From: Proteles cristata cristata
Lineage: Eukaryota > Chordata > Mammalia > Carnivora > Hyaenidae
Length of the DNA: 64,000 nucleotides
Direction of reading: 5' to 3'
Assembly: GCA_017311185.1 (NCBI GenBank)
Contig: JAESUZ010004533.1
Coordinates: 186,001 to 250,000 of the forward strand
The translations under genes and the position numbers were made by a program. The notes beneath the pieces were generated by a model. It was given only the letters and a program-made list of their open reading frames with translations. It had not been told where the DNA came from and did not search any database. Below, piece after piece: positions 1 to 64,000 of this stretch; the stretch's first letter is position 1, and each line of letters begins with the position of its first letter.

Positions 1-1165
1 AATCTTGCCAGAAAAGATACCAGGTCCAGATATTTTTACCAAACTTTAATGAATAAATTATTTCAGTCTTATGCTAATTCTTCTAGAATATAGAAAAAGA
101 GACAATACTTCCCTACTCATTCTGTGAGTATATAAACTTAACACCCAACTTTGGCAATATAGTACAAAAAGGAAAATTACTGGCCAGTCTCATTCTTGAA
201 TATTGGTGTAAAAATTCTAGACTAAATATTAACAAGCCAAATCCAGCACTATACAAAAAAGATAATGCATTGTGATTATAGTGGGCTTCCTCTAGGAACA
301 CAAGGGTAGTTTAGCGTTTAAATATTTATAAATGTCATTCATTACATCAAGAGATTAAATGAGAAAAAAATCAATGCAAGAGATAAAGAAAATTTTTTGG
401 ACCCATTCAAAATCTATGATTTTTAAAAAGAAATCTGAATATTGGAGGACATTCTCTTAATATTGAAGCTGGATATTGGAAGACATTCCCTTAATCAGAT
501 AAAGGGCATTAAACAAACAAACAGCACCATACAGTGAACATTATTCTTAATGATGAAATCTTGTAAGTATCCTTTTTAAGATCCAGAAAAGGCAAGAACA
601 CCCACTATTGTCAGCTTTCATTAATATTTTATTGGATTTCTAGTAAGGCAAGGAATAATTAAGAAGCAAATTAGTCATTATTTCCAGATAATATGATTCT
701 CTACCCAGAAAGTTAAAAGAATCTAGAGACTTCTTAAAGAATAAGAAGGTGTTTGGATATCATGTTATTATATAAACTGTTTGCCATCAACAAGTAGATG
801 TAACAGGAGGAAGATATGATAGCAACCAAAAATGGTACTTATAAATAAATCTAGCAAAAGATGTACATAATCTTTATGAAGTAAAATATAAACCTTTCTA
901 GAAAGATATTAAAGAAGATCTAAATAAGTGGAGAACTATACTATGTTGATTTGGTAGAAGATTTGATATCTTGGACCATTGATTCTTTCCAAATTGATGT
1001 ATAAATTCAATGCAATTCCAATTAAAATCTCATTAGGGATTTTTTTTCTTTTTTGATAGAACTTGGAAAAACTGATTGCAAAATTTATATGTAAGTCCAT
1101 ACATTAAAATAGAGCTACAAAACTCCTGAGGAGCAGCAAGAAGAGAAACATTTATAAAACTATAG
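1..1165 (+). pseudogene. Decayed L1 ORF2 (reverse transcriptase region)
   Basis: The whole stretch follows the order of a mammalian L1 ORF2 in sense orientation. It starts in the segment before the reverse-transcriptase core (agaaaagataccaggtccag), passes through aggaaaattactggccagtc and agattaaatgagaaaaa, then aaggcaagaacacccactat and ttcaatgcaattccaatt. In an intact L1 this segment encodes the enzyme that copies L1 RNA into DNA at the target site. Stops and indels are frequent and no frame stays open beyond short runs, so it is a fossil (old L1M age by divergence). It enters from beyond the left edge. The 3' end near 1165 is my estimate. Confidence 0.75.
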
Positions 1166-1189
1166 TATAATTAAAATTATTTCGAAAGT

Positions 1190-1233
1190 AGCTAACCCAG
1201 AGTAAGTACTCAATAAATGTTAGTTATTATTAT
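1190..1233 (+). repeat. MIR 3' end fragment
   Basis: The segment agtaagtactcaataaatgt followed by tagttattatta matches the conserved 3' end of MIR, an ancient tRNA-derived SINE. Only the tail survives. Confidence 0.55.
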
Positions 1234-1634
1234 ATTTCCACATTTCAGTATGTATATATTTTTGTAGTAAACATTTGCAAGGATTGTTTCTTTCCCTTAT
1301 TAGGAGCATTTCAAAACCTAAGCCTTAGAAAAAATTTGAACTGTTCGTAAGGCCTGGGTTATAGCTGCACTCTGGATTATGTGGCTCCAGTTTTGGAACT
1401 GAGTTCTCTATTCCCTTTGCCTCTCCTGCCAGCTTCCTGTCTTTCTTTGAGTCTGAATGGAAATGTAGGCTGTTGGGACAATGTCTATCTAAAATGGAGT
1501 AAGGAGGTAAGAAGCAGTATCCAGAATGCTTGTAACAAAAAAAGAAAGGGATAAACTTGTACTCCTTGGGTGGCAGAAGAGGCATACTTAGTGGACAGGG
1601 CAACGGTTGGTCATAAGTGGTAAACTGGTGAAAG

Positions 1635-1668
1635 TCATTCATTCATTCATTCATTCATTCATTCATTC
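1635..1668. repeat. (ATTC)n microsatellite
   Basis: About 8.5 uninterrupted tetranucleotide units. Flanking text (tgtctggcatggatataaag) resembles an ancient repeat that often begins with attcattcaacaaatattta, so the array may have grown from that start. Confidence 0.9.
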
Positions 1669-3545
1669 AAGAAAACTATTACCTGTGTATGAAACACCAT
1701 GTCTGGCATGGATATAAAGATGCATTAGACAGATCCCTGTGTATGAGCACTTACAGACTAGCTGGAAAGACATGCCTGGAAAATATTAAAATATAGTATG
1801 CCGACTACTAGAGTACAGTTGATACCAGAGTTCTGTCAGAGCAATGAGGCTGAAGGATGAACTACAGGAAGTAGAAACAGTTTCTCAAAGGAGGTATCAT
1901 TCATGCTTGGTCTTGGTATCTGTGTTGTTGAAGGAGGAGATGGTGGAGGTATATACCATAAGGCTATACATGCAGAATTTTCCAGATGTGTGTAAGCAGT
2001 ATCAACTTCTATACTGTAAGTGCCATGGAAATTTTGTAAAGGGCGTTCATACCACACAGTTTACTGTTTGTGAATTTTAAACTCTTGCCTTCTTCCTTCC
2101 TACCTACTTTTTGAGTAATCAATAGCCAAATTACCCAAAACTTGACAGTGGTGGGGAGGAGGCAGAGAACCGGGATCCTGAGAAACAGACTGGCTCTATA
2201 GAGTGTGGAGTAAAGGAGAATTCAGTGTTGCAACTTCTTTGATTTGCATGGAAATGTTTAGAGAGTGAAGTAATTTTGCAGGTCTGTGGTTTTACCTGTG
2301 ATTTATGTGAGGCTTCTTTCTTAAACTGTATGGTCCTGGTAAATGTTGAGGCATAGCTGAAAATCAGTACAAGTTTTATCAGTGACCTTTGTGAATCCTA
2401 CTCTGGTTGGCATAGTTGTTTCACCTGATCACACATTCAACAGTGTAGAACTCTGAGATGGAACAAGAGGGTGACACGGACAATTAGCACTGCTACTAAA
2501 GAAGCTTATGATTGAGGTTAGAACTCTAAGATGTGAATAAACTTCTTTTGAGAAGGGGCTGCTCTTACAGAGAATGTTATATGACACCGAAAGTGCAGGA
2601 AATGGGCTCTGGGCAAGAAAAAAGTGCCTCCACAGGAGGCATAGTTCTAAGAACCAAAATTTTGAGAGAGTAACAGAGGAAATCTCTTCGTCAACTGCCA
2701 AATTACATAAATTCTAGAATGTTTCCTTAAGACAAGCACCCTCCGCCTGGAATGGAGGATGCCATGGGCCCCATCAAAATCGAAGAGATGGACAGGATGG
2801 GAAGCGTTAGGTGTTCAGGGGTTCATCTGAGTTTCCCTGCAGGTGTCACTGACAAAGTGCAGCTGGGCTCTGTAGCTCAGGAGTCCTTGCCTGGAGGGTA
2901 CAGTGGGTACGATGCTTTGTTGCATTTGAGATTCCTACACTTGTAGCAGTTGCTTGGTGAGCTATGGCTGAGTTCTGGCTGAGATAACGCTCATTTCAAA
3001 ACCTGGGATAGCTTTTAACGATAATTGAGTTTCTTAGAGTTAAAGGGAGAAACACAAGCCATATGGAAATAAGTGGAGAATTTTAATGGGAAGAGCTATA
3101 AATGTGCAATTAAATCTGAAAGTCATTGTAGTATTTTGTAATTTCTTCTTATGTCCCCTGTGAGGTTCTATAATGCCCGTCAACCTCTTTCCACGTCACT
3201 AACTTTAGAGTTCCCCCAAGGCTATGACCCGTGGTCATAGAAGCACTGTTGGTTTGCCACCCCCTTTGCTGTCTTGGGGGACTCATCCATATGTGGTTTA
3301 CAAACTAGCTTGTATGCATAAATTGTATTTCTACACCTCTTGCCCCAGTATCTTCCATCTCTACAGGCCAAGATCTCTAAAGTACACTTCTCTGTGTGTA
3401 ACATTCTGTTAAGTAAAATAAACAGATTACATTGCTTTTAAAAAAAAAAATCAAAGTAAATGATATCAACAGATTGTCAGTGCTTTAGAATCATCCCATT
3501 GTGGTACTTTGAACTGATTATCTGTCTTCCTGATAATTCTTCATC
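1669..3545. other. Unassigned, mostly unique sequence
   Basis: I see no recognisable gene or repeat family here apart from a possible ancient repeat at 1670-1810. Open frames reach 90 codons (minus, 2429-2701) and 78 codons (plus, 1844-2080) and show no known domain. A polyadenylation-type signal followed by an A-run lies at 3417-3449. Confidence 0.5.
3417..3449 (+). promoter_or_regulatory. AATAAA signal followed by A-run (possible transcript 3' end)
   Basis: AATAAA at 3417-3422 is followed about 17 bases later by an uninterrupted run of about eleven A (3439-3449). That spacing fits a polyadenylated RNA copied back into the genome or a retroelement tail. I found no matching duplication upstream and could not identify the source. 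Confidence 0.3.
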
Positions 3546-3549
3546 TAGA

Positions 3550-3768
3550 ATTGTACTGCCTACTACTATAGCCCCTAGCTGTCTGTGGCTATTTAAAACT
3601 GTGTGGATTAAAATGAATAGAATGAAAACTTCAGCTTGGCAGCAACACTAGTCACATTAGCCACATTATAAGTGTTCAGTAGCCACGTGTGGCTAGTGCC
3701 TACTTAACTGGATAGGGCAGATATAAAACATTTCCGTCGCTGGACAACATTCTTTTGGACAGTGCTGA
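3550..3768. mobile_element. hAT-like non-autonomous DNA transposon remnant
   Basis: Contains agccacgtgtggctagtgcc and ends ttcttttggacagtgctg, the recurrent end of a short mammalian hAT-like family. Remnants of the same family lie near 11.7 and 21.8 kb. The left end is decayed. Confidence 0.55.
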
Positions 3769-4154
3769 TCTAGGACGTTTCTTGTATTTGTCTTGAACTT
3801 TTACTGTTCTCTACCAGCTAAGCCAGGCAACACCCGCAGTGCACCTAGACTTTTACAACAGACACTTTATGGTCTTCTCTCTCCAATTTCTCAGTCCTTC
3901 CAATGTACTCCCATGAATCATCCTGAAACTGAGGGCCACACCTGGGCCTTGTCATCATCCAGAATCACTGCCTCTGACACTTAAATCTAAGAACGAAGAA
4001 CTACTTCTGAGTTGCTTTGCTCTCTGATACCACCGTGTCTGATCTTCAGTTACACTGAGACCTTCAGTGTACTTCAGTGTTCTTCAGTTACACTGAGAGG
4101 GGTCCAGTTCCCGGGCCCCTCTATTTATTTTCATTTGACTCTTCTGTCTTTCTT
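3769..4154. other. Unassigned sequence
   Basis: No gene seen. A local duplication is visible around 4052-4096, where cttcagt and ttacactgaga units recur. Confidence 0.4.
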
Positions 4155-4375
4155 TTTTTTTAAATTTTAAAATGTTTGTTTATTTTTGAAGGAGAGAGAC
4201 AGAGCATGAGTGGGTAAGTGGGGAACAGGCAGAGAGAGGGAGACAGAATCTGAAGCAGGCTTTGGGTCCTGAGCTGTCAGCACAGAGCCCGACGTGGGGC
4301 TCGAACTCACAAACCATGAGATCATCACCTGACCTGAAGTCAGACACCCAAACCACCTAGCCATCCAGGCGCCCC
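4155..4375 (-). mobile_element. Felid CAN SINE (older form)
   Basis: Ends at the reverse complement of the SINE head (ccatccaggcgcccc) with the T-rich tail complement at the left. Moderately diverged. Confidence 0.92.
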
Positions 4376-4716
4376 AACTTTTCTGTTTTTTCTTAGCCAG
4401 CCTAGTGTCCATCTTTACATGCTCCTCTTGCCATTATTCTAGACTCTACAAATGCTTATCCTTCTGATAAATCCTCCTTAACTTCTCTGCTTCATTATCA
4501 GGTAAGTGGAGCAGGAAAACTGACAAAATTACTTGCACCTGAAGTCAGTCAGGTGCACTCAGCTAGTGTTTTTCCAACTGAGACACAACCCATCAATGAG
4601 CTCAGTCTAGTGAGTTTTTTGGGGTGTTTTTTTTAGGTTAAATAGGATGGAGTAGAAAGCATTCATCTCAGAAAGGAAGAGTAAGTATTGTTTCATGAAT
4701 CTTTTGTGTTAGTTAT
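4376..4716. other. Unassigned sequence
   Basis: AT-rich and repeat-poor. Nothing recognised. Confidence 0.4.
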
Positions 4717-4750
4717 ACACACACACACACGAAAAACACACAGACACACA
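4717..4750. repeat. Imperfect (AC)n microsatellite
   Basis: AC units interrupted by gaaa and aga. Confidence 0.85.
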
Positions 4751-4921
4751 TTATGTATGTGTTGGGCCACAATATAAAAGGCATTTCTCTTTTTTAATGT
4801 TTATTTATTTATTGAGAGAGAGAGAGAGAGAGAGCGAGTGAGGGAAGAGCAAAGAGAGAGGGGGAGAGAGAATCCCAAGCAGGCTCTGCATTGTCAGCAC
4901 AGAACCCAACAAGGGGCTTGA

Positions 4922-4994
4922 TCTCATAAACCATGAGATCAGGTGCCTTCTTAGCGCAGTGGGCAGCACGTCAGTCTCATAAACCATGAGATCA
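4922..4994. repeat. 20-bp perfect direct repeats flanking the tRNA insertion
   Basis: tctcataaaccatgagatca occurs at 4922-4941 and again at 4975-4994 with no mismatch. In other copies of this SINE the corresponding segment occurs once, so this is a duplication made at insertion. Confidence 0.9.
4945..4982 (+). pseudogene. 5' half of elongator tRNA-Met (CAT), retroinserted
   Basis: These 38 bases read as the 5' half of an elongator tRNA-Met: acceptor strand gcctt, then ttagcgcagtgggcagcac (D arm), gtcag, and the anticodon loop ctcataa with anticodon CAT. From my memory of mammalian tRNA-Met about 35 of 38 positions agree. It stops exactly at the 3' edge of the anticodon loop and has no 3' half, CCA or poly(A). 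The last eight bases (tctcataa) are shared with the SINE target. Three extra bases (ggt, 4942-4944) precede it. It cannot fold as a tRNA, so it is not a tRNA gene. Family precedent: tailless retropseudogenes made from truncated tRNAs. Confidence 0.85.
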
Positions 4995-5570
4995 TGACCT
5001 GAGCCAAACCATGACCTGGACACTTAACTGACTGAGTCACCCAGGCACCCCACTGAGTTTTTTTTCTTCATGTAACTTAGCACACTTTCTATCTCAGTAT
5101 ACACATGTCCACATAATTCTTTAAATTGCTCTATAATTTTACATAGTATAGACTTAATTTCCCTTTCTCCCACTAATGGGTATTTAGATTGTTTTCGGAG
5201 TTTGGCCATTACAGATAATACTGCTATAAAAAGCTTTCTACATATATTGGATCATAACTGAGAGATCCAATCTATCTGTTGGATAGATACTTAAAAGTGG
5301 AATTGCTGGTCAAAGAGTATATGCATCTAAAATTTCAATAGATACTGCCAATTGTCTTCCAAATAACTGTAGCCAACTTATATTTCCATAAAGACCTTTT
5401 CCTGATACTCTTACACTAACATTGAATGTTTAACATTTGCAAATCTGATTGTAAAAAGCATCCAATTGTTGCTTTTTTGCATTCTTTTGATCAATAGTAA
5501 TCCCAATCATCTTTTCACAAGTCTAGTGTGAAAAGTTTTGGTGAAATACTTGTTTTATCTTTGCCTATTT

Positions 5571-5760
5571 TTTTAAAGTTCATTTATTTATTTTGAGAGA
5601 GAGAGGGTGAGAGAGCAGGTGAGGGGCAGAGAGAGAGAGAATCCCAAGCAAGCTCTGCACTGTTAGCACAGAGACAGACATGGGACTTATGAACTGTGAG
5701 ATTATGACCTGAGCTGAAATCAAGAGTCAGACACTGAACCGGATGAGCTACTCAGGTGCC
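5571..5760 (-). mobile_element. Felid CAN SINE (older, diverged)
   Basis: First of three head-to-tail minus-strand SINEs. Its head is degraded (ctcaggtgcc). Confidence 0.9.
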
Positions 5761-5790
5761 TACCTATTTTTTTTTTATTGTTTGTTTATT

Positions 5791-6019
5791 TTATTTTATT
5801 TTTTAAAATATTTTTATTTATTTCTAGGAGAGAGAGAAAGAGAGAGACAGCGTGAGCAGGGGAGGGTCAGAGAGAGAGGGGTACAGACTCCGAAACAGGC
5901 TCCAGGCTCTGAGCTGGCAGTCAGCACAGAGCCCGACGCGGGGCTTGAACCCATGAACCGCGAGATCATGACCTAAGCGAAAGTCGGACGCTTAACCGAC
6001 TAAGCCACCCAGGCGCCCC
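5791..6019 (-). mobile_element. Felid CAN SINE, young subfamily
   Basis: Carries the young-group markers gcgaaagtcggacgcttaac and ggcagtcagcacagagc. Middle member of the three-SINE array. Confidence 0.95.
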
Positions 6020-6227
6020 ATATTGTTTGTTTATTTTTGAAAGAGAGAGAGCGCGCACGAGCAGTGGGAGGGGCAGAAAAAGAGAGAGGGGGAGAGAGAA
6101 TCCCAAACAGGCTCTGCACCATCAGCACAGAGCCAGACATGGGCTCTAACTCATGAACTGTGAGATCATGATCTGAGCTGAAACCAAGCGTCAGATGCTT
6201 AACCGACTTGAGCCACCTGGATGCCCC
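6020..6227 (-). mobile_element. Felid CAN SINE (older form)
   Basis: Third member of the array, abutting the previous head. Ends cacctggatgcccc. Confidence 0.93.
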
Positions 6228-6949
6228 TACCCTTGCCTGTCTTTAAATTGTGTTGTCTTTTTCTTACTGATTTGTAGGAGCTCTTAAAAATATTTTCTCC
6301 CAGTCTGTTGCTTTTTCTCATCTTTTAAAAGGTCTTGTTTTATTTAAAAGTTTAAAATTTTTACATGATGAAATGGTCAATATATAGCCTCTGGGTCTGG
6401 TAAAAAACTTTTCACCCCAAGATTATATTAAAAGGATCTTGTACTTTCTTAGGATGCTTTTATAGTTTTGTTTTTACACTTAGCTCTTTAATCCATGTGG
6501 AATTTATTTTTGTGCAACACAGGAAATAGGGATCTAATTTTGTTTCCAAATGGTTAGCTATTTGTGCCAATGCCATTTGATGTAAAATGCTGCCTTTATC
6601 ATAACTGAAAGTATAAATATGTGTCTGCATCTAGATTCCCTCTGTGTCCTCTCTTGACTGTACCACATGTTTTAATCATTAAAGCTTTATGTTTTGAAAC
6701 CTGGTATGGTCAATGCTCCCGTGTTGTTCTTTTTCAAATGTAGTCTTACATATTTTTCTCTTCCAGGTGAACTTTATAATAAGCTTATAAAGAACCATGC
6801 TTGGATCTTGTCTGAGACTATATTAAATTTTTAGGTTAATAGGATAGCTTTACAATTTTGAATTTTTTCATCCTGAAATATGGTATATTTCATTTACTCA
6901 AGTCTTCTTTAGGATATCTTTCAGGTAAATTTTATTTTTAATGTTCATT

Positions 6950-7159
6950 AAAATTTTTTAAAAGTTTTATTCATTTTTGATAGAGACAGAGCTTGAGCAG
7001 GAGAGGGGCAGAGAGAGAGTGAGATATAGAATCCAAAGCAGAGTCCAGACTCTTGAGTTGTCAGCACAGAGCCCGACACAGGGCTCAATCTCACAAACCG
7101 TGAGATTATGACCTGAGCTGAAGTCAGATGCTTAACTAACTGAGCCACCCAGACACCCC
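6950..7159 (-). mobile_element. Felid CAN SINE (older form)
   Basis: Inserted in the antisense L1. Head complement cacccagacacccc. Confidence 0.92.
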
Positions 7160-7245
7160 CAGTTTATTTTTATTTACATGAGTATTATGCATTTCTCATT
7201 AGGGTTGTTTCTGGATATTTCAACTTTTGCTATTTCTGTGAATGG

Positions 7246-7434
7246 ATTTTTTAAAATGTTTATTTATTTTTGAGAGAGAGCAGAGTGTAAGTTGGGGAGA
7301 GGCAGAATTTGAAGTAGGCTTCAGGCTCTGAACTGTCAGCATAGAGCCTGATGCAGGGCTCAAACCCAAGAACTGTGCCATGGTGAACTGAGCTGAAGTC
7401 AGATGCTTAACCGACTGAGCCATTCAGGAGCCCC
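7246..7434 (-). mobile_element. Felid CAN SINE (older, body shortened)
   Basis: Shortened in the purine-rich part. Head complement cattcaggagcccc. Confidence 0.9.
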
Positions 7435-7705
7435 AGATGTTTTTTCATTATATTTTCTATTGATTATTGCTGGAATTCAGGGCATTTACATGTCTTTTTT
7501 GTATTGATTTTGTACTTAGCTACCTTAATGAACTTCTATTAAGTATTTATATATTAATATTATTTCAGTAGATGCTAATGAACTTTCTAGCTTGACAGTG
7601 ACATTGTCTCCAAATAATGGCTTAATTTCTTACTTTGAGATCTTTCCCACTTATTTCCTTTTTCTTAAAAACTTTTTTTGTCTTTATTACACTGGCTAGG
7701 ATGTT

Positions 7706-8201
7706 GTGGTGGCATTGTTGTTTGTTTCCCAGCACCCCTTTCTCCTAAACACATCTTGATTGATTGATTATTTGTTTTTGTGGAATTACCTCTCCCCCAC
7801 TGTGGGCAGTCATGGAAGAATGGTAAATCCAGGGGCCCTGCTTTCTCATAATGGAAGTAAAAGAGGCCCTTGGATATTATTTTATTAGGTCTTTTCCCTT
7901 AGTTCCCCTGCATTGTTAAGGGGGAAGTCCATGACACTAGCTTAGCCAATTAGACTTACCATCCCTAGGACTTTAGCTCTTCAAGAAATTGAACCCTATC
8001 TAAGTAAGCAAGAAAAACTGCAATTCATTGATTCCAGAGACCAAAGAATTCCTGTCTGTTTCTGAGCTAGTTTCTCCAGTCTTTTGGTTGATGCTGTGAA
8101 CTTTCTACAAGCTTTCTAATAAATCCCCCCTCCCTTTGGATCAAATTAGTCTGAATCAGTTTCTGTTGCTTGCAACCAAGAAACTTTTGTCTGATACATA
8201 T
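7706..8201 (+). mobile_element. Solo LTR (ERVL/MaLR-like)
   Basis: Interrupts the antisense L1: L1 text stops after ggctaggatgttgtggtgg and resumes at attcttggtcttatc. The inside has an LTR-like 3' part, with AATAAA at 8118-8123 followed by gcttgcaaccaagaaacttt and tctgatacat, a common MaLR/ERVL-type end. No internal retroviral genes are attached. Exact ends are uncertain. Confidence 0.55.
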
Positions 8202-8263
8202 TCTTGGTCTTATCTTTAATTAGAGTACCTTTAATAGTTCACCATCTAAAATAATTTGCATTT

Positions 8264-8469
8264 GGGGAGCCTGGGTGGCTCAGTTGGTTGAGCATCCAAC
8301 TTCAGCTCAGGTCACGATCTTGTGGTCAATGAGTTCAAACCCTGCATTGGGCTTTGTGCTGACATCTCAGAGCCTGTAGCCTGCTTCAGATTCTGTGTCT
8401 CCTTCTCTCTTTGCCCCTCCCCTGCTCTCTCTCTCTCTCAAACATAAATAAATATTAAAACATTTTTAA
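8264..8469 (+). mobile_element. Felid CAN SINE (older form) with 14-bp TSD
   Basis: Flanked by aaaataatttgcat at 8248-8261 and 8470-8483, an exact match. Confidence 0.95.
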
Positions 8470-8712
8470 AAAATAATTTGCATGTTTCTGATGGTTAACT
8501 TCCATCTAGAAAAAGGATGTTTCTATTCCTACCTTATAAAATATTTTCTGAAAGCTAAAATGGGACTTTTACTTCAAAAAGACTGCTGTCTTCTATCAAA
8601 TGCATTTTCATATCTATCAAAATAAAGATAATCCTGATATTTTCTCCTTTGTTGGTGAAATTTCCTAACATTGACTTATCCTTGTATTCCTATAAAAAGC
8701 CTTATTTGTGTT

Positions 8713-8721
8713 ACATACACA

Positions 8722-8752
<31 letters not shown>
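8713..8752. repeat. (AC)n microsatellite
   Basis: About 19 dinucleotide units with one AAAC interruption, lying in the antisense L1. Confidence 0.92.
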
Positions 8753-8755
<3 letters not shown>

Positions 8756-8955
8756 TGTATTTGATTTACTAATATTTGGCTTAGGATTTTTGCACCTATA
8801 TTTTTGAATAATATTGTCAATAACTATCTTACTTAATGTGCAATTTTTGTCTAATTTTGGTAACACAGTTATGTTTATTTTGGAAAATAAAGTGGGAAAA
8901 CTTTTTACCTTTTCTATGATCAATCTGGAATTGTTTTCCTAAAATAGAATCATTT

Positions 8956-9130
8956 GGGCACCTGAGTGGCTCAGTCAGCTAAGCATTCAACTCTTGATCT
9001 TGGCTCAGGTCATGATCTCACAATTTGTGAGCCTTTTGGGCTCTGTGCCGACAATGTGGAGCCTGCTTGGGATCCTCTGTCTCCCTCTCTCTCTGCCTCT
9101 CCCCTCTCTCTCTCAAAATAAAAAAAAGAA
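8956..9130 (+). mobile_element. Felid CAN SINE (older form)
   Basis: Head gggcacctgagtggctcagt. The CT region is short and the tail ends aaaataaaaaaaag. Confidence 0.93.
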
Positions 9131-9499
9131 ATTATTTTTTCCCCTAATTTTTTCTAGAACTCACCTGTAAAACCATTTAGATCTTCTTGATGCCTTCTCA
9201 GGGATAGATTTTTTAAATTACATTTCTATTTTCTCCAGTGGTTTTTGGTCTCTTTGTGTTTTCTATCTTCTCTGACCCAGTTATATTAAAGCTATCCACC
9301 TAATTTAGGTTTTCAGTTTCTTGACGATAACCTATGTTTAATATTATTTTAAAAATAAGAGCTTTCTATAGTTATGTTCCTTTTTTTAATTCTAAAAGAT
9401 GTTTGTGTTCTCTCTCTCTCTCCTTAATCAGTCATGATAAAAATTTGTCTACCTCATTGGTCTTTTCAAATATTAAGTCTATGGATCTTGAGAAACTTA

Positions 9500-9778
9500 A
9501 CAGAAGACATGCAAGAAGGGAAGGGGGAAAAATAGTTACAGAGAGGGACGGAGGCAAACCATAAGAGACTCTTAAATACAGAGAACAATCTGAGGGTTGA
9601 TTGGGGGAGTGGGTGTGAGGGGAAAATGGGTGATGGGCATGGAGGAGGGCACTTGTTGGGATGAACACTGGGTGTTGTATGTAAGCAATGAACTGCAGGA
9701 ATCTACCCCAAAAACCAAGAGCACACTTTACACACTGTATGTTAGCCAATTTGACAATAAATTATTATTTAAAAAAGA
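9500..9778 (+). mobile_element. Carnivoran L1 3' UTR, 5'-truncated copy
   Basis: Contains hallmarks of carnivoran L1 3' UTRs: accataagagactcttaaat, gatgggcatggaggagggca, gttgggatgaacactgggtg, then tttgacaataaatt and an A-rich tail. It sits in opposite orientation inside the older antisense L1. No clear TSD. Confidence 0.8.
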
Positions 9779-9944
9779 AAAATATAAATTTTTCTTTTCC
9801 ATTTTGTTAATATTTATATTTGTCTTCATTAGTTGCTTTTTTGTACTTTCTTTGGGCTTATTTTGCTTTTGAGTTGATAAATTATATGGGAGACAAAGGC
9901 TGCCTTCTCTATAAAAGCTGAAAACATCAGTGTTTCTTTTAACT

Positions 9945-10355
9945 TGGACACGGGCACAAGATCTGGGCTCTAAATAGAGCAAAGCTACCTACCCCCGTGT
10001 TTGAATTGGCAGCCAGCAGGGCACAGGAGTGACTGCGGTGGCATTTGCAGCAAGATCAAGTTCTTGAGACAGCACTGACGGACCGCCAGGGGCAGCCCCA
10101 GAATCCGGGCTGTCAGGGTCAGTGGTACCAGATGCAGCTGCTGGCACCTGGTGGTGGCAGGAGCGCTGTCCTGTGCAGACTAGTCTGGTAACACTATGGT
10201 GGGCATAATCCTACCTGTGCCCCTCTAAGCTGGTTCTCCTGCTCAGGCAGTGCTTCTGTGAGCTAATCTGTGTTCTTTAAGACATTCATTTTCTGCCTTA
10301 GTCCACCAGACTTGGTTTCTATTGTTTCCAAATAAGAATCTTGACTGAATACACG
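9945..10355 (+). mobile_element. LTR-like GC-rich block in the antisense L1
   Basis: Clearly more GC-rich than its surroundings (9980-10260). Its end, ttccaaataagaatcttgac then tgaatac, resembles LTR ends of the MaLR/ERVL kind. No coding frame of note. A captured transcript fragment is an alternative. Confidence 0.35.
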
Positions 10356-10460
10356 CTTTCATTGTTATTACTTTCAAATAAATCATGTTTCTAAACAACA
10401 TTTTAGTTTTCTCTTTCTCATGGGGATTATTTAGAAGGATGTTTAAAATATTCCCCAGTT

Positions 10461-10682
10461 CCAGGGCACCTGGACATCTCAGTCAGTTAAGCATACTACT
10501 TTAGCTCAGATAGTATGATCTCATGGTTTGTGAGTTTGAGCCCCACGTCCGGCTCTGTAATTACAGCTTGGAGCCTGGAGGCTGCTTCGGATTCTGTGTA
10601 TGTGTGTGTGTCTCTCTCTCTGCCCCTCTCCCGCTTGTTCTCTCTCCCTTTCTTTCTCTCTCTCAAAAATAAATAAGCCCTG
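10461..10682 (+). mobile_element. Felid CAN SINE (older form) with 16-bp TSD
   Basis: Flanked by aaaatattccccagtt (10445-10460) and aaaatatttcccagtt (10683-10698), one mismatch. The pyrimidine region includes a short TG run. Confidence 0.95.
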
Positions 10683-11093
10683 AAAATATTTCCCAGTTGA
10701 TAAATATTTTGTTTCTTCGTTGTTAATTTCTTTTTCTTGTGATATGGTCAGTTAATACGGCTTGTATGAGTTTTTATTTTGAAATTTATTGAAATTTTAC
10801 CTGTGATCTAATATATGTCACATTTCCTTACTGTCCAATAGTATATTTTTCATTTGTGAGTAGGAAGTTTCCTTCTTGAATGTAGCCATTCAAGGGTTTG
10901 TCAATTTACCTTGTATTTCTGAGAGTTAGTCTTCATAATCAATTATATCTTCTTTAGTATATTCTTTTTTCATTTTCTATTTTTCTTTTTTAGTCTTGAA
11001 TCCCATTCTATTTAATATTAATATTACTACATTTGCTATTTTCTTCTTACCAATTGTGTATTTTCCGCACTTCTTTTTAAAATTTTCTTAATA

Positions 11094-11219
11094 ATTCCTT
11101 TCCTTCTATCTCTCCTCTTCTTCCCTTCTTCCTTCCTTCCCTCCTTCCTTCCTCTCCCTCCTTCCCTCTGCTTCTCTCCTTCCCACCTTATTTTCTTTCT
11201 TCTTTCTTCCCTTTTTTCT
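11094..11219 (+). repeat. Polypyrimidine tract (CCTT-rich)
   Basis: About 125 bases almost purely C and T with ttcc and ccctcc units. The minus strand reads as an R/E/K/G-rich false ORF. Confidence 0.9.
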
Positions 11220-11429
11220 CTACGCAATCTGCAAATCTCTGTCTTTTAAAAAGAGAATTTAACATATTTGTGTTTATTATGATTTTAGTTCTACTACTTT
11301 ATCTTATATTTATCATTATCTCTTGATTTTTTCCCTTTTGGGTCTTTTGCTAAATTTATTACCTTTTCTTCATTTAATTTTTATTTCTTTTTCCTATCAT
11401 TATCCTTTAAGTTTTTATCCTAGATATTT

Positions 11430-11649
11430 TTTTTAAAATATTTTTTTTTATTTATTTCTAGGAGAGAGAGAGCGACAGCGTGAGCAGGGGAGGGTCAGAG
11501 AGAGAGAGGGAGTCACAGACTGAAACAGGCTCCAGGCTCTGAGCTGGCAGTCAGCACAGAGCCCGACGCGGGGCTCGAACCCACAAACCGCGAGATCATG
11601 ACCTAAGCGAAAGTCGGACGCTTAACCGACTAAGCCACCCAGGCGCCCC
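11430..11649 (-). mobile_element. Felid CAN SINE, young subfamily, 14-bp TSD
   Basis: Exact TSD tatcctagatattt at 11416-11429 and 11650-11663. Head, B box and CpGs are well preserved. Confidence 0.97.
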
Positions 11650-11691
11650 TATCCTAGATATTTAAAATTAAAATTTGCCTTTGAATTTTAG

Positions 11692-12358
11692 AGCAGCATT
11701 CTGTAATAGAAATCAATATGGTGATGGAAATGTTGTATATTCTGCAGAGAAGAATGCTTACTACAGAGTAATCACTAGCTGCATGTGGTTGTTGAGTACT
11801 TGAAATGTGGCTAGTGCAATTGAGGACCTGAAGTTTTACATTTTCATTTTAATTAATGCAATTATAATTAATTCAAATCAACACATATTTCAATAACCAC
11901 ATGTAGCCAGTGAGTACCATTATATTAGTTTTGCTGCAACTGCCATAACAAAGTACCACAGACTGGTGTCTTAAACAACAGAAACTTATTTTCTCATAGT
12001 TCTGGAGGCTGGAAAGGTCAAGGTCAAGGTGTTGGCAGGCTCAATTTCTCCTGAGGCCTCTCTCCTTGGCTTGCCGATGGCTGTCTTCTTGCTGTGACCT
12101 CGCCTGGTCCTCCCTCTGTGTATACGTGTCCCTGGTGTCTCTCTGTGCATCCACATGTCTTCTTCTTATAAGGACACCATCAGATTGGACTAGGGAGCCA
12201 CCCTAACTGCCTCATTTTAACTTAATCATCTCTTAAATACCCTATCTCCAAATACAGTCATATTCTGAAGTGCTGAGGGTAATAGGGCTTCAACTTATAA
12301 ATTTTACAGGGACACAGTTCAGTCCCTAACAACCGTACTGGAGGGTACAAGCCCAGAG
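11692..12358. mobile_element. hAT-like DNA transposon split by a later insertion
   Basis: Starts gcagcattctgtaatagaaa and contains accacatgtagccagtgagt up to about 11920. It resumes at ccgtactggagggtaca (12333). The two parts join to the usual end of this family. The LTR-like element at 11921-12332 separates them. Confidence 0.55.
11921..12332 (+). mobile_element. LTR-like repeat (gctgccataacaaagtacca family)
   Basis: Characteristic order: ctgccataacaaagtaccac, cttattttctcatagttctg, tcaaggtgttggcaggctca, cttcttataaggacaccatc, tatctccaaatacagtcata, gggacacagttcagtcccta. A second copy of the same family, same strand, is at 48781-49171. I recognise the family but do not trust my memory of its name. 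Confidence 0.7.
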
Positions 12359-12694
12359 TTAATCTATATTTATTTTTTTCTGTCCCAGATACACTGCTAC
12401 TCACCTTAGGATACTTTGATTTTTCTCCTCCACATCTAATACCACCATCTCCTGTCTGGTAATCATCTAGAATTCTACTTCCAATTTTTTCTTGCTCTCT
12501 ACATTAGCAATTATTAGAATTAACTAGACTTTTACATATTTCTTTATCATTTTTTCTTGTGTACCATGCACTTCTCATTCTTAAGCTCATTTATCTTGTT
12601 GCCACAATATTGCTCTCGAGTAATTCTTTCCGAGTACTTTGAGGACCAAGGTATAGGATTCTAAGTTCAAAATTAGTTTCTCTTAATTTGAAGA

Positions 12695-13142
12695 TATTGT
12701 TTACACTGCTGGTGTCTCACTCGGATCCCCTTTAGCAGGCTAGGGCCCCCATCCCTCAGCACTGTGAGCATTGGTTAGTAACAGTTCACTCCTGCCCACT
12801 GTTGTGTGAGCTGTTCTTTACTCAATGACAGTTAACCCTTTTGGTAAATTACTCACCACTACTTCTGGGGGAGCCTCCAGCCATTATTGCCTGATAGGGG
12901 AGTATAAAAGGCTTTTAATATTGCCTTAAGGTGGGACCAATTCTGGGGGACTGTTCATACTCCAAGGTTTTCCAAGGGATCAAGCTGAAGCCAGACTCGT
13001 GCTGACATATCTTAGTTTATTTAGTTCCTTTCCCAGCTCTATTCTATTTCTTTTATTCTCTCCCTCATAGCACTCCCTTAATACATCATGTGCACCCAAA
13101 CCCGTTTCAGGCTGGGCTTCTAACGGAACCTGATCTAAGATA
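12695..13142 (+). mobile_element. Solo LTR-like element
   Basis: TATA-like tataaaag at 12903-12910. The 3' part reads acccgtttcaggctgggctt then ctaacggaacctgatctaag, typical of ERV/MaLR LTR ends. No internal region is attached. Confidence 0.5.
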
Positions 13143-14433
13143 CATTGTCTCAGTATTTTCTATTCTCCATGTCCTCATTCTTAGCCCAGGACCCAAATGT
13201 CAGTTAGACCTTCAGAAAATGTTCACTGAATGAATAAAAGGAATCATCTGCCTTGGGCAGATGTTGATTATAGTACACTTTCTAGTGTAACTTCTGATCA
13301 TAAAATTAAAATTCCTGATTTTGGCATAAAGCCTTATTCTAGTGGCTAACAAACATTAAGCCCACCTGTCTTTATTTATGAGTCTACTCTGATTTTTTTG
13401 TTTTTACTGATTTTATGATCCCAAACATTGTTTTATTTTTACATCTGGATTATATATAGTATTACATTACTTGTACATTGTGTTCTGTGTCTTATTTCCT
13501 CAGTTGGAACACAATTTTATGGATTTTATGTTTCTCTGAATTGCTTAGGACCTGGCGGCTTGCTAGATACATAGTGCTCAATTAATAATTGTACACTGTT
13601 TATATAACAGTTTAGTTTAATGGGATTGTATTTGAACACAAATTTTAGAAAGTTCTTTGTTCTTTATTACTCTTGGATCATTTAATCCCTGTTTGAAAAC
13701 TCTATTTCCATAGCAACAGATAAAAAAAAAAAAAAAAGGATAGTGTGGTCTTTACTTTGAATGGCCAGAAAGAGAAAGATTGTGAGAAGGAAACTTATAA
13801 TTGCAAAATTATAAATAAAACGAATGAATCAAGCAGAGGGAAATAGTACAAAGAAGGATAAATCATTTCTAACCCCGTTAATGGTATTATTGTACTTCAA
13901 GATGATTAAACTAGCCAGCAGAATCCAGAAGCTCAAACATAGTAATGTGATAAACTTTAGAAGCTAAAGGCAAAAAGCATTAGGCCAGTCCCAGGGGTCC
14001 TTCCTGGCTTCAAAGCAGTGCCCTCTATTTGATCAGTGAGGGCAGTGGTACAGAACCTAAGCTCTGTAACGATTTACAGTATCATCAAGTTTCTAATAAG
14101 CCTGTATTTGAGAGTTGCCCGAGGTGACTTTCTCTTTAATTTGCAAAAAGTGTTCAATATCTAAGTAGTGACAAACTGAATCTGGACCACAGATGGGGAA
14201 GAAAAATAATGTGACACAAAACAAGCTTCTTTTTGGAGAATCTAAAGAGAGTTGAAGACAACCTTTAGTGACTGGAATTTGGTGGGTATTTCTTTGGCTT
14301 TATGTGGCAAGATATTTTAAAATAATATGTAGTGGGTGTTGCTGTCAACCAGACTCTTCTTGCCATTCACTATGCTCATCTCTTATTGAAGTGGAGACTT
14401 TTGGATTACAAAAAGGACTGCCAGAGAGGTGTC
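13143..14433. other. Mostly unassigned, with a weak L2-like 3' end
   Basis: 13490-13590 (ttgcttaggacctggcggct... acatagtgctcaattaataa) resembles an L2 3' end. The rest is AT-rich and unrecognised. A 16-base A run lies at 13722-13737. Confidence 0.4.
13722..13737. repeat. A(16) homopolymer
   Basis: Uninterrupted, with no SINE body attached on its left. Confidence 0.9.
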
Positions 14434-14443
14434 AAAAGTTCAG

Positions 14444-14551
14444 GGGCTGCTGGCTGGCTCAGTCAGTAGAACATGCAACTCTTGATATCCAGGTTGTAAG
14501 TTCGAGCACCATGTTGGATGCAGAGATTACTTAAAAATAAAATCTTACCAA
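14444..14551 (+). mobile_element. Short CAN SINE (non-felid-specific type), 10-bp TSD
   Basis: tRNA head gctggctcagtcagtagaac, then ttgtaagttcgagcaccatg and gagattacttaaaaataaaa. It lacks the long CT region of the felid form, so it belongs to an older carnivoran subfamily. TSD aaaagttcag at 14434-14443 and 14552-14561. Confidence 0.88.
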
Positions 14552-14561
14552 AAAAGTTCAG

Positions 14562-15009
14562 AAATAGCCAAAGTAAAACCAATGAATCACTGAAGTAGTG
14601 ATCAGTAAAAGTTTACTGAGTACGTACCAATAAGACAGTTTGCAAACCAGAAGCACTCAAGCCAAGACACAGAATAATAAGGCTCAGGGGTGTAATGTTA
14701 TAAAGCAGCTGATGTAGTGAGAAAGCACTGACTCTTCTTCATAGTGATTGGTTATAAGAATTGTCTTAAATGATGAGGAACTGGTCAGTGGTTACCTAAT
14801 ATCAACCTTGCAGTTTAAGTTTTGCATATGACTTTCAGAGGCATAAGTAAGAAATGACCCAGGTCAAATCAGTCTTGCAAAATAAGCAAAATGAAACTTT
14901 GCATGACTAAACTGATTTTGTCTGCTCAGGAAATATTCAAGGATTCTTTGTTTTTTATGTTAATGGATGAGATCACACCTACAGCTGAAAACTGACCCAT
15001 TCTTGGGGG
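14562..15009. other. Unassigned sequence
   Basis: Nothing recognised. AT-rich with no frame above 60 codons. Confidence 0.4.
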
Positions 15010-15169
15010 TGCAAAAATTCAGATAAATGTCTAAACATGGATTTCTTTTTATTACCAACTTGGGTTTCATTAGGCTTCTTCAGCTGGGGGAGAGATGTGC
15101 CATGATTTCTGAAAAATTCTTAGTCATCAATCCAAATATTTTTTCCTATTCTTTCTCTCTCTTGTCCTT

Positions 15170-15393
15170 CTTAAAAAGATTTTTTAAATGTTTATTTATT
15201 TTTGAGAGAGAGAGAGAGAGAGAGCGAGCGCACAAGCAGGGGAGGGGCAGAGAGAGAAGGAGACACAGAATCCGAAACAGGGTCCAGGCTCTGAGCTGTT
15301 AGCACAGCCTGATATGGGGCTTGAACTCAAGAATGTGAGATCATGACCTGAGCTGAAGTCAGATAGGTAACCAACTGAGCCACCCGGGCGCCC
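15170..15393 (-). mobile_element. Felid CAN SINE (older form), 13-bp TSD
   Basis: ctctcttgtcctt at 15157-15169 and 15394-15406. Long GA run in the body. Confidence 0.95.
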
Positions 15394-15521
15394 CTCTCTT
15401 GTCCTTTTAGAGCTTGGGTTTGGCATAATCTTTTGGTCTCTTTTTTTGTAATTTCCATTATGATCTCTCTATGTTCTCTTCTGGATGATTTGTTTCTTCA
15501 TGTTTCACATGTCAGCTTTTT

Positions 15522-15746
15522 AAAAAATTTTTTTATTAAAAAAATTTTTTTTGTTTATTTCAGAGAGAGAGAGAGAGGGGGAGCAGGGGAAGGTCAGGGA
15601 GAGAGGGAGATATAGATCTGAACCAGGCTCCAGGCTCTGAGCTAGCTGTCAGCACAGAGCCCGACGCGGGGCTCGAACCACAAACCGTGAGATCACGACC
15701 TGAGCTGAAGTCAGACGCTTAACCGACTGAGCCACCCAGGCGCCCC
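15522..15746 (-). mobile_element. Felid CAN SINE, agctagctgtcagc variant, 17-bp TSD
   Basis: Exact TSD tcacatgtcagcttttt at 15505-15521 and 15747-15763. Carries the insertion agctagctgtcagc, shared with the copy at 46336. Confidence 0.96.
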
Positions 15747-16291
15747 TCACATGTCAGCTTTTTTAGTCTATTAAAATTTAAAATTTTTTTTAGTTCTAGA
15801 AGCTAGTACTTTAGCACTAGTATTTTAGTATATATGCTTCAGAAGTGAGCACTATGTATGTAGTTTTTGTTTATTTAAAAATCAGCTTCATCATTTCTGT
15901 GGTGTCTTTTTCCTCTTATTTTAAACCATTCTTAAATTTATTTAAACACAAAGCCTTTTAGACTTTTTCTTCAGGTCTTTTTGTTGGCTTTTGCACATGG
16001 TACTGTTTTTTCCCTCTGTTTTAGGTAGTTTGGGGGGAAGAATTTTTGTTTTTTACAGCATGACCTCATGTTTCTGGGAGCTTATTTGCATAAATTCTTT
16101 GAAAGTTTGATAAATCTAATACTCTGGAGAGGATTTGAATTTGTTTCTGTCAGGAACCTGGAGAAACTACCAGCCCAGACAACTCTAAATTGACTTTTTA
16201 GCTTGTGATTTATTGGACCTCCCAGGTAGTATGAATTTGGCCTATAAAACTGCATGAAGGGTGGCTGTGGTTAAGAAATTTTAGGGAAAAG

Positions 16292-16505
16292 GGGGCGCCT
16301 GGGTGGCTCAGTTGGTTAAGCATCTGACTTCGGCTCATGTCATGATCTCACGGTTCGTGGGTTCGAGCCCCTCATTGGGCTCTGTGCTGACAGCTCAGAG
16401 CATGGAGCCTGTCTGGATTCTGTGTCTCCCTCTCTCTCTGACCCTTCCCTGCTCATGCTGTCTCTACCTCTCTCTCAAAAATAAATAAAACATTAAAAAA
16501 AAGAC
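16292..16505 (+). mobile_element. Felid CAN SINE, 14-bp TSD
   Basis: attttagggaaaag at 16278-16291 and 16506-16519. Well-kept A box (tggctcagttgg) and B box (gggttcgagcccc). Confidence 0.96.
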
Positions 16506-16519
16506 ATTTTAGGGAAAAG

Positions 16520-17114
16520 TCCCACCCTCTCTGAGACTAAATTTCTGGATAGGTGGTATTGTTTGCAGTTCTATGAGTGCCAGAATTATTTCCTAGTTCA
16601 CTCTTACACTGGGGTGAGGCCCTTGGCAGTCTTGGCTTTATGAAAGGGGATCTCCTATTAACCCCCCATCCCCCAATGTTGTGTGAATCCTGGGCTTTGT
16701 GGCCTTTATTCTGTGGCTTTACTGGACTGGGAAGAACAAGGAGCATGTTCATTCACTTTGGCAAATGCTCCCCAAGCCAAAACTGGCTTCATTTTTCTGA
16801 CTACCCCTCTAGGCTTCTACTTTCACTGAATTCCCGGTACTCAATAGCCAGGTGATTTATTTTATTGTATTTTATCTTGTATTTTGTTTTCTGCAAATAC
16901 AAGGTCAGGCAGGGTACTTTGTTAACCATATGGCTAGAAATAAAGCCCAGATATCATGTTGGGGAAAACTTTGCTAATACTGAATAACTAGAAGAGCATT
17001 TGATGACCACAAAATGCAACACATGACAATGCTTTTTATAGAAAGCTAATTATTAGTATAGCTAGCAATAATATAATTGCGTACACAAAATAGTGAAGTG
17101 GCATTTGACCAGGA
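16520..17114. other. Unassigned sequence
   Basis: Contains a 92-codon plus frame (16577-16855) and an overlapping 71-codon minus frame. Neither has a recognisable domain. Origin unknown. Confidence 0.4.
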
Positions 17115-17330
17115 TTTTTAAAAAGTTTATTTTGAGAGAGAGAGGGCATGCACATGTACACACATGTGCTCGGGAGGGGCAGAGAGAGACAAAGAGAGAG
17201 AGACAGAGAATCCCAAGCAGGCTGTGCACTGTCAGCACAGAGTTTAATTTAGGGCTCGAACCCACAAACCATGAGATCATGATCTGAGCTGAAATCAAGA
17301 GTCAGGTGTTCAACAAGCCAGCCAGGTGCC
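17115..17330 (-). mobile_element. Felid CAN SINE (older form)
   Basis: Includes a short CA/TG-rich interruption (catgtacacacatgtg). Head degraded to gccaggtgcc. Confidence 0.92.
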
Positions 17331-17780
17331 AGATCAAGATTTAAATACAAACATGTACGTTTAATTTTGTCATTTAATACTTCATTTGTGTTCATGATTA
17401 TGAAATAGGAAGAGCTAGGTTTTATGGTGGTGAAATATTGTATTTTCCTGCTTTCTCCTCTTCAAAGACCATCTAATATCCTGGCCTGGTAATTAAGGCT
17501 CTTCAAAAGGAGAAGAGCTCATTTGCTCCATCTTTCCATTGCTCCCTTTGTAGAGGGTGATACTCAACCAACCGGATTTCACCATCCATAACCCCTGACT
17601 ATGTTCTTTGCTTTGCTTCCTCAAAGCTTTTGCATTTGTCCTCCCTCCTCTTCCCACCCATGCCTTGATTATTTTTGCAAATAATATGGCTTTTGAGAAA
17701 TAATGCATCTTTTCTATCTCTATTTCTGCTCTCAGGTTTATTTAGAAAGTATCCTGCTAAAGCCTTATCCTGACAAGACA
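17331..17780. other. Unassigned sequence
   Basis: Short minus frames of 71 and 60 codons overlap around 17493-17781. No homology recognised. Confidence 0.4.
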
Positions 17781-17793
17781 AGATGTGATCTCT

Positions 17794-18012
17794 CTTTTTT
17801 TATTTTTTAATGTTTTATTTATTTTTAGGAGAGAGAGAGAGACAGCGTGAGCAGGGGAGGGTCAGAGAGAGGGAGTCACAGACTGAAACAGGCTCCAGGC
17901 TCCGAGCCGGCAGCCAGCACAGAGCCCGACGCGGGGCTCGAACCCACGAACCGCGAGATCATGACCTAAGCGAAAGTCGGACGCTTAACCGACTAAGCCA
18001 CCCAGGCGCCCC
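17794..18012 (-). mobile_element. Felid CAN SINE, young subfamily, 13-bp TSD
   Basis: agatgtgatctct at 17781-17793 and 18013-18025. Nearly all CpGs of the subfamily are intact. Confidence 0.97.
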
Positions 18013-18025
18013 AGATGTGATCTCT

Positions 18026-18859
18026 TTCTTTACCTCCCAGAGCCTTTGGAACCTGTCTTCAAGCTCTTCTATTCCGGCTTTCATTATCATTTTGATTTTT
18101 TTCTTACCCTCTCTGTTAGAGTAAGCTTACTGGATGTGGAGGCTTATTCATAAGTGTGTTTCCCTCCAGATGCCAAAAACAGTGTCAAATACATGTGGTG
18201 TAGGTACAAGAAAAACACCAGATGTAATATTATCAAAACCCATCTGTTTAATGGGATGAAATAGCCTGGCTTGAACACAGTGCACTCTTGTTTCAGTGTT
18301 AGTGCATGTGAAATTATGAAAGGTGATAATAGTATGGTATGGGAAAAAAGTGTGGCTGGTATGTAAGCAGGATTTGGAGTCCTTGTACTATGCAGAAGAA
18401 AGAGAATCATTATTCAGGAACTAGGTGGAAAAAATGACTGATTTATTATCATTGACCTTGTGCATAAGTCTTTGTAAGCGGATCCAAGTTAAATTTTGCA
18501 GGATTATTGTCATGAATGAGAATTAGAGGAATTCTTCTGGGATATAATTAAGCGTGGGCTAAACACAAATTGCATAGTGAGAAGTCACCCAAGACTAGCT
18601 TAAATTTAACATGGCAGTTTTTCAAAATATTGTTTTCTTATGTGAGGACCCCAGAATAAGCGCAATCAGTTTTTTATGTGAGCAGCCCGTCTTTATTTCT
18701 ACTCTTTTGTGTTTTCAGGTGCCTCTACTTTCATGTGAGACATCACCAGCAGCCTTGTGGCTGGCTGGTGGGATCCCTGCCTTTTTATACCCTTCACCAG
18801 ATATAAAGCCCTTTGTACCCACACGGTACTTTGAACTTTTTCAAAGCATGTTTACACTT
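18026..18859. other. Unassigned sequence
   Basis: An 89-codon plus frame (18611-18880) runs into a MIR remnant, which argues against it being a gene. Confidence 0.4.
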
Positions 18860-18960
18860 TTTATGCCTGCAACTCTGTGAAGTAGGAAGCAGGAGTTTTA
18901 CTACCCACCTTTTACAGAACAATGAGCCACAGAGAAGTTAAATGATGGCTTAAAGCAGTG
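18860..18960 (-). repeat. MIR fragment
   Basis: ccaccttttacagaacaatg followed by gccacagagaagttaaatga is the complement of the conserved MIR core. Confidence 0.65.
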
Positions 18961-20139
18961 GTGCTTCCTCACGAGCCTACTCTGCTTTCCTTCCTCGGTG
19001 AAATTATGTGGGCACACTAGCTCTCTTGGAACAAACACAAGCTGGACTATATAGACTACTTGCTACACCTGTGCGATTGCTCACTCCTGTGTGATTGCTC
19101 ACTCTGCTGTGTGGACAGAGGACTGATGTTTGAACCCTGTGGGCGAGCCAATTTTCATAATGACTTTACATCATCATGCTAAGAGTTGAAAATGATTTGG
19201 AAATTGGTTCACTTAATTTATGCCAGATGCTTTCTTACTGTTTTATCACTATTCGCAAAATAACATTCAGATGTGAGAGCTTTTGTTTTAAAATTAAGTT
19301 TTGGGCTCCCAAGCGAAACACTCATAAGACTGGTTAACTTGTTTTTTGAAAATAGCAAAGTAAGCCCATCTCTAGCCAAGAAGCAGGGGATTCTTTTGAA
19401 TCACTTGTTTTACATGGAACTAAATCCATGAATTAGCCCCGTGGGCATGATGATGTTATTTAAGAATTTACGGAAGAAATGAATGACCTTGTTCATATCT
19501 CCTCACTCTTTTGGTAATTCCTCTACAGACAAAAAGGCAAGTTTTTTTTCATAATACATTTTTCATGGCTTTGTTTACCCCAAGCTTTCCATTTTGTGGC
19601 ACATTTTTATAGTTTTGCCATTTAAATCCATTTCAGTCTTCAGTTTTGCATTAAGGAATTTATATAATTGTAGTGGTCTCTATGAGTAAGAACTGATTCC
19701 AAAATCTGTTTTTCACTAATGAATTTCTTCTAACCCTTATTAGATTCTTATTGTTTTCCTCCAGATCAGGTAAGTTTGTTTCTCTTTTTCTCCATTATGA
19801 TTACTTATGTCAGTACTGTAGACTAGAATATTCATTTTGCATATAAGGTAGGTCTCACTTTTTAATGTTTCCACTAGCTGTATTCAAGTAGGTTCCTTAA
19901 GATAATTCCTGGCCTTAATTTTTGCAGAATGAAAGTAACAAAGTAAGGTCACCAGCAGGCCGAGAGAGAGAGAGAGAGAGAGCTGATGGACTCTTATCCT
20001 CAGTAAAGGGATGCTGGAGATTGGTGACTAGGTTGGCAAAACGGGGTCTGGGGAGGACTGGGGTCATTGAGGACCCTTTACTAGTTGAATGGAAGTTATA
20101 TAGATGCAGCCTAATATTGTGCAGAGGTGCTGAACTTGG
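18961..20139. other. Unassigned sequence with a short (GA)n
   Basis: Repeat-poor for this window. (GA)n at 19962-19982. gtgcgattgctcactcctgt at about 19071 is partly repeated downstream (gtgtgattgctcactctgct). Confidence 0.4.
19962..19982. repeat. (GA)n microsatellite
   Basis: About ten GA units. Not part of a SINE body. Confidence 0.85.
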
Positions 20140-20262
20140 GAACAGGCTGAAGTTCTAGATCCTCTTCTACTGCTATGTAGCTCTAAGACCTTGGATAAAT
20201 TACCTAATCTCTGAACTTCATATTCCTAATTTATAAAAAAAGAAAAATGATAATATCTTCTA
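20140..20262 (+). repeat. MIR fragment
   Basis: ctaagaccttggataaatta then cctaatctctgaacttcata matches the MIR core in sense orientation. Confidence 0.65.
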
Positions 20263-20264
20263 GG

Positions 20265-20700
20265 GTCAATTATCTATCACTAAGTAACAAATTGACCCAA
20301 AACTTGATGATTTAAAACATGATAATTTGCTTGCTCACAGTTTGGACTGGGTTTGGCTGGGCAGTTCTTCTTTTGGTTTTTGGGGGTCACTAATGCAGGC
20401 ACAGTGATATGGAGGTTTGACTGGAGCTTGATGACCCCACACCCACATAGCTTCACCCTCACATGGAGGTCAGCTGGGACTCTCAGAAGAGTGCCTCCAT
20501 TCTCTATGTGGCTGCTTCAGCAGCAGAGCCTGGGTTTCTAACATGCTGATGGCAGTAATCCCAAGAAGGCAATTCTCAATGTTCAAGTGCTTACCAAGTC
20601 ACATGGCTAAGCCCAAGGTCAATGAGAGAGGGAACTATGCCACAATGTGGAAGCTCTATGTGAGATGATTTCTGTAATAGTCTATACATTCTTTCAGTCA
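20265..20700 (+). mobile_element. LTR-like repeat (ttatctatcactaagtaaca family)
   Basis: Start attatctatcactaagtaac with acccaaaacttgatgattta matches a common mammalian LTR-like repeat that usually begins tgttatctattgctg. Downstream text (ctcacatggaggtcagctgg) fits the same family. Confidence 0.5.
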
Positions 20701-21582
20701 AATGTGGCAGTCCATGGAAAATGATTTTTTAAGTGTTATATCAGTGTACATTCTGTGTGGTGTGTACATGTGCATATGAGTGGAGGTGGTGGTGGGGAGA
20801 AGATAGGAAAACTTTAATAGATATTGAACTCACAGTCCTGAAAATAATTATTTAGTTTTATCTTTGAGTTCTATTATTAAATTAAAAGTATTTAATTAAA
20901 GTGGGCTCAGAGGTGTAGCATGCTGGAGCCTGGATAAAGTGATCAGTACGTGAAGCTTAGAGAAATGGATTTAGCCACAGATAATTAGCAGTCCGAGACT
21001 CTGTGTTGATCATTCATCAGAGCTTGGAGGTCCATTCTAAGTGAGTTTAACTTGAAAGTCAGAAGGGTATTAGTTAATGTCATGAGAGGTCTCCACATAT
21101 CCTGACTGTGGATGGAGATTGTGGAGATGAGGATTCATTTGAGACAGACTGGTGGGAACTAGGAGGGCACCATACTTACAAGTAGAGGGAATTAGGAAAA
21201 GGACAGGGGACTCGAGGCAGAAACCAGGAGAAATGCCTGCTTCTCTGGAATACACAAAAATACATGGGTAGATAGGGCAAATGGTATATGATTTTGAGAG
21301 AGTACTGTGACTCAGGGCAGAGTCAGACAAGAACTTAGAATTTCCATGTCATGAGTGTCCTTAATGTTGGCCTTTAAGTAATCTTGGGATGAAGAGGGAG
21401 GATGTGGAAGCTCGAAAACTATCCCGAGCCACTGAGGCCCAGATATAAAGGCAGGGCTGACAGTGGGGTTGAGGCTTTTAAATCTTCTGAGTCAGGACAA
21501 GCTCAGAAATTGAAGTGAAAGTGGCTGGCATCAGTGGGCTGAGGGGAAAAGTTTCACAAGGCTGTCCCTGTATGATAGAGGG
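20701..21582. other. Unassigned sequence
   Basis: Moderately GC-balanced and repeat-poor. An 86-codon minus frame at 21070-21330 shows no known domain. Confidence 0.4.
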
Positions 21583-21720
21583 TCTCAAGTGTTAGTGAGC
21601 ACAGGAATTTCCAGGTTAAAAGTGCACATCCCTGACTCATCCCAGAGATTGTGGCCCGGTACATCTGGTGTGGTGCCCAGGAATTTGCATCTTCAGGAAA
21701 CAGCTTGGTGCTGATGATCT
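21583..21720. mobile_element. MER5-type hAT-Charlie fragment
   Basis: gagggtctcaagtgttagtg, acatccctgactcatcccag and gtgcccaggaatttgcatct follow the MER5A pattern. Ends are decayed. Confidence 0.5.
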
Positions 21721-21722
21721 AC

Positions 21723-21918
21723 TCTGTATTATCCAATATGGCACACATGTGATTGTTTACAATTAAATGGGTTAAAATTAATGACATAAAAGTTTGATTA
21801 CTCATCTACTAGCCATGTTTCAGGTGCCCAGTAGCCACATGTAGTTAATGGCTACTACACTGAAAGATACAGGATTAGAACATTATCACCATTACAAAAA
21901 ATTCTATTGGATTGTGCC
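21723..21918. mobile_element. hAT-like DNA transposon remnant
   Basis: Starts ctgtattatccaatatgg, contains cagtagccacatgtagttaa and ends ttctattggattgtgcc. Same family as the remnants near 3.6 and 11.7 kb. Confidence 0.6.
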
Positions 21919-22384
21919 GGTTAAGCCATCTACTCCATGCATCCGGTCCTTTGGACCACATCTAGTTCTGCCAGACCTTCCCAGGTTTGTGCCCGATGCC
22001 GCATAACCACATCTCCTCTTCCCGGAGGAGCAAACCTAGCGTGCATGACATTTCAGGACCATGGACAACGACACACATGTCCCTCCCTCCCCTTACCTAG
22101 GTTTTCTCACTCTGTGCTTAAGTAGAGAAGCTAGGAATGGCAGTCTAAAGTAAGGAATCCAAGGCAGCAAGCCATGATGATGCAAGAGACTTTGACTCAT
22201 TCTGAAAACTTCAGTCTATTATCCCATAGCTCAATGGTAGTGATTTTGGCTTCTGGCCACATCAGCTTTTCTCAAAGAGAAATAAGGAGAAGGAACCTTG
22301 AGTTGCTATTTAGAATGTATCACTAACAAGCACCATACATATTGATGTAGGGCAGAAAGTAAGAGATAATTATAGTAGATTCAA
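21919..22384. other. Unassigned sequence
   Basis: Nothing recognised. Confidence 0.4.
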
Positions 22385-22555
22385 GGAGGATTAAATTCTG
22401 GGCTGCCATTTACTTGCGGTGCAACCATGGGAATGTTATTTAACCTCTCTGAGCCTGTTTTTCAATCTGTAAAATGGCTATAATAATATTAATGTTATTA
22501 AATAATGAAATGCATTTAATATACCTACTGTAAGTCCTAGCATTCAGTAAGTATT
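22385..22555 (+). repeat. MIR
   Basis: Nearly full core: ttatttaacctctctgagcc, tctgtaaaatggctataata, cattcagtaagtattagttt. Confidence 0.8.
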
Positions 22556-22669
22556 AGTTTTATTTCCCTTCTTGGTAAATTGAACTTTATATTCCCTAAT
22601 GTGGCAAACTACAACTTATGGTACAGAGTCTCTACTCTCTGGTAGTGGTGTCAAAATTTAGGGGCAGAG

Positions 22670-22879
22670 GGGCGCCTGGGTGGCTTAGTCGGTTAAGCAT
22701 CCGACTTTCGCTCGGGTCATGATCTCGCGATTCGTGGGTTCGAGCCCCGCGTCGGGTTCTGTACTGACTGCCAGCTCAGAGCCTGGAGCCTGTTTCAGTC
22801 TGTGACTCCCTCTCTCTCTGACCCTCCCCTGCTCACTCTGTCTCTCTCTCTCCTAGAAATAAATAAAACATTTAAAAAA
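22670..22879 (+). mobile_element. Felid CAN SINE, young subfamily, 17-bp TSD
   Basis: aaaatttaggggcagag (22653-22669) and aaaatttagggacagag (22880-22896), one mismatch. Confidence 0.96.
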
Positions 22880-22896
22880 AAATTTAGGGACAGAGA

Positions 22897-23261
22897 TGAC
22901 TTGATAGGCCATCTTTTAAAAATCTGTCCCCAGGTAGGGTCTAGTAGAGCTATATACTTCAAGTACCCAGAAGAGCTCAGAGGAGCTGAGCTCTTTTTCT
23001 CTTCTATCTCTTCCTCCTTTTCTTCTTTCTTCTTCTGCTGCTATGAAAACTGCCATATGGACAAAATCACAATCTTGTTATTTACTGGGGCTAGTAAGTT
23101 TTGTTAATGCAGTCCTTTTCAAAATGTCAAACTGTAGTATGCTTATCTGTTTGAGAACATAAATGATCATATCATTTTCCAAAGATATCTCTCTTACATA
23201 GGCTCTAGTGATTTAAATTCCTCAAATAGAGATCAGTTAGAAATTATGCTTTGATACGTTT
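22897..23261. other. Unassigned sequence
   Basis: Includes a CT-rich patch near 22990-23040 only. Confidence 0.4.
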
Positions 23262-23770
23262 TTATTTTTAGATTTATTGAGGTATAATTGACATAATTGT
23301 AAGACATTTAAAGTGTACAATGAGAAGATTTGATATACATGTACATCTAGTTAACTCCTAGTTAATCAACACATCCATCACCTCACATATTTACACGCAC
23401 CAGCTTTTTGGGTGAGAACATGTAATTTCTCTCAGAGCAAATTTCAGTTATACAAAACAATGTTATCAATTATAATCACCATGTTATACATTAGATCCTG
23501 TTATGGATCTTATTTACCTTGTAACTGAAAGTTTGTATCCTTTTACCAACTTTTCCCTATTTTCCTCCACCCCCTCAGCCCTTGGCAACCTCTTTTCTAC
23601 TGTTTCTATGAGTTTACTTCTTTTTTTCTCTTTAGGTTTCATACATAAGTGATGCCACACAAGGTTTGTCTTACTGTCTGACTTATTCCATCAGTGTAAT
23701 GTCCTCCAGGTTTATCCATATTGTCACAAATGACAAGATTTCTGACTTTTTTTTGAGGCTGAATCATATT

Positions 23771-23771
<1 letters not shown>

Positions 23772-23826
<55 letters not shown>

Positions 23827-23830
23827 TGGT
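23772..23830. repeat. (TG)n microsatellite
   Basis: Uninterrupted for about 24 units (23772-23819), then one TA interruption. Lies in the antisense L1. Confidence 0.95.
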
Positions 23831-24315
23831 GTATACACACTAGGTTTTCTCGATCCATTCATCCATTGAGGGACACTTAGGTTGTTTCTATACCTTGGCT
23901 ATTGTGAATAATGTTGCAGTAAGCATGAGAGTACAGATATCTCTTTGAGATAATGGTTTCATTTCATTTGGACATATGAATCTCACCCAGAGGTGAGATT
24001 GCTGGATCATATGGTAGTTCTATTTTTAATTCCTTGAGGAAACTCTATGCTGTTGTCCACAGCGGCTGTATCAGTTTACATTCCTGCCAACAGTGCACAA
24101 AGATTCCTTTTTCTCCACATCCTCATTAGAATTTATCTTTTTAAACATTTTTTAAAATTAATTTTTTATAAGAGGCATCCTAACAATATTCATTCTCATT
24201 GTGGTCTTTATTTTCATTTCTCTGATGATGAGAGATGTGTACCTTATCATGTACCTGTTGGTCAGTTGTATGTCTTCTTTGGAAAAATGTCTATTGAATT
24301 TCCTTGTCCATTTTT

Positions 24316-24533
24316 TAAAAAATTTTTAATGTTTTATTTATTTCTAGGTGAGAGAGAGAGACAGCGTGGGCAGGGGAGGGCCAGAGAGAGAGGGAGTCAC
24401 AGACTGAAACAGGCTCCAGGCTCCGAGCTGGCAGTCAGTACAGAGCCCGACGCGGGGCTCGAACTCATGAACCGCGAGATCATGACCTAAGCGAAAGTCG
24501 GACGCTTAACCAACTAAGCCACCCAGGTGCCCC
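24316..24533 (-). mobile_element. Felid CAN SINE, young subfamily, 16-bp TSD
   Basis: ttccttgtccattttt at 24300-24315 and 24534-24549, exact. Inserted in the antisense L1. Fused with L1 frames it gives a false 147-codon ORF. Confidence 0.97.
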
Positions 24534-25190
24534 TTCCTTGTCCATTTTTAATGTAGGTTATTTGTTTTGTGTTTCTGCTATTGAGTTATATGAGCTCCTT
24601 CTATATTTTGGATGTTAACCTCATCAAATATGTGGTTTGCACATGCTTTTTCCTACTTCTTATGTTGCCTTTTCTTTTTTGATGGTTTCTTTCATTGAAC
24701 AGACATTTTTTGTTTGATATATTCTCACTTGTTTGCTTTTGCTTTTGGTGTGAAATCCAAAAAATCGTTGCCAAGACCAATTGTCAAGTTCTCTATGTTT
24801 TCTTCTAGGAATTTTACAATTTCAAATCTTGTGTTCAAGTCTTTAATACATTTTGACTTGACTTTTGTGTATGTCATAAGATAGAGGTCTCGTTTTATTC
24901 ATTTGCATGTAGCTCTAGCTTTTCCAACACTATTTATTAAAGAGACTATCCTTTCCCTATTGAATACTTTTGGCTCCTCTGTCTTAAGTTGATTGACCAT
25001 TTATGCATGGGTTTATTTCCGGGCTCTATTCTCTCCCACTGATCTGCGTGTCTGTTTTAAATGTCAATGTCATCCTTTTTTGATACTATAGCTTTGAAAT
25101 ATAGTTTGAAATCAGGAAGTGTACGGTTTCCAGCTTTGTTCTTCTTTTTCAAGATTGCTTTGTCTTGAAATCATGCTTTGATTCCCAATG

Positions 25191-25524
25191 GATATAATAA
25201 TATCTTCATTGAATATTTCCTTTCCAGTTAATTGTAAACAGTAATATTTAGAAGTGCCTGCTAGTCCAGGACATTTATCCTTATCAACCTTTGGATAATG
25301 TGAAGGTTTAGTATCTATATAGTTCAGGATAAATCTATGTTCTAGTTAAGTTTCAAATAACAGAAAAACACATGATTAGAATAGAATATTTTTCAATGAT
25401 GGTGTTTTGGGGACATGTCAAACATGGAATTGTCCATTCCATAGCAGGCATTGCTGTGTTAAGGTTGCTATAATCCAAAGGCCCTGTTTTAACTAACATG
25501 AGTATAAGAATGCATAATGGCATA
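25191..25524. other. Unassigned sequence
   Basis: AT-rich, nothing recognised. Confidence 0.4.
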
Positions 25525-25715
25525 GAAGCAGTAGAACCCTTAGATTCTAATCCCCATCTGACTGTTTACCAGCAGTGCAGTGCTGAACAACTTGCTTGGC
25601 TTCTCCAAGCTTCGATGTCTTCCTGTTTGGAATGGAGATAATAATAATCTGCACATATGTTGTAAGGATTAGAGATAATATACAGTGCTCAGCATGGACA
25701 TGGTAAAATTGATTT
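25525..25715 (+). repeat. MIR
   Basis: acaacttgcttggcttctcc, tggaatggagataataataa and acagtgctcagcatggacat match the MIR core and 3' part. Confidence 0.75.
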
Positions 25716-25952
25716 TATATTACTTACATTTACTCTCGTCCAGGAAAGATTTAGGGAACATACTATTGTATTAATAATGATCATGAGTGTTACCAGGGAA
25801 TCCTATTAATATTATTAAAAGCAAACATGAACCCACATTATATAGTGTTAGTTTCATTCTTTGCCTTGAAGATAGTTATTTTAAGCATATGTAATAGAAG
25901 ATCACATGATTCTGGAATGTATTATTCATAAAATTAAAAAGAAACAGAGTAT

Positions 25953-26153
25953 GGGGCGCCTGGGTGGCTTAGTCGGTTGAGCGTCCGACTTTCGCTTAGG
26001 TCATGATCTCGCGGTTCGTGGGTTCGAGCCCCGCGTCGGCTCTGTGCTGACTGCCAGCTCAGAGCCTGGAGCCTGTTTCAGTCTGTGACTCCCTCTCTCT
26101 CTGACCCTCCCCTGCTCACGCTGTGTCTCTCTCTCTCTCCTAAAAAAAAAAAA
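25953..26153 (+). mobile_element. Felid CAN SINE, young subfamily, pure poly(A) tail, 17-bp TSD
   Basis: Exact TSD aaaaagaaacagagtat at 25936-25952 and 26154-26170. The tail is a pure A run (about 17 including the TSD start) instead of the usual AAATAAA mix, as expected of a recent insertion. Confidence 0.97.
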
Positions 26154-26181
26154 AAAAAGAAACAGAGTATGTCAAACTACC

Positions 26182-26393
26182 GAATTAAAAATTTTTAATG
26201 TGCTCTTTATTTTTGAGAGAGAGACCATAAGCAGGGAAGGGGCAGGGAGAGAGGGGGACAGAGGATCCAAAGCAGGCCCTGCACTGACAGACTGGCAGCA
26301 GTGTGCCGAATGTGAGGCTCAAACCCATGAGCTGCGAGATCATGACCTGAGCTGAAGTCGGGTGCTCAACCAACTGAACCACCCAGGTGCCCC
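26182..26393 (-). mobile_element. Felid CAN SINE (older form), 10-bp TSD
   Basis: tcaaactacc at 26172-26181 and 26394-26403. Lies back to back with the preceding plus-strand SINE. Confidence 0.94.
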
Positions 26394-26403
26394 TCAAACT
26401 ACC

Positions 26404-26871
26404 AGTTTTTAAAAAAGATATTGTTAGAAAGTTTCACAACTGGGGAAAAATACTTCCCTTTCCAATTGCCCTGAAAGCATTGTTTTTCATCCCTGATGCA
26501 TAACTTACTGTCTCATTTTAACCTGGTAAAAAATGTGCCCTCCAGATAATTAATTCCAATTTAATTTTTTTTGACTTAATATGTTACCTATTAAAATAGG
26601 TAGGAGTAAACCTTGGCTTTTACATGAGTGGGAAAAAGATTATAATTTGAAGTTCTTTTTCTTCCGTTCCTTGGACATTAACTTACAGTTAAAGGAAATA
26701 AAACACTCTAAGAAGTCTTTCTGCTTTGCATTTATGCCAACAAGTAGAAATAAAATATATTTCAATTGGGTTTTTCTAATTATTATATTTATTTCCTTTG
26801 TGAAAGTGGAAATATTTGAAAATTTAAGAAATTTTTACTCTCTTGTGCTAGCATATCTATATTACAGAACG
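26404..26871. other. Unassigned sequence
   Basis: AT-rich. The 131-codon plus frame starting at 26581 ends inside the next SINE and is not credible as a gene. Confidence 0.4.
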
Positions 26872-26886
26872 GAATGCATTATTTTA

Positions 26887-27104
26887 TTTTATTTTTTATT
26901 TCTAGAGAGAGAGAGAGAGAGAGAGAGAGAGCGTGAGCAGGGGAGGGTCAGAGACAGAGGGAGATACAGACTCTGAAATAGGCTCCAGGCTCTGAGCTGG
27001 CAGTCAGCACAGAGCCCGACGTGGGGCTTGAACCCACGAACTGCGAGATCATGACCTGAGAGAAAGTCAGATGCTTAACCGACTAAGCCACCCAGGCACC
27101 CCTA
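26887..27104 (-). mobile_element. Felid CAN SINE, young subfamily (slightly diverged), 15-bp TSD
   Basis: gaatgcattatttta at 26872-26886 and 27105-27119, exact. Long GA run. Confidence 0.96.
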
Positions 27105-27344
27105 GAATGCATTATTTTAAAGCACCGTTTTCATCCCTAATGATGTCATCTTTCCACACTGAAGCAGTAAAGTTTTTCTTTCTTTTTCTTTACATCTATC
27201 TTCAATATCAAGCTACAAACACATTTTTGCTGGCCTTTGTGCATAATAAATTTAGATAAATTTGCTCATAATAGAGACTATGCCCTTTCTATACAGAAAT
27301 GATGAGTGTTTTGTTTGTAAAAAATATTTCATAGTGGCATGTGG

Positions 27345-28600
27345 TAGTGATTGTTTAAAAAACCACTTTGTTGAGATATGATTGACAAGCATGAAACTGT
27401 ACATATTTAACACATATAACTTGATGAGTTTGGAGATATGTATATGCCCATCAAACCATCACCAGAATCTATGCCATAAGCACATCTATCACCTTCAAAA
27501 GTTTCCTCCTGCCCTCTTTTTAAATTATTATTATTTGTTGTAAAAACACTTAACATAGACCTATTCTTTTAGAAAAATTTAGAATATACAATACATTTTT
27601 GTTAATTATAGGCACTGTGCTGTACAGTTGATCTATGGTGGTGATACATATTTGCACCTTAATAAGGTAGAAATAAAAATGGTATTTCACGGAGGTTCAT
27701 TAGAAAAGCAATAACCTATCTTTTCATATAACAGATTTTCAAACACTTACTAGAGCCCGTTGCTCAAGTGTTATCTGGCCGGTGTGGGGGCAGGGACATC
27801 AGTCAGGTTAGCTCACCCTGCCCAGTCATGCTGGGATGGGTGATGGGAAAGTGATCAATGGAAAACCGCAGTGTGGCAAATTAGCTGCATGTACTGAAAC
27901 GTGCCAGGAGGACAGCCAATAATGGTTAGCTGTGTAAAGGGTGCACTTTTAGTTACAAGAAAACTAACAAAATGAACTCTCATCCAGGCCAAGAGGTGGA
28001 ACTTTGCCGTATTCCGAGTGCCTCCTCTGTGTTCTTGCCAGATTGTGTTCCTCTTCCTCCTGGCTGAATTTTATACGATACTGTCTTATTTCATTACAAG
28101 TTTACTCCATGTATGCATTTTAAGAAACATATTGTTCAGTGTTTCCTGCTTTCTGTAAATAGAATCATATTTCGGTATTCATCTGTAACTTGTTGCTTTG
28201 CCTCAGTTTTAGATTTTTGAGATTCATCCTTGTTGATACATGTTATTCTAGGTCATTCGTTTTCACCAGCAACTATTATTGTACTATATGAACACATGAC
28301 CACTTAGCTCTCTGTTCTACTGTTGATTGACGTTTGTGTTGTTTCTTGTTGCTGTGTTATTACTAACAGTGAGGTTATCAATATGCTTGTGTATGTCTCC
28401 TGTATGTGTGCATGAGTTTCTCCAGGGAATTTAACTAGTAGTAGGAATATTAGGTCACAAAGTGTATGCTTTCAAATAATATTTTCCAGATTGGCTGTAA
28501 TAACTGTTAACAACAAACAATGCCACGGGGTCTATATGAGAGTTTGTGTTGTCTCACCTCGTTGTCAACACTTGTTATTTCTCCCCCATGTTTGTAATGT
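27345..28600 (-). mobile_element. Antisense L1 3' regions, two segments
   Basis: 27345-27665 begins ccactttgttgagatatgat and includes cccatcaaaccatcaccaga. 27960-28600 includes tgagattcatccttgttgat, the usual antisense L1 3' UTR pattern. 27666-27959 between them is unassigned. The two may be one element. Confidence 0.6.
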
Positions 28601-29139
28601 GACTGTGGGCTTTAGCGCTTTAGTGAACCAAAGTTCAAACTCTGACGGTAGCATGTGACCTGGGGCTAACATTATCAGCTGGCAAGAGTTCTTGTAATGA
28701 TTAAATGATGTGATGTATTGAGAGGTGCCTGTGTCTTTACTCTGGGAGTCATCATTGTATTGCTAATATCATATACTTGTGATAAGCTTTAAGACTTTTT
28801 AAGAAAATTATATTGAAAAGATGCAGTCTCTATCATATGTTATTTAGAATAATCCCAACTTCCTTTCTAATAAAGTCACTTAATGAATGTGTATAGAATA
28901 AGATGCGTACATGTTTTACCTACACTTCCCCCCATTTGGGCAAACTGAGAAAAAAAAAACACTTCCACATGTGACTGAGAATATTCTGTTGGTCTGGGTA
29001 AGAACAGGAATACTGTGGTGTGTACAACCATTTATCTTTCTTATTGCATAAGCATTTAGTCCAGGAAAAATTCCTTTCTGGCTTTCTTTAAGAGCAGACA
29101 GGAATATTTTTCTGTTCCTGATGGATTTCTGAGCACATC
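28601..29139. other. Unassigned sequence
   Basis: Part of a 111-codon minus frame (28916-29251) lies here but runs into an LTR and has no recognisable domain. Confidence 0.4.
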
Positions 29140-29682
29140 TGTGATAGATTAAAAATTGTCTCAAATTCTTGGACATTCCTTCCATTGAGAGATCCATTTC
29201 TCTCCACCTGAACCAAGGCTGGCCTGGATTGCTTTGATCAATAGAGCACAACAGAAGTGATACAATGCCAGTTATGGGCCTAGACTTTAAGAGGTCTGAC
29301 AGCTTTCTCCTTTGTCTCTTGGAGTCCTGATCATAAATCAGCCATCAGATAAGTAGTCTAACTACTCTGTTAGAGAAAACATGTGGAGAAGTCCTGAAAT
29401 TACACAGGGAGAGGAACTCAGCTGAACCCTGCCATCTGCAACACCACCAAGATGCTGGAATTGTGAGGGAAGTCGCCTGGGACTCTCCAGCCTAGCCCAG
29501 CCACCTGCAGAATAGCACGAGTGACCCAATGATGCCACATGGAACAGAAGAATCACCTAGCCTCACTCTTCCCAAATTTCTGACCCACCAAATCATAAAA
29601 TAGAGTAAAATGGATGGATGCTGCTTTAAGCTATTGAATTTTGAGGTAGTTTGTTACACAGCAGGAAATAACTGGAAAAGTA
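29140..29682 (+). mobile_element. MLT1-type MaLR LTR (old)
   Basis: Starts tgtgatagattaaaaattgt and ends gctttaagctattgaatttt then gaggtagtttgttacacagc, the conserved MLT1 3' end. Solo, no internal region. Confidence 0.65.
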
Positions 29683-30742
29683 GATTTTCAAGGCTGGTGG
29701 ATGGGGTGGTGGAATGCTACATTATTCTGCTGCTGGCCAAAGTGTTTTCACATGTCTGACTGTACAATGGAGAGTCTTTCTATTTATCAAGCACCAAGAG
29801 CCATTGTGACAGTGACTCATGGGTTTTCATCAAACCTTTGAAGAACTAACAACTACAGTATTTGGCAACATGGATGATTTGGCCAATTCTGTCTGTGAAG
29901 TAATACCAGTGGATAGATTGTAAATGCTTAGGTGAGTTTCATAGTTCTCAAATGTTTGGTCTGAAAGTGTTTAGGATTTGTCTCTCCAATATCTTCCTTC
30001 ACCTTAATTATATATTATTATTTGCTAGTTAAACCCTGCATAGTCATCTTCATGTGCTTGGCTATAACATTTTTATAAAGTATATTTCCTTTTATTTGAA
30101 CTTAGTCTATATCTTTTAAGCTTTAGGTGGCATCCTGTAGTTCTAGTATGCTAGGATTTAGTGAAAAGGCCCCAATTACACTATTTCTGTCTCTATGGAT
30201 TTATAACCTTCAAGTCTCCAATATTATGTTTTGCTCTCTTATTTTCATTGATTTCCCTTGAGTTTCTAATAAAATAATTACCCTTCTCTGGATTTTTTTT
30301 TGAATTTCCAATAGTATTTTTATGGCAATTAATATATAGGATGGAATAATTTATCTTCCATCCTCTGTCATTCTGTTGGCTTTGTAATTTAACTGCCTGG
30401 TGGGATGATGTGGTGAAACTCTGCCTTTCCACTGATTATAGATATTTCCCAAGTGAATTTCTCATTGTTAGAAATCCTGGAAGTTTACCTAGCCTTTCTT
30501 TTCCTCTCCCCAAGGGATTCAGCACTGTTTTAAACTCTCAGTTCCTAAACTCACCATCCTATCAGGCCAAATCTTCTAGAAAGGCTCTTGGCCTAGAATG
30601 GATGAACACCCTAGGTGATTCTGCCATATATTCTTGCCCTCCCTTGAAAATAACACTTTAAAGAATGTATTTTCAACTTCTTTTGGACCATGTAGCATAG
30701 TCCAGGATGACTCCAGGCCAAGTTCACCTATGTTAAGATAGA
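29683..30742. other. Unassigned sequence
   Basis: No family recognised. Short frames of 79-83 codons on both strands overlap each other. Confidence 0.4.
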
Positions 30743-30761
30743 TTTTTTTTTTTTTTTTTTT
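30743..30761. repeat. T(19) homopolymer
   Basis: Immediately left of antisense L1-like text, so it may be the tail complement of that element. Confidence 0.85.
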
Positions 30762-30769
30762 GCTTAGGA

Positions 30770-31520
30770 AACTTAAAAAAACACCCTGCTTCTTTATTAT
30801 GGAAATGTTCAAATGTACACAAAATAAAGAGAATAGGAAAGTAACTCTCCTGTACTCATCACAGGTTCAACAATTATCAATACATGTTCAATCTTGTTCT
30901 ATATTCCTAACCATACTCACCTCTTAACTTCTCCCCACCCCACTGCATTATTTTATTTTTAAATTTTTAAAAATTTTTAAATATTTTTTATTTATTTCTA
31001 GGAGAGAGAGAGAGAGAGAGACAGCGTGAGCAGGGGAGGGTCAGAGAGAGAGGGAGTCACAGACTGAAACAGGCTCCAGGCTCTGAGCTGGCAGTCAGCA
31101 CAGAGCCCGATGTGGGGCTCGAACCCACGAACAGCGAGATGATGACCTAAGCGAAAGTCGGACGCTCAACCGACTAAGCCACCCAGGCGCCCCCCCACTG
31201 CATTATTTTAAAGCAAATTCCAGATATCCTATCACTTCATTGTAAGCTTTAGTATTTGCTTCTAAAAGATAAAGAATTCTTTGTTTTAAATAACATAATA
31301 CCATTGTCATGTCTTCAATAGATATCAAGATTTCAGGAAACAAAGTATCCCAGGAAAATAACTTGAGCCCATATAATATTATTAATGTAGGTTTGAATTG
31401 CTTTTCTTAAAATGCATGATCTATTCTATTTATACAGAATGAAATCATCCAGCAACTCATCTTGATTCACTTAGCATGCATTATTAAAAGAAATTTAAGG
31501 ATCATCTACAAAATTTGCTT
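30770..31520 (-). mobile_element. Antisense L1-like fragment
   Basis: ggttcaacaattatcaatac and attttaaagcaaattccaga are typical of antisense L1 3' UTRs. Interrupted by the SINE at 30956-31192. Confidence 0.5.
30956..31192 (-). mobile_element. Felid CAN SINE, young subfamily, 18-bp TSD
   Basis: ccccactgcattatttta at 30938-30955 and 31193-31210, exact. Confidence 0.97.
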
Positions 31521-31734
31521 CCTATACAATTACTTTCTTTAATATTAGCATTGAATAAGATAGATTTGAATACTAATCTCTAGGGAAGAAACCCTGTTGT
31601 TGACACCTCTCCACCCACGGATCCACCCCTTTGTCTACCATCTTTATGAGACAAATTCCTCATCCATATTAAGATATTTCTTTCAGACCCAAATTTTAAA
31701 AATGAAAATAAACTTTTTAAATATTATTTTATTA

Positions 31735-33300
31735 AAAGAGTTTTTAATCAGTTTTGTTGAAGTATAATTTACATACAATAAAATTCACTTATTTTAAGTG
31801 GATAATTCAGTGAATTAAACTGGATTTTCAGTTTTGAAAAATGTATACAATCCTGTAACAGACACCACAATGAAGATGTAGAACAATGACATCATGCCAA
31901 ATAGTTCCCATATGTCTCTACCAATGCTCTACCACTTGGCCCATGGCAATGGCCAATTTGCTTTCTATCATACAGTTTTGCCCTTTTTGGAATTCATATA
32001 GGATGGAATCTTTTGTATCTGGCTTCTTTCACTTAGCCTAATGCTTTTGCAGTTCATTGTATCAGTAGTTTGTTCTTTTCGTTGTACATAAATCATCATA
32101 CAAAAATGCCACCAGGTGATGGATGTTTGGATTGTTTCCTGTTTGGGCTATATGAATAGGAGATCGTGTTTGTGTAGATCTATGTTTTCATTTCTCTTTT
32201 GTAAATACCTAAGAGTGGAAGTGCTGAGTCGTAAGTGCATGTTGAGCTTTATAAAAAACTGCCAAATTGTTTTCCATAGTGGCTGAACCAATTTGCATTT
32301 CCACCAGAAAAGAATGAAAGTTCCACTTTCCTCTACATCCCCTATAACTATCAATATTTAATTTTAGCCATTGTAGGGATTGTGTAGTAGTATCTTATGA
32401 TTTCCCTAATGACTAATGACATTGAACATCTTTTCATATACCTATTTGCTATTCATGTATCTTCTTTTCTGGACTCAATGTTTGGGTCTTTTACTCATTT
32501 TTAAAATTGGGTTATCCATCTTCCTATTGTTGAATCATAAGGGTCTTTATATTCTGGAGACAAGTCTCTCTCTCTCTCTTTATTTTTTAATGTTTTATTT
32601 ATTTCTGAGAGAGAGAGACAGCGTGAGCAAGGGAGGGTCAGAGGGAGAGGGAGACACAGAATCTGAAACAGGCTCCAGGATTTGAGCTGTCAGCACAGAG
32701 CCCGACGCGGAGCTCAAACCCATGAACTGCAAGATCATGACCTGAGCCGAAGTCAGATGCTTAACTGACTGTGCCACTCAGGCATCCCTGGATACAAGTC
32801 TCTTACCAGGTATAAATATTAATAATTTCTCCAGGCCTGTGGCTTATCTTTTCATTTTCCTAACACTGATTTCTGAAGAGTGAAAGTTTTACGTTTTGAT
32901 GAAGTCTAATTTGTCTTTTCTTTTTTTAGAATTTATGTTTTTATATCATATAAAAAATTATTTGCTGAACCCAAGGTCAGGAAGATTTTTCTCTGTATTT
33001 TCTTCTAGAATTCTTAGAGTTTTAGCTTTTATATTTAGATCTGTGACCCATTGTGAGTTATTTTTGTGTATGATGTGAGGTAAAGATTAAGGTTCATTTT
33101 TATTTTTGCATATGAATATCCAGTTTTTATAGCACTCTTTTCGAAAGGTTATCATTCCCTTATTTAATTATCTTGTACCTTGATGAATCAATTCACAATA
33201 TATGTGTGAGTTGATTTCTGAACTTTTTTGTTTCATTGTCAATTATTAATGTTTATCAACATTGTCTGCTGCCATTCTGTATGTCTCTCTTTGTCTTTAA
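31735..33300 (-). mobile_element. Antisense L1 3' region
   Basis: Starts gttttgttgaagtataattt and runs in order through gatggatgtttggattgttt, aaactgccaaattgttttcc, cttttcatatacctatttgc and ttttagcttttatatttaga, an antisense L1M 3' UTR and ORF2 end. One SINE interrupts it. Confidence 0.8.
32570..32787 (-). mobile_element. Felid CAN SINE, 16-bp TSD
   Basis: ctggagacaagtctct (32554-32569) and ctggatacaagtctct (32788-32803), one mismatch. Head diverged (ctcaggcatccc). Confidence 0.94.
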
Positions 33301-33411
33301 TTTTTTAAATAATTTTTTAACATTTATTTAATTTTGAGAGACACAGAGACAGAGCACAATTTGGGGAGTGGCAGAGAGAGAGGGAAACAGAATCTGAAGC
33401 AGACTCCATTT
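33300..33411 (-). mobile_element. Felid CAN SINE fragment (tail half only)
   Basis: Tail complement and purine region up to gaagcagactcca, then it breaks off. The head half is missing. What follows is a second copy of tttttaaataattttttaa. Confidence 0.85.
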
Positions 33412-33845
33412 TTAAATAATTTTTTAATGTTTATTTTTTTAAAGCTTTTTAATGTTTTGTTTATTTTTGAAAGAGAGATAGTGACAGCATGAGCACGGGA
33501 GGGTCAGAGAGAGAGGAAGACACAGAATTCGAAGACAGGCTCCAGGCTCTGAGGTGTCAGCATAGAGCCTGACGCAGGGCTCAAACCCACGATCCATGAG
33601 ATCATGATCTGAGCTGAAGTCGGACGCTTAACCGACTGAGCCATCCAGGTGCCCCTAATGTTTATTTATTTTTGAGAGACAGAGAGGCAAAGCACAATCA
33701 GGGGAGGGAGATTCAGCATCTGAAGCAGGCTCCAAGCTCTGAGCTGTCAGCACAGAGCCTATGTGGGGCTTGAACCCATGAACCATGAGATCATGACCTG
33801 ACCTGAAGTCAGATGCTTAGCTGACTGAGCCACCCAGGAGACCCT
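33412..33845 (-). mobile_element. Felid CAN SINE split by another SINE
   Basis: Tail complement at 33412-33437, body and head at 33656-33845 (ends cacccaggagaccc). The intervening SINE carries a duplication of taatgtttattt at its two sides. Confidence 0.85.
33438..33655 (-). mobile_element. Felid CAN SINE nested in a SINE tail
   Basis: Complete from tail to head (catccaggtgcccc), inserted into the tail of the SINE resuming at 33656. Confidence 0.92.
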
Positions 33846-33859
33846 AGTATTATTTCTTC

Positions 33860-34065
33860 TAAGAGTTTATCTGAAAAAATAGAAATGTCAAAAATGATAT
33901 AAAAATATTTATTTCAACATTTATAGTAGCAAACTTGAAAAAAAACTATATTCTTAATGATAGGGGAATGATTAAATAACTAGTGATATATACATTTGAT
34001 GAAATATTGGGTAATCATTAAAAAATGTAAATTTGAGACTGTAAGATCACAGGATAGATCATTTA
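33860..34065 (+). mobile_element. L1 3' fragment
   Basis: gataggggaatgattaaata and attgggtaatcattaaaaaa fit a sense L1M 3' region. Confidence 0.5.
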
Positions 34066-34079
34066 AAATGCCAAAATCA

Positions 34080-34226
34080 TTTTTGCATTGAGAGAGAGAG
34101 AGAAAATCCCAAGCAGACTCCATGCTGTTAGTGCAGAGCCTGAAGTGTGGCTTGATCTTATGAATTGTGAGATCATGACCTGATCAAGAATCAGACACTC
34201 AACCTACTGAACCCCCCAGGAACCTC
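34080..34226 (-). mobile_element. Felid CAN SINE (old, shortened)
   Basis: Purine region is reduced to a short GA run. Head degraded (ccccccaggaacc). Confidence 0.88.
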
Positions 34227-34880
34227 CCAAATCTCTTTATAAGAACATTGAACCAAGTTACATTTATCAGTCATATTTGAGAGTATCCATCTAACTTTAT
34301 CCTTGCTACAACAAGTAATTTGAAAAAAACACAATGTGATATAACTAAACGTGTGTGTAATATGGAATTATATAATAAAGCCAGTTTGGATGGCAAAAGG
34401 GGTATCTTGTTTTGATTTAAAATTCTTTGATTGCTAGCAATACCGAATATTTGTTCATCTGTTTAGGCTAGTTACATAGCCTAATGGTTTTTCTCTTTGA
34501 AGGGAATTTGGGTAAATTCTATCAGTTTCTTGAAAAGGCACATAGTTAGTGAGCTTTTGGTTCTTTTATTAAGAAATCTATTTAATGTGCTATAACGTGC
34601 ACGGTTTATAAAGCATATTTGAAAAATTTAAACTATTCTTTAGGTTTACTGTGGGGAAAAAATCTACATCAAAATACTTTGAATAGTAAGTATTTATTAT
34701 TCTTTTCTCATATTTCTTTGCTGTTTAAAAATATTATTATTAGGTAGGCAGAACTTGTTGTGTTGTTAATTTTGCTTATTGTTTTAGATATTTTAAAATA
34801 CGTTTGTTTTTTTTTTGCATATTTAGCTGTTCTGCTCTGTGTTTGGAAGCGTCTGTTTCTATAACTTTCGATATTTAAGG
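34227..34880. other. Unassigned sequence
   Basis: AT-rich, nothing recognised. Confidence 0.4.
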
Positions 34881-35095
34881 TTTTTTTTAACTGTTTTTTA
34901 AATATTTTGTTTCTGAGAGAGAAAGCGTGAAAGGGGAGGGTCAGAGAGAGAGGGAGACACAGAATATGAAAGAGGCTCCAGGCTGTGAGCTAACTGTCAG
35001 CCCAGAGCCTGATGTGGGACTTGAACCCAGAAACCGTAAGATCATGACCTGAGCCAAAGTTGGACGCTTAACCGACTGAGCCACCCAGGTGCCCC
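34881..35095 (-). mobile_element. Felid CAN SINE, gctaactgtcagc variant
   Basis: Probable short TSD around gatatt(t)aag at both sides. The segment gctaactgtcagc links it to the agctagctgtcagc group. Confidence 0.93.
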
Positions 35096-35499
35096 TTGAT
35101 ATTAAGTTTTGATTTGAGAAATAAATAAAACTAGTAAGCCAGGGCCTAAAGAAAATTGTTAAGTGTACAACTAAGGAATGGAAAGTATTCACCATCTGCC
35201 ACTAAATTGCTTTTCTAAAATACAATGCCAAGATGTAGAAATGTTCTAAATTGTCGTGTTCCAGCAAGTGCAGAGTTCATATGGGAGTCAGTATGACGCA
35301 TTTGCAAGGTAGGAGAGATGGCTCACAGGGAGAAGCGTGTTGGTATTGAAGAAAGGTGGAAAAAGCTGGGGGACAAGATGGGACCAGATAATAGAAACCT
35401 TAGATGCCATGCCGAGAAGTTTGAAATTCTTTCTGTAGATAATTGGGCACAATAATGGATACAAGTTTAGAAAAGTGACATGATGAAAACAACATAAAA
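35096..35499. other. Unassigned sequence, possibly an ancient repeat
   Basis: tagatgccatgccgagaagt followed by ttgaaattctttctgtagat resembles a widespread ancient repeat that I cannot name. Confidence 0.35.
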
Positions 35500-35766
35500 A
35501 AATATTTTGTCTAATGTGTAACATGGCGACTGTAGTTGATAACTGTACATTTAACTCTATATTGTGTTGTATAAATTGAAATTTGCTAAAAGAATAGAAC
35601 TTAAATATTTACACACACAAAAGGTAAATATATGAGGTGATGGAGGTGCTAATTAACTCAATAAGGGAAATTCTTTCGTAATGTATATGAATATCAAATA
35701 ATCATGTTGTATAACTTTAAATACCTTATATTTTTATTTGTAAATTATACCTCAATAAGATGAAGA
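35500..35766 (+). mobile_element. L1 3' end fragment
   Basis: taaatatatgaggtgatgga then ggtgctaattaactcaataa and a terminal aaattatacctcaataaga are typical of L1M 3' UTR ends. Confidence 0.65.
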
Positions 35767-35774
35767 AGGAAAAA

Positions 35775-35949
35775 ATTTTTAAAAATTTAATGTTTATTTA
35801 TTTATTTTGAGAGAGTGAGAGAGAATCCCAAGCAGGCCTCATTGTCAGCACAGAGCCTGACATAGGGCTCAATCTCATGAACCATGAGGTCATGACCTGA
35901 GTCAAAATCTAGGGTCAGATGCTTAACCAACTGAGCCACCCAGGTGCCC
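35775..35949 (-). mobile_element. Felid CAN SINE (body shortened)
   Basis: Inserted at the A-rich tail of the preceding L1. Head complement cacccaggtgccc. Confidence 0.92.
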
Positions 35950-36852
35950 TGAAAAAAATGTAATTTTAATGATAGTCTTGAATCTATCAGAGCCAGACTG
36001 TGAAAGGCCCTTACCTTAGAATCTGAGATGGTTCTTCTCTCCCCAGGCCACTTCTATTTGCTCCAGTGAATTTGACCAAAGTAAACAGAATGATTCTAGT
36101 CAGCACTCATTTAAGCAAACGGAGACTTAATGATTTTAATGAGAATGATGTCTGTTACAGCCAAAAATATTACAGAGGCCAGCAAAATGGGTTCTAGTTT
36201 GTGGTGGGTTCCATGGACTTTCTGTGTCTGAGCCTTCATCACTCCATACTCACCACAGCTGCATGACCCCTGATGGACTGTCATCTGCTCTCAGTGTTTA
36301 TCCAAAGAAGACCTGAAAAAAAGAAAAAACAAAGCAAAACAAACAAACAAAAAAAACCCCACAAAAAATAAAGAAGACATAGAAGTGTCCTGATGGTATG
36401 GTGACAAGAGTCCTTACCCGGGTGACTATGAGTTTCTGTGGATCATTAAAAGTTAACTTTTGTAGTACTAAATGACTCTCACTTAAAATAAATGAATTCA
36501 ACCATGTGTGTAATGTCACCTGAAAGGCAAGCAAGAAGGACCACTGACGTCCATTCTTGGTGGTCATTTGGGCATTAGGGAAAGGTCTGGGATGGGTATT
36601 CTATTGCTACACTGATTAGCAGCTCCTCTGTAAATAGGAGGGCATTAGGCAAGATTAAAGACTAGAAGCGAGGTAGGTGATCCTGCTGTTTGTGCTTAGC
36701 TGAGTGTCCCCTAACATCTCACTCGGCTGAGAGCCAGGGTCAGTTCTGTGGTTTCAAAAGGCCACACTTACACAAGATTGGATATGCTCCCAGAAAGATT
36801 AAAATTTGAGTGTATATGAGTGTTGTACAATTATTCATTCAACAGCTATTTA
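35950..36852. other. Unassigned sequence with an A-rich patch
   Basis: 36312-36370 is A-rich with CAAA units. The rest is unrecognised. An 89-codon minus frame crosses the A-rich patch. Confidence 0.4.
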
Positions 36853-37018
36853 TTTTTTAAAGTTTATTTTGAGAGACAGAGTGTGTGTGCAAATGAGCGG
36901 GGGCAGGGCAGAGAAAGAGAGAGCCTGATGTAGGGCTTAAACTCATGAACCGTGAGATCATGACCTGAGCCGAAGTGAGGAGCCAGACGCTTAACTGACT
37001 GAGCCACCCAGGCACCCC
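36853..37018 (-). mobile_element. Felid CAN SINE (body shortened)
   Basis: Purine region contains tgtgtgtgcaaatgag. Sits inside an ancient repeat whose text continues after it (ttattaagggtatattatgt). Confidence 0.92.
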
Positions 37019-37174
37019 ACTTCAAGAAATATTTATTAAGGGTATATTATGTACTGGATACTGTTTTAGGTGCTGGGATTACAGCATTTTTCAAAAGAGA
37101 TGAAAATCACTGCTATTAAAAGCCTATATTCCAGCCTTGTATAGAACCACAGTATGTAAGATTGATTAAAAGGA
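37019..37174. repeat. Ancient interspersed repeat, unnamed
   Basis: agaaatatttattaagggta then ggtgctgggattacagcatt and a left arm before the SINE (attattcattcaacagctat) follow a very common ancient mammalian repeat that I cannot name securely. Confidence 0.45.
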
Positions 37175-38200
37175 AAAAGAGAGAAAAAAGAAACCAATGG
37201 GTGAAAAAACTCTTGTGCTCTTAATGAACACCATTAAGTAGGGGAAAAGATGACCAACAGAATGGAAGAGGACATTTGCAAATCATATGTCTGATATCAT
37301 ATATCTAGTATAAATAATATATAAGAAACTCAATAATAATAAGACGAATACCCCACTTTAAAAATGAGCAAAGGATTTCAATAAACCTTTTCTCAAAGAA
37401 GATCCACAAATGGCCATCTAGCATGAGCAAAAGATGCTCAATGTCACTAGCCATTGAGGAAATGCAAATCAAAACCACAATGAGATAACTACTTTACACC
37501 CACGAAGAGGACTGTAATCAAAGAGAGAAAGTAACAAGTGTTGGTGAGGTTGTAGAGAAACTGGAATCCTCTTATATTGTTGGCAGGAATGTAAAATGAC
37601 ACAGCTGCTATGGGAAATAGTCTGGAAGTTTCTCAAAAGACTAAACATAGAATAACATATGACTTAGCAATTCCACGCCTAGGTATATCCCCAAGAGAAA
37701 TGAAAATATATGTCTGTACAGAAACTTGTACACAAATGTTTATTTATAATGTCCACAAGTAGAAATAGCCAATTGCCTATTAACTGATGAATGGAGGAAT
37801 AAAATGCGACAAATCTTTATAATGGAAGTTTTTGGCAATAAAAGGAATGAAGTATTGATATGTAGATGAACCTTGAAAACATTATGCTAAGTGAAAGAAG
37901 TCAGACACAAAAGGGCATATATCGCATGATTATATTCATGTGAAATTTCTAGAATAGTCAAATCCTAGAGACAAAAAGTATATTAGTGGTTGCCTGGGGC
38001 TGGGGGAAGGGGGCCTGCTGTTGGGGAGAAATGGAAATGACATCTAATGGGTTTAGGATTTCTTTTTGGGGTGAGGAAAATGTCCTAAAATTGTGATGGT
38101 TGTACAACACCCATGAATGTACTAAAAACTATTGAGATGTACAGTTTACATAGCTAAATTGTGTTGTATGTGAATTATACGTCAGTAAAGAAGAGGCTTA
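37175..38200 (+). mobile_element. L1 ORF2 end and 3' UTR, sense (L1MA/MB type)
   Basis: Collinear with L1: aaatggccatctagcatgag, atgcaaatcaaaaccacaat, gcaataaaaggaatgaagta, gaaccttgaaaacattatgc, gtggttgcctggggctgggg, ending tgaattatacgtcagtaaag. No coding capacity remains. Confidence 0.85.
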
Positions 38201-39234
38201 GAAAGGGTAGTGGGTGAATGTGTCAGTCTCAGCCCTGGATTACTGACACCTACAGAAACGAAACGGTTCTGGAAAGGAAGTTCCTATCCTGTCTGATTAG
38301 TGGGCATGGCAGCTCTACGTCAGACCTGCGGGGTTTTACCAGCAGCCCTGAGACCTGAGTGAGATCTGTCTTCCTCTTCGCTAAGATAGCTCCGGCTTGG
38401 TAGTCTGGTCATGGCCATTTGTGGGAAATGCTGATCTTACTTCTATCCCAGATTAGATGGCTCAGTTCCCTGCTGTGGCCTGGGGAGTCCTTCCCACTGA
38501 GGGCCAGGGGCCGTGAGAGGCCAGGGTGAAGAGGGATTAGAGACAGGCTGGTGACTATGGAGGGGAGCAGGGAAGAATGCGTCCAGTTTTCGTTTGACAG
38601 AGGACAGTATTTGAGAGAGAGGAGATAATCTTTGGTTTCTTGTGCAGAATATCTAAACAAAATTTTAAGTTTGTTTTCAAAAGCCAAAATCAATATATTA
38701 TATGCTTTTAAAGTGATAGAAACTTCATATTGCTTTTCAAGTCACTTCCAAGTTCATAAACTTAAATCACTTTATATATGTTGTGAAAATTACAGTGATT
38801 CAAGAGACATCCCAAATTATTATGTGGGGGAATATTAATAGACACTCTCAGAAGACAAAAGCAGAGATGGAAATAATTCAGAATGGTTTGATATTCTGAA
38901 ATAAAACCAATATCTGTTAGGGATGAAACAATGTTAATGCAGGTGGCTTCAAATGGTAACAGTATATGGGCTTTCAATTGTTAGCCATAAAAAGGGATGA
39001 AAAAAGACAGTAACTTCATTTTTAGTGAGTAAGTATGTCCTTACGACATTCCAGCAAAGGCTCCTTACCAAGCTGCCCTTGTGGTACAATTCACGTGCTT
39101 CTGTTCCTGTTGGCTGACTGGCTCAGCGCTGCACTGTTTTGCCTGTAGTATCACAGTTCTTGTCTCTTCCCATGTTGAAGTTATATGATTTGATGAAGCT
39201 GTTAGCACTTGTGCAATGGGTTTTTTAAAAAATA
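38201..39234. other. Unassigned sequence
   Basis: A 94-codon minus frame (38409-38693) lies in a GC-moderate patch with no recognisable domain. No splice or promoter pattern that I can support. Confidence 0.4.
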
Positions 39235-39246
39235 TTTTAATCAGCA

Positions 39247-39399
39247 AAGGGGCACCTGGATGGCTCAAGTTAACTGTCCCATGCTTGATTTCTGCTCATG
39301 GTTTTTTAGTTCAGTCTTCACATCGGATTCTCTCTTTCTCTTTCCCTCTACTCCACTCCCTCTGCTCCTGCTCTCTCTCTCTCTTAAATAAATAAAGTG
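39247..39399 (+). mobile_element. CAN SINE, old and internally shortened, 12-bp TSD
   Basis: ttttaatcagca at 39235-39246 and 39400-39411, exact. The B-box region is lost. Confidence 0.9.
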
Positions 39400-39461
39400 T
39401 TTTAATCAGCATGAATTCTGTGACCAATCCAACTCCCAGCATTTGCCTCTGCGTGGTAGAC

Positions 39462-39638
39462 CAGTAGTACTCAAACTTTGCTGCACATTGAATTCTCTTG
39501 ATCTCTAAGTATGCTGATGCATAGCTCCTACTCCCAGATATTTTGGTTTAAGGGGTATGGGAAACAACCTGGTCACTGAGATTTCAAAAATTCCCCAGGT
39601 GGTCCTCATGTGTAGCAGCAAAATTTGGGCACCACTGC
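39462..39638. mobile_element. MER5A-type hAT-Charlie element, complete
   Basis: Terminal inverted repeats cagtagtactcaaactttg and the complement of aaaatttgggcaccactg are both visible. Length (177 bp) fits MER5A. Confidence 0.8.
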
Positions 39639-40579
39639 ACCGTACTATTATTTAAAGGCTCTGCATAAGCCACTCCCAGACCAAGAGGGAAGAGCATTAA
39701 CCCTGGTAAGTCACTGTACACAGAGAGTAAGACTATTATATATGTAGTAGCATGTAAAGGCAAGTAGTAAAAGATGTTCCAGTGACACCATTTAATTACT
39801 TTTTACTACAATTTTTTTCAGTTCTTAATTTTATTTAATGCCATTATTCTCAGCTCCGGGCTAAATGCTTTCTCTTGCTTCTCGACATTTAGAGATCTTA
39901 TGCATTTTTGTAACCTTATCTCTTTACTCTGTCATCTTGTGGCAGGTTCTGCATATTTCATTTAATTTCTTGGTCTTTTTGATGAACGGATCTCTGAAGG
40001 CTCCTATTTATATGCTTTGCTAGCTGTACTGTTCACAGGTTTCTTGTGTGCCCAGCTTGAATGTGACGTGGGGCTGGATGGTCTCAGCAAGCAGGGAAGA
40101 AAGGCAGTCTTCTGCCTCCATATCCTGTCCAAATCAGCAGTGACATGGTTTTCACTTACGTCATTGGAAACTAAATCTCTAATTTGTTTCCCATTATCGT
40201 TCCAAGGGCTCTCCCATTTCTCCACTGCTGTTCCTCCTTGCCATTTGTTGCTTTCCAGGCTTCTCTATTATTGAATAACTATGCAGAAAAGAATTCCCCC
40301 GGAGGTATTAGATTGAATTTTTTTCTCAAGATTAAAAAAATGTCCTGTTTATTAATGAGTTGTATGGGCAGTTTGTATCTGGGTTGGCCTGCTTTTGCAG
40401 CCCTCCCTCTTGCTTTGGCAAGATACTATTTGAAATATGATTTAATATGCCTTGAACTTCCTTTTGGAAACTATTAATATATTAAATAACGTCAGAGCCA
40501 AAGCAACAATAGACCAACATCCCTGTTGCCTTAAATGGGTAGGCTTAAGACTTTTTATTTTTTTTCACACACAATTCTA
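39639..40579. other. Unassigned sequence
   Basis: Two overlapping plus frames of 85 and 97 codons (40017-40477) and a 73-codon minus frame have no recognisable domain. Confidence 0.4.
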
Positions 40580-40790
40580 CCTAATGTCTGTATTTCTTTT
40601 ACTCACTTTTTCTGATTATAAAAATAATATGTAATCATTAAAAAAATTGAAATTACCGAATAATATTTTTTAAATTGAGAGAGAAATCACCTATAGTTAT
40701 ATTGACATAATTACTGCCAATATTTTGGTATATTTCTTCTTAACTTTTACCTATATATATTTTTCAAAATTTTCTGATGAAATTTTTAAA
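40580..40790. mobile_element. Old LINE-like fragment
   Basis: actcactttttctgattata then aaaataatatgtaatcatta and ttactgccaatattttggta belong to a familiar ancient repeat. Orientation and name uncertain. Confidence 0.4.
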
Positions 40791-41639
40791 TACATAAAAA
40801 ACAAAAATACCAGTGCAAGGAACACCTGTTTATCTATACATATACTTACCACCTAGATTTGACTGTTTTTAGGATTCTGTAATTAAAGATTCACATCTGT
40901 CCACTTCCCCCCCCCACCGTGTGATTGGCAAGAGTAATTATGGTATGAAATTTTGACTCTCTTGAATATTATCTTTTCATCTAATGGTTTGCGCATCCTT
41001 TGAGATTCTTGCCTGAATAAATTATTTCATTGGGGATTGCAAAATGGTGTTTTCTAATTCTGTTCCTTCTACATTTATTAGCTGGAATTACTTTGGAAAG
41101 AGCAACTTTCCTTCACAAATTTTGGTTCCTCCTAAAAAGGCAGGGCAAATACTTACTAATTTCCCTTTATTTACTAATTTTCAGAGTAAACAATTATTGT
41201 AATATTTCATAGTTGTATTAAAAGCCACAAAGTTAAGATCCTAATGTATCTATGGCTTCTAGCCTTCTTTTTAGCTATTCTGCTAGTTTTACCAGAGTTA
41301 GCATTTTCTTGTACTTACAATGATTTGTCAATATCTCCTTTAATGGCTACATATGATTTTTTTCTGTTTGGTGGGATCAAAGTTCTTTCCTATTAAGTTT
41401 AGATTGTTTCCAGTTATTCATGGTCACCAAAAATGTTTTGGAACATTTTTGCCTAGATTTTTGCTTAACTTTTGGATTATTTCTTTAGGATAGAGTCTAT
41501 TTTCTTAAAACCCAAATTAAGCGTGTAGCTATGAAGAACATGTGGGTCAGGGATTGGCTCATGGTTGTATAATGGACCTTTATTCAAAGCTGGTTCCCTC
41601 CTTAAGACCTAATGCTCATCTAGTGCCGTAGTTTCCCTC
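40791..41639. other. Unassigned, possibly antisense LINE in part
   Basis: 41250-41480 (tttagattgtttccagttat) resembles antisense L1 3' UTR. The rest is unrecognised. The C run at 40908-40916 is a short homopolymer. Confidence 0.35.
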
Positions 41640-41815
41640 AGGCTACCTTGTGTTTTGTTTCACTTGCCCTGTGTGTGTGATTTTTCTCGATGATTTATAA
41701 GCCCTCTGAAGTCAGGTATTGTGTTTTATGTTTTATTTTTTGGTGTGTCCCTAGCATCATGCATTATGTTTAACTCACTATAGACACTGAAGAAATGTTC
41801 ATTAATGATGGTGAT
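41640..41815 (+). repeat. L2 3' end
   Basis: taagccctctgaagtcaggt, gtgtgtccctagcatcatgc and actgaagaaatgttcattaa match the L2 3' end pattern. Confidence 0.6.
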
Positions 41816-41954
41816 TTTGTGATTTATTTTTTTTTTTTTGCCATATTGTGGCAAATTTAGTAGACTTAAAGTGACTAGAGCTGTCTGTGATTTTGAAGGC
41901 TTCTGTCTGATGGAAGGCTCACTTAGGTCTGTCTTCCTATTGAAATCATTTTGT

Positions 41955-42175
41955 GGGGACCTGGGTGGCTCAGTCGGTTAAGTGTCTGACTCTTGATTTT
42001 GGCTCAGGTCATGATCTCATGGTTTGGCTTGTGAGATTGAGCTGTCTGCCAGGCTCCATGCTGAGGGCGCAGAGCCTGCTTGGGATTCTCTCTCCGTCTC
42101 TCTCTCCCTTCCCTGTGTGTGTGCACGCTCTCTGTCTCTCTCTAGGTAAGTAAATAAACTTAAAAAAATTTTTTT
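41955..42175 (+). mobile_element. Felid CAN SINE (older form)
   Basis: Head ggggacctgggtggctcagt. Contains an extra gtttggct near the B box, which breaks the promoter. Confidence 0.93.
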
Positions 42176-42921
42176 GTGTGTGAAATATAAGATTGGCAAA
42201 GGTGACGTTATTTTGTTTCCTAAATTACTCCTGTGTCCTGGATAATATATTGTAACCTTGGTGCTGACAATTGTTTATTATAACACAAAATCTACTACGT
42301 CTTCTGTGGTATGCTCTGGGAGCTCCTAGATGTGAAGCAATAAGTGGGTAATGGTGGCTGGATGGTGTGGCAGTATCTTCCAGGAAGATTTCATTGACAG
42401 ATGAGTCTGCATAGAAGGCGTAAGCAGTTATCTTCAGGCAGCCAAGTTAAAGGAGATAAAACCTTTATTACCTGCCTCATTATTATTTTTTTGGTATTGC
42501 TAGACATCAGTGATGCCACCTAAACAACTACTTTTTAATGATGATTTTTGTGCAATGATAGCTTATCAGTGGCAAAACTTGCTCTTTGAGGATTCTTTGA
42601 TTTTTTAGTTCAATTAGGTTAAAGTTGGTATTTAGTTCAACATTATTACTTATAACCTATTTAAATAATCTGTCTTGGTTGTACTTCACATATATTCTAT
42701 TTTTTAAAAATTCACAATTTTATTTTTTTTAGTTTGAAACATTTTATGTTTAGAAATGTCTAGACCTGGAAGAATGACATGTTACTTATTTAGAGTAACA
42801 CTGGCAGACAGACAGAATTATTCTTCTCTATTAACAAATTATATCTCTGTTGTATAGACCACAAAGTTAAAATGCATGATTATATTTTCCTTTTTGATTG
42901 TTTTGAAATGAGAGAGACTTT
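42176..42921. other. Unassigned sequence
   Basis: AT-rich, nothing recognised. Confidence 0.4.
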
Positions 42922-43139
42922 CTTTTTTAAAAAAATTTTCTAATGTTTATGTATTTTAGAGAAAAAGAGGGACAGTGTGAGTGGGGAGGGGCAGAGAGAG
43001 AGGGAGACACAGGATCTGAATCAGGCTCCAGGCTCTGAGCTGTCAACATAGAGATTGACGTAGGGCTCAAACCCATGGGCCATGAGATCATGACCTGAAG
43101 TGAAGTCAGACATCTGACTGACTGAGCCACCCGGCGCCT
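42922..43139 (-). mobile_element. Felid CAN SINE (older form)
   Basis: Head complement cacccggcgcc. CpG-poor. Confidence 0.93.
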
Positions 43140-43261
43140 CTCAATAAATTTTCCTTGAGTCAAAGAATGAATTTGTCTCTGTTGCTGTCTTTGGTGCCTA
43201 ATCAAAGAACAAATAAAGTAGCTCCTCTAGTCTCTGAACAAGCTAAAATCCTTTGCACTTT

Positions 43262-43415
43262 TTAGAATAAATGATGCGTGATAGGAGATGGGGACTGAGG
43301 AGTGCCCTTGGGATGAGCCCGGGTGGTGTACATAAGTAGTGAGTCACTGGATTGTGCCTCTGGAACTAATATTGCACTATTTGTTAACTAACTGGAGTTT
43401 AAATAAGAACTAAAA
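43262..43415 (+). mobile_element. Carnivoran L1 3' end, older type
   Basis: ggagatggggactgaggagt, gtacataagtagtgagtcac, gcactatttgttaactaact and agtttaaataagaac follow the longer carnivoran L1 3' UTR end. About 150 bases, strongly 5'-truncated. Confidence 0.75.
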
Positions 43416-43617
43416 AAATAGTAAAGTTATAATTAGAAGAGCATAAAAAAATAGAATAGATGGTAGTAACACTTTCTTTTAACTTAAAATGAAGTACTCT
43501 AATCTCTGTCTTTTGGGCCAAAGTAGATATTGCCATTTTTCTTTTTAAGGTGTTTTGAACAACACATACACACATCATGGAAAAATACATCAAAATTAAT
43601 TAAACTGCAGTATTTTC

Positions 43618-44166
43618 TTTTTTTTTTCTTTACTCCCAAATTTAATTTAATTTTTTTTTTTACAAGTAGTTTATTGTCAAAATAGTTTCCACATAACACC
43701 CAATGCTCATCCCCACAAGTGTCCTCCTCCATGCCCATCCCTCCCCACCCCCCACATCCATCAGTCCTCAGTTTTTGTCAGCATTCAAGAGTCTCTCATG
43801 GTTTGCCTCTCTCCCTTTCCCCCACCATTTCCGCCCTTCTTCTCCCCCTTGTTCCTCTGTTCAAGTTCCTCCTAATCCTCCTATACGTGCAAACATATGA
43901 TATTTGTCCTTCTCTGCCTGACTTATTTCGCTCAGCATAACACCCTCAAGGTCCATCCATGTTGCTACACATGGCCAGATTTCATTGTTTCTCATTGCCA
44001 TGTGGTATTCCATGGTATAGATAAACCACAGCTTCTTGATCCATTCATCTGTTGATGGACACTTAGGCTCTTTCCATGTTTTAGCTATTGTGGAGAGTGC
44101 TGCTATGAACATTGGGGTACATGTGCTCCTATCAACATTTCTGTATCCCTTGGGTAAATTCCTAGC
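43618..44166 (-). mobile_element. Young 5'-truncated carnivoran L1 with 17-bp TSD
   Basis: TSD taaactgcagtattttc at 43601-43617 and 44167-44183, exact. Sense (minus) order: ORF2 C-terminus, 3' UTR with catggaggaggacacttgtg and ggatgagcattgggtgttat, AATAAA (complement at 43670-43675), a first A-run (complement 43651-43661), 22-23 non-A bases, then a second A-run (complement 43618-43627). Confidence 0.92.
43861..44166 (-). pseudogene. L1 ORF2 C-terminal fragment
   Basis: The frame is open from the truncation point to a stop at 43861, about 100 codons. It has ORF2 C-terminal landmarks, including CPSTDEWIKKLWFIYTMEYH and EKDKYHMFA. The intact protein carries endonuclease and reverse transcriptase N-terminal to this part; both are absent, so the fragment is inactive. 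Confidence 0.88.
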
Positions 44167-44189
44167 TAAACTGCAGTATTTTCAATGCT

Positions 44190-44275
44190 TTATAAACATT
44201 AGCCCCATTAATTGTCATAACATCCTTATAAAACAAATATTATCTTCTTCACATAGGTGGCTAAATTGAAGGACC
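44190..44275 (-). repeat. MIR fragment
   Basis: ttgtcataacatccttataa then atcttcttcacataggtggc fits a decayed antisense MIR. Confidence 0.4.
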
Positions 44276-45339
44276 GTGTCTACAATGAATATGCTGAGGC
44301 AGTTAGTGTCATAAGAGTCTTCTTGTTCTTATATTAGGTACACAGACTCCACCTATAGTTTTGATGAAACACTGCTTTCCTTTAAAATTAATTATGGTTA
44401 GTACAAATAATTTTTTTAATTCTGGAAACTATCAGACACACTTAAAAAAAAATAAAAGAGAATAGGAGGTAGATGAAGTATCCTCTACTGGACAAAGATT
44501 ATAGTTAACAGAGCCAAAAATACAGTGAAGTATGAGAGACTAACCACTAAATTGCAATTCCTAGTGTACTTGTGCTTACCACCAACCACCTTCTTCGTGT
44601 CACATTTCAAATATTAGTGACCTAGCACTATTATATCTGTTTCCCTTCTCTAGTCACCCTGAGACTCAGCTCTCCCTATACACCTTTCTGACTTGTCAAA
44701 CTCCTAGAGGGGGCTCTGGAACTGTGTCTTTCATCCATTTCACGAAGTCCATCTTCCCTACCTGACTTACTTCCAATATCCCATTTATCCTCGTGAAAGC
44801 AAGTGACCCTATGTCTACCTAAATGCACAGCTGCGTACCCATCCAGCAGTTTTTAATCCCTATCTCAGAGTCAAACTGTTCAAAATGGGCTGAAGAAGAA
44901 TGTACCAATGGTTTCTGGAGGGAAACTATATAGGTTGGTTTCCTTCTAGGATTCTTTTTTTTTTTTTACCACTGCCTTCCAACCCGCCTCCCTTCCCTGC
45001 CCCCTGCCGGAAACTCAGTACAGAAACTCCTCCTAGGCCTGGTTAAAAACTTGCCCAACCGAACCATCTGAAAAAAGACTGTGAGCTGAAAAAAAAGATA
45101 AGGAGTATGTAGGGGAAAGGTGTGTATGTGGCAGACAGAATGTGACAAGGACAAGTTCTAGGCTCAATTCTGAAGACAAACTGTAATTCTTTTGAATCAC
45201 ACTTTTTCCATTTTCTTCTTTCGTTACTTCATGCTACCTGGAGCACTTGCGTCAGGAGAGAAAACAATAAAAGTAATTACTCTAAAATTTTATGGTCTCA
45301 CTATGATATTATTTCTTTTTATATATTATTATTTCTTTT
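44276..45339. other. Unassigned sequence
   Basis: Contains a T(13) run at 44955-44967 and some L2-like words near 44690. No gene seen. Confidence 0.4.
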
Positions 45340-45475
45340 TTATAGCCTCTGTGATGTAGTTAATAGTACTTACATTTTACAGCTGAAAAAAGTGGAGTTG
45401 AAAGAAGGTAAGTGATTCATAGAATCAGTAAATGGCGGAAATTGGAATTAATCCAGGGCTTTGATGCTAACTAAG
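45340..45475 (-). repeat. MIR fragment
   Basis: acttacattttacagctgaa, gaaggtaagtgattcataga and ggaattaatccagggctttg are the antisense MIR core. Confidence 0.65.
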
Positions 45476-46273
45476 CCACAGTGCAAAGACAATAAATAGC
45501 ACAGTATATGGGAAATGACAAAAATGAACATAGGAAAAGAGGCCATATGTAAGATTTCAAAAAGTTAGTCTAACAACATTACAGAGTCATTATTGGGGTA
45601 GGAGATTGTCGAGAAATGAAATGCCACACTTTCTTCTAGCTCCCTAGATAGGTACAAGTCAACCCTGTAAAAGATTGTGCTTCATTGATTTCAGAAATGA
45701 CAACTCCAGCAATAATAAGAATGGAGGCCCATAAAATTCACAGGAAGTACCTGAAGGAAATCTAAATGAAAAACATTTAAACATGGAAACAATAGATCTA
45801 TGCTAAGGAAAACGCATCTTGAAGAATCAAAGTGAGGAAGATAAAAAAGCTTCAGTCTCAGTTGCTGCAATAAAGAGTAACTAAAAGATGGCTCCTTTGT
45901 CATTACAGTGTAACTGCCAGTCAACCAAACTGCCATCATCACCCTGTGGAACTGAGAACTATTAAGTATGACGAGGGATTGCATACAATGACTCCATGTA
46001 TTATAAAAAGAGTCCTCTATATATTCCAAAGCATATTCTTTATTTAGTGTAAAAAACATTTTCCCATCTTAAAAAACTCTGTTAAAATGAAAATAAATGT
46101 TTCTGAACTTCTTCCCTAGAATATTTCCTAATTCCCATGTAATGTAGTCAGTCCATCTGTGGCATGTTAGAAGGAAATGATGAAAAACAATGGGGAAAAA
46201 AGTCTCTGTTCAATCCTGTTCATTGAAAATGCTTTCTATGTCAATTTATACATAAAAAGAAATCTGTACCTAT
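45476..46273. other. Unassigned sequence
   Basis: Holds a 122-codon minus frame (45691-46059) free of SINE or LINE matches that I recognise. It shows no domain and no conserved motif, so I do not call it a gene. Confidence 0.4.
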
Positions 46274-46312
46274 CAAGAGTCAGAGGCTTAACAGACTTAC
46301 CACACTGGTGCC
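46274..46312 (-). mobile_element. CAN SINE head-only fragment
   Basis: tcaagagtcagaggcttaac then agacttaccacactggtgcc is the complement of the first 40 bases of the SINE. Body and tail are missing. Confidence 0.75.
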
Positions 46313-46335
46313 CTTTATTTTAACATTTTATTTAT

Positions 46336-46368
46336 TTAAAAATTTTTTAAAAAATGTTTTATTTATTT

Positions 46369-46399
<31 letters not shown>

Positions 46400-46564
46400 C
46401 AGGGGAGGGTCAGAGAGAGAGGGAGATACAGAATCTAAATCAGGCTCCAGGCTCTAAGCTAGCTGTCAGCACAGAGCCCTACACGGGGCTCGAACCCACG
46501 AATGGTGAGATCATGACCTGAGCAGAAGTCGAACACTTAACCCACTGAGCCACCCAGGCACCCC
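46336..46564 (-). mobile_element. Felid CAN SINE, agctagctgtcagc variant
   Basis: Shares agctagctgtcagc with the copy at 15522. Long (GA)n. Probable TSD around aacatttta on both sides. Confidence 0.95.
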
Positions 46565-46574
46565 TATCTCAACA

Positions 46575-46720
46575 TTTTAAAGAAAAAGATATTAATACTA
46601 AAATATAAGGACAAGAATAAAATACATTAATAATTCCTCTGCCCAGAACTACCTACTGTTAACATTTTGGTAGATTACTTATTTCTATTTCAAAATGCTA
46701 AATGGAATAAGATATGCTTC
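46575..46720. mobile_element. Old LINE-like fragment
   Basis: ctacctactgttaacatttt then ggtagattacttatttctat resembles the repeat at 40580. Name uncertain. Confidence 0.35.
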
Positions 46721-47047
46721 AGAACGATTATTTTCATAAAAATGGCACATCTTAAAAACAACATAAAGTCAAAGCTTTGAAAAAATTAAAGAGCCAATTA
46801 TTTGTAATTATACAATTGCTTAATTAGGATTGTTCTCTCTCAGTGCTCACAGACTCTTGGTATTGAAAGGTACCCAAAGACCAAAACACGGGAATCACTT
46901 CAATAGGTGGCGTTGAATCTTTGACAGAAGATGATTTGGCTTGGGTCATTCTGACAGCTTTCCCCTTTAAATTGTTTTACTTATTAAGGATCTTGGGTTC
47001 AGGACTTAAAGGCTCTTTCACAGTTTAAGAAAATATTTGTTATAGAG
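46721..47047. other. Unassigned sequence
   Basis: Nothing recognised. Confidence 0.4.
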
Positions 47048-47232
47048 CAGAGCTAAACCGCAGGTGTGCATCAGAATCACTTGGACGGCTTAACTAAAAC
47101 ACAGATTGCAGAGAGTCTTGTTCAGTAGGCCTTGGTGGAGCTTGGATGCTGCATTTCTAACAAGTCTGCATCCCAGGTGATGCTAGTGCTACTTCCCTGG
47201 GGATCTGACTTTAAGGATCACTGATATAGGAG
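47048..47232. mobile_element. MER5A-type hAT-Charlie element
   Basis: aggtgtgcatcagaatcact, caagtctgcatcccaggtga and gctagtgctacttccctggg follow MER5A. Confidence 0.75.
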
Positions 47233-47255
47233 ATACTTCTGTAGATGAAGCTTAG

Positions 47256-47485
47256 GGGGCACCTGGGTGTCTCAGTCTGCTAAACCTCCAACTTTTGATT
47301 TTGGCTCAGGTCATGGTCTCCTGGGTTTGTGAGTTTGAGCCCTGCATGAGCCCCTCTTGGGCTCTGCGCGGACATCTTGGATCCTGCTTGGGATTCTGTC
47401 TCCCTCTCTCTCTGCTCCTCCCCAACTCGCTCTCTATCTCCCTCTCAAAATAAATAAAAATAAACTTAAATAAATAAGTAAATAA
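47256..47485 (+). mobile_element. CAN SINE (older, Lys-head, cacctgggtgtctcag form)
   Basis: TSD atgaagcttag (47245-47255) and atgcagcttag (47486-47496), one mismatch. The AAATAAA tail has expanded. Confidence 0.93.
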
Positions 47486-47496
47486 ATGCAGCTTAG

Positions 47497-48068
47497 AAGA
47501 GGCAACTTCTCCTAACACTGCAGAAATAGTTTCATGCTTACAATTAACATATTCCATTTCACACCAGAGAGATGAGCGGTAGGTTTTATTTAGGAGTTTT
47601 AAAATGAAATTTTTAGTCTGATTTTAATGAGGACATCAGGAACAAACACAAGTATAAAGTAAGAGTTCAATTTCATGCTGTATAGCTATGAGAGGGAAAA
47701 AAACCAATTCCTTCAAAAGAAAATCTCCCAAATTCCAGAATTTCCTACTTTTGTGGAGATTGTTCATAAAAGCATGGAGGGTATGTGTGCCAGTTTACGA
47801 ATCTGTATGTAGAGTGAATACTTCCGTTTCTAATGTGCTAAATTCCTGCTCTTTGAATTTTCCTTTCCAAACCCTAAACCTTATCAGCACGAACTCTTTC
47901 CCTTCTCTTCCCTGTGATCAGTATCTGGCCACTCTTACAGATGCTTCTAGTTCAGAAGACTCCTACGTTTCCTGCTTTATAAAATATCTGCAGAGCACAA
48001 GACAGAAATGAGTTCCAGGGGGCCTCAGGCCTTTGCTAGACAACCATGCACCAGTGTACTACCTCTAT
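47497..48068. other. Unassigned sequence
   Basis: A 107-codon plus frame (47688-48011) is serine-rich with no recognised domain and no coding-type support. Confidence 0.4.
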
Positions 48069-48083
48069 AAAGCTTTGTATTTC

Positions 48084-48309
48084 TTTTTTTTTAACGTTTT
48101 ATTTTTGTTTTTGAGAAAGGGAGACAGGGAGAGGGGGAGAGGGAGAGAATGTAAGCGGGGGCGGGGGACAGAGAGAGAGAGAAACAGAATACAAGGCAGG
48201 CTCTGAGCTGTCAGCACAGAGCTGGATGTGGGGCTTGAGCCCATGAACTGCGAGATCATGACCTGAGCTAAACTCAGGCACTTAACCCATTGAGCCACCC
48301 AGGTGCCCC
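48084..48309 (-). mobile_element. Felid CAN SINE, 15-bp TSD
   Basis: aaagctttgtatttc (48069-48083) and aaaactttgtatttc (48310-48324), one mismatch. G-rich purine region. Confidence 0.95.
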
Positions 48310-48354
48310 AAAACTTTGTATTTCAGAATATTGTTAAAAAATGTCTTTATGGCC

Positions 48355-48672
48355 ATTGAGGCAGGATGCTGGTTTAGGGATAAAGTGGCCTCCATTCCAG
48401 CTCTAGTCCTGCTATGAGTCAGTTGTTAACTTGAGGCAAATTGCTTAATTTCTTCGGTGTAGTATTTAAGAGTTCATGACTTTGGTGCCAAACAGACCTG
48501 GGTTTGAATCCAAGTTTCTGGTACCAACTGGCTCAGGGGATCTGTAAAAATGAGGATAATAACAACTAACAGAAACAAAGGGCAGGGTTGATATAAGTAT
48601 TAGAATATATGTATACTCCTCACAGTGTCTGCCACACAGAAGGCACTCAATACTGCTAGTTACTGTTACCCT
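48355..48672 (+). repeat. MIR, probably two tandem fragments
   Basis: 48360-48455 has aggcaaattgcttaatttct. 48456-48672 restarts with the MIR head (gttcatgactttggtgccaa) and runs to aaggcactcaatactgctag. Confidence 0.75.
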
Positions 48673-48780
48673 CCGTAAAAGGACAGGGCTGGGTTGGATA
48701 ATTGATGCTTGGGTACGTTTCAGCTCTCCAATGCTATGATTTTAGCATGAAATCTATAAGTGAAAAATAATTATGGCTAC

Positions 48781-49171
48781 ATTAGGCTTGCTATGGCTGC
48801 CATAACAAAGAATGACAGACTAGCTTGTTTAAATGACAAATGTATTTTCTCACAGTTGTGGAGGCTGCAAGGCCAAGTCAAGGTGTCAGCAGGATTGACT
48901 TCTTCTGGGACCTTTCTCTTTGGTGTCTAGATGGCTGCCTTCTTCCTGTGAATGTCTTCACATAGTTTTTCGTCTGTGTGTGTATTTGTGTCCAAATTTC
49001 CTTTTCTTATGTGGAAACCAGTCATGTTGAATTAGGGGCCACCTTAATGAGCTCCATTTAACATAATTACCTCTTTGAAGACCCTGTCTCCAAACACAGT
49101 TGCATTCTGAGGTCCTGGGTTAAGGACTTGAACATATACATCCTAAGGGGACCCAATTTAGCCCATAGCAA
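48781..49171 (+). mobile_element. LTR-like repeat (gctgccataacaaagaatga family)
   Basis: Second copy of the family at 11921-12332: gctgccataacaaagaatga, ttctcacagttgtggaggct, caaggtgtcagcaggattga, tgtctccaaacacagttgca, gggacccaatttagcccata. Confidence 0.7.
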
Positions 49172-49614
49172 TGACTATGCATGGCTGTGGGTTTTGTTGT
49201 TGTGGTGGTTTTTTTTTTTTTCCTTACTGGGGTTGATGAAGAATTAGGAGTTTTCTATTTTTGCTTTGGTGAGACATTTGATGGTGAGCCTTTGGCTGGC
49301 CAAAACCAATACACAAAAGGAATCCAAACGCCACCACCATCACCAGCACAATGCAGGGGAGAGCAGTGGCATTAATATTGTATTCTGTATTATGTTTTAC
49401 ACTTTACAAAATACTTTCACTACATATGTTAAAGTAGTCTACACTATGGTGACAAATGGACCTGAGACTGGGCTCAGTGCAATAGAAGTTTATTCCTCTC
49501 ACACATAACAGCCCTGGGACGCTGTTGAGTTCAGTGTGTGACTCTTCTCCGCGTTGTTCAGGAGACTGCTTTCATCTGTGATTCTGTTCTCCTCTAGCAG
49601 TGTTTTTGTTTTCC
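49172..49614. other. Unassigned sequence
   Basis: A T run (49208-49220) and short frames only. Confidence 0.4.
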
Positions 49615-49960
49615 CTTTTTAAGTCAGGTTTATTTAAGTGTAATTTAACATACAGTGAAATTTCGCCACCCCTGCCTTTTTTTTTTACGTAGACTTCACA
49701 CCCAGCGTGGAGCCCAATGTAGGCTCTGAACTCATGACCCTGAGATCAAGACCTGAGCTGAGATCAAGAGTCGGATGCCTAATTGACTCAGCCATCCAGG
49801 CACCCCTGAAATTCTCCCTTTTTAGGTGTACAGTTCAAGTAGTTTCTATGGACATACACAGCTGTGTGGCCATCATCAACTTTGAGATACAGAACTTCAC
49901 CAGCACTCCAGAAAGTACCCATGTACCCCTTTGTAGTCAGTCTCCTTTTCTTCCCTACTG
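49615..49960 (-). mobile_element. Antisense L1 3' fragment split by a short CAN SINE
   Basis: aggtttatttaagtgtaatt, catacagtgaaatttcgcca and, after the SINE, gtgtggccatcatcaacttt are antisense L1 3' UTR text. Confidence 0.6.
49688..49806 (-). mobile_element. Short CAN SINE (older carnivoran type)
   Basis: cccagcgtggagcccaatgt, actcatgaccctgagatcaa and atccaggcacccc. It lacks the long CT region. tgaaatt(t)c is duplicated in the flanking L1. Confidence 0.85.
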
Positions 49961-50059
49961 ATTTCTGTCCCTGTGTATTTGCCTTTTCCAGAATGACATG
50001 TCAATGGAATCACATAGTAAATAGGCTTTTAGGTCTAGATTTTTTTCTTCTTTTTTTTT

Positions 50060-50269
50060 TTTTTTTTAATGTTTTATTCATTTCCAGGAGAGAGAGACAG
50101 CGTGAGCAGGGGAGGGTCAGAGAGAGAGGGAGTCACAGACTGAAACAGGCTCCAGGCTCTGAGCTGGCAGTCAGCACAGAGCCCGACGCGGGGCTCGAAC
50201 CCACGAACCGTGAGATCATGACCTAAGCGAAAGTCGGACGCTTAACCGACTAAGCCACCTAGGCGCCCC
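50060..50269 (-). mobile_element. Felid CAN SINE, young subfamily
   Basis: TSD-like ctagattttttt with cttctt on both sides (50035 and 50270). Body nearly identical to the copy at 24316. Confidence 0.96.
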
Positions 50270-50289
50270 TAGATTTTTTTTCTTCTTGG

Positions 50290-51078
50290 CATAATCTGGG
50301 GTCTTAAGCTTTTTGTGTCATGGGCTACTTCGGCAGTCTGGTTGAGTCTCTACACTTCCTTCTTGGAATAATGTTTACAAATGCATAGAATAAAGTATTT
50401 ACGATTACATACTGAAAATGGTGCTGAAATATAGTTAGTAAAGTTTTAAAAGAGCTAATTTGTGATATAGTATTATGTGTATTTTTTCTTATTGCCTTAA
50501 ATAATAAGATCTAGACATGAGTCTAATAATTACTATAACATCAAAATAGTGATGAGCACACATTGTATTTGAGATGTCTGCAATAATTGTAATGAAATAT
50601 GATGATATTGGTGGTTGTTATTGGTGAAAGAGTCAGATGTTAGTCCTAGTGCTGTGCTTTCTTGTTGCCTACATTACTAACAGGAAAAAAAGATAATGAA
50701 AGGAAATGCAGCATTTTATCTATTATTATTATTTTAACATTTATTTATTTTTGAGAGAGAGAGAGAGAGAGAGAACAAGTTGGGGAGGGACAGAGAGAGA
50801 GGGAGACACAGAATCCGAAGCCGACTCCAGGCTCAGGGCTGTAAGCACAGAGCCTGACGCGGGGCTCCAACCCACAGATTGTGAGATCATGACCTGGGCT
50901 GAAGTCGGATGATTAACCAACTCAGCCACCCAGGCGCCCTGGAAATGCAGCACTTTAAATAGAGGTTAGTGGAAATAAAGGCTTAAAGGTTTTTTTCATT
51001 TATATCACAGACTCTGAATTCTATCCATCGACCCTTTGGGGCTCCATGTACCCCTGGTTAAGAATTCCTATTTCTAGG
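50290..51078. mobile_element. hAT-like DNA transposon split by a SINE
   Basis: Left arm from ggggtcttaagctttttgtg through gtgctgaaatatagttagta and aataagatctagacatgagt. Right arm resumes gaggttagtggaaataaagg and ends ggggctccatgtacccctgg then ttaagaattcc. The ends form imperfect inverted repeats. Non-autonomous; family name not certain (Arthur/Charlie-like). Confidence 0.6.
50719..50939 (-). mobile_element. Felid CAN SINE, 17-bp TSD
   Basis: ggaaatgcagcatttta (50702-50718) and ggaaatgcagcacttta (50941-50957), one mismatch. Inserted in the hAT-like element. Confidence 0.96.
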
Positions 51079-51639
51079 GCCTCCTCATCACTTACGACCA
51101 GCCTATAGAATGGGAAGGGAATAGAGAAGTGGTTGTGGGAGATGTTTCTGGGCCTGGCTGGCAGTGGCATATGTCACTTCTGCTCACATTTTGTTATAGA
51201 GAACTTAGTCATATGGCTCCACCTATCTGTAAGAAAGACAAGAAGCATAGTTGAGCTGTATCCAAAGATGAAGTGAATGGATTTTGGTGTCTAGCTTGTA
51301 GTCTGTCAGGCTCACTTATTTAATGTAATGCTTACAGGATACCACCTTACATGATAATATCATAAATGGTAAAAGCATGGTTTTGAGAAGTTTAATGATT
51401 CCATAATTTAGTTAGTAAGTTAGAGGCTCAGGACAAAAATCTGGAGCTTCTCATTCCAAATCCTAAACTGTTTGTGCTATGTCTTGGTGTCCTTATGATG
51501 CCATGGAATTGAAGGACCTCTCCAAAGATCTATGTGCATGAAAATATGACCCCCTTTTCTAGGGTGCCACTGTACTTGGGGGCTTAATGCTGTGTTGCTA
51601 CAGTCTTGAAATTCAATAGTATTATCCTTGAATTTGTGT
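51079..51639. other. Unassigned sequence
   Basis: Nothing recognised. The right end, cagtcttgaaattcaatagt, reads like part of a known mammalian repeat that I cannot name. Confidence 0.35.
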
Positions 51640-52120
51640 TTTGTAAGTGAGGGTCTGATGGGACAGTGGAGCATTCACTGGGGTCTTGGAGCCTCGGCTC
51701 ACACGCAGTGCCACCTGCCACCCCCTCCCTGCTCTCTGCCCCCTGGGACCTGGGCCCACCTTGCCTCTTCCTCTCCATTCTTGCCCCAAAACCACTGCTA
51801 TCCTCTGCCTGGACCAGAAATCAGGCCTCCTCAGCAGAGGGGGGAAACCTGCCTTCTCTTGCCCTCTTCTGTCCCCGGGAGTGGTCTGGGTGCAGGCAGA
51901 TGGGGCAGAGTTGGGTGCATGCCCTTGTGGTGTCTCGAGTGTCAGCAGCACAGCACCTTTGTCAGGTGCATCAGAGGGACCCTCCTGAACAGGCACAGAG
52001 GGTGTACTGGTGTGGAAGTTATAATCTTTTGGGGGTTGCTTGTCCTCTTTGTTATGGAGTACTGGTTCCAAGCCTCTTCATTTTCATTTTGCACTGGACC
52101 TTGCAAATGACATAGCTGTC
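51640..52120. other. GC-rich patch of unknown origin with overlapping ORFs
   Basis: Clearly GC-richer than the surroundings. Four frames are open at once: plus 160 codons (51628-52110), plus 149 (51666-52115), plus 100 (51686-51988) and minus 149 (51622-52071). Overlap on both strands points to low stop density from base composition, not coding. None shows a domain I recognise. Could be an exon, an LTR or a retrocopied fragment. Confidence 0.35.
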
Positions 52121-52195
52121 GTTGTGTGGGGAGCCAAGTGAAAGGCTCTGTGCTGAGTTATACAACAGAGGCATCCGCCATTGTTTCAGAAGGTT

Positions 52196-52511
52196 TTTTT
52201 TCTTTTTTTTTTTAATCCAACACAGATTTATCTAGAAGGGATGGAAGGATCCTTTATCAGCCTCCTACAACCACATTATCATGGATCAAATTCATTAATT
52301 GTGCAAAGTACGATAAAGGATTGAAGCTTAGAAACTGATCCTGAGGAAATCCGGAACTGGCAGGTTTCTGCAGGTAAATGCCATGATAGTAAACTCTGAC
52401 AGGTAGTCGCAGAATAGGCCAAACAGCAAGGCTGGCAGGCTCAGGCCAAGTGTCTACAGGACCCCAGAGGATCTGTGCCAAGAAAGGCAAGTAAGAGACA
52501 GGGGAGTGCAT
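52196..52511 (-). pseudogene. Possible retrocopy: T-run followed by minus-strand ORF
   Basis: A T-rich run at 52194-52213 (complement of a poly(A) tail) is followed at once by sequence whose minus strand has an 84-codon frame (52257-52511) starting MHSPVSYLPFLAQILWGP. Stop to tail is about 45 bases. The layout fits a processed cDNA fragment. I do not recognise the protein and found no TSD. Confidence 0.25.
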
Positions 52512-52878
<367 letters not shown>

Positions 52879-53088
52879 CCACTCACAGTGACTTACAGAC
52901 GCTTACAATTGTCCAAGACTACTGTTATTTTTCTTCCTCAGTATCAAGAAGAAAAATGAGCAGAAGGACTAGAAATTGAAACTAGAAGTCGTGGTTGCCA
53001 CACCGCTATTCAAAACCACTCTCTTACTTCCTTTCCCACAGCCATAATTTCACAGACAAAGCATTAATGCTTCAAGCAAGAAGGTAAA

Positions 53089-53525
53089 TGTTACGAGTTG
53101 AATTGTATCCTTTCACCTCCAAATTTGTGTGTTTGAGTCCTAACCCCCAGTACCTCAGAATGTGGCCTTATTTGGACACAGGGTTGTTGCCGAGTGATTG
53201 GGTAAGATGAAGTCATACTGGAGTAGGGTGGATCCCTACTCCCATAGAACGGGTGTCCTTATACAAAGGGGGGATTTGGCACAGATACATGTGCACCGGG
53301 AGAGCATCATGTGAACATTGTTAGGCTTTCACAAGACAGAGAACTATTAGAAATTAGGAGAGAGGCCTGGAACAAATCCTTTCCTCATATCTTCAGAGGT
53401 AGCGTGGTCCTGCTGACACCTTGATCTTGTATGTGTAGCCTCTAAAAACAGGAGATAAAAAATTTCTTTTGTTCAAACCACTCTGTTTGTGGTTACTTTG
53501 TGTGGCAGCCTTAGAAAACTAGTAT
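53089..53525 (+). mobile_element. MLT1/MST-type MaLR LTR
   Basis: tgttacgagttgaattgtat, tgtttgagtcctaaccccca, atgtggccttatttggacac and the end ctgtttgtggttactttgtg then tggcagccttagaaaactag match this LTR group in order. Solo. Confidence 0.85.
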
Positions 53526-53534
53526 GCCATTTTA

Positions 53535-53716
53535 GGGGAGCTTGGGTGCTCAGTCCTTTGAATATTCAGCTCTTGCTATTGGCTGAGGTCATGATCTCAG
53601 GATTGTGGGATTGTGCTCTGCATGGGACTCTGTACTGACAACTCAGAACCGGCTTGGGATTCTCTCTCTCCTTTTCTCTCTGCCCCTCTCCTGCCTCGAA
53701 ATAAATACAGTAAAAA
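53535..53716 (+). mobile_element. CAN SINE (older, diverged)
   Basis: Head ggggagcttgggtgctcagt. Tail aaataaatacagtaaaaaaa. Sits between the MaLR LTR and a young SINE. Confidence 0.9.
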
Positions 53717-53728
53717 AAGATTCTCCTT

Positions 53729-53953
53729 GGGGCGCCTGGGTGGCTTAGTCGGTTAAGCGTCCGACTTTCGCTTAGGTCATGATCTCGTGGTTCGTGGGTT
53801 CGAGCCCCGCGTCGGGCTCTGTGCTGACTGCCAGCTCAGAGCCTGGAGCCTGTTTCAGAGTCTGTGACTCCCTGTCTCTCTGACCCTCCCCTGCTCACGC
53901 TGTCTCTCTCTCTCTCTGCTAGAAATAATAAAACATTAAAAAAAAATTTAAAA
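53729..53953 (+). mobile_element. Felid CAN SINE, young subfamily, 12-bp TSD
   Basis: aagattctcctt (53717-53728) and aaggttctcctt (53954-53965), one mismatch. It entered the tail of the preceding SINE. Pol III A and B boxes are intact. Confidence 0.97.
53741..53807 (+). promoter_or_regulatory. Internal Pol III promoter (A and B boxes) of a SINE
   Basis: A box tggcttagtcgg at 53741-53752 and B box ggttcgagccc at 53797-53807 fit the tRNA-type consensus with normal spacing. Whether it is transcribed depends on flanks and methylation. Confidence 0.75.
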
Positions 53954-53965
53954 AAGGTTCTCCTT

Positions 53966-54390
53966 TTTATTAATTACTGGTGAAACAAGAAGAAACAGAA
54001 AGAATGTATTACCAAGATACACAGAGTAAACTAGAAATTTCAATCAAGTAATCAGCTAGCACATGACCCCCCAAACCCTAAATTGTTTTATTTTAGTTAT
54101 AATCTTTACTGAATCACAGGATCTTCTGTCTGAAAGGGACAAAGAAGTCCATCCTTAGCTCTTCTCTTTGTTTATCACCAATAGGAACAGATGTATTTTT
54201 TCCCAGACAAAGATTCTGTGATCCTTCTCAGGGATCTTTTTTGGCCGTCTTGATGTAGGTATTCCATCCCATGCAGTTTATACCTACCTCCTTCCTAATA
54301 TAATATGAGTCAGTTGATGACTCTTTTCTCCTCTCTGGTCTGGAATGACATAGCCATATTGGTTACTAGATCAATAATACAATGTTCATT
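53966..54390. other. Unassigned sequence
   Basis: Nothing recognised. Confidence 0.4.
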
Positions 54391-54402
54391 AAGAAATTCA
54401 CA

Positions 54403-54614
54403 GGGGCACCTGGGTGGCTTAGTCGGTTAAGCGTCCGACTTTCGCTTAGGTCATGATCTCACGGTTCGTGGGTTCGAGCCCCGCTTCGGGCTCTGTGCTG
54501 ACTGCCAGCTCAGAGCCTGGAGCCTGTTTCAGTCTGTGACTCCCTCTCTCTCTGACCCTCCCCTGCTCACGCTCTCTCTCTCTCTCTCTCTCTCCTAGAA
54601 ATAAATAAATAAAA
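54403..54614 (+). mobile_element. Felid CAN SINE, young subfamily, 12-bp TSD
   Basis: aagaaattcaca at 54391-54402 and 54615-54626, exact. Confidence 0.97.
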
Positions 54615-54931
54615 AAGAAATTCACATGTCACCAATGTGACTCTTATTGCTATAATACCATGTGATAATTATAAGTGATGTCTTGATATTAGGTCTAATT
54701 CAACTTTATTAAATTATATATTTAAAATAAAATGGGAGGATTCAAATTGAGAAAGCAAGAATGGATAATAAAGGCTCCATATTTTCCAGTTCATGCAGCA
54801 GCAACTGGACTCCAAATTCTAAGACTTGCATGCCTTTATTAGCTAGAAATTGTAGAGATCCAGTCCACAGCTAAGTAACTATGCTTGGAGGTGGTCAATA
54901 CATAAAGTTAGAATATAAAGGAATTAGATTC

Positions 54932-55158
54932 AGGGCACCCAGGTGGCTCAGTGGGTTGAGTGTTAGACTCTTGATATTGGCTCAGGTCATGATCCCAGGA
55001 TTGTGGGACTGAGCCCTGCTTTGAACCTTCAGGCCCCCTGCTGGGCATGGAACTTGGTTAAGACACCCTCTCTCTCTTCCTCTGCCCCCTCCTCTGTTCT
55101 TGCTCTCTCTCTCTCTTTAAAAAATAAATAAAATAAATAAATAAATAAATAAATGAAT
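54932..55158 (+). mobile_element. CAN SINE (older form with extra internal segment), 13-bp TSD
   Basis: aggaattagattc at 54919-54931 and 55159-55171, exact. The middle contains ccttcaggccccctgctggg, absent from other copies here. The tail has expanded to many AAAT units. Confidence 0.95.
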
Positions 55159-55171
55159 AGGAATTAGATTC

Positions 55172-55785
55172 TTAAGATCATTAAGCCATCCCCCAATTGT
55201 GTGTTTCATGCCTTTGTAAATTATACTATTTTATGATGTTAATCCCTTAAGGTCCCAGATGACTCTAGTGACAAAGGATGAATATAATGATACCTTGTCC
55301 CCTGGGGGAACATGGGGGGATATTGGCCATATCTTCACTAGATTTCAGAGAAAACCAGAAAGGCTTTTATGTTTCTCTTGAGTCCATACATGAGCCTCTC
55401 ACAGTCCATTATCTACACATCAGCTGTAGTTAATAGAACCCAAACATGATTATGTTACCTTCTACCCTGCTTAAAACATTTAGAGTTAGCAATCATTAAA
55501 ATACCGCATTTTAATTTGGCCTTTAAATCATGAGTTTATCATCTTTGACATTAGAAGGTGAAGCTTGAGGGTTACTGCCCTGGGGATGAAAAAGAAGTCT
55601 CCTGACGTCTTTAGTCTTGAAACCAGGCTTGGGCTAGAGATGATTATCTAAATTTCTGTAGCATATAAAGAACCAAGCTCTGTGAGATCACAAAGTCCAC
55701 CAAAGCCCCCCATCCTCCTATGAAAGGATCTCCATGCCATGAAGCTTGCTGCCCTTTGGTGGATGAGGGTTCGTGGAGAGCGGTG
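55172..55785. other. Unassigned sequence
   Basis: Nothing recognised. The 60-codon minus frame at 55644-55826 crosses into the next element. Confidence 0.4.
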
Positions 55786-56100
55786 ATTCTCAACCTTCTC
55801 AGATCCAGCCAGGGTCCCATTTTCATAACTAATGGTTTATAATGCTTCCTTTATTATCCTGAAATGAAAGTCATAGATAATATAAATTATCTCCACATAG
55901 AATTCCAAAAAATCTATGTAATAACCTAAGCTAATATAAAGGAGAAATAAAGGGAAAGTAATTTATTATAAAATAATAGTCTTTCTAGCTTACACATGTC
56001 TAGACTAGAAGACATAATGAGGGGGCCAGATGCTTGAATCTTGTTACAGTGAAAAAGTTCAAATTTAAGAGAAGTAAAAAACTCTTCTGTATAAGAAATA
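55786..56100. mobile_element. hAT-like DNA transposon remnant
   Basis: Begins cggtgattctcaaccttctc, a common hAT-Charlie end, followed by ataatgcttcctttattatc and AT-rich text. The right end was not located. Confidence 0.4.
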
Positions 56101-56675
56101 CAGGAAAATGAAAGGGCAGAAATAAAAATAGAAATGAAAATAAAAACCAGAATTAGGATATGTGACATCAAATGAGATTTATTTATATATGATAAGAGAA
56201 AGAGGGAAATAACCATAACTGAAGTGTGGATAATAGCAAAGACAAATTACAGATAGTTGAAATGGAGAAAATGAGGAAAGAAGATATTTGTACAAATGAG
56301 TTTGGTTTTATTTCTTATACAATGTAAAATAATTCCCTCCATTATGGCATCAGACAGGCAGTGATCAAGTGTCACATACACACAAAACACATCTCCTATC
56401 TTAAATTCCCACTACATCCAATCTCTGGTCTTTAAAAAGACCCTGGATACTGTATTCTTAGGCAAAGAGGAAGAAAGCAGATTGGAAAACAATACCATAT
56501 CAGTAGAAAGTTGTTTGACAGGCTTCTGGAAACAGAATCAAAGTAAGATTAAAAAACAACAGGCTGTTACAGATTATATTACCTAACTTTAATATATAAT
56601 TTCCACAGCATAGGCAATGGTGTGTTATATAACATTGAAAACGTTAGAAATGACATAAAATATTTTAAAAACCTT
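56101..56675. other. Unassigned sequence
   Basis: A-rich and T-poor on the plus strand at 56100-56300. Otherwise nothing recognised. Confidence 0.4.
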
Positions 56676-56692
56676 ATTATTACTACTTAAAA

Positions 56693-56920
56693 AAATTTTT
56701 TTTAATGTTTTATTTATTTCTAGGAGAGAGAGAGAGAGAGAGAGAGAGACAGCGTGAGCAGGGAGGGTCAGAGAGAGAGGGAGTCACAGACTGAAACAGG
56801 CTCCAGGCTCTGAGCTGGCAGTCAGCACAGAGCCCGACGCGGGGCTCGAACCCACGAACCGCAAGATCATGACCTAAGCGAAAGTCGGACGCTTAACCGA
56901 CTAAGCCACCCAGGCGCCCC
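56693..56920 (-). mobile_element. Felid CAN SINE, young subfamily, 17-bp TSD
   Basis: taaaaaccttattatta at 56676-56692 and 56921-56937, exact. Confidence 0.97.
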
Positions 56921-56937
56921 TAAAAACCTTATTATTA

Positions 56938-57224
56938 ACATGCAGTGAGATCCTCGTGTTTCAAACTGTTAAAAGGAGTCTCAAACTCCTTTGGGTACAT
57001 ATTTGCATGTCACAGGAACAAACAGAGACTAATACAGAAAAGCATGTTGCACCAGCAAATCAAATACCATGAGGGCACTGCCACTAGAAATATGCTCTGA
57101 AATAATGAAGAAATTTTGCTAAACTTCCAAACAAAACAAGATATAAGCAATACCCAATTTACATGGTAGCTGCATTTCTTGAATTCGCTGTATATTAAAA
57201 TAATGAAAAACTACTTCATGATTA
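56938..57224. other. Unassigned sequence
   Basis: Nothing recognised. Confidence 0.4.
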
Positions 57225-57333
57225 CAGCTGACTGTTGAACAATGTGGGTTTGAACTGTACAGGTCTCCCTGTATGCAGATTCTTTTTGACAAATACAGTA
57301 CAGTACCGTAAATGTATTTTCTCTTCGTCGTGA

Positions 57334-57362
57334 TTTTCTTTCTTTCTTTCTTTCTTTCTTTT
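57334..57362. repeat. (CTTT)n microsatellite
   Basis: About six to seven units at the tail side of the adjoining SINE, so probably grown from its tail. Confidence 0.88.
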
Positions 57363-57548
57363 TTAATTTCTGAGAGAGAGAGACAGCATGAGCAGGGGAG
57401 GATCAGAAAGAGAGGGAGACACAGAATCTGAAGCAGGCTCCCCGCTCTGAGCTGTCAGCATAGAGCCCGACATGGGTCTCAAACCCACGAACCGTGAGAT
57501 CATGACCTGAGCCGAAGTCAGACGCTTAACCGACTGAGCCACACAGTG
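57363..57548 (-). mobile_element. Felid CAN SINE
   Basis: Inserted in the Tigger-like element: gattttctt on the left and gcttttctta on the right. Head degraded (cacacagtgg). Confidence 0.92.
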
Positions 57549-57849
57549 GCTTTTCTTAATAGTGTTTTTTTGTTCTCCAGATTACTTTATTGTAAGAATA
57601 AAGTATATAATACATTTAACATACAGAGTAAACGTTAATTGACTGTTTTATGATTGGTAAGACTTCCCATTGACTATATGCTATTAATAGTTAGATTTTT
57701 GGTGAGTGAAAAGTTATATGTGGATTTTCAACTGCACTGAGTGTCAGCACCTAGCCCTAACCCTTGTGTTGCTCAAGGGTAAGGTGTATATGTAAACTGA
57801 AGTTAGATTCTAGGCTCAGATAATATTTTTCTACCTTTATGAAAGCCTA

Positions 57850-58655
57850 GTGGGATATTGAAACATCAGGTATATTTCTCCAGAGAAGACATACAAATGG
57901 CCGATAAACACATGAAAAGATGTTCAACATCATTAGCTCTTTGGGAAATACAAATAAAAACCAAATGAGATACCACTTCATACTAACTAGAATGATTATA
58001 ATAAAAAAGAGTATTAGCAAGGATATAGAGAAATTGGAAACTTCATCCACTGCTGGAAAGAATGTAAAATGGTGCAGCTACCTTGAAAAATAGTCTGCAT
58101 TTCCTCAAAAAGTTAAAACAGATACCTTGTGACCCAGCAACTACACTCCTAGGCATATACCCAAGAGAAATGAAAACATATCTCTACAAAAACTTATACA
58201 TGCATGTTCCAGCAGCATTATTCATAATAGTCAAAAGTGGAAAAAACCCAAGTGTTCATCAATTAATGAATGGATAGGTAAAATGTAGCATATTCATACA
58301 ATAGAATATTATTTGGCAATCAAAAAATTGAAGTACTGGTACGTGCTACAACATGGGTGAACCTTGAAAACATTGTGCTAAGTGTGCACAAAGGATCAAA
58401 TATTATATATGGCCAATTATACAAAATACTCAGAGTATACATATCCATACAGCTGGCAAGTAGATTTATGGCTGCCTAGGGATAGGAGGCTGAGGTGAAA
58501 TGGGGAGTCATTGCTAATGGCCACAGGATTTTTTGGGGGGGCAATGAAATGTTCTAAAAATGATTGTAGTGATGGTCGCATAACTTTGAAAATATATGAA
58601 AAGAATTGAATAATACTTTATATGTGAGTTTTATCTCAGTAAAGCTGTTATTTAA
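57850..58655 (+). mobile_element. L1 ORF2 end and 3' UTR, sense
   Basis: ttctccagagaagacataca, acatgaaaagatgttcaaca, actacactcctaggcatata, tcatcaattaatgaatggat, gaaccttgaaaacattgtgc, ending gttttatctcagtaaagctg. Same family as 37175-38200. Confidence 0.85.
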
Positions 58656-58669
58656 AAAAATGTCAAACT

Positions 58670-58867
58670 GGGGGCACCTGGGTGACTCAGTTGGTTAAGC
58701 ATTTGACTCCTGATTTCGGCTCAGGACATGATCTCACAGTTCGTGAAATTGAGCCCTGCATTGGGTTCTGTTCTGACAGCCCAGAGTCTGCTTGGGATTC
58801 TCTCTCTCTCCTTTCCCTCTGCCTTCCGCCCCCACTCTCTCTCTCTCAAAATAAATAAATAAACATG
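58670..58867 (+). mobile_element. CAN SINE, 10-bp TSD
   Basis: aaaaatgtca at 58656-58665 and 58868-58877. Inserted at the 3' end of the preceding L1. Confidence 0.93.
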
Positions 58868-58877
58868 AAAAATGTCA

Positions 58878-59589
58878 GATAGAATGTTGCACAGAGCGGT
58901 CCTAAGCACTGTGAGATGTCTGGTATCTTCTACCCTGTTCTACTAAATGCCAGTTGCAACTGCTAATCATTGTGACAACCAATAATACCTCCAAACAGAG
59001 TTCCAAACATCCCCTAGAGAGAAACCACTGAATTGTGGAAGAAGTAATAATAAAGTCTACCCATGTTGGTGGACTAGACAGGTAAAGCAGAAATGAGGGT
59101 GTGAAAATAGTTGGACAAATTCTCTTTATTCTGAGTTCCTGAAACTCTGTAGAGGAGATCAGACATGACAGCCTTCTCCTGGCCTCATGCATTTTGGGCA
59201 GGTATGTTCAATAAACTGGGAGGAACAGCAGTGGATCGATTATTCATCCACTTATTGTTTGGGATCCTGAGAGGAAGCTGCAGCGCAGGGCAATTGGGCA
59301 TCCACTTGGGGGAGTACATACCATAGTTAAAGGATGTTGTGGTGTGTTCAGTCAGCGGTTTAGTTTGCATTCCTGATTCTCCCTCAGTTCCTGTGTTGCC
59401 TGGATGCTGAGTTTAGAGCTGGCAGGCCTGTTACAGTCTGCCAGGAGCTGGACAAAATATGTGGCAGACATACAGCTTGAACCCAGGAGAGGCTGGGCAG
59501 GGACTAAGGGGGCACTGCTGGGCTCTGACTATGCAGAGTGAAGAATAGTCCAGATGTGCATCTACTACAGATGTTAATAGTGAGCATTA
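58878..59589. other. Unassigned sequence
   Basis: A 96-codon minus frame (58902-59192) and a 61-codon frame lie here. No domain recognised. Confidence 0.4.
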
Positions 59590-60345
59590 AGAAGACACCC
59601 ATATGAGCCAGCAATTCCACTGTATGGTATATATCCAAGAGATAGGAAAATAACGGGGTGCCTGGATGGCTCAGTTGGTTGGACATCCGACTTCAGCTCA
59701 GGTTGGTGGGTTTGAGCCCCATGCCCCGCATCAGGCTCTGTGCTGACAGCTCAGAGCCTGAGCCTGCTTCAACTTCTGTGTCTCCCTCTCTCTCTGTACC
59801 TCCCCTGCTCGTGCTCTTTCTCTCTCAAAATAAATAAACATTAAAAAAAGGAAAAGTAAATAAGATGCCCACACAAAAACTTGCATGCAAATTGTTTGTG
59901 GTAACATTAATCATAATAGCCAAAAATGGAAACAACCCAAATGTCCATCAACTGATGACTAGATAAATAAATGTGGTATATCCATTCAATAAAATATTAT
60001 TTAGCAATCAAAAGAAATGAAGTACTGATACACACTACATGAATAAATCTTGAAAACATAAAGCCAAGTGAAAGAAGAAGCCACAGATAAAAGACCACAT
60101 ATTATATGATTCCATTTATATGAGTGTCCAGAAGAGACATATGCATAGAGACAAGAAGTAGATTAGTGGTTGCCCTAGACTGTGGGGAGACAGGAATAGG
60201 GAGTTACTAATGGGTACAGGATTTCTTTTTGGGCCCTGAAAAGGGTGTGAATTAGATAGTGGTTATAGTTGTACAACTCTGCAAGTATACTAAAACTGGG
60301 TTTCACCACTGACTTGTTCATTTTAAAAGGATGAGTTTTATTATA
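59590..60345 (+). mobile_element. L1 3' region, sense, split by a SINE
   Basis: catatgagccagcaattcca before the SINE, then aaaatggaaacaacccaaat, catcaactgatgactagata, gaagtactgatacacactac and gattagtggttgccctagac after it. Confidence 0.85.
59655..59849 (+). mobile_element. Felid CAN SINE
   Basis: Head ggggtgcctggatggctcag. A short deletion removes the catgatctca segment before the B box. Confidence 0.94.
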
Positions 60346-60584
60346 TCAATTATATAATGTCAATTATATATATCTCAATTTCAAAATCTGTGTATATATG
60401 TACATGTAAACATACGCAACATAATGACCATGCGTTTTTTGTGCATGTTTGAGTGTAATGATTAGATCTCTAACCTTGCTACACATGTGGATGCTTTTTC
60501 TCTGCTCTTAAGATAAAGGACCTGTACACATGGCCTACAAAGGTCTTTCTATCCTTATGTCATACCATGTCTGCTGTGCAAAGT
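60346..60584. other. Unassigned, low-complexity AT start
   Basis: tcaattatat is repeated around 60346-60372. The rest is unrecognised. Confidence 0.4.
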
Positions 60585-60935
60585 CACACTCGCCATCATT
60601 CTTCCATAAGAACTTTGCACTTGCCAGGCCCTCTTTCATTCTCACTTCATTCCGGATAATTCCATGTCACTTCCTTTAGCAAGCCTTCCTGACCTCCCTG
60701 ACAAAGTCAGATCTTACTATTATTCTCTATCATGATACCATAGGTCTTATTATACCACTTATATTATGCACATTATATTTACATTGTAATGAGTGCTTCT
60801 GGGGTTAATAGTTCTCTTTTCAATTAGTCTGTAAACTCCTTGAGGGCTAGTACAATCATGTCTGGTTTTGCTTCCCCCATAAACCCTGGAACAGTATCTG
60901 ACACACAGTGCCTGATCTATTTATAGAGATCAACT
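60585..60935 (+). repeat. L2 3' end
   Basis: agaactttgcacttgccagg, agcaagccttcctgacctcc, ctgtaaactccttgagggct and acagtatctgacacacagtg are conserved L2 3' landmarks in order. Confidence 0.8.
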
Positions 60936-61602
60936 CCTTCGTTGGATGAATTGATAACTCCCTTTCTCTCTAGTCCCTTTTATGCCACTTCTGAGTTTAC
61001 TTCCACTTCTGCCCACTTGTACATTTAGTCAAAAATGTCCATAGAGTGGCTACTGTGTGCCAGACTGTATATGGTTGCCTGTGACTAATGAGATGATAAC
61101 TGGTTTAGTCAATTGCAACTATAAAGGTAGGAGTCCGTTTACCTCCAAAAGATTCTGAATAGGCCTCACGGATACAGGATTCGTTTTCTCATAGCATGAC
61201 TATATATACAGCACCAATGGAGGCCTTTGTAGACTTTTCCTTCAGAGTTTTCAATATATTATTCTTGGTAATGTCAGTTACCTAAATCATATAACTTAGT
61301 CTTGAGTTTCGTTTGTTTCTACCTCCTAAGCTAGTCCTGCTACCAACATCCAGCTCATCTGCAAATTTAATTTTATAGCGAATCAAACTATTGGAGTTTG
61401 TAAGAAGTAGGCATACTAACCACAAAACTATGGTTAGTATCTGAAAACTGCAAAAAGTCAGCTAATTGTCATAAATGATTTTGATTATTCAAGTAATTGT
61501 ATTTTCTTAATGAATCATATTTTATGCAATTTGTCTATATCAATAAATCATAGCAAATGACATTCTTATATATTACATATATTTGTACTAGCTCCATAAG
61601 TA
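60936..61602. other. Unassigned sequence
   Basis: 61030-61110 (gtggctactgtgtgccagac) may be an ancient repeat. The rest is AT-rich and unrecognised. Confidence 0.4.
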
Positions 61603-61630
61603 TAAGCAGTAACATATTAACATTAAAAAA

Positions 61631-61828
61631 AATTTTTTTTAACTTTTATTTTTGAGAGAGGGAGATAGAGAGACAGAGCGTGAGTGGGGGAGGGTTAGGG
61701 AGACTCAGAATCCAAGGCAGGCTCCAGGCTCTGAACTGTCCAGCACAGAGCCGGACGCATGACAAACTGCAAGGTCATGACCTGAGCCAAAATTGGACAC
61801 TTCACCAATTGAACCACCCAGGCGCCCC
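61631..61828 (-). mobile_element. Felid CAN SINE (left unit of a pair)
   Basis: Head complement cacccaggcgcccc. Lies with the next SINE inside one shared TSD (taagcagtaa at 61603-61612 and 62051-62060). Confidence 0.94.
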
Positions 61829-62050
61829 TAGAAAAAATTTTTTTAAATGTTTATCTATTTTTGAGAGAGACAGACACACACAGACTATGAGCGGGTAAGA
61901 GGCAGAGAGAGGGAGACACAGATTCTGAAAAGGGCTCCAGGCTCTGAGCTGTTAGGACAGAGCCCAACGTGGGGCTCAAATTTGTGAACCTCGAGATCAT
62001 GACCTGAGCCAAAGTCAGATATTTAACCAACTGAGCCACCAAGGCATCCT
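61829..62050 (-). mobile_element. Felid CAN SINE (right unit of a pair)
   Basis: Directly abuts the left unit. Head diverged (caccaaggcatcct). Confidence 0.93.
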
Positions 62051-62060
62051 TAAGCAGTAA

Positions 62061-62532
62061 TGTATTTTTGGTAGAGGGATGGTTTCTCAAATTATGTAAA
62101 TTTAGGGTTGACAATCATGAGTTTTCTTTTGAATGTTTAATAGAAGGAATTTTTTTCCTTTTAAAGTTGTTTTGGCATTTTTAATCAGAAAGTAAATTAA
62201 TGAAAGCATATGCACGGAAACAGTAGATTTCATATAATCTGTGGGAAGATAGCAATTCTGCAACTGTAAATTCCATGAGGGTCAGGTCACGGTTTTTGTT
62301 TTTGCTCATCATTATAACTCCCAATCCCTAGGACTATTACTGGAATAAAGCAGGTGCTCACTAAATACCTGTTATGTGAATGATTCAAAATACTCTAATT
62401 CAATAATTGATATTTTTAGGGGATGAACTAATGAAATTTCACCTAGTCAGCAAACACTTCAAATACATATGGGGAATGGAAGAGGATTTGTGTATGTTTT
62501 ATATACTCATCTTTGCTGGGTATGAGGAGCTC
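62061..62532. other. Mostly unassigned, with an L2 3' end
   Basis: 62265-62385 matches the L2 3' end (gtaaattccatgagggtcag, gcaggtgctcactaaatacc). The flanks are unrecognised. Confidence 0.5.
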
Positions 62533-62545
62533 AGGAAGGCCAATT

Positions 62546-62755
62546 TATTTATTTTTTTAAGTTTATTTGTTTTGAGAGAGAGAAATAGCGTGAGTGTGGG
62601 AGGGGCAGAGAAAGAGGGAGAGAGAAAATCCCAAGCAGGCTCCACGCTGACAGTGCAGAGCCTGATAAGGGGCTCAAACTCACGAGCTGTGAGATCATGA
62701 CCCAAGCTGAAATCAAGAGTCAGATGCTTAAAAGACTGAGCCACCCAGGTGCCCC
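62546..62755 (-). mobile_element. Felid CAN SINE, 13-bp TSD
   Basis: aggaaggccaatt at 62533-62545 and 62756-62768, exact. Confidence 0.96.
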
Positions 62756-62768
62756 AGGAAGGCCAATT

Positions 62769-63526
62769 CCAATGCAATTGAATAAAGTGGAATGGATTAT
62801 CTCATTCCATGGAGGTGGTAAATTCCCTTTACTTGAAAATGATCAAACATTAGCTGGGCTTTTGATAGGAATATTGTAAGGAAGATGCAAGCTTTAGATA
62901 GAAGGTTAGAGTTTAAAAAGATGACTTTGAAGTTATTTCCAGTCCTGACATTGTGCAAAGATAGTTGGTAATGGAGCCAAGTCTTTTTCCCTCTAAACTC
63001 ATAAAGTTCAAAATATAGTAAATTTGAACAAACTTTTCACACATGAACTGTATGATAGTAAATCAGACTTATATTCTCTTGCTTCTCCTAATTCAAAGTG
63101 AGAATATATATTTTACTGATTTCTTTCATAAACTGAGACACAAACCAACAACCTGACCTAATAAAGCCAATTACTTTTTCCTTTCTTCTTAGCACCTCTT
63201 CATATTTTTCCTTGGATTTCCCCCCCTCTTTTTAACACAAGAATGACATAGGGATGAACAAGTAGGCTACAAAATATTTTCTGTAGACTCTGTTTTAGTT
63301 CTCAGAGGACATGAAGTCTTTGTTTCCTTTAAGTGACATCCTAAGAGACAGTTAGATGAGATAAAAATATCTCAAATGTTTTCCAAATAAAATATAGCAC
63401 TGAAGTTGAACAGTCTTTGGAGATTCACAAATTGTTGGCTTCTGCATTATTTTGCATTTCCATTCATTTGGCTAGATGGCATGTTTAAAATGACCTTTCT
63501 ATGACCAGAAAGACCACAAGTTAAAA
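62769..63526. other. Unassigned sequence
   Basis: AT-rich and repeat-poor. No frame of note. Confidence 0.4.
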
Positions 63527-63539
63527 AAGGAGGGATTTT

Positions 63540-63755
63540 GGGGCTCCTCAGAGGCTTAGTCGGTTAAGCATTCGACTTCAGCTCAGGTCATGATCTCGTG
63601 GTTCGCCGATTCAAGCCCACACGTCTGGCTCTACGCTCACAGCTCAGAGTCTAGAGCCTACTTCAGATTCTGTGTCTCTTTCTTTCTCTGTCCCTCCCCT
63701 GCTTGTGTGCTCTCTCTCTCTCTCTCAAAAATAAATAAATAAACATTAAGAAAAG
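63540..63755 (+). mobile_element. Felid CAN SINE, 12-bp TSD
   Basis: aaggagggattt (63527-63538) and aaggagagattt (63756-63767), one mismatch. Head diverged (ggggctcctcagaggctt). Confidence 0.94.
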
Positions 63756-63767
63756 AAGGAGAGATTT

Positions 63768-64000
63768 CACTGAGATCTTCTCTCACCTTACTGTATAACT
63801 GTTCTCAGTTTCACAAATGATGAAGAAAAGAGAACTAATATTAATGGGGGAATTTTCAGCGTTCTATAGCAATTGTTCCTTTTTTAAAAAAAATTTCTGA
63901 GAAATGCAAAGCAAGTTTATTTCAATAAAGGAAACTGTCATTCCTGACAGTGTGGGCACACTGTCTTTTCTAGCAATAAGATGTTTAGAAAGACACTGAA
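63768..64000. other. Unassigned right edge
   Basis: Nothing recognised. tttaaaaaaaatttctgaga at 63882 resembles a SINE tail start but no SINE body follows. Confidence 0.4.

What the first reader, a model, noticed from the sequence alone, without database searches (positions are those of the whole stretch)
4922..4994. Captured 5' half of tRNA-Met inside a SINE, flanked by 20-bp perfect repeats
Bases 4945-4982 read as the 5' half of elongator tRNA-Met and stop at the 3' edge of the anticodon loop, where tRNAs are cut into halves. There is no poly(A). A 20-bp duplication (4922-4941, 4975-4994) brackets it, and the tRNA's last eight bases (tctcataa) match the target. This suggests that a tRNA half annealed to the nicked target and primed its own reverse transcription. 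Tailless retropseudogenes from truncated tRNAs are described in mammals. A case cut at the anticodon loop, with microhomology, inside a tRNA-derived SINE is a clean example. The three extra bases (ggt) could be untemplated additions.
Basis: partly seen in the sequence, partly recalled or inferred. Interest (0 to 1): 0.75.

Follow-up and report, generated by a model that had tools for sequence, protein, structure and literature searches.

The report
Tailless pre-tRNA-Met copy inside a SINE
An old repeat element was interrupted when the front part of a methionine tRNA, most likely still an unprocessed precursor, was copied into the DNA; this is a known kind of genomic scar, and about fifty sister copies in the same genome show where its puzzling extra bases come from.

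Summary
A perfect 20-bp direct repeat brackets an insert; 4945-4982 equals elongator tRNA-Met positions 1-38. All 45 other SINE matches in the window that span the site lack the insert. It is a tailless retropseudogene, a class described by Schmitz 2004 (recalled) and Noll 2015. It is no one-off, and 'pre-cut half plus untemplated ggt' is not the better reading. A pattern blind to leader and endpoint finds 53 places in the host genome (control 0): 2 full-length, 51 truncated. Of the 51, 36 start with AGGT, 33 stop at A38, and 44 have scoring target duplications. The human tRNA-Met-CAT-1-1 gene has AGGT directly upstream (primer in PMC8942118), so ggt is most likely the 5' leader of a pre-tRNA. 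Four AGGT copies run past position 39 (to 41-54): internal priming on a precursor fits better than a pre-cut half, though a precursor cut at A38 is not excluded. The 8-nt microhomology may be 3-4 nt of priming plus chance. Not testable here: the donor gene (no canonical elongator gene was found in this assembly), the orthologous empty site, and the age.

The parts
4795..5052 (-). Host SINE (tRNA-derived, carnivore/felid CAN type; the type name is recalled) that was interrupted
   Evidence: 56 other blastn matches in the window; differs from the consensus of its ten nearest copies at 29 of 178 sites
4922..4941 (+). First copy of the target site duplication (20 bp as read; 15-16 bp if the nick lay after 4925 or 4926)
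4941..4944 (+). AGGT: most likely the 4-nt 5' leader of the pre-tRNA. The A (4941) is also the last base of the duplication, so the leader is GGT or AGGT
   Evidence: AGGT in 36 of 51 truncated copies; AGGT upstream of human tRNA-Met-CAT-1-1
4945..4982 (+). Elongator tRNA-Met positions 1-38 (5' half through the 3' edge of the anticodon loop)
   Evidence: 33 of 38 to the human sequence, shuffles at most 24; 36 of 38 to the TC isodecoder type
4975..4982 (+). Eight-base overlap: tRNA 31-38 and start of the second duplication copy (possible priming region; TAA at 4980-4982 is the register commonest in the family)
4975..4994 (+). Second copy of the target site duplication

Best explanation
A tailless retropseudogene. 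An elongator tRNA-Met precursor that still had its short 5' leader (AGGU) was used by the L1 reverse transcriptase. The bottom strand of an existing SINE was nicked, and its free 3' end paired with the open anticodon loop of the RNA (at least UAA, tRNA 36-38; at most UCUCAUAA, 31-38). The cDNA was copied to the 5' end of the RNA, and the staggered second cut gave a duplication of 15-20 bp. Shown: the anatomy, the empty paralogous sites, the recurrence of leader and endpoint. Inferred: L1 as the machine, the precursor state of the RNA, and priming within an uncut RNA.
For: Perfect duplication and no tail. Empty SINE paralogues, 45 of 45 that span the site. 51 truncated copies in the genome, 36 with AGGT, 33 ending at A38, 44 with a duplication score of 11 or more against 2 of 210 mismatched pairs. 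In the 44, the second repeat begins at tRNA 36 in 20, TAAA follows the nick in 19 and the overlap is 3 nt or more in 29, close to the site TT/WAAAA that Noll 2015 gives for this class. AGGT is gene-encoded upstream of human tRNA-Met-CAT-1-1. Four AGGT copies stop at 41-54. Initiator tRNA-Met, whose loop also ends in CATAA, gave 4 truncated copies of 11 matches, 2 of them ending exactly there.
Against: The window's own site does not look like an L1 site at the 20-bp boundary (GA/TCTC, log2 odds -6.8) and only moderately so at the alternative (CA/TAAA, 3.5; family median 4.85). No canonical elongator gene was found in this assembly, so the leader is matched to a human gene only; the one full-length place that ARAGORN calls tRNA-Met, L010, has TGCA upstream. 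The window copy is TC type, in which only 6 of 15 copies have AGGT, and its A is shared with the target. One of 4 truncated initiator copies also has AGGT directly upstream (L074, AGAGGT), which a gene-specific leader does not predict by itself. tRNA-Asp also gave 2 copies truncated at the anticodon, so UAA is not needed. 7 of 51 copies have no scoring duplication.
Confidence: 0.75

Rival explanations
1. A 5' tRNA half, already cut in or beside the anticodon loop (as angiogenin-type nucleases do), was the template and its 3' end annealed to the nicked target.
For: 33 of 51 copies end at one base, A38, and 42 of 51 at 32-39. A 2026 study of LINE-1 chimeras found mostly half-length tRNAs and proposed cut halves (PMC13174262, passages). 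A cut precursor, with leader, would give the same sequences.
Against: The leader marks a precursor, while the known halves come from mature tRNA (recalled). Four AGGT copies run on to 41-54. Ends share 3 or more bases with the target in 29 of 44. Noll 2015 found no RNAs ending at the breakpoints of 5S and U2 copies.
Confidence: 0.18
2. AGGT is not a leader but bases added in the reaction, for example by template switching or by the reverse transcriptase at the 5' end.
For: AGGT occurs with three isodecoder types (19 of 22 T, 11 of 14 C, 6 of 15 TC) and before one initiator copy (L074).
Against: A fixed 4-base word in 36 of 51 insertions is not untemplated addition; other copies have other short words (AAGT, ACCT 3 each, ATCT, TATC and more); the human gene encodes AGGT.
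Confidence: 0.06
3. Not an insertion: a variant SINE with a chance resemblance to tRNA-Met. The SINE is itself tRNA-derived, and 6 other places match the window over 38 bases that begin TCAGTCTCATAA.
For: The SINE antisense and the tRNA-Met anticodon arm do share up to 12 bases in some copies.
Against: 45 of 45 spanning SINE matches lack the insert; 33 of 38 against at most 24 in simulated windows; the same tRNA text sits outside this SINE context in dozens of places with other duplications.
Confidence: 0.01

Closest known systems
Tailless retropseudogenes of tRNAs (Schmitz et al. 2004, recalled and as cited, not held; Noll et al. 2015, PMC5322556, parts 1-4 of 5 read)
   Same: 3'-truncated in a single-stranded loop, no A tail, target duplication, end complementary to the target, L1-type sites; unprocessed tRNAs are named there among the sources
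   Different: Those sets were screened chiefly in human; here a carnivore-type genome. The shared AGGT leader and the A38 peak are counted here for one tRNA; whether either paper reports them I could not check (part 5, supplements and the 2004 paper not seen)
tRNA/LINE-1 chimeric insertions with half-length tRNAs (PMC13174262, 2026, passages seen)
   Same: tRNA pieces of about 1-37 nt inserted with duplications
   Different: Those are joined to LINE-1 sequence, mostly antisense to it; here the tRNA piece stands alone inside a SINE
Tailless non-coding RNA retrocopies in human and chimpanzee (PMC2912911, 2010, passages seen)
   Same: 3'-truncated, mostly without A tail, with microhomology at the 3' junction
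   Different: Recent primate insertions and published sets; no leader analysis in the passages seen

Membership tests
Tailless retropseudogene | Derived from a cellular non-coding RNA, 5' complete or nearly so | tested here: met
   tRNA-Met from position 1, plus 3-4 leader bases
Tailless retropseudogene | 3'-truncated, in a loop or other single-stranded part | tested here: met
   Ends at 38 or before (30-38), in or beside the anticodon loop
Tailless retropseudogene | No oligo(A) tail | tested here: met
   Sequence after 4982 is ACCATGAG
Tailless retropseudogene | Target site duplication of 8-35 nt | tested here: met
   20 of 20 identical
Tailless retropseudogene | RNA end complementary to the target, site near TT/WAAAAWW | tested here: inconclusive
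   8-nt overlap, but site GA/TCTC or CA/TAAA; scores -6.8 or 3.5 against a family median of 4.85
Tailless retropseudogene | Empty orthologous site in a related species | not testable with these tools
   No related mammal genome is held; paralogous empty sites only
Insertion of a pre-cut mature 5' tRNA half | 5' end at mature position 1 | tested here: not met
   GGT or AGGT precedes position 1, as in 36 of 51 copies; in the window the A is ambiguous
Insertion of a pre-cut mature 5' tRNA half | Constant 3' end at the cut site | tested here: inconclusive
   33 of 51 at A38, but 18 of 51 elsewhere (29-59)
L1-made insertion | L1 endonuclease and reverse transcriptase did it | not testable with these tools
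   Only site and duplication signatures

The most novel reading that the evidence does not exclude
The leader works as a natural tag: in this lineage L1 repeatedly copied unprocessed elongator tRNA-Met precursors, and the UAA of the anticodon loop, which pairs with an L1-cut TTTA end, fixed the A38 endpoint. Half-length tRNA insertions of mammals would then be mostly products of priming inside precursors and not records of cut tRNA halves.
Probability: 0.4. Interest if true: 0.5.

Novelty: new member of a known kind. Interest (0 to 1): 0.4.

Why it matters
Two readings of half-length tRNA insertions are in print: internal priming (Noll 2015) and pre-cut halves (the 2026 chimera paper). Copies that carry a precursor leader and yet stop at the anticodon loop bear directly on that choice, and the count can be repeated in any mammal. 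The window copy by itself is an ordinary genomic scar.

Tried and rejected
Rfam gives no tRNA match for the fragment, at E up to 10 on 4700-5200 or at gathering thresholds on the window. ARAGORN's 14 and Rfam's 8 tRNA calls in the window were not studied one by one; many coincide with SINE heads by position. 160 kb around L010 and 20 kb each near L021 and L022 were fetched to look for a tRNA-Met gene with AGGT upstream; none was found besides the matches already known, apart from a weak 3'-half match in L037. A viral-contig pattern scan gave nothing. The first tRNA-Asp control used a divergent printed sequence and gave 1 match. I had expected Asp to lack such ends, so this went against the idea that UAA is needed. 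The figure 34 of 39 AGGT was dropped because the pattern asked for GGT; the leader-blind set replaces it. In one search L021 was scored as truncated at 51; it runs on to the 3' end by eye, so it is left out of the 51. L049 and L051 (DNA search only) are not in the 53; L022, L023, L071 and L072 were skipped by score. The stops at 29 and 31 (L092, L063) may be later indels. Copies with duplication scores under 11 (L017, L019, L060, L070, L090, L092, L098; 7 of 51) were kept in the leader and endpoint counts and left out of the duplication counts. The nick score partly counts the pairing bases themselves.

Full report
What is there. Window 4795-5052 holds a minus-strand, tRNA-derived SINE. Inside it lies a perfect 20-bp direct repeat, 4922-4941 and 4975-4994. 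Between the copies are 33 bases: GGT and tRNA-Met 1-30. The next eight bases (4975-4982) are at once tRNA 31-38 and the start of the second repeat. The 38 bases match human elongator tRNA-Met, as printed in PMC8216282 (passage), at 33 of 38; the best other place in the window reaches 25, and 60 simulated windows reach at most 24.

It is an insertion. Of 56 other SINE matches in the window, 45 span the target and none has the insert; the largest extra stretch is 5 nt. 43 of the 56 were aligned, with the same result; the 13 left out include two short ones that span the site and are empty too. The SINE differs from the consensus of its ten nearest copies at 29 of 178 sites. The two repeat copies differ at 0 of 20. 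The tRNA part differs at 2 of 38 from its isodecoder type, both at CpG, or at 3 if position 17 of that type is A. The insertion thus looks younger than the SINE; I give no date.

It is not alone. The host genome (2.39 Gb in 5412 contigs, unnamed) was searched. Two DNA queries gave 20 and 24 matches, many of them ending at exactly tRNA 38. A pattern for tRNA 1-31 only, blind to what comes before and after, found 53 places with up to 3 mismatches and none in the reversed control. All 53 were read. Two are full-length (L010, L021). Of the other 51, 36 have AGGT directly before position 1; 33 stop at A38; 42 stop at 32-39, 2 earlier and 7 later (40-59). In 44 of 51 the duplication scores 11 or more, which 2 of 210 mismatched pairs reach. 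In those 44, the overlap of tRNA end and target is 3 nt or more in 29, the second repeat begins at tRNA 36 in 20, and TAAA follows the nick in 19.

What 'ggt' is. The same AGGT in 36 of 51 insertions with different targets rules out untemplated bases. The human tRNA-Met-CAT-1-1 gene has AGGT immediately upstream: a published primer reads ACTAGGTGCCTCGTTAGCGCAG (PMC8942118, table passage). The simplest reading is that transcription starts at the A and that the copied RNA was a precursor not yet trimmed at its 5' end. Other copies have other short words (AAGT and ACCT 3 each, ATCT, TATC, TGTC and more), as several genes would give. AGGT is found in 19 of 22 T-type, 11 of 14 C-type and 6 of 15 TC-type copies; the window copy is TC type, and its A is shared with the target. 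Limits: no canonical elongator gene was found in this assembly. The 24-base anticodon-arm pattern has 6 places with at most one mismatch, none of them an intact canonical gene; L010, which ARAGORN calls tRNA-Met, has TGCA upstream. Initiator matches of full length at 97-99% are present. Whether gaps or withheld stretches explain the absence was not tested. One of four truncated initiator copies also has AGGT upstream (L074), which I cannot explain.

Half or precursor? Four AGGT copies run on to 41, 44, 49 and 54 (L054, L053, L052, L009), so one kind of RNA ended in different places, most often where it shares bases with the target. Initiator tRNA-Met, whose loop also ends in CATAA, gave 4 truncated copies among 11 matches, two ending there and two in the T arm. 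tRNA-Asp, without that loop, also gave two copies truncated at the anticodon, so UAA helps but is not needed. Internal priming at open loops is what Noll et al. 2015 favour (PMC5322556, parts 1-4 of 5 read); the 2026 chimera paper suggests pre-cut halves for its cases (PMC13174262, passages). A precursor cut at A38 is not excluded.

How long was the priming? Scored against 43 other copies, the window's nick gets -6.8 (log2 odds) at the 20-bp boundary but 3.5 when placed after 4925 or 4926, with duplications of 16 or 15 bp; the median of the others is 4.85. In that register ATAA or TAA paired, and 4-5 further matching bases are chance. The score partly counts the pairing bases themselves, so it leans without settling. 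Six other places share with the window 38 bases beginning TCAGTCTCATAA, at least three of them in SINEs by eye (L004, L005, L008): some SINE copies resemble the tRNA-Met anticodon arm in antisense. L011 is a second copy that lies in a SINE body, so the SINE setting is not special.

Verdict. A true, well-preserved member of a known class. The phrase 'tailless retropseudogenes' occurs in 17 held papers, none about felids by title or the start of the abstract; one is on canid FGF4 retrocopies. The 2004 paper was not held. The useful addition is the shared leader, which points to a tRNA precursor as the source. I found no report of it in the searches made, but these cover open papers only.

Noticed in passing
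G000 (host genome): No canonical intact elongator tRNA-Met gene turns up in the assembly, while initiator matches of full length at 97-99% and dozens of truncated elongator copies do. Gap, withheld stretch or real: not tested.
   Followed up: partly
L003-L008; SINE antisense: Six places match the window over 38 bases that start TCAGTCTCATAAACC; at least three are SINEs by eye. Part of this SINE family resembles the tRNA-Met anticodon arm in antisense and could be a favoured priming target.
   Followed up: no
window 4919-4941: The target is a near-palindrome (TGATCTCAT-AAACC-ATGAGATCA, 18 of 23 self-complementary), so it could form a hairpin when nicked.
   Followed up: no
L074 (G000:C733:1701337): A truncated initiator tRNA-Met copy has AGAGGT before position 1, ending in the same AGGT as the elongator copies.
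   Followed up: no
window 52780-52875: A perfect (TC)n run directly followed by a perfect (AC)n run.
   Followed up: no
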